From positions 1 through 42,493 of the forward strand of contig JAUWCU010000007.1 of assembly GCA_030609135.1 (NCBI GenBank): 42,493 nucleotides of DNA. Direction: 5' to 3'. The position numbers were made by a program, and so were the translations under genes. Numbering within the stretch: the stretch's first letter is position 1; each line of letters opens with the position of its first letter. The notes under the pieces were generated by a model. That model saw only the letters and a program-made list of their open reading frames with translations, did no database searches and had not been told where the DNA came from. This stretch comes from Candidatus Stahliibacteriota bacterium (GTDB lineage: Bacteria > Hydrothermota > Tepidihabitantia > SM23-42). Below are positions 1-42,493 of this stretch, in pieces.

Positions 1-156
1 GCCTGAAAACAAAAAGTCCCTTTAGTATATTAATAATAATGAAAATTACGTAATTGTCAAGCCCCTTTTTGCTTGAAAAAGTCTTTATAAATCGAGGCAA
101 AAACGTGATAAAAATGAATCTTGCTGGCATTTCAGTAAAACTGAATTCGGATCCTT

Positions 157-2637
157 TCAAAATTGCCTTAATTCATTCCTTAAAATGGACAAGATTTCGT
201 TATTTTCCGGGTTGACTTTGGCTGCTGCCTTGAGTGCACTGATTGATCGTTTAATATCGCCTTGGTTTTTATATACAAGACTACTTAAGAACAGCCTTTG
301 ACCTTTGAGGTATCGGCTCATCTTGTCGAGGTCATCAATATCAGCAAAGGTGTTTGTTATATCACTTCTGCATCTTAGCAGCTCAATCAAATTGATATGC
401 CAGTTTTCTCGGCGCAGGCTGTGCGGTGTAAAAAACTCCAGAACCGGACGGTCGTCAGTATTGATTCCGGCATCTTTTGTAAAGTGATGTACGGCATTTT
501 CATCGAGGATTAAAGACGTGGCAATTAAGTATGGATCGTCAAGGATGTCATCCGCCAACTCAGCCAATTGATCGGTGAATTGAGCAAAGTCAAGCTGAAT
601 AGGTTCATTATGTCCAAGCAGAATACCGTGGGAATGCGCGAGCCAAACTGAGGTGTGTGGAAAGACCGACGAGAAAGTTCTTATGAGGGTTCTGAATTCA
701 GGGAGGGACAGCTTGTGCAAAGGTAGGTATTGACAGATAACACCCCCCGGGTTTAAGAGTCGTTTGCAGCTCACGAAGTATTCTTTTGTATACAAATTGT
801 TGCAGCCCAAGGTTGGATGAGTTGGGTCGCATGAGATGATGTCATACTTCTTATTAGTCAGGAGAACGTAGTGTCTACCGTCATTGCTGATAAACTTGAC
901 CCGGGGGTCATTAAAGACGTTCTTATTGAAACGACTGAAGAACTTCGCGGCAGTCTTGACACCTGGACAGATTTCAACGCAGTCGATACTGGTGACATCG
1001 TGTTCAGCCACGGCTGATGAAGTAATGCCGATGCCAAAACCGACAACCAATACTGTATCGGCATCCGGGTTGACGAAGAATGGTAAATGGCCTAATAGCC
1101 TGACGACTTTCAAGGCATCATAAGTAGTACCGCAGACCGCACTATTGTTTATGTAACAAGCCCTAATGCCAGTGAGCCGATCCTCGTTGACAATAACTGT
1201 ACCCTGGGTCGTTTCTTTATAAAAAAGAATTTTATCGGCACGCATCTTGCTTCGGAACATCGAAGGTGGCAGTACCATGTGCTTGCTGAAACCAGACCAG
1301 GCAAGAACCAGAACGATAATGAGTACACAGGATACAGTTACTGCAAAACGCATTTTTTTCTTTGATACAAAAACAGCAAAAAGAACCAACCCTATACTCA
1401 GGTTGATAAAAGCAATGCAGACAACACTTTTGACGATCCCCAATAAAGGTATTAGAAGGAAACCAGCGATTAAAGAACCGATAATAGAACCCATAGTATT
1501 TGTGAAAAAGACTTTGCCTACATTCCTACCTAAAGTCTGCAGATTTTGTGTGAGTAGTTTGCACAGAAGTGGAAAACTGATACCCATGCAAAGGGTCGGG
1601 ATAAACGCAATGACAAAAGAAAGAAGTAGACCAGGAAGGATCAGGCGCAGTACTGGCACTTGTAAGGCACCTCTGATCGAAAAAAGCAAACCAGGTAGAT
1701 CATTGAGCAGGCATGCGCCTAATATAACATATAGACCGATGATTGTTTGACAGATGGCGAGTACCGGGATCAGGTTTTTTTTCGTATGGAAAAATCTCGC
1801 AAAAAGCATGCTGCCAAGTGCGATTCCGAAGAGAAAGACAATGAGGATACTGGTGAAGCTATAGGTCGAATTAGCAAGGAAGATATACAGGGCTCGGGTC
1901 CAGAGTATTTCATGGGCTAATCCACAGAAACCAACAAGCCCAGGGATCACCAGTAGATTATTGCGCATTGATTGCCGAAGAGGAGTTTCTGTAATGTTTT
2001 TATTTGGTGCTGTCGTTTTTGTTTTGCGCGTGAACCATAGACGTGAAAAAAGACCTAACAAAAAATTGATCGCCACTGCAAACATGATACTTAAGGTCTG
2101 ACCAAAATTTGCGATTAGGTAAAAACCAGCTACAAGGGCACCGAGTACACTACCCAGAGTATTTATTGCATATACCCACCCAACCCCTTTGCCAATTCTA
2201 TCCTGATTATGCACAAATGCTCTGATCAGAATTGGCAAGGTGCCACCCATTAGCAAGGTAGGTATGAGCATGAACAAAGAAGAAATCAGTATGATAAGCA
2301 ATGTTGAAACCGAGTTGCCTCTTGATATCAGATAGAGTATTCTATGAAATGTCGGTAGTTTTCCAAAGACAAAGAAAGCAACCAACGAGGAAATACTTAT
2401 TCCAAATTGCAAGACACTAAAGAGTTTTAGGACGTGAATGGTTTTGTCGACTTTTTTACCAAAAATCATACTGCCGAAGCCGAGTCCGGCCATGAATACG
2501 GCGACTACGATCGTGGTGCCTATTACTGTGCCGCCAAAAGTTAAAGCAAGCTGTCGAGCCCAGATTATTTCATAAACAAGAGCAGAAAAACCAGATAGAA
2601 AACATAGGATTAATAGCATTGCCTTATTTTTAAGCAA
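157..2637 (-). CDS. Multi-TM (MFS-like) protein fused to a spermidine synthase-like methyltransferase domain, with a short TPR-like C-terminus
   Basis: 826-aa ORF. N-terminal half is multi-TM (LSGFSALVYEIIWARQL repeated as GFCGLAHEILWTRAL). C-terminal half has a SAM-binding segment (DTVLVVGFGIGITSSAVAEHDVTSIDCVEICPGV) and the spermidine synthase-like YDIISCDPTHP. Start is TTG at 2637 or ATG at 2619. Confidence 0.85.
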   Translation of the reverse strand: MLKNKAMLLILCFLSGFSALVYEIIWARQLALTFGGTVIGTTIVVAVFMAGLGFGSMIFGKKVDKTIHVLKLFSVLQFGISISSLVAFFVFGKLPTFHRILYLISRGNSVSTLLIILISSLFMLIPTLLMGGTLPILIRAFVHNQDRIGKGVGWVYAINTLGSVLGALVAGFYLIANFGQTLSIMFAVAINFLLGLFSRLWFTRKTKTTAPNKNITETPLRQSMRNNLLVIPGLVGFCGLAHEILWTRALYIFLANSTYSFTSILIVFLFGIALGSMLFARFFHTKKNLIPVLAICQTIIGLYVILGACLLNDLPGLLFSIRGALQVPVLRLILPGLLLSFVIAFIPTLCMGISFPLLCKLLTQNLQTLGRNVGKVFFTNTMGSIIGSLIAGFLLIPLLGIVKSVVCIAFINLSIGLVLFAVFVSKKKMRFAVTVSCVLIIVLVLAWSGFSKHMVLPPSMFRSKMRADKILFYKETTQGTVIVNEDRLTGIRACYINNSAVCGTTYDALKVVRLLGHLPFFVNPDADTVLVVGFGIGITSSAVAEHDVTSIDCVEICPGVKTAAKFFSRFNKNVFNDPRVKFISNDGRHYVLLTNKKYDIISCDPTHPTLGCNNLYTKEYFVSCKRLLNPGGVICQYLPLHKLSLPEFRTLIRTFSSVFPHTSVWLAHSHGILLGHNEPIQLDFAQFTDQLAELADDILDDPYLIATSLILDENAVHHFTKDAGINTDDRPVLEFFTPHSLRRENWHINLIELLRCRSDITNTFADIDDLDKMSRYLKGQRLFLSSLVYKNQGDIKRSISALKAAAKVNPENNEILSILRNELRQF

Positions 2638-2667
2638 TTTCTTTTCTTGTGTTTAAAATGTAATCAT

Positions 2668-2829
2668 ATTACTCCGAACATATAATAGTTTCAATTATGT
2701 TGTGGAACCTGTCATTCCGAACTTGTTTCGGAATCTCAATAAAGTGAGACTCTGAAATAAATTCAGAGTGACAATAGTGTAACATGCTAACGAAATCCAC
2801 TGAAACTATTATATGTTTTCCTTAGTAAT
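2668..2829 (-). repeat. MITE-like 162-bp element, family 1, copy 1
   Basis: Terminal inverted repeats ATTACTCCGAACATATAATAGTTTCA / TGAAACTATTATATGTTTTCCTTAGTAAT with internal hairpins; near-identical copies at 33636 and 39189. Confidence 0.9.
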
Positions 2830-2870
2830 AGCCTTATACTGCCTTCTTCTCCCATGTGCCTCCTTCTTGT

Positions 2871-3140
2871 TTAGTATCTTATATCAAAATCATCAAATCC
2901 AGAGTCAGTATTATCCCACTTTACATTGATACCTGTAACATGAGCAGAGGGAGGACCGATCTTCAATCGCTTGATGAATTCATTCAACATGCCTTTATCA
3001 CCCTCGGCAATAACCTCAACATTGCCATCAGGAAGATTACGGCAATAACCTCTAATATTGTATTGCTTTGCCATATTGACAGTGAAAAATCGATAGTTAA
3101 CACCCTGGACTATACCCTGGACAATTATTTCGGCCCTCAT
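2871..3140 (-). CDS. acyP: Acylphosphatase
   Basis: 89 aa; IVQGIVQGVNYRFFTVNMAKQYNIRGYCRNLPDGNVEVIAEG matches the acylphosphatase signature. Confidence 0.9.
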   Translation of the reverse strand: MRAEIIVQGIVQGVNYRFFTVNMAKQYNIRGYCRNLPDGNVEVIAEGDKGMLNEFIKRLKIGPPSAHVTGINVKWDNTDSGFDDFDIRY

Positions 3141-3610
3141 GTTAAAAGTTCCTCGAAGATTATTTTTACTGCCTGCGCTGCACTACTTGCTTTTTTAATA
3201 GGTGCATCAATGTCCCAGGTATTGATGCCAATGACCGGGACATTAAACATTAGACAGTATGCTATTTCAGAGAGCGTACCATATTTTCCGTTGATCGCTA
3301 CGGCACAATCGCAGGTTCGGGCGATAATTATGTTTCTTGCCTCGCTCATACCAGTAACAATCGGTATATCAATATAAGGATTGGCATGTGCTTTATTGTC
3401 AGTTGGCAGAATTCCAATAACCAGACCATTGGCGCTCTTTGCCCCTCTTGAAGCCGCATTCATGACGCCGCCCATGCCGCCGGTGATAAGCACGGCTCCT
3501 TTTTGAGCAATCAAAGAACCAACCTCTTCAGCGATTTTTAGACTTTTCTCGTCAGGCTCTGAACCACCAATGACCGCTATTATTTTTTTATCTGTTTTTC
3601 TCCGATTCAC
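3137..3610 (-). CDS. TIGR00725/LOG-like nucleotide-binding family protein
   Basis: 157 aa; IAVIGGSEPDEKSLKIAEEVGSLIAQKGAVLITGGMGGVMNAASRGA and NGKYGTLSEIA motifs. GTG start with upstream GGGGAGAAGAG. Confidence 0.85.
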   Translation of the reverse strand: MNRRKTDKKIIAVIGGSEPDEKSLKIAEEVGSLIAQKGAVLITGGMGGVMNAASRGAKSANGLVIGILPTDNKAHANPYIDIPIVTGMSEARNIIIARTCDCAVAINGKYGTLSEIAYCLMFNVPVIGINTWDIDAPIKKASSAAQAVKIIFEELLT

Positions 3611-3638
3611 CTCTTCTCCCCTGCTCCGTTTCTAATAA

Positions 3639-3712
3639 TCGGGGCGGTGGGATTTGAACCCACGACCTCATGGTCCCGAACCATGCGCGCTAAACCGCTG
3701 CGCTACGCCCCG
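3639..3712 (-). tRNA. tRNA-Pro(CGG)
   Basis: Reverse complement CGGGGCGTAGCGCAGCGGTTTAGCGCGCATGGTTCGGGACCATGAGGTCGTGGGTTCAAATCCCACCGCCCCGA folds as a cloverleaf; anticodon loop TTCGGGA. Confidence 0.95.
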
Positions 3713-3713
3713 G

Positions 3714-4367
3714 TTATTTATTCCACCCTCCTTTACCTACTAAAGGGACGAATGCACAACCAAAAAATTCTTTGCGATAAATACGTCCCTTATGTTTTTC
3801 TACAAAATTAAGCGTTTGGCAAGCCTCATTACCAACTGGGATGACCATTCGACCGTTATTCGCGAGCTGCTCGATCAATGCATCTGGTATTTCTGGAGCG
3901 CCAGCAGTAACGATGATGCCATTATACGGCGCGAACTCAGGCCATCCTAAGGTTCCATCTCTGACAATCAGGTTGATATTACTAAAACCCAATTGTTTGA
4001 GCGTCAGTCGTGCTTTCCTGGTCAGTTCAGAAATTCGTTCCACTGAGTAGACTTTTGAGCACAAAAGTGCCAATATTGCTGTTTGATAGCCTGAACCTGT
4101 GCCGATTTCGAGAACCTTTTCATCACCTTTTAATTCAAGTAATTCAGTCATAGAAGCAACCATATAGGGTTGAGATATGGTCTGGTTCTGCCCGATAGGT
4201 AAGGGATAATCGTTATATGCCTGATGATAGTATGTATTTTCGATGAATAGATGTCGGGGAACCTTCTTCATTGCTTGAATAACCCTTGTGTTTTCAACAC
4301 CACGCGCCACAATTTGTTCTTTTACCATACGTTCTCGCTCGTGCTTCCATTCACTGACCTCGATCAC
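3714..4367 (-). CDS. pcm: Protein-L-isoaspartate O-methyltransferase
   Basis: 217 aa; ERMVKEQIVARGV, IGQNQTISQPYMVA, VLEIGTGSGYQTAILA. Confidence 0.95.
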   Translation of the reverse strand: MIEVSEWKHERERMVKEQIVARGVENTRVIQAMKKVPRHLFIENTYYHQAYNDYPLPIGQNQTISQPYMVASMTELLELKGDEKVLEIGTGSGYQTAILALLCSKVYSVERISELTRKARLTLKQLGFSNINLIVRDGTLGWPEFAPYNGIIVTAGAPEIPDALIEQLANNGRMVIPVGNEACQTLNFVEKHKGRIYRKEFFGCAFVPLVGKGGWNK

Positions 4368-4373
4368 TATATA

Positions 4374-4401
4374 AGGATATTTAAAATGGTTGAAAAGTCA
4401 A
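4374..4401 (-). promoter_or_regulatory. Sigma70-like promoter of pcm
   Basis: TTGACT (4401-4396), N16, TATCCT (4379-4374), then 6 nt to the GTG start. Confidence 0.6.
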
Positions 4402-4423
4402 TAATGGAGAATGTATAGGATAG

Positions 4424-4492
4424 TCCCGCACTTTCGAAGAAAGATGCGGGATCCTCGTCTTTGCGACCGAATGAGAAATTCGGGCAAAGACG
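4424..4492. repeat. Two consecutive stem-loops between GH57 and pcm
   Basis: tcccgca(4424)/tgcggga(4445), and cgtctttgc(4456)/gcaaagacg(4484) with inner ccgaat/attcgg. Confidence 0.7.
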
Positions 4493-4501
4493 GAACAGTG
4501 G

Positions 4502-6199
4502 TTATATTTTTGCAAATATTGATAAATCCAAATTCTGGAAGCAGGAATCCTGCTCAGCTACATCTTTGAGGAAATTCATTTCATCTTCACCGGGCTTTTT
4601 TCTCTCAATAATTTTTGCTAAATACATGAAGTTCTCAAAATGACGACTAAAGCGCAGTTCTGCGTAATCGCGTGCACTCCACGTGGATATGAGGAACTGC
4701 CAGTCAGAGGACTGCAAGAGCAAGAGTTCACGACCGAGTTGCTTGAGCAAAGTTAATTTGTTTTTGTCTTGCGTATTTGAGAAGCGGTCATAGAGAGCAT
4801 AGAATTTATCCTCAGCTTGATAGATTCTTTTCCATGTCCAATCAGTCCATTTGTTCAGCCAGATATAATGAAAACCTCCTTCTCCCCATGAACCTTCAGG
4901 TAAAGATATGATTTTTTCAGGGTCATATTCTTTAAGGAGCATATTACCAGTACTCAGTTCAATCTCAGGGTCCTGTTCAACTGCCTTAAGGATATGATAC
5001 AACCAGCGAGGGCCCTCAAACCACCAGTGTCCGAATAGTTCGGTATCAAACGGCGTACATATCAGAGCCGGTTTATTGGTTTTTTCATAATATTGATTTG
5101 ACAACTCTTTTATCAAGGACAGAAAGTGCTGGGCATGTTCTTTTATTTTGTTTTCAACGATATCTGGATCATAATTTTGCTTCATTGCCAAATCAACCTT
5201 AGGATCAGTGACGCGCCAGTATCTTAAACCACTGGGAAATTTCTTTTTGTGAAAATCAAGATACAATGATTCCCCAGGATACCCGGCTTCACCGCTCCAG
5301 ACCTGGAGTGCGGTTTGAGGATCGCGGGTAAATATAGCGACGGGCTTAAATTGAGGGTTTGAGCAAACCAAGTAAACCTCATAAGGGGTTTTGTCAAAAT
5401 CTTCTTTGATTTCAACAAAGCCCTTTTCAAAGTGCTGCCAAAGATTTGCCAGGGCTTTGAACCTTGCTAAATAAGCACCGATTGCCTTACCGCCTTTTAA
5501 AAGATGAGTGTCAACAATAAAATAATCAATATTGTTTTTGCTTAAAAATTCATCGATACCCTGTCGCGCATAGGCATTCTTGTCCGCGCCAATAACCGGC
5601 GCCCATTCATAAGCCGGTCGGTAAGCACATTCTGGCAGCCAGATACCGCTCGGTGGTTTATTGAAATTCTTATTGTAAGTCTGCACCCCGAGTTTGATCT
5701 GGGCATTAACTGAACGGTCGTATTTGAGCAGGGGTAAATAACCATGGGTTGCAGCTGAAGTAATGATTTCAATGCAGCCTTGGTTTTGCAGGCGGCTGAA
5801 CGCATTAATCAAATTCCTTTTGAATTTAACAACGAAATCGTGTTCAATACTCAAATAAAAATCACGCCACATCTTTGCCACGGACAGAAATTGCTTTTGA
5901 CCCTTACGCCCGAATTCGGTAATATCATTTTCAGCCGCTTCAATCTTGTGTTTTAAATAAAATTCGAACTCGTTGTGAAAATGGTGCGACTTTAACTGTT
6001 CCTGTAAAATCGGTGTGATACCGATATTAATACGGGGAGAGTAGCCTTGTTCGACTAAGCTGTTTAACTGATTTAAGATCGGGATATAGGATTCAGCAGC
6101 TGCCTCGCTCAACCAATCTGTGCCATGTGGCCACCGGCCATGGCCTAAGACCCAGGGCAGGTGGGAATGTAAGGTGAAAGATAAATACGCCCTGGTCAT
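4502..6199 (-). CDS. GH57 / DUF1957-type glycoside hydrolase (1,4-alpha-glucan branching enzyme-like)
   Basis: 565 aa; LSFTLHSHLPWVLGHGRWPHGTDWLSEAAAESY, GIWLPECAYRP, CTPFDTELFGHWWFEGPRWL. Confidence 0.93.
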   Translation of the reverse strand: MTRAYLSFTLHSHLPWVLGHGRWPHGTDWLSEAAAESYIPILNQLNSLVEQGYSPRINIGITPILQEQLKSHHFHNEFEFYLKHKIEAAENDITEFGRKGQKQFLSVAKMWRDFYLSIEHDFVVKFKRNLINAFSRLQNQGCIEIITSAATHGYLPLLKYDRSVNAQIKLGVQTYNKNFNKPPSGIWLPECAYRPAYEWAPVIGADKNAYARQGIDEFLSKNNIDYFIVDTHLLKGGKAIGAYLARFKALANLWQHFEKGFVEIKEDFDKTPYEVYLVCSNPQFKPVAIFTRDPQTALQVWSGEAGYPGESLYLDFHKKKFPSGLRYWRVTDPKVDLAMKQNYDPDIVENKIKEHAQHFLSLIKELSNQYYEKTNKPALICTPFDTELFGHWWFEGPRWLYHILKAVEQDPEIELSTGNMLLKEYDPEKIISLPEGSWGEGGFHYIWLNKWTDWTWKRIYQAEDKFYALYDRFSNTQDKNKLTLLKQLGRELLLLQSSDWQFLISTWSARDYAELRFSRHFENFMYLAKIIERKKPGEDEMNFLKDVAEQDSCFQNLDLSIFAKI

Positions 6200-6204
6200 T
6201 TGTT

Positions 6205-6232
6205 ATTCTATATATATATTGCCAACGGTCAA
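6205..6232 (-). promoter_or_regulatory. Sigma70-like promoter of the GH57 gene
   Basis: TTGACC, N16, TAGAAT, N5, then ATG (6199). Confidence 0.7.
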
Positions 6233-6291
6233 TACCAATTGCTGATACTCCTTCTTCCTGGGGTGGAATTGGGGTCAAATCTCAACAGGTT

Positions 6292-6547
6292 GACCGAGAA
6301 TTAGGAGTAGGACGTTTACGCCTGTATTTTGAGAGTGCAATGTCTTCTGACATTGCATGCAACGAGGGGTCTCGTTGCACTCCATATTTAACGAACCCCG
6401 TCGTATTTTGAAGTTTTGAGGTTACGAGGTTCAGAACATCTGCTCTTCTTAACTTCATAAGTTCATCTTTTTCCAGTTAACTAAAGGCCTGCCTGTGCGT
6501 TCGCACGCAGACAGGCTCTACTCCTACAAATTTCGACATTCTCGGTC
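6292..6547. repeat. 256-bp terminal-inverted-repeat (MITE-like) element
   Basis: Ends GACCGAGAAT...TAGGAGTAG and CTACTCCTA...ATTCTCGGTC; contains hairpins such as gcctgcctgtgcgttcgcacgcagacaggc. Confidence 0.8.
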
Positions 6548-6560
6548 ACTCTGTCTAACC

Positions 6561-6588
6561 TTGACATCATGCATTGTATTGTTATAAT
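6561..6588 (+). promoter_or_regulatory. Sigma70-like promoter of the GWxTD genes
   Basis: TTGACA-N16-TATAAT, with AGGGGAGGA SD before ATG 6607. Confidence 0.8.
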
Positions 6589-6606
6589 GATTTTAGGGGA
6601 GGATTT

Positions 6607-7851
6607 ATGTTGTTTTTAACATACTTATTTTTTTTATCGGCGCCGGTCATTGAATTGTACTGTTTTGACGATGATTACATAGAGCTCTGGTATCAGATAC
6701 CGATAAGTTCGGTATTATCAAAAGCTGAGCAGGAAACATTACGGTTAGGTGATTCAGTTTTTGTATCATTCAAATATCAATTTAATATCTATGATGTGTC
6801 AAATAGTGACTCAGCACACATTGAAGGAACAAAAGGAAGCTATATTAATGCTGAGCAAGAAGACAAGTCCTTGATTGATTATATTTCTGCATCTTTGTAT
6901 GCTGGTGATTTCCACTATTCGTTTTCCATGAATAATAGTGAATACGATACTTCCTTCATTGACACTTTTAAAATCCTGCCAGATACGATTACTTTATGGA
7001 ATAGTGATATAGTATTTGGTAGAAAACCAGATAGAGATGATATTCTTTTTCATAATTTTTCTCTCATTCCCGTAGTCCATTCTACTTTTTCTGATCAAGA
7101 TACTCTGCTCGTATATCTGGAGCTCTATGGTTTAGTTCCGGACAGTCTCTATTATCAAGTAGAGTATCAGGTTATTGATAGTCTTGAGCATACCGTGTTC
7201 GCAAAGAGCGTGCAACGCTTGAAATATGATTATTCCCAGGTTGATACGGTAGGTATATTGCTGGCTGATTTTATCGAAGGCACGTACTGCTATAGAATCA
7301 CAGTTCAGGACCCAGCATCTGGTGGATCGTTTTCATCGACTAAGAAGTTTCACGTTGAATATCTATATGATGAAACATCCCTAATGCCGTTTTACTGGGA
7401 TATTCAGTATTTGGTTAGCATTGGTGATTATGAAAGTTTCAGTCGCCTCAGCCAGTTTGAAAAAAGAGGTTATCTCAAGAAATTCTGGTCAAAGAATGAC
7501 TACTGGTTGTTCGAAAGAAGACTCTTTGAGGCGGATGATAAATTTTCAACGCACACTCTACAGGGCAGGGATTCAGAAAGAGGGAAATATTATATCAGAA
7601 ATGGACCGCCCGATAAAATTGAGGATAAACCAATGACTAGTTGGGGTAGACCGTTTGAGATATGGTGTTACTACACAAGGGGTTACCGTGTAGTGTTTTG
7701 TGATAAGATGAGTAATGGTAATCCTGAAGTCGTGAAAATCTTCAGACCGGGTGACGATATTGATGATGAGCAGTGGTTGTATGATATAGCGCCGGGAACA
7801 TACAAAATCGAGACAAAGACACTATTGGAGGAAGAACTTGAAGAAGAATAG
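6607..7851 (+). CDS. GWxTD domain-containing protein
   Basis: ORF track start 6574 lies upstream of the -10 box; ATG 6607 has SD AGGGGAGGA and is followed by a signal-like MLFLTYLFFLSAPV. RGKYYIRNGPPDKIEDKP...FEIWCYYTRGYRVVFCD is GWxTD-like. Confidence 0.8.
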   Translation: MLFLTYLFFLSAPVIELYCFDDDYIELWYQIPISSVLSKAEQETLRLGDSVFVSFKYQFNIYDVSNSDSAHIEGTKGSYINAEQEDKSLIDYISASLYAGDFHYSFSMNNSEYDTSFIDTFKILPDTITLWNSDIVFGRKPDRDDILFHNFSLIPVVHSTFSDQDTLLVYLELYGLVPDSLYYQVEYQVIDSLEHTVFAKSVQRLKYDYSQVDTVGILLADFIEGTYCYRITVQDPASGGSFSSTKKFHVEYLYDETSLMPFYWDIQYLVSIGDYESFSRLSQFEKRGYLKKFWSKNDYWLFERRLFEADDKFSTHTLQGRDSERGKYYIRNGPPDKIEDKPMTSWGRPFEIWCYYTRGYRVVFCDKMSNGNPEVVKIFRPGDDIDDEQWLYDIAPGTYKIETKTLLEEELEEE

Positions 7852-9145
7852 AATAGTAAAAACAGCGGCAATCATTTTTGCACTTCTTATTATCTACTGT
7901 ACTGCAGTAAACATATTTGCTGCACGCTACTACCGCCTGCTTGAATTTGAAAGAAAGATATTCCTTGGTTTGGAAGGGATCGATACTCTGGCAGCAGAAG
8001 AATATATTAATTTACCATCAGCATCTGAGCGCGGAAAATACTATAACGCATTTTGGGAAGACAAAGAAGTTGCAGACCGCGAGCAATTTGAAGAGAGGAT
8101 AGAGTATGCCTTTCGCCAATATGGCAAGCATTCGCCAATAAGTGATGAGCGTATACAGATATTTGTTAAATACGGTGAACCTTCAAAGAGAGAAGAAATC
8201 TGGCCCCAAAAGAAAATTGCCTTGAAAGTCAAAGAATCAGTGAAGCCTGCTGAAATATGGACATATAAACGAGAAGGTTTAATTTTTGATTTTGTCAGGT
8301 ATGCGCGCGCCTATAAGATGATTGCCCGGTCAGAATTCGGCGAGCATGTGAAAGTACCTCATTTGAAAGAAGTGCATCAGGATAGCTTTATAGAAGTTGA
8401 ATCGACATCGTTACTCGAGTTTGCTATGACTACCGGGAGATTTCGACAAAAGAAAAATCTTACCCGTCTTGAAGTATATTTATCCGTATTGGTTAATGAC
8501 ACAACCGGGATTTCTTTTTCAAGACAGGTGAAGGTGTTTGATAACCAGGATAATATCGTTAAAGAAAAGAATAGTATTCTAATCCCCGTAGACAGTGACC
8601 ATGGGGTTTTCTTTGATGAGGTTAATTTCTGGCTCGATCCGGCAGAGTATCGGCTGGAAATTATAATGAGCGACATCAGTAACCGAACCGTAGGTAAGAA
8701 AACACTTCGGGTCAACCTGCTTGATTATCAGGATGATGCCAAAGAGATTAGTGATCTGGTTCCGATGTGGTTGATCGATAACACTTTTTCGCACGAAAAA
8801 TTCAACAAACCAGTGGGCCGGGTCATCCCGATGACCCAACCAGTATTATTGATCCACACCCCTTTTTACTTCTACGCCGAGGTCTATAACCTCGAAACCA
8901 AGAATGGTATGCATCAATTGAAGATGACTTATGAAGTCATCAATAAAGCGAAGATGAAAAGAGAAATTGTCGATGTTGTGATCAAAGACCAAATAGAGGC
9001 GGGCGATGTCGCCTATTTAGCAGCGCTATATCACCCTATGGATCTTGAACCCGGTTTTTATATTATTACTTTACGGACCGTGGATTTACCAAGTGGTAAA
9101 GAACGGACTGCGGTCTGTGAATTTGAACTACAACCAATAGAATAG
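7838..9145 (+). CDS. GWxTD domain-containing protein
   Basis: 435 aa; TTG start with SD GGAGGAAG, overlapping the previous ORF by 14 bp. SERGKYYNAFWEDKEVADREQFEERIEYAFRQYG...ISDERIQIFVKYGEPSKRE. Confidence 0.8.
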   Translation: MKKNRIVKTAAIIFALLIIYCTAVNIFAARYYRLLEFERKIFLGLEGIDTLAAEEYINLPSASERGKYYNAFWEDKEVADREQFEERIEYAFRQYGKHSPISDERIQIFVKYGEPSKREEIWPQKKIALKVKESVKPAEIWTYKREGLIFDFVRYARAYKMIARSEFGEHVKVPHLKEVHQDSFIEVESTSLLEFAMTTGRFRQKKNLTRLEVYLSVLVNDTTGISFSRQVKVFDNQDNIVKEKNSILIPVDSDHGVFFDEVNFWLDPAEYRLEIIMSDISNRTVGKKTLRVNLLDYQDDAKEISDLVPMWLIDNTFSHEKFNKPVGRVIPMTQPVLLIHTPFYFYAEVYNLETKNGMHQLKMTYEVINKAKMKREIVDVVIKDQIEAGDVAYLAALYHPMDLEPGFYIITLRTVDLPSGKERTAVCEFELQPIE

Positions 9146-9196
9146 CAAACCCCATTTTCCATTATAATACGCCGGGGGTTGAAATTGTCAATAATA

Positions 9197-9224
9197 TTGA
9201 CATAAGAGGTAAAATAAATAGAAT
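9197..9224 (+). promoter_or_regulatory. Sigma70-like promoter of the GGDEF gene
   Basis: TTGACA-N16-TAGAAT-N5-ATG(9230); palindrome TGTCAATaatATTGACA (9186-9202) overlaps the -35. Confidence 0.7.
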
Positions 9225-9229
9225 TATAT

Positions 9230-10423
9230 ATGAACACAGGACTCTTTGTTCAACTACTCTTTGCCGTATTTTCTCTGGGTGTTCTTATAATTCTCATTGT
9301 CGCTTTGTCCAAAACGAAGAAAAAGACGAGAGTACTGAATAGCGTTGAAATTCTTGCTGATGAGCTGGACCGGCATAAAAAGGAGAATCTTCGTCTACGC
9401 GAAGAACTCAGGCGGATAGCTTCAGTGGATAACTTATTCTTTGCCTCTATGATAAGGCTTACTTCAAGACTTGATCCAGAAGACATTGCCAAAGAAATCA
9501 AGGACTTGTTGATCAATTGCCTTGATCCAAATGGAACGGCTGTTTTCCTTGCTGATCAGCGAAATAAAAGGCTTACTGTTGTTGCGCACCATGGGCTCAA
9601 TGACAATTGGTTGCCCAAACTCGTCTATGAACTGGATAATAAAAATAGAATGGGTAAGGTGGGTGTCAGTTTCAATGAAAAACATACCATTACCAGACAT
9701 GAATTTGCCATACTGGGTTTGACCGAACCCTTCCCTGTATTCGAACCTGACATCTGTTACCCTATTTTCTTTCAAAAGAAAAGGTTTGGAGTTATTGCCA
9801 TTATTCGTAAGAAGGATATGGATGAACGCGAGAAGAACCTATTAGGTGTTGTTGCGAGTATTGCTGGTGTTGCGCTCAACAATACCAGGAGTTTTGCAGA
9901 TATTACATCTACCGCACATACTGATCCACTGACAAAAATATACAATATCGGATACTTCAAGGAATTAATGATCAGCGAATTGGAACGTTCCAAGAGATTC
10001 CAACACCATCTTTCAGTATCCATTATCGACCTTGATAAATTTAAAGATTACAACGATACATATGGACACCAGGCTGGAGACCACCTTTTAATCCAATTAG
10101 CTCGGATTTTCGAAAAACATTTTTCAAAAACCGATACCGTTGCTCGGTACGGTGGTGATGAATTCATTGTTATGTGCCCTGAAATAAAAAAACAGGAAGC
10201 CGCCAGAATTATTAAAAACCTACTCCGTGATCTTGAGATGTATGATTTCACCCGTGGCACCAAGGAAGTCAAGGTAACTTTCTCGGCAGGTGTTTCTTCT
10301 TATCCAGATGATGCTACATCAACTGTAGAGCTCATCAGGTTAGCGGATGCTGCGCTCTATGAGGCAAAGGGAGCAGGTCGCAATACAGTCAAGGTATACC
10401 GTCCAAAGATTGAGAAGATTTAG
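9230..10423 (+). CDS. Membrane-anchored GAF-like + GGDEF diguanylate cyclase
   Basis: 397 aa; N-terminal TM, GAF-like middle, DPLTKIYNIGYF and RYGGDEF with an intact GGDEF motif. Confidence 0.92.
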   Translation: MNTGLFVQLLFAVFSLGVLIILIVALSKTKKKTRVLNSVEILADELDRHKKENLRLREELRRIASVDNLFFASMIRLTSRLDPEDIAKEIKDLLINCLDPNGTAVFLADQRNKRLTVVAHHGLNDNWLPKLVYELDNKNRMGKVGVSFNEKHTITRHEFAILGLTEPFPVFEPDICYPIFFQKKRFGVIAIIRKKDMDEREKNLLGVVASIAGVALNNTRSFADITSTAHTDPLTKIYNIGYFKELMISELERSKRFQHHLSVSIIDLDKFKDYNDTYGHQAGDHLLIQLARIFEKHFSKTDTVARYGGDEFIVMCPEIKKQEAARIIKNLLRDLEMYDFTRGTKEVKVTFSAGVSSYPDDATSTVELIRLADAALYEAKGAGRNTVKVYRPKIEKI

Positions 10424-10450
10424 TTATTAGACCCAACCCGAATTAGCAGA

Positions 10451-11596
10451 TTGATGCACAGTATTATCGAGAAAATTATTCAGACGGTAAGCGACTTAAA
10501 CGCTAAGCAAATCAGTCTAATGGAAGTCTGCGGTACTCATACAATGTCAATTGCCCGTTCTGGCATTAGAGCAATGATGCCCGAGCAATTGAGATTATTA
10601 TCGGGCCCTGGTTGTCCAGTTTGTGTTACTGCTCAAGATACCATCGATTACGCCGTGGCGCTTGCCCAAGAGAAGAACATTATTATCGTAACTTTCGGCG
10701 ATATGGTGCGCGTACCTGGTACCGTATCGAGCTTAGAACCTTATGCGCCAAAAGTTGTCTATTCACCCTTAGATGCCCTAAGTATTGCCGAAGCCAATAA
10801 GAACAAGGATATTGTCTTTATCGGCATTGGTTTTGAAGCCACGTCGCCAACAATTGCCGCGACTGTCCTGGCGGCTGAAACAAAAGGGATCAGTAACTTT
10901 TATGTTTTGCCGGCTTTTAAACTCATACCACCAGCCTTGGATTTCATTGCCCGCTCACCGCGCATAAATGTTCAGGGGTTTATTTTGCCAGGCCACGTGT
11001 CCGCGATAATCGGTACTAAACCTTATGAGTTTTTATCCAGACAGTACCACATGCCTGGTTGTGTCACCGGGTTTGAACCGATCGATATCCTGCGCGGCAT
11101 TCTGAATCTCGCAAAGCAATTGGCAAATAAAAAGGCAGACATTACTATTGAATATAGCAAGGTTGTTAAACCGGAAGGCAACCAGAAGGCACTCGAGATA
11201 TTATATACAGTTTGCGAACCATCCGATGCAAACTGGCGCGGTATTGGTTTGATTGAAAAATCAGGGCTGGTTTTTAAGGAACAATATCGCAAGTATGATG
11301 CATTGAAAAAATTTTCTGTAGAGGTGCCGAAATCGGTCATTCCCAGAGGGTGTATTTGCGGCAAAGTTCTGCTCGGGATAAGTCTGCCAGTCAAGTGCAA
11401 ATTGTTTGGCAAGAAATGTACTCCATTAACCCCGGTTGGCCCCTGCATGGTGTCATCTGAAGGCTCCTGTGCCGCTTACTACAAATATGGATATGGTTTA
11501 GAGGGCTTAAAGAGGGCGAAGAGAGGGCTCAAAAAGGGCGGAGAAAGAGCTAAAACAAGGGTAAAAAGGGGAGAAAGAGGGGTAAACAAGGGATAA
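10451..11596 (+). CDS. hypD: Hydrogenase expression/formation protein HypD with a basic C-terminal tail
   Basis: MEVCGTHTMSIARSGIRAMMPEQLRLLSGPGCPVCVT, FEPIDILRGI, IPRGCICGKVLLG. Start TTG 10451 or ATG 10454. Confidence 0.95.
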   Translation: MMHSIIEKIIQTVSDLNAKQISLMEVCGTHTMSIARSGIRAMMPEQLRLLSGPGCPVCVTAQDTIDYAVALAQEKNIIIVTFGDMVRVPGTVSSLEPYAPKVVYSPLDALSIAEANKNKDIVFIGIGFEATSPTIAATVLAAETKGISNFYVLPAFKLIPPALDFIARSPRINVQGFILPGHVSAIIGTKPYEFLSRQYHMPGCVTGFEPIDILRGILNLAKQLANKKADITIEYSKVVKPEGNQKALEILYTVCEPSDANWRGIGLIEKSGLVFKEQYRKYDALKKFSVEVPKSVIPRGCICGKVLLGISLPVKCKLFGKKCTPLTPVGPCMVSSEGSCAAYYKYGYGLEGLKRAKRGLKKGGERAKTRVKRGERGVNKG

Positions 11597-11603
11597 TAGA
11601 TAA

Positions 11604-12542
11604 GTGATGAAAAAGATTACAAAAGAATTGATTGAAGAATTTTATAATCTACTCTCGCCTTGTCGAATCTGTCCACGCGCATGCAAGGTTAAAAGGCTGG
11701 AACGCGAAATCGGTAATTGCAGTGCCGGGATAAAAGTTAAGACTTCATCATTTCATCAACATTTTGGCGAAGAGCCGCCGCTTGTAGGGAAACATGGTTC
11801 TGGAACAATTTTTTTCACGAATTGCAATTTGCATTGCGTATTTTGCCAAAATTATCAAATTAGTCAACTCGGCATGGGTCAAAAGACAACACTGGAAGAG
11901 CTTAGCGAAATGATGCTCAAGTTACAGAATCTGGGTTGCCACAACATAAATTTTGTGACACCGACGCCATGGGTGCCGCAGATTGTGAAGGCGCTGGCGA
12001 TTGCACAAGACAAGGGATTGAACATCCCCATTGTCTATAATTGCGGTGGTTATGAATCTCTTGAAACCCTTAAGTTGCTTGAAGGGGTCATTGATATCTA
12101 TATGCCTGATATTAAGTATGCTGATAACCAACATGCTGAAAAATATTCAATAGTGCCGGATTACTGGGATGTTGTCAGACCGGCACTGAAAGAAATGTAC
12201 CGACAGGTAGGTGATTTGAAAGTGGAAAATGGTATTGCCCAGCGAGGTCTTTTGATAAGACATCTTGTGTTGCCCAACAATATTGCCGGCAGCAGGAGAT
12301 GCTTTGAGTTCATCAGTCAACACCTTTCAGTTCATACTGTTGTGAATGTCATGGCGCAGTACTATCCAACCTATAAAGTCAATCAGTTTCCTGACATAAA
12401 TCGGCGCATTACTACCAAAGAATACAGACACGCTTTGATCGAATTAGAAAGATGCGGACTTGATGAGGGTTTCAGACAAACCATAGATACGATATTCAGA
12501 GTTAATGTGCCTGAATGGACTGATGATCTCAGTTCAGAATAA
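11604..12542 (+). CDS. Radical SAM protein, PflX-like (pyruvate formate-lyase activating enzyme homologue)
   Basis: 312 aa; N-terminal CRICPRACKV and radical-SAM TNCNLHCVFCQNYQIS (CxxxCxxC). Confidence 0.88.
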   Translation: MMKKITKELIEEFYNLLSPCRICPRACKVKRLEREIGNCSAGIKVKTSSFHQHFGEEPPLVGKHGSGTIFFTNCNLHCVFCQNYQISQLGMGQKTTLEELSEMMLKLQNLGCHNINFVTPTPWVPQIVKALAIAQDKGLNIPIVYNCGGYESLETLKLLEGVIDIYMPDIKYADNQHAEKYSIVPDYWDVVRPALKEMYRQVGDLKVENGIAQRGLLIRHLVLPNNIAGSRRCFEFISQHLSVHTVVNVMAQYYPTYKVNQFPDINRRITTKEYRHALIELERCGLDEGFRQTIDTIFRVNVPEWTDDLSSE

Positions 12543-13421
12543 GAGCATCATATCACCAAAAAACAACTGGATTATGAAACATAATCCAATAAATCCATAG
12601 AGTTGCCTATATCTTTTAACAAAACAGTGCACGTCTGAAGAGCCCATACTGGATTTCAAACATTTGTAGAAGATGACAAAATAAATCGGGTAGGTTATCA
12701 AAAGTACAATGTATAAGTATTGCGGGATGGTTTTTGTAAGCGAAAGAAAGATGAAATATATACAGGAAAGTGTGTAGAAAATAAAACCGATGATAAAGAT
12801 ATTTTTCTTACCAAATCTTACTGCATTAGTTCTGATATTTGCTCTCTTGTCAGAATCACAATCGCCTGCTTCATGAAAATGCTGTCCAGTGATACCTAAT
12901 AAGCCAAAATACATTCCAATTAACAGTCCTTGTGAAATACTCGGCGAAAAGACCAGCCAGCCGAGTAAGAAATCATTTACCGAGACAATAAAGAGAATCA
13001 CAAAAGAAGCTATTGGTACATTCTTTAAGAGTATTTTTGGATGCACATATAATATCCCCATGATAATATCAAAGAAGATAATAATAAGAAACTTCATATC
13101 CAGCATTGCATATAGGACAACGCTGATCCCAGCAAAGACAATCGAAAGAATCAGGAACTCGCGGTGAGATACGTGACCGGCAAGGAGCGGGGTTTTTGCC
13201 TTTGACCCATCCAACTTATCAAAACCATATCCGCCCCATTCATTGAATGCGTAACCGTGTGCCCACAAAAGAAAAAAGGCGAAGAAAGCATGTAGTATTT
13301 TGAAACCCGTGACCAGATTTAATTCTGGTAGAGCGATAAGGATTGCAATAACTGGTGCACCCGTGCGTACCGCGATTTCAAACCAGCGTATTGATTTGAT
13401 ATAATATCTCAATCGCTCCAT
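12534..13421 (-). CDS. UbiA-family prenyltransferase
   Basis: 295 aa multi-TM; NEWGGYGFDKLDG and AGDCDSDKRANIRTNAVRFGKKN. Confidence 0.85.
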   Translation of the reverse strand: MERLRYYIKSIRWFEIAVRTGAPVIAILIALPELNLVTGFKILHAFFAFFLLWAHGYAFNEWGGYGFDKLDGSKAKTPLLAGHVSHREFLILSIVFAGISVVLYAMLDMKFLIIIFFDIIMGILYVHPKILLKNVPIASFVILFIVSVNDFLLGWLVFSPSISQGLLIGMYFGLLGITGQHFHEAGDCDSDKRANIRTNAVRFGKKNIFIIGFIFYTLSCIYFIFLSLTKTIPQYLYIVLLITYPIYFVIFYKCLKSSMGSSDVHCFVKRYRQLYGFIGLCFIIQLFFGDMMLLF

Positions 13422-13431
13422 AGAAAACTAT

Positions 13432-15291
13432 CTAAAATATCCCTGATTTGCCTAAATCAACGATTTTTTCATCATAGATTCTGAAATACTCGGTTGATCT
13501 GTCGTGCCGCCATGCACCCGGTTTCAGGATGCGGTAGACCCTATAATGCGGGTTTGAGTATATCAGTTCAAAATGGTCCAGGTCCCCCGGTTGAAAATGT
13601 AATTTATAAGCAACACAGTCTTTATTTATAGTCAGATTGTGAGTACGGTATCTAATAGATTCAGAACCGCGCGCTAACACCATGTCAGCCTGATAGACAA
13701 AATAATCCGCGCCATAAGTCATGCAGAATTTATAGAACTCAGCTTCAGGCTCGAAGAGTTTATGTTCAAATAGCTTGACTTTCGTGGTCATATTCTTGGC
13801 TTCAAATTTAGGATGGAGTATTATTGACCGCTCTGTATAGTTGATTATTGATGGTCCGTAGGCAAAACTGGTCAACACGACCGCGTCTTCTGGAGTTAGA
13901 TTTCTGATATACTTAATAATCCCAAGTAGATAATTATGCTTTGGGCCAAGTATTTTTAGTGGTTGGTTAAAAAGGAGAAAAGCATTGATACATAAACACA
14001 ATATAAGGACAAGACGAATACCCTTTTTTGGAAATCGGAACACGTAGGCAGCTTGCAATGACAAAAACCAGATGAGAAAAGCATCTAACCTAATCAGCAA
14101 AAGATACAAGGGAAGAAATGCTGCAGTAAAGAAAAGAAAAAGCCCGTCGCATGTATTTATTGTTTTCTTGAAAAGTTTTCTTATATTTATGACGGTTCCG
14201 GCGAAGCCAACAATTAAAAGCGTACCGATAAAAATGGCGATTTCTTTGACCGAGGGGCTTGTAAAAGGTGAAACCCACATGACGAGAGTTTCCCAGGAGA
14301 GCTTTGCCGGATCATCAGGTCTTATGCCGAGATGCTTGATTTTTTCAAGCATGAGACCATAGACAAAACTGTATTCCGGGATTCTTGTGGTCGCAACAAG
14401 TATTGTCACCAAGATTGATATGCCGACAACCAGGAATAGCGATATTCTTTTCAGTAAAACATTTTTTTCCGGGATTAACATACTGAGAATAACGCCGTAA
14501 GACATGAGCATGGAAAAAGAAAACAAGAAACCGGCTGTTTGGAGTACTGGAACGAGCAAGCCGGCTAAGATGCTCATGCCCGCGATTACGCAAAATGGTT
14601 TTATATCTGTTGCCGGTACAAAAAATGCGATGGTAATAATGAACAATACGAATAGCGCATAGTAAAACTGGGTAAGGTGCCATGAACTCAGTGCGACAAA
14701 CAAGAACGCACCTGATAAAGCTGCATATGAATACTTCACAGTTTTGCTTGTCTTCACGGCACGTGCGAAGAAATATAAGTGGGTGAAAATTAACGGCAGC
14801 GCAAAATCTTGCAATTCAAAAGCGGGTGCGGTTACTGTGATATAGACTGCCGGCGTTAAGGCATAGAACATACATCCTAACAAACTCGAATTTTTACTTT
14901 TAGTTAATAGATATATTGACAGATAAAGAGGTATGATTGATAAAGAAGACCAGATTGAAATAAAGATAATAAGATAAAGGTGAAACGGCACAGTTTTTGG
15001 GACAAACAACCGATAGATATAACCCGAAGTAATCTCCAGGAGAACAGTTAGCCGACCTTGATATGCCAAGCCTTCAGGACATTGAGCTTTTTTGTCTGAT
15101 ATTGGCAGCCTGCCATTGGTTGCTATTAATCTGGCACTTCTTTGCTGGAGCGCTGATTCGGTCCAAAAGAACCCGGTATCGTCTTTCAGGTTGAAATTTT
15201 GACTACGGTAAACAGTCTGTATTTTAAACCCTACCATAAAAAGAAAAATAAGTGCAAGTAATAATCTTTGTTTTGTGATAATCTTATTCAC
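13432..15291 (-). CDS. Multi-TM membrane protein, possibly STT3/GT-C-like glycosyltransferase
   Basis: 619 aa with many TM segments; N-terminal LKDDTGFFWTESALQQRSARLIATNGRLP resembles the GT-C/STT3 first loop. Confidence 0.5.
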   Translation of the reverse strand: MNKIITKQRLLLALIFLFMVGFKIQTVYRSQNFNLKDDTGFFWTESALQQRSARLIATNGRLPISDKKAQCPEGLAYQGRLTVLLEITSGYIYRLFVPKTVPFHLYLIIFISIWSSLSIIPLYLSIYLLTKSKNSSLLGCMFYALTPAVYITVTAPAFELQDFALPLIFTHLYFFARAVKTSKTVKYSYAALSGAFLFVALSSWHLTQFYYALFVLFIITIAFFVPATDIKPFCVIAGMSILAGLLVPVLQTAGFLFSFSMLMSYGVILSMLIPEKNVLLKRISLFLVVGISILVTILVATTRIPEYSFVYGLMLEKIKHLGIRPDDPAKLSWETLVMWVSPFTSPSVKEIAIFIGTLLIVGFAGTVINIRKLFKKTINTCDGLFLFFTAAFLPLYLLLIRLDAFLIWFLSLQAAYVFRFPKKGIRLVLILCLCINAFLLFNQPLKILGPKHNYLLGIIKYIRNLTPEDAVVLTSFAYGPSIINYTERSIILHPKFEAKNMTTKVKLFEHKLFEPEAEFYKFCMTYGADYFVYQADMVLARGSESIRYRTHNLTINKDCVAYKLHFQPGDLDHFELIYSNPHYRVYRILKPGAWRHDRSTEYFRIYDEKIVDLGKSGIF

Positions 15292-15808
15292 CAGGGTTAA
15301 ACTTTTTCAGGTAATCATAAACCTTATCTGCGTTTTCAAAATCTCCAGTTTCAATATACAGCTTAGCTAAGTCTTCAAATGCGCTAACATAATAAGGGTT
15401 AAGCTGTACTGCCCGTCTAAGTGCAGTAATGGCATGGTGATATTCTTTGGCATTGCCGAGTATTTTGCCAAGGTTGTAAAATGCCCGGTAGGATTCAGGG
15501 TCGATATCTGTAACTTTGTGGTATTCATCTAATGCTTGTTCATATTTGTTTTGCCGTTCATATGCAAGAGCAAGATAAAAGTGAAATGGGGCAAAAGACG
15601 GTTGATAAGCAATGGCTGATTTAAAAGCCCTTTGTGCAAGGGGCAGAGAATCAAGCGACAGGAAACCCAGACCTTGTTTAAAATAAGTATCTGCGGGATA
15701 CGAGATCTTGGGGTTCTGGGGCTTTGAAGAAAAGGGTAGGTAAACCGCACAGATGAGCAGGATGATAATGAATAGACTGGTTGTGAAGTTTCTAATTGAT
15801 ATATTCAC
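15284..15808 (-). CDS. TPR-repeat protein with N-terminal TM anchor
   Basis: 174 aa; repeated YEQALDEYHKVTDIDPESYRAFYNLGKIL-type units. Overlaps the downstream membrane gene by 8 bp. Confidence 0.85.
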   Translation of the reverse strand: MNISIRNFTTSLFIIILLICAVYLPFSSKPQNPKISYPADTYFKQGLGFLSLDSLPLAQRAFKSAIAYQPSFAPFHFYLALAYERQNKYEQALDEYHKVTDIDPESYRAFYNLGKILGNAKEYHHAITALRRAVQLNPYYVSAFEDLAKLYIETGDFENADKVYDYLKKFNPGE

Positions 15809-15842
15809 AGGACACGGGGATGCTGGACCTTATGTTAGGTAA

Positions 15843-15880
15843 TAAAAAAAGTCCCGCCCGGATAAGGGCGGGACTTTTTT
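15843..15880. terminator. Bidirectional rho-independent terminator
   Basis: aaaaaagtcccgcccggataagggcgggactttttt, directly after the stop of the C25 protease gene. Confidence 0.95.
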
Positions 15881-15882
15881 GG

Positions 15883-18159
15883 TTAGTCTTTAATGAAAAC
15901 TACCTTCTGTACAGTCGATTCTTTCCCGGCGGTCAGTTCCAAGAAGTAAATACCAGACGAAACCGCATTGTGACCTTGCCAGGTCATAGTGTGTTTCCCG
16001 GCAGTTTTCCTATCGCTGGCAAGTGTTGATACAAGTTGGCCAGCAGTATTAAATAGTTTAAGTGAAATGTTTTGATCCCTGGCAATCGTATAAGTAATGT
16101 CTAATCGATCCTTAGCTGGATTTGGATACGGTGGCAAGAGCCCGAACACATAAGCTCCAGTGTTTACCCACTCGTTGACACCGATCAGGGTGACTATTGC
16201 ATAACCCTCATACTGTATATAGTCTTTTTTGGTTACCGTAATGAAAACCGTATCATGTTCTATCGCTAGATCAGTATTGAAACTGACAACCCCTGATGCA
16301 TTGGTGTAGCCGACATAATACATCGTATCTGTTTTACAACATAGACACACCATGGCATTTTGAACCGGTGCTCTTGTGTCAGTTACGGTTACCTCAAATA
16401 TTCCAGTGCCCAATGGGATCATTTCATTGTGCGTGCCAGTCAACACGTCAGGATAAAAAGAGTATTGGCACAGTTCCGGGTCACCAAAAAGTACACAACA
16501 GTTCATGCAGTGGAAGACATATTCATCGCCTGCTACATAAGGCGCACACCGGTCATTAACAGCACCAACAGTCCTACCAATATTATATGTACCATTATTG
16601 GTTAACTCATCATAAAACCAGATGCATTGCCATTCAGAACGTCCATAAGAGTCGATCGTACCATAGCCATGCCGGCTATTACCCCAAAATGCAACAGTAC
16701 CACCATTGGGGTTGTTCATCATATGTTCTACATAGCAGTCTCCACTGTGGTCAAGCTCGCCAATATTACAGCAGATTGCAGTAATAATACCGGTTAATGG
16801 CGGTGCATTTGTCAATGCATCAGCATTCGCATTGGTGTGGTAGTTGGTACCACCCCATTTATCCCAGGCGCCGTGAGCCGCGATATCAGTATAACCATAG
16901 CCAACATTGAATGAATCGCTTATTTCAGCGGTTGATAGCGGGATTAACTCGTCGTAGCGCTTGGCATCAAGCCATGATGTTGGGTCATACAAGGCGATAG
17001 TGTCGTTGACTGGACAACCATATCCACTCCACAGTAAGTAGGCGGGAAGGAATATCTTTTCATGGAAACACGTTGTGGGTGTCTCTTTTTCGTATTTGAG
17101 GACTTTGTTTACAAAGGTTGCTGCTTCAGCAGCACTGCCTATTGATGCCCTTCCAACATAAGCCTCAGTGTACCGGTCATCGTCATAATCAGCATACCAG
17201 AAGTCACTTGGCGTATTAGGGTCATCAACCGTATTCACTGCTTTCATCGGGAAAATACCCCAGTCACCTCCACACAAAAAGTAGAAGGTTCCATGATTTG
17301 TATTATAATCAATGATGAAGTTCCTGATTCTATCTTCATTGGTTGCGCCAGTATAATTAGCTAATATCCAGCTCTCAAGGAATATCTCAGTGGCAACCCC
17401 TTTTCTTGTTTTCCATTCTTTCAAGGGCTCGAAATATGACGCATACGCATCATCAACCATTATTGCATATTCAGGGTCGTCAAATGTCGGACCATCTTTA
17501 TCCATATTCATTGACCGTGCGTTTTCTCTTACTATTGGGCTCCATTGCTCAATATATTCCGGGTTTATTACCAATTTCCTGACCGCTTCTTTTTGATAAT
17601 CATACTCTTTTTTCCATATCGTCTCAGGTGGAATCTTACCGTGTTCATAGACTACTCTAAAGGTAATGTTCGTGTAAAGAAAGAGCTTGCCTGTTTTAGG
17701 TACATATTGAAGCGGATAGACTGCGATAGTCGCTATTCTGAAACCGCCTTTTGTTCCGATATGGGTAAGTTCAGCAAGTATTCCAGGGTATTCACTCGTA
17801 CCTGAGTAAACTTGTTTATCTGGTTCAATAAAGGGTTGGCTGTTAGGTACTGAGATTGGTTCAGGGATTTGCGCGGGTAATATATTATAATTACCCATGA
17901 TCCCTACTTTTTCTGAAGCAATGACTTCGACGCGTTTGACCGTCGCGCTGGCAGGTATGAGCACTAAGAGAGGTTTCACAGCTAATTCCGGTTCACTGAT
18001 AGCGGTCATTGGTGTGCAACCCTTTAATCGGACGATATCATAGCCGTTATACTCTTTGAACTGAAGATGTTGTATGGAGAATGACACACTTTGGTTGAGC
18101 TCGCTGCTGAACAGGAAAAAAGGGATTAGGAAAAGGAGAACACAGTATTTCTTTGACAT
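15883..18159 (-). CDS. Secreted gingipain-like (C25) cysteine protease with T9SS-type C-terminal sorting domain
   Basis: YTDIAAHGAWDKWGG (His) and GIITAICCNIGELD (Cys), CVLFGDPELC, C-terminal PPYPNPAKDRLDITY...SSGIYFLELTAGKESTVQKVVFIK. SD AAAGGAGG supports ATG 18159 rather than 18177. Confidence 0.9.
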   Translation of the reverse strand: MSKKYCVLLFLIPFFLFSSELNQSVSFSIQHLQFKEYNGYDIVRLKGCTPMTAISEPELAVKPLLVLIPASATVKRVEVIASEKVGIMGNYNILPAQIPEPISVPNSQPFIEPDKQVYSGTSEYPGILAELTHIGTKGGFRIATIAVYPLQYVPKTGKLFLYTNITFRVVYEHGKIPPETIWKKEYDYQKEAVRKLVINPEYIEQWSPIVRENARSMNMDKDGPTFDDPEYAIMVDDAYASYFEPLKEWKTRKGVATEIFLESWILANYTGATNEDRIRNFIIDYNTNHGTFYFLCGGDWGIFPMKAVNTVDDPNTPSDFWYADYDDDRYTEAYVGRASIGSAAEAATFVNKVLKYEKETPTTCFHEKIFLPAYLLWSGYGCPVNDTIALYDPTSWLDAKRYDELIPLSTAEISDSFNVGYGYTDIAAHGAWDKWGGTNYHTNANADALTNAPPLTGIITAICCNIGELDHSGDCYVEHMMNNPNGGTVAFWGNSRHGYGTIDSYGRSEWQCIWFYDELTNNGTYNIGRTVGAVNDRCAPYVAGDEYVFHCMNCCVLFGDPELCQYSFYPDVLTGTHNEMIPLGTGIFEVTVTDTRAPVQNAMVCLCCKTDTMYYVGYTNASGVVSFNTDLAIEHDTVFITVTKKDYIQYEGYAIVTLIGVNEWVNTGAYVFGLLPPYPNPAKDRLDITYTIARDQNISLKLFNTAGQLVSTLASDRKTAGKHTMTWQGHNAVSSGIYFLELTAGKESTVQKVVFIKD

Positions 18160-18174
18160 ATTCTTACCTCCTTT

Positions 18175-18196
18175 CATTCAGGGACATACCTGAATG
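18175..18196. promoter_or_regulatory. Perfect hairpin immediately upstream of the protease SD
   Basis: cattcagg-gacata-cctgaatg: 8-bp stem next to AAAGGAGG on the - strand. Confidence 0.65.
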
Positions 18197-18256
18197 TTTC
18201 TATATTATGTATCTCACATGTTATTAATACGAACAAACCTGTTACATCTACACTTA

Positions 18257-18284
18257 AGTTTAGCGAAAACAAATCATTTGTCAA
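18257..18284 (-). promoter_or_regulatory. Sigma70-like promoter of the secreted C25 protease
   Basis: TTGACA-N16-TAAACT on the - strand. Confidence 0.6.
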
Positions 18285-18439
18285 GGGGTTTATGTAAGAT
18301 TTCTGAAAAAGACCAGAAATCTTCGATTACAATGATTCCTACAAGATTACAACGATGATAATCGCTCTTGTGATTACAGTGATGGCACAGATTACAGAGA
18401 TAAAAATTTGACCCCATTAGACTGGCTCTGTGCTAAGTG

Positions 18440-18467
18440 TTGACTTTGCCTGAATTATGAATATGCT
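18440..18467 (+). promoter_or_regulatory. Sigma70-like promoter of sucCD
   Basis: TTGACT-N16-TATGCT. Confidence 0.65.
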
Positions 18468-18470
18468 ATG

Positions 18471-18497
18471 GTGTATTTTTGATGTTCAAAAATACAC
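18471..18497 (+). promoter_or_regulatory. 27-bp perfect dyad at the expected sucC transcription start
   Basis: GTGTATTTTTGA-tgt-TCAAAAATACAC, 12-bp perfect arms. Confidence 0.75.
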
Positions 18498-18530
18498 TCA
18501 AGACTTTTAGATATTTACCATCAAGGAGGT

Positions 18531-19664
18531 ATGTTGAAAGTCCACGAATATCAGGCAAAAAATATTTTTAATAAATACGGTATTCCAATACCCAAAGAAA
18601 AAATGTGTGTAAGCGTTGATGAGGTTATTGCTGTTTCTGAAGAACTTGGCTTGCCCTGTGTTATCAAAGCCCAGGTGCATGTCGGGGGTCGAGGTAAAGC
18701 AGGTGGCATAAAGATTGCCAAAACTGAGCAAGAAGTCAAAGAATATGCCAGGCAGATTCTCAGCATGGAGATTAAGGGTCTTCCAGTGAGAAAAGTCTTG
18801 GTATCTGAGGCAGTTTCTATAGCCAGCGAGGCATATCTGGGCATCATAAATGACCGAACTGCAAAAAAGACTGTTATGATGGCATGTAAAGAAGGTGGTG
18901 TTGAAATTGAAGAGGTAGCTCGAAAAAAACCTGAGGCGATATTTAAAATCTATGCTGATTCTTTAATCGGATTCTTGCCCCACAAGGCGCGCCAAATAGG
19001 TTTGTTTTTGTATGATGACTCTAAAACAGCATTCGCCTGTGCCAAGATTGCTGAAAAACTGTACAAGATGTTCATTGAACTCGATTCATCCTTAGCTGAA
19101 ATCAATCCGCTCGTTGTGACTGATTCAGGCGAACTTATTGCCCTTGACGCCAAAATTAATTTTGATGACAATGGACTCTATCGACACCCGGATATTGAAG
19201 CGATGCGCGACCGTGAAAGCGAAGATAAGAGTGAACAGATGGCGCGAGAATCTGATCTATCTTATGTAAAACTTAACGGCAACATAGGTTGTGTTGTCAA
19301 TGGCGCTGGTTTGGCTATGGCAACTATGGATTTGGTGAAACACTTTGGCGGTGAACCAGCGAACTTCCTCGATATTGGCGGGTCTTCTTCACCCCAGAAA
19401 GTCAAAAACGCATTGGATATTTTGCTGCGCGATGAGAATGTAAAGGTAATATTCTTTAACATCTTCGGTGGAATCACACGCTGTGATGATGTGGCTAATG
19501 GCATATTGGAAGCGAAAAAAGAACTCAAGATAAAACAGCCGATTGTTGCCCGTTTGACTGGTACAAATGAAGAAAAAGCAATGGAAATACTAAAAGAAGC
19601 AGGTCTGATTTTTACCCAAAGTATGGATGACGGTGCGAAAAAGGCGATTCAACTACTCAAATAG
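18531..19664 (+). CDS. sucC: Succinyl-CoA ligase (ADP-forming) beta subunit
   Basis: KVHEYQAKNIFNKYGIP, GGRGKAGGIKIA, NIFGGITRCDDVANGI. SD AAGGAGGT abuts ATG 18531, so TTG 18534 may be the real start. Confidence 0.97.
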   Translation: MLKVHEYQAKNIFNKYGIPIPKEKMCVSVDEVIAVSEELGLPCVIKAQVHVGGRGKAGGIKIAKTEQEVKEYARQILSMEIKGLPVRKVLVSEAVSIASEAYLGIINDRTAKKTVMMACKEGGVEIEEVARKKPEAIFKIYADSLIGFLPHKARQIGLFLYDDSKTAFACAKIAEKLYKMFIELDSSLAEINPLVVTDSGELIALDAKINFDDNGLYRHPDIEAMRDRESEDKSEQMARESDLSYVKLNGNIGCVVNGAGLAMATMDLVKHFGGEPANFLDIGGSSSPQKVKNALDILLRDENVKVIFFNIFGGITRCDDVANGILEAKKELKIKQPIVARLTGTNEEKAMEILKEAGLIFTQSMDDGAKKAIQLLK

Positions 19665-19682
19665 GCTGAAAGGAGCGATCAA

Positions 19683-20552
19683 ATGAGTATTTTAGTTAAC
19701 AAAGACACAAGACTTGTGGTGCAGGGGATAACTGGCCGCGATGGAAGTTTCCACACCAGGCAGATGATAAAATATGGGACCAGGGTTGTTGCTGGAGTGA
19801 CCCCGGGTAAGGGGGGTATGGAAGTTGAAGGTGTGCCAGTCTTTAATTCTGTAAACGAAGCGGTCAAGAAAACTGAGGCGAATGCATCAGTTATTTTTGT
19901 TCCTGCTAAATTTGCGACAGGTGCTATTTACGAGGCGATTGATGCTGGTGTGAAATTGATCGTGTGTATTGCTGAGGGCCTGCCGACAATCGAACTGGTT
20001 AAGATTACTGCTTATCTTAATGGTAAAGACTGTCGTCTGGTTGGACCAAATTCACCCGGTATTGTTTCTGCGGGTGAAGCGAAAATTGGTATTTTACCCG
20101 GTAACATCTTCAAAAAAGGTAAAGTGGGCGTCATATCCCGAAGCGGGACCCTTACCTATGAAATCGTCGACCATATTACAAAAACCGGGCTTGGCCAATC
20201 AACCTGCCTCGGCATTGGCGGTGATCCAATAATCGGAACTAAATTCATCGATTGCTTAGAGCTTTTTGCCAAGGATGATGATACTGAAGCAGTTGTTATA
20301 GTCGGTGAAATCGGTGGTCGAGACGAACAAGATACTGCAGAGTATGTGAAGAAATATTTCAAAAAGCCAGTTTTTGGTTTTATTGCAGGTAAAACCGCAC
20401 CGGCTGATAAGCGTATGGGCCATGCTGGGGCAATAATATCCGGCACTTCAGGCACCGCAGCAGAAAAGGTTAAGGTGTTGGAGGCATGTGGCATTAAGGT
20501 CGGTGAAACACCTGCTGAGGTTGCCCAGCTCGTGAAAAATCAATTGGCGTAG
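19683..20552 (+). CDS. sucD: Succinyl-CoA ligase alpha subunit
   Basis: [67 protein letters not shown]. Confidence 0.97.
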
Positions 20553-20554
20553 TT

Positions 20555-20824
20555 ATTACTCCGAACCTTAAATAGTTTAATTTGATAGTTCTCCATAGCT
20601 TGCTGTAGTCCTGAGTTATATGTCGAAGGGATCAGGGGAACCAGGGAATCCAGTCTTTTATACCATCACTGCCTGCCCCGTATAATGGCAAAGCTATTAT
20701 ATCGGGGTCATTCCCCGATCCTCATAACTCACTGTCATTCCCCGACTCGATCGGGGAATCCAGGAAAATGACGACATACATTGAGCAGTATTTGATTAAA
20801 GTATTTAATGTTCTCCTTAGTAGT
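20555..20824 (+). repeat. MITE-like element, family 2, copy A
   Basis: Arms ATTACTCCGAACCTTAAATAGTTTAATTTGATAGTTC... and inverted ...TTAATGTTCTCCTTAGTAGT; arms near-identical to the inverted copy at 30408-30608. Confidence 0.88.
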
Positions 20825-20859
20825 TGGTTTACGGTATGCTATTTTTCTTCTTCTGTTTC

Positions 20860-21073
20860 TAACCCGCATTATTCATACTAAATTTACCTAATTTTGCGCA
20901 AACGTAATACCAGCTTGATATTGTAACATTTTTAGACTATAGAGAAATTTAGCACACTGTTTTTTCTATTGTCATTGCGAGGGAGTGAAACGACCGAAGC
21001 AATCTGAATCTGGGATTGCCACGCCCGATAAATCGAGCTCGCAATGACGATTTGCGTGAATAATCTGGGCTAA
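20860..21073. repeat. Composite inverted-repeat region with nested TCATTGCGAG palindrome
   Basis: Imperfect ends taacccgcattattcata / gtgaataatctgggctaa enclosing gtcattgcgag...ctcgcaatgac (20971-21048). Confidence 0.55.
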
Positions 21074-21079
21074 TTTCCA

Positions 21080-22177
21080 CTAAAGTTCGTCTAGCCAGCC
21101 TGCAGTATAGTTAACCTTACGTTTGAAAAGCCTACCTAAGTTCTTCGGGTCTCTTGCTTCGTGATATCTGAAATACATTTCATCATCAATAATACCTAAT
21201 ATCTCGATCTTACCAGTACGGTGTGACATCACATAGCGGAATCGTTTGCTATGACCATTGAGTTTTCTCTTCGCTTTGTTAACGACCATATATCCCTTGT
21301 AAAGCGGTACCTGGAAATTCTGTTTGACGCGCTTCACAGGTCTGCATTGAAATATGTAGTAGGGGATGACGCCGATGCCGGCTAATTTGTTCTGCAGATC
21401 AGCGATAATATCAGGATCATCATTCACGCCTTTGAGAAGCACAGTTTGGTTATTTATGATAATACTCCGGCGAATGAGTTTATTAATCGCGCGAATTGCT
21501 TTTCTGGTCAATTCCCGGGGATGATTAAACTGGGTACTTATGTATAATTTCCTTTCTGGAGTTGAAAATCTTTTCAGCACAGATAAAAGGTCTTTATCTT
21601 GTAATATACGTTCAGGGAAGATCACTGGAACCTTTGAGCCGATTCTCATAAAATGCAGATGTTCTATTTTAGCAAGTTTCTTGAGGAAATTTTCAATTAT
21701 TTCAGTGGGCAAGATCAACGTATCGCCGCCGCTAATCAGGACATTTGTGATTTCTTCATGTTCATTTATGTACTCAAGCGCTTCATCAAATTTGCTGATT
21801 ATTTCTCCGGTTGATAAACCAACGAGTCTTTTTCTAAAACAGTACCGGCAGTAGGCAGCGCACCGGTTAGTTGACAAGATCAGGGCAGTGGGTGCGTATT
21901 TGTGCTGTAATCCAGGCATTTTTGTTATTTGCATTTCGCCGCTTGGATCCCAGGAGCCTGACAAATTAAATTCCTCGACTGAAGGGATTACCATTTTCCG
22001 GATAGGGTCATTTGGCTCTTTTTTGTCGATTAGAGATAAATAGTAGCGGGTGATGCTCATGGGATGTTTCTCGATAACCCTTTTCAGTTGTTTTTGTTCA
22101 AGGGGTGTTAAATCGATATATTCTTTAAGTTGTTCAATGGTGCAAATATTCTGCTTGAGTTCTTCTTGCCACGGCAT
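21080..22177 (-). CDS. KamA-family radical SAM protein (lysine 2,3-aminomutase-like)
   Basis: 365 aa; ILSTNRCAAYCRYCFRKRLVG, NVLISGGDTLILP, IIINNQTVLLKGVNDD. AAGGAGGTAAT SD. Confidence 0.92.
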   Translation of the reverse strand: MPWQEELKQNICTIEQLKEYIDLTPLEQKQLKRVIEKHPMSITRYYLSLIDKKEPNDPIRKMVIPSVEEFNLSGSWDPSGEMQITKMPGLQHKYAPTALILSTNRCAAYCRYCFRKRLVGLSTGEIISKFDEALEYINEHEEITNVLISGGDTLILPTEIIENFLKKLAKIEHLHFMRIGSKVPVIFPERILQDKDLLSVLKRFSTPERKLYISTQFNHPRELTRKAIRAINKLIRRSIIINNQTVLLKGVNDDPDIIADLQNKLAGIGVIPYYIFQCRPVKRVKQNFQVPLYKGYMVVNKAKRKLNGHSKRFRYVMSHRTGKIEILGIIDDEMYFRYHEARDPKNLGRLFKRKVNYTAGWLDEL

Positions 22178-22246
22178 ATTACCTCCTTCGGCGTGAACGA
22201 GAATCCTCGTTCCGAAGGAACGGGAAACCCACGACCACCAATATCA

Positions 22247-22320
22247 TCGGGGCAGTGGGATTTGAACCCACGACCTCATGGTCCCAAACCATGCGCGCTA
22301 AACCGCTGCGCCACGCCCCG
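22247..22320 (-). tRNA. tRNA-Pro(TGG)
   Basis: Cloverleaf CGGGGCGTGGCGCAGCGGTTTAGCGCGCATGGTTTGGGACCATGAGGTCGTGGGTTCAAATCCCACTGCCCCGA; loop TTTGGGA. Confidence 0.95.
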
Positions 22321-22328
22321 AGTTTTGA

Positions 22329-22357
22329 ATTATACCCGAAATATCGATACATGTCAA
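22329..22357 (-). promoter_or_regulatory. Promoter of tRNA-Pro(TGG)
   Basis: TTGACA-N17-TATAAT on the - strand. Confidence 0.8.
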
Positions 22358-22468
22358 CCCCGTTAGAGGATACCAACGTTAAGTTCTGCTCAATCCTATC
22401 AGCAGGACTAAAAGATTATTTCAGTATCGGGTATTATGAGTAGTTTTATAGAGTATTCTCTAACGGGG
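22358..22468. repeat. 111-bp inverted-repeat element between divergent promoters
   Basis: CCCCGTTAGAGGATAC (22358-22373) / GTATTCTCTAACGGGG (22453-22468), one mismatch. Confidence 0.85.
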
Positions 22469-22472
22469 TTTC

Positions 22473-22500
22473 TTGACACCTTGTATTTATTGTATATAAT
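22473..22500 (+). promoter_or_regulatory. Consensus promoter of the C25-like protease/V-ATPase operon
   Basis: TTGACA-N16-TATAAT, then 5 nt to ATG 22506. Confidence 0.8.
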
Positions 22501-22505
22501 CTCCA

Positions 22506-23570
22506 ATGCGCATACTCATGCTCAGCGGCAAAGATACACTAAAGCGACAGATTGTCAATATTTTGAACCTGGAAAAGGCAGTGCAAAAATACATTAAAAA
22601 CAGACAAGAACATCAGATGATCTTCTTGTACTATGACAGAAAAAACCGGTTTAAGGTTAAAAAAGCAAAAAAAGATGCACGCTCAATCAGAAAATTTATT
22701 AAACAACTGGAAACAAAATGGGGTAATATCGACTGCTTGTTGATTCTGGGCGGTGATAAGGTAGTGCCCTTTTTTCGACTAAAAAACCCGTGTGATGACA
22801 ACGATAAGAAAGTGTTGTCTGATAATCCATATGCTTCAAGGGATAATAATTTCCTCATCCCGGAACGGATTTGTGCACGGATTCCGGATAATAATAATGC
22901 CGATTTTATTATCGGACAATTGAACAAATACAGCAAGGTTACACTGAAGTCATTTGGGATAAGTACGAAAGTCTGGAAAAAGGCATCAGAGAATGTATAC
23001 CAGCGAATCGGTAAGGTCAGAGATATGAAGGTTTCACCGCCGGTTAAAAGCAAGACATTCAAAGCTCGATGGCTACAAAATAAGGACTTTTTATACTTCA
23101 ACCTACACGGCAGTAAACTCTCAGCGAATTGGTACGGCCAAAAAGGTGGTAAATACCCGGTTGCCATCGGTTTAGAAAATATTAAAAAAGCATCAGGTGT
23201 GGTTGGATGTGAAGCCTGTTATGGGGCATATATTTTGAACAAATCCCAAGAAAATGCGATGTCCCTTAAGTTTCTTAGTGAAAAAAGGATTTACGGATTT
23301 TGTGGCTCAACCACACTTGCCTATGGACCAGTTGCCCCACCGTCGAGTGAGGCTGATCTTATGGTAAAATACTTTTTTGAATATGTGAACCAGGGTTTCA
23401 CATTGGGTGAGAGCTTTAAAAATGCCAAGCTTGATTTTGCGCGGAAAGTGTTGAAACACCAAGGGTTTTTAGATGACGATGACCAGAAGACGCTACTTCA
23501 GTTCGTCTTATATGGTGATCCCACGTTTCGATTAGAGCACAAAATTTTGAAGAAAAAAGGGAAGAAGTAA
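22506..23570 (+). CDS. Predicted cytosolic C25/clan CD-like cysteine protease
   Basis: 354 aa without a signal peptide; DFLYFNLHGSKLSANW (candidate His), VVGCEACYGAYI (candidate Cys), LLQFVLYGDPTFRL (C25-type end motif). Confidence 0.75.
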   Translation: MRILMLSGKDTLKRQIVNILNLEKAVQKYIKNRQEHQMIFLYYDRKNRFKVKKAKKDARSIRKFIKQLETKWGNIDCLLILGGDKVVPFFRLKNPCDDNDKKVLSDNPYASRDNNFLIPERICARIPDNNNADFIIGQLNKYSKVTLKSFGISTKVWKKASENVYQRIGKVRDMKVSPPVKSKTFKARWLQNKDFLYFNLHGSKLSANWYGQKGGKYPVAIGLENIKKASGVVGCEACYGAYILNKSQENAMSLKFLSEKRIYGFCGSTTLAYGPVAPPSSEADLMVKYFFEYVNQGFTLGESFKNAKLDFARKVLKHQGFLDDDDQKTLLQFVLYGDPTFRLEHKILKKKGKK

Positions 23571-23572
23571 AA

Positions 23573-23851
23573 ATGATTAACAAGAAAACAGTTAATAGAA
23601 TAAAACGGATGGTTTTTAAAAAATTCCCAGAGTTTAAAGGGATTGATCCGAAAATACTGGAAAGGAAAGTCAAGCCGCAGAGTGCAATCTACAGAAAACT
23701 GTCACTTGGTACACCGAAGATATTGAGAAAAATCTTTCGATTGAAGTTCGAAAAGAAAGTGACAACTGTTGATGAAATGGAGATTGACCGGATTTTGACC
23801 GTGACCCTCAATGAAGCGGGCGAAATAATAAAGATAACTGAATCACGATGA
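23573..23851 (+). CDS. Small basic protein of unknown function
   Basis: 92 aa, Lys/Arg-rich; starts 2 bp after the protease stop and overlaps the next gene by ATGA. Confidence 0.7.
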   Translation: MINKKTVNRIKRMVFKKFPEFKGIDPKILERKVKPQSAIYRKLSLGTPKILRKIFRLKFEKKVTTVDEMEIDRILTVTLNEAGEIIKITESR

Positions 23852-24762
23852 TAAAAGGAACTGACGATACAAGGTATGCATATGTAAATGGTATTATACG
23901 CGCACGCGAGGCTCGGTTACTGACGAAAAGCCATTTTGACCGACTCATCGCCAGTACCTTAAGCAATTTTGCGACAATACTATCAGATTCACCTTATATT
24001 GGGCATGAAGATATTACCGCAGGTTTTGATTTGGAGGAGAATCAGGTTGGAGATTTATTCAGAAGATACTGCCAGCACAGTGAGATCCAACAGTATATTG
24101 ATTGGCCTCAGCAGATTCATAATATAAAGGTGAAGTTGAAAGAGGGTAGTGATTCTTTACTTTATGCACAGCCCGGCGCGGAAATTGAAGACTGGCCTGA
24201 AACTATTGAAGAGATTGAAAGATTTGCAATGGACAAAGACCCGTTTATACTTTCGGCAAACCTCGATAAAATTTTGTGCAAATACCTGTACCAAACTGCC
24301 CGGACAATGCTGTTTTTTAAAGGCTATTTTCAGATTTATTTTGACCTTGAGAATATTCGTAGTTTTTTTAGAGCACGTTACTTTGAAAACGCGCGCGAAA
24401 CATTTAACCAGGTATTTATAGAATACGGCAGCCTTGGTCGAGAAATATTTGTCGATAATTTGACGAGCGGGTATGATGTGCTGGGTAAAAATTTCTTTAC
24501 AACACCTTATGCTGGAGTAATGGATAAAGGAGGAGCATACTTTGAGCAAAATAGATCCTTTCTGAAACTGGAAAGGATGTGCGAAGAGCTGAGGTTAGAA
24601 TTCTTGCGCCAGGCACGTAAGATGACTTTTGGCGTCGAACCATTGTTTGCGTATTATCAATTTAAACTTGCCGAAATAAAAAAACTGCGACAAGTTTATT
24701 GGGGTAAGTTGAACGAAGTCCCGGTTGATGATTTAAAGGAGAGTATCCCTGATGTCTGGTAA
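23848..24762 (+). CDS. V-type ATPase subunit C
   Basis: 304 aa; TRYAYVNGIIRAREARLLTKSHFDRLIAS; position directly before F, A, B. Confidence 0.85.
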   Translation: MIKGTDDTRYAYVNGIIRAREARLLTKSHFDRLIASTLSNFATILSDSPYIGHEDITAGFDLEENQVGDLFRRYCQHSEIQQYIDWPQQIHNIKVKLKEGSDSLLYAQPGAEIEDWPETIEEIERFAMDKDPFILSANLDKILCKYLYQTARTMLFFKGYFQIYFDLENIRSFFRARYFENARETFNQVFIEYGSLGREIFVDNLTSGYDVLGKNFFTTPYAGVMDKGGAYFEQNRSFLKLERMCEELRLEFLRQARKMTFGVEPLFAYYQFKLAEIKKLRQVYWGKLNEVPVDDLKESIPDVW

Positions 24763-25075
24763 AGCAATGGCAATAATCGGGCAAAGAGAAACAATAATGC
24801 CATTTCTGGCAACCGGGGCACATGTCGTCTATATTAAAGAGGGCGAAAGTGTTGATATTGTCGAGGCACTTGTTGCTCAAGGCTTTAAGATTATCTTTTT
24901 TACTGAAGAGTTTATCGATGAATTAGATGGTATTTTGATGAAATACCGTAATCAAACCATTCCTTGTTTGATTCCCATCCCGACTGGAAGGGGTAAGACA
25001 AAACTTGCTATCGAAAGGATAAGAGGTGTGATTAAAAAAGCTGTTGGAGTCGATGTTTTCTTGGAGGAAAAATGA
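24752..25075 (+). CDS. V-type ATPase subunit F
   Basis: 107 aa; GFKIIFFTEEFIDEL...IPCLIPIPTGRGKTKLAIERIRGVIKKAVGVDV. Confidence 0.88.
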   Translation: MSGKAMAIIGQRETIMPFLATGAHVVYIKEGESVDIVEALVAQGFKIIFFTEEFIDELDGILMKYRNQTIPCLIPIPTGRGKTKLAIERIRGVIKKAVGVDVFLEEK

Positions 25076-26862
25076 GGAAAGGAGAAATTACCAAAGTATC
25101 AGGACCGCTTGTTGTCGCGAAAGACATGAAAGGCAGCAAGATGTATGATGTGGTTCGGGTGAGTGAAGAGCGTTTGGTCGGCGAAATAATCGGACTTTCT
25201 GGCGATACCGCGTCAATTCAGGTATATGAGGAAACATCTGGTATTGGTCCTGGTGAACCGGTTTACATAACTGACAAACCCCTCTTTGTTGAACTCGGAC
25301 CCGGTCTTATTGAATCAATTTATGATGGTATTCAGCGACCTTTGGATATTATCAGAGATCAAACCGGTGATAATATTGCTCGAGGTGTGGAAATCCCTGC
25401 ATTGGAACGCGACGTGAAGTGGGTGTTCAAACCACTTGTTAAGAAAGGTGATGCAGTATCCAGTGGTGATATTATAGGTGAGGTAAAAGAGACCGTACTT
25501 GTTTTACACAAGATAATGGTTCCGCATAATATCGAAGGCAAAATAAAGAACATTAAACAAGGCGAGTTCTTGATAACTGATACGGTGTGTGAGATTGAGA
25601 CCAAGGATGGGGTTGTTAAACTTACAATGATGCAGCATTGGCCAGTACGTTTACCACGTCCTTACAAGAAGCGGCTTGCGCCATCACTCGTACTATCGAC
25701 TGGGCAGCGGGTGATTGATACATTTTTTCCAATTGCTAAGGGCGGTACGGCTTGCTGTCCTGGTCCTTTTGGAAGCGGCAAGACTGTGATTCAACACCAA
25801 TTAGCTAAATGGGCAGATGCTGAGATAGTAGTTTACATCGGGTGTGGTGAACGAGGTAATGAGATGACTGATGTGCTTATGGAATTCCCCGAGTTAAAGG
25901 ATCACAGGTCCGGTGAATCATTGATGAAACGGACCGTACTGATCGCCAATACGTCGAATATGCCGGTCGCGGCACGAGAAGCTTCAGTTTATACTGGTGT
26001 TACGATAGCTGAGTATTTTCGAGATATGGGCTATTCAGTAGCAGTTATGGCTGATTCAACATCGCGCTGGGCTGAAGCGATGAGAGAAATATCAGGTAGG
26101 TTAGAAGAGATGCCCGGAGAAGAGGGCTACCCTGCTTATCTCAGTGCAAAAGTCAGTTCATTTTATGAAAGAGCAGGTAGGATCGAGGTAATTGGCAAAC
26201 CAGACCGAGAAGGTGCCCTGAGTGTGATCGGTGCGGTATCACCGCCGGGCGGAGACTTGTCTGACCCGGTTGTTCAAGCGACGCTGCGTGTTGTGAAGGT
26301 TTTCTGGAGTCTTGAGGATCGATTAGCATATCAGCGTCATTTTCCGGCGATTTCATGGTTAAACTCTTATTCTCTTTATATCGACGACGTCAGTGAGGAG
26401 ATGAATACGACTATTGCAAAGGATTTTACAGATTTAACAAAGGAAGCCATGCGTCTCTTAGAACAGGAAGCTGAGCTTCAGGAGATCGTAAGGCTCATTG
26501 GGGTTGATGCTTTGTCTCCAGAAGATCGTTTGATTCTCGACGGCGCGAAGTCTATTCGCGAGGATTTCTTGCATCAAAATGCATTCCACGAAGTTGATAC
26601 GTATGCTTCTCTTGAGAAACAATACAAAATGCTTGCGGTGTGTTTGTTTAACTACAATAAGGCAAAAGAGGCATTATCACGTGGTGCTGCATTTAACGAC
26701 ATCGTCAAAATGAAAGTTCGGGAGAAAATATCGCGTATGCGGTACTTGTTAGAATCAGAGCTATCAATTATGGATCGGTTACAGGATGAGGTGACCGCGG
26801 AATTCAAAAAACTCGCAAATCCAGGAGGAAGGAATGATAAAGGAATACAGCAGCATTCTTAA
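25072..26862 (+). CDS. V-type ATPase subunit A
   Basis: 596 aa; [26 protein letters not shown]-loop, [52 protein letters not shown]. Confidence 0.98.
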
Positions 26863-28222
26863 TGTATCCGGTCCACTTTTGCTTATTGAAGGTGTTGAAG
26901 GCGCAAAGTATGAAGAATTAGTTGAAATCTACACACGAGCTGGTGAAAAGAAACGCGGCAGGGTTCTGGAAGTAGATAAAGATAAGGCTTTGGTTCAAAT
27001 TTTTGAAGGGTCCACAGGTATTGATGTACAGGATTGCCGTGTTAGATTTCTCGGTCGGACACTGCACATTGGTGTATCATCTGATATGTTAGGCAGGATC
27101 TTTGACGGACTGGGTAGGCCTAAAGATGGTGGTCCTGAAATCATCCCCGAAGCAATGCTTGACATAAACGGCGCACCGATCAATCCAACTGCCCGAAATT
27201 ACCCAAATGAATTTATCCAGACCGGGATTTCTTCAATCGATGGCATCAATACCCTGGTAAGAGGCCAAAAACTGCCGATTTTCTCAGGTTCTGGTTTACC
27301 CCATAATCGGGTTGCCGCTCAGATTGTGCGGCAGTCAAAGGTCCTTGGTGCTAAGGAGGAATTTGCAGTTGTGTTTGGTGCAATGGGCATCACTTTTGAA
27401 GAAGCGAATTTCTTTATTCAGGATTTTACTAAATCAGGGGCATTGGAAAGAGTCGTGCTTTTCTTAAACCTGGCTGATGATCCGGCAATTGAACGTGTTT
27501 CCACACCTCGCGTTGCCTTCACCGTTGCCGAGTATCTTGCCTTTGAAAAAGGTTTGCACATCCTTGTTATCCTTTCTGATATGACTAATTATGCTGAGGC
27601 GCTCCGGGAAATAGCTGCGGCGCGTAAAGAGATTCCAGGACGACGTGGCTATCCTGGGTATCTATACACTGATTTGGCAAGTGTCTATGAACGTTCCGGC
27701 AGAATAAAGGGTAAGGAAGGCTCGATCACACTGATACCTATCCTTACGATGCCTGAGGATGACAAAACTCACCCGATACCGGATTTGACCGGTTACATAA
27801 CCGAAGGCCAGGTTATACTTTCAAGATCACTTTATCGGAAAAAGGTTACCCCGCCGATCGACGTGCAGCAATCATTGTCCCGTCTAAAAGATAAAGGTAT
27901 TGGTAAAGGTAAAACGCGTGAAGACCATGCTGATTTATTTAACCAGTTAATCGCGTGTTATGCACGAGGTAAAGAGGCTGCTGAACTATCCGTAATATTA
28001 GGTGAGGCATCTCTGTCTGATTTAGACAGGATATTTCTTAAATTCTCAAACCAGTTTGAAGAACGTTATATTTCTCAAGGTGAAAAAGAGAATAGAACGA
28101 TCGAGCAAACTCTGGATCTTGGTTGGGAACTACTGCGTATGGTACCGCGAGCTGAAATGAAGAGAGTGAGGGATGAATACTTACAGAAATATTATGACCA
28201 CACAGATGACACAGAAAAATAA
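26834..28222 (+). CDS. V-type ATPase subunit B
   Basis: 462 aa; [66 protein letters not shown]. Confidence 0.98.
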
Positions 28223-28282
28223 GGATAATATATTGAATAATCCGAGTAATCGATTTATCACAAAATCTGTGGAATCAGTGTT
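28196..28282. repeat. Possible dispersed intergenic repeat between subunits B and D
   Basis: gaccacacagatgacacagaaaaataagg...taatcgatttatcacaaaatctgtggaatcagtg: CACAGAT/ATCTGTG-rich arms around a 60-bp gap inside an otherwise overlapping operon. Confidence 0.5.
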
Positions 28283-28915
28283 ATGAAGCTGGATATTCCG
28301 CCGACCAGGATGCAGTTGCTGCGTTTGAAGCGACGTGGTACAATTGCCCGGCGTGGCCATAAATTGCTCAAGGATAAACAGGATGAATTAATGCGCAGGA
28401 TTCTTGAACTCGTTGGCAAAATACGGGATTCCCGTTTAAAGATTGAACAGGAGTTGAAAAGCGCGTTTAGCTATTTCTACTTTGCTTCGAGTAAACAGTC
28501 TCCCAAAGCCACTGACGAAGCGCTTTTGGCAACGACCAAAGCTATTGATGTGGACTATACCACAGAACGTATTTTGAACTTGAAAATCCCTAAGTTTAAA
28601 CAAACGATATCAGGTGGTTTGATCGGCTATGGTTTCATGACCACATCAGGTGATTTGGATCTCGCCCTTTTGAAGATTGACCAGCTCATTTCGAGATTAC
28701 TTGAGCTCGCCGAGCTGGAAAAAGCACTTGAGCTTCTTGCTACGGAAATTGAGAAAACCCGTAGGAGAGTTAATGCATTAGAATATATCCTAATACCGTC
28801 TATTGATGAAACGATCAAGTTTATTAAGCTGAAAATGTCAGAAATGGAACGGGGTGACTTAACGCGCCTGATGAGAGTTAAAGAAATAGTGAGAGGAAAC
28901 AAGGAGGTATCATGA
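28283..28915 (+). CDS. V-type ATPase subunit D
   Basis: 210 aa; PTRMQLLRLKRRGTIARRGHKLLKDKQDEL and RRRVNALEYILIPSIDETIKFIKLKMSEMER. Confidence 0.95.
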   Translation: MKLDIPPTRMQLLRLKRRGTIARRGHKLLKDKQDELMRRILELVGKIRDSRLKIEQELKSAFSYFYFASSKQSPKATDEALLATTKAIDVDYTTERILNLKIPKFKQTISGGLIGYGFMTTSGDLDLALLKIDQLISRLLELAELEKALELLATEIEKTRRRVNALEYILIPSIDETIKFIKLKMSEMERGDLTRLMRVKEIVRGNKEVS

Positions 28916-29142
28916 TTGAAGGTTTAGTGAGTGTTTTGATATTGGCTTTCCTTACCTTAATCTTTGGTTTAATAAAAGATTTGCTTATTGTCATTATCCC
29001 GCAGATTATTTTAATCCTCGTAGTAATCTATCTCTTGGTCCGTGTACGCGTAAAAATCTCCAAAGCTGAAAAGGAGAAACTAAGAACCAAGATAGATGAA
29101 TTGGAAGCAAAGATTGGGACTATAGGAACAAAGAAAGAGTAA
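28912..29142 (+). CDS. Small membrane/coiled-coil protein of unknown function
   Basis: 76 aa; hydrophobic N-terminal half, charged coiled-coil KAEKEKLRTKIDELEAKI; ATGA overlap with subunit D. Confidence 0.7.
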   Translation: MIEGLVSVLILAFLTLIFGLIKDLLIVIIPQIILILVVIYLLVRVRVKISKAEKEKLRTKIDELEAKIGTIGTKKE

Positions 29143-29210
29143 CTAGAACTGAAAACATAGGAGCCGTGCTATTCTAATGTCATTGTGTTGCACAATGGAA
29201 ATATGATTTC

Positions 29211-30431
29211 ATGAAAAAACTCCTCGGGATTATTGTTTTTGTTATCATCGCCACCTTATCCTATATCTTGGTAAGTAAAGCCGTGTTCGTTTCTAATGAG
29301 TTGGGTCTTGGTTTGGCGTCAAGCATATCAGACCAAGAAAACAAGTGTTTTGATCGATCATATAAGCAGATTTCCGATTCTTTATTGTCAATATGGGATA
29401 CTCTATTTGAGACATCAGGGGTTAGAGATAACCCCTTTGCGATGATGCTTTATTTCATTGAATATTTCAGAGCCATGGACCAAACAGATAGTGATGAGTG
29501 TTTTTCTCTCCAGGAAATAATAGCTAATAATAGCACTAATTTAGTAAACTCAGTGATCGCAACGTGTGCCATCATGCAGAAAATGGGGTGGGATTTTCAG
29601 TATTTTCATAATAAAAATGAATGTTACCTGGGCATAAATTTTACTGGAGACTGGCAGGTAAGAAAAGGCAACTGGGTTGAAAAAGATGGAAAGAGTTATT
29701 TCTTGAAAGAGTTTGATTATGAAACACCAATTGGTGAATTGAAGAACGATAACCCTGCTTCAACATATCAGTGCCTCAGGAGTTCTAAGGTGGATCTGGA
29801 GCCAATGCCTTTGGTTAATGGTCTTCCAGTATTTCACGGTCCGAGTAATGAAAAACGATTGGTGTGGTTTTATCAAGGTAAGAAGTATGCTGTTTCTGTT
29901 TGGATTCCTCAAGGACAAGCTGAATTTACCAGGAATCTACCAGCAAGCCTATTTGGTACTATTGCATCAGGGGTTTACGAATTCAGTAATATGGGCTTGA
30001 TCGATAATTTGAAATATCTCGTAGAAGATTTTGAAGAATATGATAAAGTCAATTTTCTGTTTAAGTTTAGTCAATCAGAAAGTATTTTTGTTTACGATAA
30101 TAAGAAACCCATAAAAAGCGTTACCAATCAATTGATTGAAGGACATAATGACTGTGATGGCAGGAGTATTTTTCTTTATTGTTTACTTGACGCTGTACTT
30201 GGCTGTGACAGTGCAGATATAGTTTTTATCAACTGGACAAATCATCTGGCGATCGGGTTGAAACCCAAGACCAGGGCGGCTGAAGAAATTTTAAAGAAAC
30301 AAGATGCTGTATATTTCGGTGATAAATACTACATACTTGATCCTGCCTATGTTGGCGATACACATTGGGGCAGCAAGATGGAACGGCTCTCAGGTGAATG
30401 TGAGATAATTACTAAGGAAACCATTAAATAG
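29211..30431 (+). CDS. Membrane-anchored transglutaminase-like cysteine enzyme
   Basis: 406 aa with N-terminal TM; EGHNDCDGRSIFLYCLL (Cys), NWTNHLAIGLKP (His), YYILDPAYVGD (Asp). C-terminus IITKETIK* lies at the end of the repeat starting at 30408. Confidence 0.65.
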   Translation: MKKLLGIIVFVIIATLSYILVSKAVFVSNELGLGLASSISDQENKCFDRSYKQISDSLLSIWDTLFETSGVRDNPFAMMLYFIEYFRAMDQTDSDECFSLQEIIANNSTNLVNSVIATCAIMQKMGWDFQYFHNKNECYLGINFTGDWQVRKGNWVEKDGKSYFLKEFDYETPIGELKNDNPASTYQCLRSSKVDLEPMPLVNGLPVFHGPSNEKRLVWFYQGKKYAVSVWIPQGQAEFTRNLPASLFGTIASGVYEFSNMGLIDNLKYLVEDFEEYDKVNFLFKFSQSESIFVYDNKKPIKSVTNQLIEGHNDCDGRSIFLYCLLDAVLGCDSADIVFINWTNHLAIGLKPKTRAAEEILKKQDAVYFGDKYYILDPAYVGDTHWGSKMERLSGECEIITKETIK

Positions 30432-30608
30432 TTTAATCAAATACTGCTCAATGTATGTCGTCATTCCGCACCTGATGCGGAATCCAGTCTTTTGTATTTC
30501 CTTATTTTCCTGGATTCCCTGGTTCCCCTGATCCCTTCGACATATAACTCAGGACTACAGCAAGCTATGGAGAACTATCAAATTAAACTATTTAAGGTTC
30601 TGAGTAAT
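30408..30608 (-). repeat. MITE-like element, family 2, copy B (inverted relative to copy A)
   Basis: attactaagg...ccattaaatagtttaatcaaatactgctcaatgtatgtcgtcatt ... gagaactatcaaattaaactatttaaggttctgagtaat. Confidence 0.9.
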
Positions 30609-30639
30609 AAGTAATGAGGTCAGCCTGATTTGACCCCAA

Positions 30640-31938
30640 CTACTCAACTACCGGGGACCAGTCTGGGGCATTAGCGGTCACGCCGTCAGTTAATTTGCGC
30701 TCCCGGGAACCATCCCAGTTCATTGTATATAACTCATATATGCCGGTCCGGTTTGATGTAAAAACGATGTGTAGACCATCAGGCGACCAGGACGGTTCTT
30801 CATTGTTCCCATCATAAGTCAAACGGACTGGTGAAAAATCATAAGGGTCAGTAACGTATATTTGTTGTGAATGGTCCTTCTCTCGGGAAACATAGGCAAT
30901 GATGTCGCCGCGCGGGGACCAGGCTGGTGAGGTATTATAGTTACCGTGGAACGTAAGCCGTCTCAGGTTGCCGCCATGAATATCCATCACATAGACCTGC
31001 GGATTGCCGGTTCGGTCTGATACAAAGGCGATTTCCCGGCTGTTTGGTGAGAACGCAGGTGATGTATCAATCGCCCGGTTATAAGTAAGCCGATTTAGTT
31101 TCTTTGTAGCCAAGTCCAGGATATATATCTCGGTATTGCCGTCTTTTGTTAAACTCAGACAGATTTTCGAAGCATCAGGCGACCAGCAAGGGGCAAAATT
31201 CAAGCCCTTAAACGAAGAAATGACCGAGATTTCTCTTTTTACCAAATCGAACAGATAAATGCATAAACGGTTTTTTGTATGGGTTGAAAAGAGTATCCTT
31301 TTACTGTCTGGAGCCCAGGCTGGGAAAAGGTTTAAGCGACCGTTTTTTGTGAGCGGTGTGAAGTTAAAACCATCATAATCGACTATTGCTAATTCCTTGT
31401 TGTTACCAGTTCGGTAGGAGAACACTATCTTGGTTGAGGCGATGCCTTTTTCACCGATAATATATTCGATAACATCGTCTGATATTTTGTGGGCAGTCTT
31501 GCGCAGTGCATCTTTGAGTGGGTAGCTTTGTTCGAAGATCACTTCATGGGATGCGAGATCCTCGCAGATAATGGAAAGCTGCGTCATGTCTGCTTTACCT
31601 CTTAGGAGAATCCCCTGTTTATTAAAATCGCTGAGTGCTGAAGTGTCGTGAAAGACATCGAAATAAAGGGAGTACTCAAGGTCCTTAGCTATAACGATTT
31701 CGACATTCTTCACTTTGGTCAGTAGTTCGTCAGAGATCACCTGGGTGGTGAAAGGTTCAATTACGAGGTTAGTCTTGCCACCTCCATAGTCCGTAAGCCG
31801 GAGATAGATATCCTGGCTAAGAGCAAGACCGTTGAATGCGAACAGTAAGAGAAACAACGTCATTACGAGGTGGGGGTGTAAATGTTTAGAAGATTTAGGA
31901 TTTCGTGCTTTGTATTTAGAGATTATATATAAATTCAT
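30640..31938 (-). CDS. tolB: Tol-Pal system beta-propeller protein TolB
   Basis: 432 aa; repeated PAWAPDSKRILFS, CWSPDASKICLSLTKDGNTEIYILDL, SWSPDGLHIVFTSNRTGIYELYTMNWDG. Confidence 0.93.
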   Translation of the reverse strand: MNLYIISKYKARNPKSSKHLHPHLVMTLFLLLFAFNGLALSQDIYLRLTDYGGGKTNLVIEPFTTQVISDELLTKVKNVEIVIAKDLEYSLYFDVFHDTSALSDFNKQGILLRGKADMTQLSIICEDLASHEVIFEQSYPLKDALRKTAHKISDDVIEYIIGEKGIASTKIVFSYRTGNNKELAIVDYDGFNFTPLTKNGRLNLFPAWAPDSKRILFSTHTKNRLCIYLFDLVKREISVISSFKGLNFAPCWSPDASKICLSLTKDGNTEIYILDLATKKLNRLTYNRAIDTSPAFSPNSREIAFVSDRTGNPQVYVMDIHGGNLRRLTFHGNYNTSPAWSPRGDIIAYVSREKDHSQQIYVTDPYDFSPVRLTYDGNNEEPSWSPDGLHIVFTSNRTGIYELYTMNWDGSRERKLTDGVTANAPDWSPVVE

Positions 31939-32543
31939 TGTGCGGTGAGGAATTCCAAATGGACCTTGAGATAATCATCAGCAAATTCCTTGGGAAGCGG
32001 CGGTAGCTTCTTAGCGAGAGTTACCGCGCGGATTGTAGTTTCGTTATACATGTTATCGCCGGAACTTTCTTCTAATCGTACATTATAAATCTTGCCTTTT
32101 TTATCAACTTCGAAATACACTGTACTTTTGAGGACGATGTCCTTTCCTTTGTATGGGTTATGCCAGTTTTTGTTTATTTTATTTAAGAGGATATTCAGAT
32201 AATATGAATAAGTAAAACCCCGACCACTGCCCGTGTAAATCTTGGGTTTGATATCAGGCAGCCCTTTTTTTATTATCTTTTCGGATTTTTCTAGTTTCTT
32301 TTTTTCCGTCTTTACCGGGGATGATTTTTCTTTTGGTGGTGCCTTTTCCTTGGGTATTTCTTTCTCTATTTCCTCTTCTGGTACTGGTTCTTCAATGCTT
32401 AGTATCTTGGGCTGGGGTAAGGGAGCGATACTTACCTTGTAGACCTCAATCTTGGGGATGGGTTTGACGCTACGGCTTGCCAATAACAGCACAGAAAAAA
32501 TTAAGAGATGTACGAAAGCGGAGATAAAATGAAATCGGTTCAT
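31935..32543 (-). CDS. TolA/TonB-like periplasmic protein
   Basis: 202 aa; N-terminal TM, Glu/Pro/Lys-rich linker, C-terminal TonB-like VYFEVDKKGKIYNVRLEESSGDNMYNETTIRAV. Confidence 0.85.
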   Translation of the reverse strand: MNRFHFISAFVHLLIFSVLLLASRSVKPIPKIEVYKVSIAPLPQPKILSIEEPVPEEEIEKEIPKEKAPPKEKSSPVKTEKKKLEKSEKIIKKGLPDIKPKIYTGSGRGFTYSYYLNILLNKINKNWHNPYKGKDIVLKSTVYFEVDKKGKIYNVRLEESSGDNMYNETTIRAVTLAKKLPPLPKEFADDYLKVHLEFLTAQ

Positions 32544-32935
32544 TCCAGAGGTATTTCAGCTACTAATCCTAATTCCTTGACCCCCGCTTTTCTCATTTTG
32601 CCGACGATTTCTATTGCATAACCATAATCAACTTTCTTGTCCGCACGCAAGTAGACAATAACGCCGGGTGGTTTACTCTCCAGACTTTTTTTCAACACAC
32701 TTTCGAAGTCTTCAATAACAACTTTGTCATTGTCGATGTAAATCTCGCCGGTATTTTTTATTGAAACAGTAATTCCTTCTTCGTCATGTGGTAACGAGGC
32801 ATCAGTGCGCGGCAGGTTTACATCAATACCAGGTGTCATCATGGGCGCGGTAATCATGAATATCACGAGCAAGGTGATGCTGACATCAGCCAGTGAGGTC
32901 ATGTTTATTTCTGAAATCAACCCTTTGGTTTTCAC
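32540..32935 (-). CDS. ExbD/TolR family protein
   Basis: 131 aa; EINMTSLADVSITLLVIFMITAPMMTPGIDVNLP. Confidence 0.95.
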   Translation of the reverse strand: MKTKGLISEINMTSLADVSITLLVIFMITAPMMTPGIDVNLPRTDASLPHDEEGITVSIKNTGEIYIDNDKVVIEDFESVLKKSLESKPPGVIVYLRADKKVDYGYAIEIVGKMRKAGVKELGLVAEIPLE

Positions 32936-33633
32936 TGCCGAAAAAGTAATTCTTTACGAAGCCTGGCAAATACTTCGTTAATAAACTGATCGAGCTCAGC
33001 ACTGTAGCTGTTGACCCGCGCCCTGAAAATATTATAGAAGATCAAAGCAGGTATGGCAACAAGGAGTCCGTAAACAGTGGTAATCAATGCATCTGATATG
33101 CCTGGTGCAACGATAGTGATATGGGCTGAGCCGCGCAATCGGATGTCTAAGAATGCTTGCATAACACCCCAAACAGTCCCCAGCAACCCAAGGAAAGGAC
33201 TGACACTGACAAAGGTACTGAGTGTGGGTAGAGATTTCTCCAGTTCAGTAAGTTCACTAAGCTTGGTGCGTTCCATTGCCAAACGAATATTATCAGAAAG
33301 TTCTTCCATTACTGAGCCAGGTGGACTTTGAGGATTTTGTTCTGGTGCCGCGATTCTTTTTCCGAGCTTTAACCTTTTAAATTCTTCTACACCATTTCTC
33401 AAGATTCTACCGTATGGATTGTCATTTAGCAAGGGACCCATGTTTTCTAATTCTTTAGTATGTTGATGAAAGCGATAAGTGGACATGAATCGTTTGCTCA
33501 TCTTTTTGACCTTTGAAAAATCGAAGAGTTTCTTCAAGAATATTGCCCAGGACCATATTGAAAATATGGCAAGTAATGCCATGATGATCTGGGCGGCAAT
33601 GCTCGATTCCAGGAATGTCCTAAAGATATTCAT
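32932..33633 (-). CDS. MotA/TolQ/ExbB proton channel protein
   Basis: 233 aa; LPTLSTFVSVSPFLGLLGTVWGVMQAF and GISDALITTVYGLLVAIPALIFYN. Confidence 0.95.
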   Translation of the reverse strand: MNIFRTFLESSIAAQIIMALLAIFSIWSWAIFLKKLFDFSKVKKMSKRFMSTYRFHQHTKELENMGPLLNDNPYGRILRNGVEEFKRLKLGKRIAAPEQNPQSPPGSVMEELSDNIRLAMERTKLSELTELEKSLPTLSTFVSVSPFLGLLGTVWGVMQAFLDIRLRGSAHITIVAPGISDALITTVYGLLVAIPALIFYNIFRARVNSYSAELDQFINEVFARLRKELLFRQ

Positions 33634-33635
33634 AT

Positions 33636-33797
33636 ATTACTTCGAACATATAATAGTTTCAATTATGTTGTGGAACCTGTCATTCCGAACTTGTTTCGGA
33701 ATCTCGATAAAGTGAGACTCTGAAATAAATTCAGAGTGACAATAGTACAACATGCTAACGAAATCTACTGAAACTATTATATGTTCTCCTTAGTAAT
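33636..33797 (-). repeat. MITE-like 162-bp element, family 1, copy 2
   Basis: Near-identical to 2668-2829; left end 2 bp from the tolQ ATG (33633). Confidence 0.92.
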
Positions 33798-33825
33798 TGC
33801 GGATGCATACAGATGGTTGGAATCA

Positions 33826-34515
33826 TTACTTCGTAATATGCTCTTTGGCTAAGGCGGCTTCAGCAGAATTTGGGAAATCCTTTACTATTTGATTGTAGTA
33901 GTATTTTGCACTTTTCAAGTCGCCGGTCTGTTCATAGATGATCGCGATTTTATAGAGTGCAGTCGGTCGTTTATTACTGATTGGATACCGGTTAATCATT
34001 TCATTGAAGATGTCCACAGCACGTTGGCTTTTACCCATGGCAGTATAGGATTCGCCTATCCAGTACAGGGCATTATCAGACAGTGGAGAATCGGGCGATA
34101 TCTTTAAGTAGTTTTCAAAACCACTTATTGCTTCATTGTAATTGCCTTTAACATAATTGAGGTAAGATGATTCATAGATCATACGTGCTTCAGGGCTGAT
34201 TTTTGAGATGTCCTCAGAATCAACTGGGGCACCGTGTTTTGGTCCAATCCGTTCATATATACGCGTCAATTGGGATTCCGTATCACTGAGTCGGGAATTG
34301 AGTATTTCGATTTTATCGCTGAGTTCATTAGACTTAGTGTAGAAATCAATACGGAAATGGTTTATTTCTTCATTCTGATACTCAAGCATGCTGTCGAATT
34401 TTACAGTATAGTATTTCAGGCTATCCAACTGCCAGTTGAAATTATTGAATCTAGTGCGGTTAAAACAGCCGCAAATGACCAGACAGCATAGCAAGAAACT
34501 TAATTTTTTAGGCAA
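33826..34515 (-). CDS. Tol-Pal system CpoB/YbgF-like TPR lipoprotein
   Basis: 229 aa; lipobox-like VICGC, coiled coil, TPRs (SDNALYWIGESYTAMGKSQRAVDIFNEMINRYP). Confidence 0.9.
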   Translation of the reverse strand: MPKKLSFLLCCLVICGCFNRTRFNNFNWQLDSLKYYTVKFDSMLEYQNEEINHFRIDFYTKSNELSDKIEILNSRLSDTESQLTRIYERIGPKHGAPVDSEDISKISPEARMIYESSYLNYVKGNYNEAISGFENYLKISPDSPLSDNALYWIGESYTAMGKSQRAVDIFNEMINRYPISNKRPTALYKIAIIYEQTGDLKSAKYYYNQIVKDFPNSAEAALAKEHITK

Positions 34516-34542
34516 CTTAAGATTCAGGGTTTTTAGTTTTGC

Positions 34543-34578
34543 CCCGTTGGTATACCTCGCTTTTCATGGCGGGGTTTC
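34543..34578. repeat. Stem-loop between pal and cpoB
   Basis: ccccgttggtatacctcgc...gcggggtttcctacgggg. Confidence 0.55.
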
Positions 34579-34587
34579 CTACGGGGT

Positions 34588-35067
34588 TTATTCAACGACG
34601 AATTCGCAGCGCCGATTGCGTTCGAGGTTAGTTCGGTCCAGGGGTCTTTCTTCGCCGTAACTTACAGTGCTGAGTCGGTCCGGGGTAATCCCTAAGATCA
34701 ACAGGTAATCACGGGTGGCTTTAGCACGGCGCTCGCCTAATGCTAAGTTATACTCAGCAGTGCCAATTTCGCAGCAATGACCTTGAACAACTGTTCTTAT
34801 CTCAGGATAAAGCTTAAGCATTTCTGAATTCCCCTGGAGAACCTCTGTAGCATCAGCGCGGATATCTGATTTGTTAAAATCAAAGAAAACAGTTCCTAAC
34901 ATAAATTCAGGTTTTGGTGGCTCCTCGGGTATTTCTACTTCTTCAAACGGTATTTCTTCCTGGACCGGGATTTCTTCCTCGACCGGTTGGACTACTTGCT
35001 TTTTTGCACAACCCAGACAAAGCATGAGGATTAACAATGCTGGTATTGTCAGTTTAAAATAGCGCAT
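34588..35067 (-). CDS. pal: Pal / OmpA-family peptidoglycan-associated lipoprotein
   Basis: 159 aa; lipobox LCLGC, VFFDFNKSDIRADATEVL, VQGHCCEIGTAEYNLALGERRAKATRDYL. Confidence 0.93.
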   Translation of the reverse strand: MRYFKLTIPALLILMLCLGCAKKQVVQPVEEEIPVQEEIPFEEVEIPEEPPKPEFMLGTVFFDFNKSDIRADATEVLQGNSEMLKLYPEIRTVVQGHCCEIGTAEYNLALGERRAKATRDYLLILGITPDRLSTVSYGEERPLDRTNLERNRRCEFVVE

Positions 35068-35086
35068 AATACCTCCATTTTTTCTA

Positions 35087-35114
35087 ATTATACTTATAAT
35101 TATAATTCTGTCAA
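35087..35114 (-). promoter_or_regulatory. Consensus promoter of the pal-tol operon
   Basis: TTGACA-N16-TATAAT on the - strand; -35 lies inside the 3' end of the activase gene. Confidence 0.8.
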
Positions 35115-38100
35115 GGATGCGGAAAATTCCTGTGAGTAGTTTCTTGCCTGGCTTACAAATGTTTCAAGGCGCATTGACTCAACCGCATGTTCTAATCCAT
35201 CGAGTGAGAGTACAAAAAGCGGGAAGTCTGGATATTCATCTTTTATCCCTTTATAAAGTGTGGTTACGATATTACCCGGCATGCACGTAAAGGGCATAAC
35301 ATTGACCACCCCAGAAAAATTATCGTGGATGCATTCAATCGTCTTGCCGATAGTTAATATTGTTTCGCCTTCAAATGAAGGATGGACGTATTTCTCGGCA
35401 AGGTTCAATAAGGTGGTGATATCTGCTTCTGAATTCACTCCTAAAACCTTGTAGATTTTGTTCTGACGCCATTTCATGTATCGGTCAAATAGCTTGGTAA
35501 AAATTAGCCTTCGATACTGGTTAAACCACCGGCAGTTCATAACCCTCGTGAAATTGGTATAAAAGATCCATTCACCGATTGAAGGCATTGATACTTCGCA
35601 ACCAAGTTCCTCAAGCTTTTCAATCAGATAATTGTTGCTGAATTTTTGGGACCGTACATATATTTCTCCCGCGATGCCAATTTTTGGCTTGGAGTTCTTC
35701 CTATCTATTTTTACAGCATCAAGCTTTTTGCGCACGCGTTTGAGAAACGGCAATACCGGTTTGCCGTGTTCTATCATATTACAAATTGTATCAAGGGCGT
35801 TGTCATAGACCTTGTCAGTTTCACCAGCTTTCTTTTCGTAGGGTCTAATCATACGTACTCTGGCTTCCAATCCGTCAACCACGCACATGCCATCCCATGC
35901 CGAAATGAGAAATCTCAAGCCCATTGTTCCCAGGTCATCAAAAAGACTGGGTCCTTGATTTGGAGCGTAGATCGGCACCTCAGACAAGCCCAAATCGTCG
36001 AGGATTATTCTATGGAGCTTATAGTACTGCCCGAAACGACACGGACCAGAACCCTGGGCCATGAAAAAAGCACTCTTTGCCGGGTCAAAATCTGGTTCAT
36101 TAGCTTTCTTGACCATATCACCAGCCGTGATAATAGCCGGGAGACATTCTTTCCCAGATGTAAATTGGCGACCAATGGTCACTGATTCTTCATCAGGTGA
36201 TGCTAATACCTTTGCATCAATGCCGGCGTACCGCATCGCCGCAGCAAAAACCTTAGCAGTATCACACATATCAGGTACATATATAGTTCTATCCTTGCGG
36301 ATTTCGCTTTTTGCCTTTATCTTTCTTGATGTTCCTATATTTTTTGCGCCTTTGATGCTATCATAGAATGCTTCACATCTTGTGATGAATCCGGCATCAC
36401 CTGAGTGCTCGTCGATTTCAATAAGGAGAAATGGTTTCTCACCGAGTTTTTCCCTGAAAAAACGCGTTAGAAAGGAATCAGGACCGCAAGCGAAATTAGA
36501 AAGATAGACAGCAAATAAATTTTTGTTCTTACTGATGGTTCCAGCGGCACCTAAGATACGTTGACCATAGTGCCAATACATATTGTAAAAATCTTCCTTA
36601 AGCGCCTGATAATCCATTGGTATGAAATCCATAGGTAGTGCATGTACACCGAGATCTCTGATTTTCTTGGGAATGTCCAAGTTCAACCCAAGGTCATAGC
36701 CATTATAGGGTCTTGAGCAAACGACAAAAGCAAGGTCTTTGATATTAGCTAATGCCTGTTGTCCTAAATCACTGATCTTTTCGCGTGTTTCTTGATAATG
36801 GATAGTTGCCTGCTTTATCGCATTTTTCACTTGTTTTGCAGTTTTACCAAATTGCTTACCGAATTCGATAAGCGATTCCTCGACACCAGATTTGCCGCGG
36901 TCAAAATAGACGCTCGGTGAAAGGACGCTGATTTTACTACCAAAGATTGCCCTTGCCATATAAGGGATAGTCTGCACATAGGGGCAGACAAAGCATCGGC
37001 TAAAGTTTTCATCCTTTTGTTGCATAGAAATAATGCTGGGCAGAAATACTTGATTGACCCCTTTGTTTAACAGATTACGAATATGCCCGAGCGCAACTTT
37101 TATTGGTAAACATGTGTCCGCGACTGAGAGTTCAGCGCCGCGCTCAATGGTTTTGCGGTTTGTCGGCTCTGAAAGAACTGGTTTAAAACCGAGCGTGGTG
37201 AGGAACCTGTAGAAAAAAGGAAAAAGCTCATAGAATGCCAGGCAGCGCGGGATACCGATTTCAATCCCTTCTACATTTTCTGTTTTAAAAAAAATCTCAT
37301 TGCGCAGTCTAAAATAATCAGGTAACTTAGATGCTGTTTTCTTTTTTTCTTCATATCTTTCACAACGACCACCATAAAATATCGGATTTTCACCTTTGAT
37401 AACGATTTTGTTTATTTCACATTCATTGCTACAATGCTTACATATAAATGATTCTGAAGTGTATTTCCGGGTACCAAGGTCAAACCCCCGGAATCTTGTC
37501 TGTTCAGGGTTTGCTTCACGGGTAAGCAGAGCAATGCCAATGGCACCGGTTATGTCATAGTTAGTCGGCACGGTGATTTTTTTCTTCAAAACCTGTTCAA
37601 AAGCTGAAACAACAGCTTTGTTCGCGGCGACACCACCCTGGAAGAATATTTTATTACCAATCTGTTTACCATTGACCACACGATTTATATAGTTAAAGAC
37701 AATAGAGTAGCCGAGTCCAGCAAGAAGATTTTCTCGTTCTGTAGTATCGCTTTGGTGATGGATCACTTCAGAACCGATGAATACAGTACAGCGGTCGCCG
37801 AGGTTTATGGGTGATTTGGCATTAAGCGCAATCTTACCAAAATCTTCAAGTTCAATACCGAGTACTTCTGCCTGTTCTTCCAAGAAAGAACCCGTACCAG
37901 CGGCACAGACCTTGTTCATTTCAAAATCAATGATCGTCTTGCTGCGCAGGCTAATGTATTTCGAATCCTGTCCACCTATTTCAAAGACCGTATCCACTGC
38001 CGGGTCTATTTCAATGGCAGCTCTTGCCTGCGCTGATATTTCGTTTTTTATAATGTCGGCGCCAATGAATTCACCGATCAAATAACGACCAGAACCAGTC

Positions 38101-39182
38101 GTTCCGACACCAGCAATCTCGACTTTGGTGCCGATTTCTTTTGCCAGTTCTCTTAAACCCTGGAGCACAACATCAATGGGTCGTCCTTTTGTCCACATAT
38201 ATCTTCGGGCAAGGACATTGCCGTTATTGTCGATGAGAACCAGATTTGTCGATATCGAACCAACATCAACCCCAAGGTATGTTCTTATTTTACCAGCTGG
38301 TGGTGAGAATTTAGTTATGGGGTGCCATTTTTTATGGCCGTCTAATGGTGCTAACCGTTTGATTACTCGAGGCTGGGAAAGCCATTGTTCAAAAGCTTTA
38401 AGACCTTTGAATTTTTTTGTGCCATTAGTTTTTCTTGTACTGAGCACCGCGCCGATTGCACCGATGCAGTCGTAGTTTTTTGGGACGATAAGGTCACCTG
38501 GACATATGTCGAGGATTTCCTGGAATGCTCTGGTCATCCCTTGATTTCCAGCAACACCGCCGACAAATACAACGGGTTTTAATATTGGTTTGCCTTTTGC
38601 AATAACGCTCTTGAAATTGCGCGCCAGCGCAAAACAAAGTCCAGACATTAGATCCTCGGGTTTTGTACCTATCTGCTGGAGGTGAATCATGTCGCTTTTT
38701 GCGAATACTGAACATCGACCCGCGATCCTTGCCGGGTTTTTTGAACGCAGAGCAACTTTGCCAAAATCTTCAATATTAAAACATAATCGGCGTGCTTGTT
38801 GGTCAAGAAAGATACCTGTGCCCGCTGCGCATATTGTATTCGAAGCGAAATCTTTAATCATTTTACCGCTTATATTTATCAATTTAGAATCTTCACCGCC
38901 AATCTCAATTATCGAACGTATTTCAGGATGGAAATAGAGTACGCCTTGGGTTGTTGCTTCGACTTCATTGACATAAGCAGCACCGAGTATATTATGCAGA
39001 TGTTTAGCACAACTGCCGGTCAGTACAAGCCGATTAACCTTAACGAGCGTTTTCAGCGTATTGAAGAGTACGTTATACGGTTTGCCGTGATGTTTTATAT
39101 ATTTGGTTTTGATGAGTTTTTCATCAATGAATTCAGCAAGCTTCAGGCTTACTGACCCGATATCAATACCGTATTCGTGCAT
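35100..39182 (-). CDS. Large CoA-activase protein (two BadF/BadG/HgdC-type ASKHA domains plus DUF2229/dehydratase-like region)
   Basis: HEYGIDIGSVSLKLAEF and TYLGVDVGSISTNLVLID; IIEIGGEDSKLI and VFEIGGQDSKYI; Cys-rich C-terminal half. The ORF-track start 39215 lies inside the repeat; ATG 39182 fits the domain start. Confidence 0.92.
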   Translation of the reverse strand: MHEYGIDIGSVSLKLAEFIDEKLIKTKYIKHHGKPYNVLFNTLKTLVKVNRLVLTGSCAKHLHNILGAAYVNEVEATTQGVLYFHPEIRSIIEIGGEDSKLINISGKMIKDFASNTICAAGTGIFLDQQARRLCFNIEDFGKVALRSKNPARIAGRCSVFAKSDMIHLQQIGTKPEDLMSGLCFALARNFKSVIAKGKPILKPVVFVGGVAGNQGMTRAFQEILDICPGDLIVPKNYDCIGAIGAVLSTRKTNGTKKFKGLKAFEQWLSQPRVIKRLAPLDGHKKWHPITKFSPPAGKIRTYLGVDVGSISTNLVLIDNNGNVLARRYMWTKGRPIDVVLQGLRELAKEIGTKVEIAGVGTTGSGRYLIGEFIGADIIKNEISAQARAAIEIDPAVDTVFEIGGQDSKYISLRSKTIIDFEMNKVCAAGTGSFLEEQAEVLGIELEDFGKIALNAKSPINLGDRCTVFIGSEVIHHQSDTTERENLLAGLGYSIVFNYINRVVNGKQIGNKIFFQGGVAANKAVVSAFEQVLKKKITVPTNYDITGAIGIALLTREANPEQTRFRGFDLGTRKYTSESFICKHCSNECEINKIVIKGENPIFYGGRCERYEEKKKTASKLPDYFRLRNEIFFKTENVEGIEIGIPRCLAFYELFPFFYRFLTTLGFKPVLSEPTNRKTIERGAELSVADTCLPIKVALGHIRNLLNKGVNQVFLPSIISMQQKDENFSRCFVCPYVQTIPYMARAIFGSKISVLSPSVYFDRGKSGVEESLIEFGKQFGKTAKQVKNAIKQATIHYQETREKISDLGQQALANIKDLAFVVCSRPYNGYDLGLNLDIPKKIRDLGVHALPMDFIPMDYQALKEDFYNMYWHYGQRILGAAGTISKNKNLFAVYLSNFACGPDSFLTRFFREKLGEKPFLLIEIDEHSGDAGFITRCEAFYDSIKGAKNIGTSRKIKAKSEIRKDRTIYVPDMCDTAKVFAAAMRYAGIDAKVLASPDEESVTIGRQFTSGKECLPAIITAGDMVKKANEPDFDPAKSAFFMAQGSGPCRFGQYYKLHRIILDDLGLSEVPIYAPNQGPSLFDDLGTMGLRFLISAWDGMCVVDGLEARVRMIRPYEKKAGETDKVYDNALDTICNMIEHGKPVLPFLKRVRKKLDAVKIDRKNSKPKIGIAGEIYVRSQKFSNNYLIEKLEELGCEVSMPSIGEWIFYTNFTRVMNCRWFNQYRRLIFTKLFDRYMKWRQNKIYKVLGVNSEADITTLLNLAEKYVHPSFEGETILTIGKTIECIHDNFSGVVNVMPFTCMPGNIVTTLYKGIKDEYPDFPLFVLSLDGLEHAVESMRLETFVSQARNYSQEFSASLTEL

Positions 39183-39188
39183 TTGATT

Positions 39189-39350
39189 ATTACTCCGAAC
39201 ATATAATAGTTTCAATTATGTTGTGGAACCTATCATTCCGAACTTGTTTCGGAATCTCGATAAAGTGAGACTCTGAAATAAATTCAGAGTGACAATAGTG
39301 CAACATGCTAACGAAATCCACTGAAACTATTATATGTTCCCCTTAGTAAC
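39189..39350 (-). repeat. MITE-like 162-bp element, family 1, copy 3
   Basis: Near-identical to 2668-2829 and 33636-33797; left end 6 bp from ATG 39182. Confidence 0.92.
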
Positions 39351-39396
39351 TATTGAGCCCGGGTTTTATCCTGATAATCATTAGTATCTTTTTCAT
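39343..39396 (-). CDS. Short leader-like ORF MKKILMIIRIKPGLNSY ending inside the repeat
   Basis: SD TTGGAGG, ATG 39396, 17 codons, TAA inside the repeat end; preceded by promoter 39415-39442. Confidence 0.45.
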   Translation of the reverse strand: MKKILMIIRIKPGLNSY

Positions 39397-39414
39397 AAAA
39401 CCTCCAAGATGAGT

Positions 39415-39442
39415 ATTATACTATGAATTGCAGGGAAGTCAA
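39415..39442 (-). promoter_or_regulatory. Promoter upstream of the activase/leader ORF
   Basis: TTGACT-N16-TATAAT on the - strand. Confidence 0.75.
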
Positions 39443-39454
39443 CCACTCGTCATT

Positions 39455-39656
39455 GCTCGCCCTGTTAAATAACAATTTCCACAGAATGATTAATTCCTCT
39501 CTTATAGTTTCTATTTAACAGGGCGAGCATTAGCGCCTGCCCCGTCAGTTAATAAACATACGGGGAAACAATCCCTGACAATACTATGGACACAGAGATT
39601 GCCACGTCCCGCATCATATTATTAAAAACAAACAGGAAAGCGGGACTCGCAATGAC
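39455..39656. repeat. Composite palindromic intergenic repeat region
   Basis: Nested inverted repeats: tcgccctgttaaata...tatttaacagggcga and the cgtcattgc...cgcaatgac ends; shares ccccgtcagttaataaacatacgggg with 42131. Confidence 0.6.
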
Positions 39657-39868
39657 CTGGGAGAGAATATCCTCATTTGTAGTTGTCTGATTTATCAGAC
39701 ACGACTAGTTATATTGCCCAATGAATTGGGCGACTACCAGGAACCAGGAACCAAATCCCAAGAACCAAGCTCCAAATAACTTAATAACCTATCGAAGATC
39801 TCGCCTGCCCCGTCGTATTTTGAAGTTTTGAGGTTACTCGGAGTTCTCAATTGCGGGCTACATCTAAC

Positions 39869-39896
39869 AAAAAAGGCGGGCAAAGCCCGCCTTTTT
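39869..39896 (-). terminator. Rho-independent terminator
   Basis: aaaaaggcgggcaaagcccgccttttt, downstream of the - strand lipoprotein genes. Confidence 0.9.
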
Positions 39897-39912
39897 CTAA
39901 ATCGCTCGTCAA

Positions 39913-40704
39913 TTAGTGTTCTATGATACGTAGACCCTGAACTGGTTGGAAAGCAACTCTGACCTCAATCTGGCCGGTCGTAGTATTAATGCTTTTTACC
40001 TCAACCATACCAAAGTAGTCGTTGCCAGTATACACACCATAAGCAGCACTTGTTGCTGTTACCTCTGTGTGATTATAATAACCTGATGCAGGAAGAACTG
40101 TTACGTCATCAAAAGGATCCGCGAGAACCTCAGTAAAGCTGCATGAATTCCAGGTACCTGACATAGGCCATGTAACACCAGGATCAGTCTCAACAAGGTC
40201 TGGTGTGTAGAATTCATAGGTGCCTGCATGACCAACTGCCCAATCAGAGAAATAGAAGTCAATCAAAGCTGCATTGGTTGCATCTCCCATTGTGTAGGTT
40301 GTGGCCGAACCATCGGTTCTACTCCACCCAAGGCCACTATTCCCTGTTGCATTAATTTCGGCAAGAGTGATATTGTCAGCAATTATTGGTGCTGTACTTT
40401 CGGTTGTGCTGGGGTCACTTTCGTCCTCATCAAGATATGCTGTTACATAATAAGTACCTGTTTCCTGTGGGTCAACATGTGTGTAGCCGGCAGTTGTAAG
40501 TGTACCTATTGCAGCCGTATTGAAATAGAGGTAGTAACCATCTACTTCTTCTGTGACCGCATCCCAGTCGAGAACAACATCAACTTCATTGGTTGCAGCA
40601 GCGATCGTAAAGTTGGCTGGTGCGACTAAGGCAATTTCGCCGTCGCAACCTACCATTATTAAAAGAGCTGCAAAAGCAAGTGTTAAGCCTAATAGTTTCT
40701 TCAT
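39913..40704 (-). CDS. Predicted lipoprotein with fibronectin type III-like domain
   Basis: 263 aa; lipobox LIMVGC, FN3-like VDVVLDWDAVTEEVDGYYLYFNTA. GGAGG upstream. Confidence 0.75.
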   Translation of the reverse strand: MKKLLGLTLAFAALLIMVGCDGEIALVAPANFTIAAATNEVDVVLDWDAVTEEVDGYYLYFNTAAIGTLTTAGYTHVDPQETGTYYVTAYLDEDESDPSTTESTAPIIADNITLAEINATGNSGLGWSRTDGSATTYTMGDATNAALIDFYFSDWAVGHAGTYEFYTPDLVETDPGVTWPMSGTWNSCSFTEVLADPFDDVTVLPASGYYNHTEVTATSAAYGVYTGNDYFGMVEVKSINTTTGQIEVRVAFQPVQGLRIIEH

Positions 40705-40714
40705 AGTTTCCTCC

Positions 40715-40990
40715 TTACTTTACCTTTACTTTTGGTGGTTTACTTGGTGCCGGTGGTTTTGGTACTGGTTTGGAGCCTTTGTCAACTTTTGCTTTCAGTG
40801 CATTGTAGTCTTCGATTAGCTGGTCCAGGGACGCATGAACATTATCAAGATCAGTCTGCAGGGTTTCAACCTGTGTTTTGAGTTCATCAAATGCCTCTTG
40901 AGAGACTCCACCGGTCATACCTTCTGGCGGCTGACAACCGATTACCATTAATGCAACGACGGCAATCAGTAATATTGCCATTTTCCTCAT
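40715..40990 (-). CDS. Small coiled-coil lipoprotein (Lpp-like architecture) with Pro/Lys-rich tail
   Basis: MRKMAILLIAVVALMVIGC lipobox, heptad-like coiled coil, KPVPKPPAPSKPPKVKVK. SD AAGGAGG supports ATG 40990. Confidence 0.75.
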   Translation of the reverse strand: MRKMAILLIAVVALMVIGCQPPEGMTGGVSQEAFDELKTQVETLQTDLDNVHASLDQLIEDYNALKAKVDKGSKPVPKPPAPSKPPKVKVK

Positions 40991-41158
40991 TGTTTCCTCC
41001 TTATTTTTGTAGGGCGCCATGTATGGCGCGACTACAGTTCCATTATTTACGAATAAAGATTTGTAGCTTCACAATATCTTCATTCCTTATTTCCAAAAAG
41101 CATCCTCAAAATGCTAATTCTCTCCTCCTGTTCACTCTTATAGGAGAGTGTAAAAACG

Positions 41159-41232
<74 letters not shown>

Positions 41233-41246
41233 AGATAAGGTTGTGA

Positions 41247-41274
41247 ATTATAGTCACTAATATAAATTTGTCAA
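41247..41274 (-). promoter_or_regulatory. Promoter of tRNA-Ile
   Basis: TTGACA-N16-TATAAT, about 15 nt upstream of the tRNA. Confidence 0.85.
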
Positions 41275-41327
41275 TAGTCAATATCGAGATTTCTGAGGAA
41301 CTCAGAAATCTTTGATTTCAGCGATGA

Positions 41328-42089
41328 TTACCTATTAAGGGTTTTCTGATAGAGGTCATCAAAGTACCTATTTTCCATCTGGTTGAGCCATGTTTGTCGT
41401 GATTTTTCATTAGTTTTTTCTGCTGATTCCTGTGCATTTTGGATTGAGCCAAGGTAGAATCGGTTGAAAAGAAGACTGAAAACAAGGACTGCGTCAATAT
41501 ACTTTTTTTGCTTCACAGCATTATATATCAGGTATCCAGAGCCGAGATTAAGAAGAAAATCCTGGATACCAAGCCTGGCATTACCCGCATATATTTCACC
41601 GGCTCCAGGACATACTACTGATAATAGCGCAGCGGTTCGCAATGATTTTTTTGGTTTGCAAAGATATGAATTGATTTGGCCTACTATTACCTCGTCTTCA
41701 ATGGAGACAAATACTTCGCGTGCACTATATGGTCTATTATCAAAAAGATAAGTAAAACCTAATAGTTTTTTCTCATTGGTTTGGACAAGCAGTTCACTTG
41801 CTTCGTAATAATATCCGGAATCAAGATAGCACATAGCCATTTCTGCCTTGAATTCAGGATCCAGGTCAGGTAAATCATTGAATATGCTGTGAAATTCTTT
41901 GATACCGCGGTACTGGTCATGATGGAAAAGCGAAATTGCATATTTTATCCTGTTTTGTGAGTTTGATTCTAATTCTGGGTGAAAAAAGAATATTCTTTCA
42001 TATTCTACATATGCGACGTCAAAATGGTTGTGTGCATATAAGGAATCAGCAAGTGAAAATTGGGCGAACAGGAGGAAAGGTATTAGCAT
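41328..42089 (-). CDS. TPR-like protein with C-terminal small membrane domain (DUF5683-like)
   Basis: 253 aa; signal-like start, helical repeats, then LRTAALLSVVCPGAGEIYAGNARLGIQDFLLNLGSGYLIY. Confidence 0.6.
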   Translation of the reverse strand: MLIPFLLFAQFSLADSLYAHNHFDVAYVEYERIFFFHPELESNSQNRIKYAISLFHHDQYRGIKEFHSIFNDLPDLDPEFKAEMAMCYLDSGYYYEASELLVQTNEKKLLGFTYLFDNRPYSAREVFVSIEDEVIVGQINSYLCKPKKSLRTAALLSVVCPGAGEIYAGNARLGIQDFLLNLGSGYLIYNAVKQKKYIDAVLVFSLLFNRFYLGSIQNAQESAEKTNEKSRQTWLNQMENRYFDDLYQKTLNR

Positions 42090-42107
42090 TCCAGGGCACC
42101 TGAATTG

Positions 42108-42228
42108 TCATTGCGAGCGTAAGTGTCTGCCCCGTCAGTTAATAAACATACGGGGAAGCAATCTTGAAGATATTTGGGCATTAAGCGTCTCCTTGAGATT
42201 GCTTCGTCACTCCGTTCCTCGCAATGAC
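42108..42228. repeat. TCATTGCGAG...CTCGCAATGAC palindromic intergenic repeat
   Basis: tcattgcgag at 42108 and ctcgcaatgac ending 42228, with internal gcaatcttgaag / agattgc arms. Confidence 0.75.
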
Positions 42229-42382
42229 AAGAAAGGACAATTTGCAATGACACGAAAGGGTAACTGGCAATGACACGAAAGGGTAACTGGCAATGACAAG
42301 AAAGGGCAACTCGCAATGACAAGAAAGGGTAACTGGCAATGACAAGAAAGGACAATTTGCAATGACACGGGAGAGGATTCTT
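42222..42382 (+). repeat. 23-bp tandem repeat array (six full units plus a degenerate seventh)
   Basis: Units start at 42222, 42245, 42268, 42291, 42314, 42337, 42360; consensus caatgacaagaaagggtaactgg. Confidence 0.95.
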
Positions 42383-42493
42383 CATAATGACCAACTGTTT
42401 TTGTCATTGCGAGCCCGCTGAAAGCGGGCGCGGCAATCTTACAAATCATTATATAAATCCTTCCATGCTGGATTCATGCTATTGATCAAATCA

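Follow-up and report, generated by a model that had tools for sequence, protein, structure and literature searches.

A cytosolic gingipain-fold peptidase and its small partner protein with a conserved Ser-Lys/Arg C terminus, encoded ahead of V-ATPase genes in a WOR-3 bacterium

What is a cysteine peptidase gene doing at the head of a V-ATPase operon, with only a protein of 92 amino acids between the two? The question is raised by a stretch of 42,493 nucleotides from a Candidatus Stahliibacteriota bacterium (contig JAUWCU010000007.1, referred to here as the window), the genome of which comprises 2.56 Mb and is 96% complete. Gingipain-fold peptidases have been studied as secreted virulence enzymes; here, we are dealing with a cytosolic branch found in uncultured bacteria and archaea, and the partner domain of this peptidase is unnamed in every family library that we searched.

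The peptidase, the small protein (SP92), the V-ATPase subunits C-F-A-B-D, and the protein TM76 are encoded in a single operon behind a perfect consensus promoter (Table 1). Gene order and coordinates agree with the original prediction, as do the tight junctions: the peptidase and SP92 genes are separated by a 2-bp gap, 4-bp ATGA overlaps are found at the SP92/C, F/A, and D/TM76 junctions, and C and F overlap by 11 bp. A promoter had also been expected ahead of the protease, and all 12 consensus positions are matched there. Its spacing to the peptidase ATG was kept in 21/21 loci checked from families f1 and f2 (window included), suggesting that the peptidase mRNA, with 5 nt between the -10 box and the ATG, is probably leaderless. 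The ATPase genes are presumably cotranscribed with the peptidase.

Table 1. Coordinates of the promoter and genes of the peptidase locus within the window
Feature	Position	Strand	Evidence or remark
Promoter TTGACA-16-TATAAT	22473..22500	+	σ70-type consensus, 12/12 match; -10 box 5 nt upstream of peptidase ATG
C25-like cysteine peptidase, cytosolic, gingipain-fold, 354 aa	22506..23570	+	Pfam PF01364 3e-11, AF2, Foldseek
SP92, 92 aa, C terminus GEIIKITESR	23573..23851	+	Matches no family; co-occurrence, Chloroflexi fusion, AF2
V-ATPase subunit C	23848..24762	+	PF01992 2.5e-30
V-ATPase subunit F	24752..25075	+	PF01990 5.8e-13
V-ATPase subunit A	25072..26862	+	Pfam match over cutoff; sole copy in genome
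V-ATPase subunit B	26834..28222	+	Pfam match over cutoff
V-ATPase subunit D	28283..28915	+	PF01813 2.2e-50; genome copy number 1
TM76, membrane/coiled-coil protein, 76 aa	28912..29142	+	No Pfam or NCBIfam match
TG406, 406 aa, hydrophobic N-terminal segment	29211..30431	+	No family; transglutaminase-like Cys/His motifs by eye

The product of the first gene scored above the curated cutoff of the Pfam family Peptidase_C25 (43.5 bits versus 23). When its AF2 model (pLDDT 95, pTM 0.93) was compared with the PDB using Foldseek, the top five fold matches were gingipains (RgpB and Kgp), with RgpB (4ief) at an E value of 1.8e-13 and a TMq of 0.68, followed by TPR-CHAT and separase; PorU was also among the matches. 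A sequence search of the PDB with the peptidase profile gave nothing useful, and the fold search alone yielded matches. The candidate catalytic residues proposed earlier from the sequence are invariant in 56 aligned sequences, namely His201 (within FNLHGS) and, C terminal of it, Cys238 (within EACYGA), and the same is true for Gly202 and for Glu236 at the Cys-2 position. As predicted, the protein lacks a signal peptide, residues 2 to 7 forming a core strand in the model, and it contains no prodomain or secretion domain, since the 354 amino acids are taken up by the peptidase domain only. The HMM search and the structure model thus bear out the expected clan CD fold and support a cytosolic enzyme with an intact dyad. 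This peptidase represents a cytosolic branch within a known fold: it shares with the gingipains the Pfam C25 match, the overall fold, and the order of the His-Gly and Cys dyad, but it is 13 to 15% identical to them, is located in the cytosol, lacks their signal peptide, prodomain, Ig-like domain, and secretion domain, and is accompanied by SP92, either as a separate protein or as a C-terminal domain.

The proposal that the small protein is a partner of the protease is supported by the distribution of the two genes. Among 147 genomes of the WOR-3/Stahlbacteria phylum, 43 contain the peptidase and 42 contain SP92, all 42 being shared, such that SP92 without the peptidase occurs in none of the 147 (Fisher P of 4e-36, a statistic that ignores phylogeny). 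The sole peptidase-bearing genome without SP92 is 77% complete. The pair is adjacent in 39 genomes and unlinked in 3 from family f16, where both genes are present on different contigs and SP92 ends in S-T-[ST]-K. When one genome was scanned for each species, 216 relatives of the peptidase emerged, and those fetched came from WOR-3, TA06, Cloacimonadota, Eisenbacteria, Altarchaeum, an uncultured archaeon, and many Chloroflexi. Outside WOR-3, the pair occurs in TA06, Eisenbacteria, Altarchaeum, and Chloroflexi; in the loci from Eisenbacteria and archaea, SP92 adjoins the peptidase. The Chloroflexi peptidase carries SP92 as a fused C-terminal domain (38 Chloroflexi-type chains end in this way), and the profiles of stand-alone and fused SP92 match each other with an hhalign E value of 9e-16. 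Co-occurrence in 42 of 43 genomes, together with the Chloroflexi fusion, supports SP92 as the partner of the peptidase. The conserved unit is therefore the peptidase with SP92, and not protease with ATPase.

Neither SP92 nor TM76 reached the cutoff of any Pfam or NCBIfam family, and the assignment of SP92 to ribosomal L29e or PqqD was rejected, given that these matches fell far below the cutoff. The AF2 model of SP92 (pLDDT 87, pTM 0.69) consists of a helix followed by an antiparallel sheet, for which we found no convincing match in the PDB by sequence or fold, known inhibitor folds included. SP92 has a conserved tail, with the consensus (D/N)xxGx(I/V)(I/L)K(I/L)xxS(K/R)-COOH. In a set of 96 distinct SP92 tails, a few of which are chance open reading frames, Lys or Arg is the last residue in 86 and Ser the penultimate one in 88. 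In the stand-alone alignment, Ser91 is present in 93% and a terminal Lys or Arg in 89% of the sequences, and in the fused alignment both reach 100%; the background, by comparison, is 0.8% of 492 C termini from neighboring genes that end in Ser/Thr-Lys/Arg. In both stand-alone and fused SP92, the Ser-Lys/Arg end is set by the encoded stop. Exceptions are the two archaeal SP92 proteins, with Gly-Asn at the C terminus, and a few more with a terminal His or Gly.

We propose that the products of the first two genes form a two-component cytosolic peptidase, in which a C25-like enzyme would be controlled by SP92 as its regulatory subunit. SP92 would bind the peptidase and place its own Ser-Lys/Arg end into the S1 pocket like a product, holding the enzyme off until a signal or a competing substrate displaces the tail and releases the peptidase; in Chloroflexi, the SP92 domain would act in cis within the peptidase chain. 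We infer binding, inhibition, and S1 docking, for which there are precedents. The C25 family cuts after Arg or Lys, the prodomain of RgpB blocks its enzyme by means of an Arg in S1, and legumain is self-inhibited through its C-terminal domain (PMC4357240). In caspase-7, Gln184, two residues before the catalytic Cys186, lines S1 (PMC4357240), and Glu236 takes that position here, with the peptidase presumably sharing a specificity for basic P1 residues. On the other side, SP92 resembles no known inhibitor fold, no residue equivalent to Asp163 in the S1 pocket of RgpB was mapped in the peptidase, and the Gly-Asn ends in archaea and the few His or Gly ends do not fit a strict basic-P1 rule. On balance, a dedicated regulator or inhibitor with its basic C terminus in S1 is the reading that we favor, held tentatively and rated a little short of an even call. 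If the docking is true, clan CD peptidases would have a simple means of control that lends itself to direct testing, and the domain with a terminal Ser-Lys/Arg would be a marker for regulated proteolysis in genomes without genetics.

The obligate pairing and the C-terminal fusion would, however, suit any subunit role, including that of an activating or substrate-recruiting subunit, whose alpha/beta domain would present targets and whose C terminus would bind either another site on the peptidase or the target itself. Such a role is also consistent with 13 Chloroflexi loci that encode an extra, separate SP92 beyond an FtsZ gene despite the fused domain. We consider it rather unlikely, given that a terminal Ser-Lys/Arg would suit the S1 pocket of a C25 peptidase and that self-blocking of the active site is common in clan CD enzymes (PMC4357240).

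The place of the ATPase in this picture depends on where its remaining genes are and on how far the linkage extends. The original prediction described an operon without membrane and stalk genes, which is correct for the window but not for the genome, where I (PF01496), K (PF00137), E (PF01991), and a 115-amino-acid H-like gene cluster on contig C135 (E just under the Pfam cutoff, the H-like gene without a Pfam match). A loss of E/I/K was rejected since the genes are found there, and a second V-ATPase was rejected on the basis of the single A copy. Neither A nor B lies beside this H-I-K-E cluster and the whole genome contains one copy each of A and D, which speaks against another complete V-ATPase locus next to E/I/K. 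Thus, the V-ATPase of this genome is not partial but split over contigs C114 and C135, with the whole ATPase encoded and no single contiguous operon. As in bacterial V/A-type ATPase operons, C-F-A-B-D are complete and in order, and H-I-K-E are encoded as well; the difference is that two loci exist here, with the V1 half inside the peptidase module.

SP92 and TM76 flank C-F-A-B-D in family f1, and subunit C follows directly 3' of SP92 in all 21 genomes with a peptidase. The ATPase seemed to be unlinked in G076, where the C gene runs into a 100-N join, and in G085, but both cases were discounted because such a join lies at each break. In the sister family f2, the ATPase forms one operon, C-F-A-B-D-H-I-K-E, separate from the pair, and the peptidase locus continues from SP92 to TM76 with no ATPase gene between them. 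A precise excision of C-F-A-B-D from the interval between an MFS gene and H was rejected, as the f2 operon does not have this MFS gene as a neighbor. In family f5 (locus L092), SP92 and subunit C again share an ATGA overlap, an MscS-like channel gene comes next, and F and A are on another contig. An SP92-C overlap that is kept in each of the 21 f1 genomes with a peptidase and recurs in f5 exceeds what a neutral passenger would need.

The survey for conserved V-ATPase linkage therefore gave a divided answer: it is kept in f1 (21/21), with subunit C alone in f5, and goes no further, the pair not being beside the ATPase in f2, f11, f15, f16, and f28 to f31. The idea of a protease that regulates V1 assembly is unsupported as a general function, since the linkage is this narrow and since the pair is present in G001 (99% complete) and G067 (95%), where subunits A, C, and D were undetected. 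In the lineage of the window, the pair might target the V-ATPase by trimming or controlling subunit C or V1 assembly, and the ATPase would then share the operon to keep the stoichiometry. This would be in line with the retained SP92-C overlap, with f5 keeping only subunit C, and with the vertical tree of this subunit, ((f1,f2),f5). Descent explains the gene on this tree, and loss or convergence explains the linkage. We regard this role as improbable: subunit D is present in 122/147 genomes of the phylum versus 43/147 for the peptidase, so that most V-ATPase genomes lack the latter; the pair occurs without a detectable ATPase; and in f2 the complete ATPase operon occupies a locus other than that of the pair. 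A functional tie specific to the lineage is possible, given that the overlap persists in 21 f1 genomes and recurs in f5. The neighboring ATPase genes are probably a local add-on to the module of one WOR-3 family, where C-F-A-B-D would be coexpressed from the peptidase promoter, and their placement probably reflects transcription from this strong leaderless promoter.

The conserved exposed C terminus, a sortase-like member among the clan CD relatives, and the PorU fold match would also be compatible with SP92 as the main substrate or carrier, cut or ligated by a transpeptidase like PorU or plant legumains, which we consider very improbable, as the encoded Ser-Lys/Arg end needs no cleavage to be exposed and fusion to the enzyme itself would be odd for a carrier.

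Operons for staphopains and staphostatins consist of a cysteine peptidase gene and a downstream gene for a cytosolic inhibitor. The locus studied here likewise contains the gene of a small cytosolic protein directly 3' of a cysteine peptidase gene, but the peptidase clan and the fold of the small protein differ, the peptidase is not exported, and SP92 is a putative inhibitor. Compared with TPR-CHAT/Craspase and separase of clan CD, the next-best fold matches, the Chloroflexi peptidase likewise follows TPR repeats, whereas no CRISPR effector was seen beside the peptidase and the WOR-3 forms lack TPR. These N-terminal repeats precede the peptidase in the two longer Chloroflexi chains scanned. 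One large upstream gene forms a cluster across 40 loci, and the two examples scanned contain TPR or NACHT-TPR. PADLOC gave no match for the window proteins and weak TPR-type matches only for a Chloroflexi neighbor; a role in antiphage defense was rejected, as its models match neither peptidase nor SP92, and a phage origin was rejected because viral contigs gave no relatives.

We found no papers on C25 peptidases in Anaerolineae or on a C25/V-ATPase operon in the literature searched, and a 2020 eLife paper on conflict systems mentions neither C25 nor gingipain. Provisionally, the partner domain and the pairing appear new to Pfam, NCBIfam, PADLOC, and the literature searched, many subscription papers lying outside it. 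The broadest reading, which we regard as possible yet doubtful, is that of an undescribed intracellular two-component protease of several bacterial phyla and archaea, whose new domain would inhibit by a C-terminal Ser-Lys/Arg pseudoproduct and which, in separate lineages, would have become linked to V-ATPase, or to TPR/NACHT scaffolds and FtsZ. At the far end of the locus, TG406 was found in 12 loci of the compared set.

The ATG of the operon's first gene, which encodes the C25-like peptidase, lies 5 nt past the end of the promoter's -10 box (22473-22506), and since this arrangement is conserved in 21 loci from two families, the sequence points to a probably leaderless mRNA for this gene. Distances between genes are unreliable in genomes G076 and G085 (loci L055, L156, and L157), given their repeated 100-N joins (about 2.4 kb apart in L055), though each is recorded as a single contig. 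In G068, apparent frameshifts at the 3' ends of the genes for the peptidase and its 92-aa partner SP92 (L056:6582-6920) are probably an assembly error from low coverage.

TG406 is found 3' of the membrane/coiled-coil protein TM76 in 12 loci. Its Cys/His motifs (NDCDGRS and TNHLAIGL) are transglutaminase-like; Pfam and NCBIfam give no family. Clusters resembling L132, where MraZ was seen, occur at 14 further Chloroflexi loci and may constitute a regulated proteolysis system linked to a second FtsZ.

Coordinates of TG406 and the Chloroflexi cluster
Feature	Position	Description
TG406	29211-30431	406 aa; N-terminal hydrophobic segment
Chloroflexi cluster	L132:2688-13193	NACHT-TPR or TPR gene, C25-SP92 fusion, MraZ, FtsZ, second SP92 gene

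In family f5 (L092), the SP92 and subunit C genes overlap, with the remaining ATPase genes at a different location. An MscS-like mechanosensitive channel follows subunit C (L092:2214-3203).
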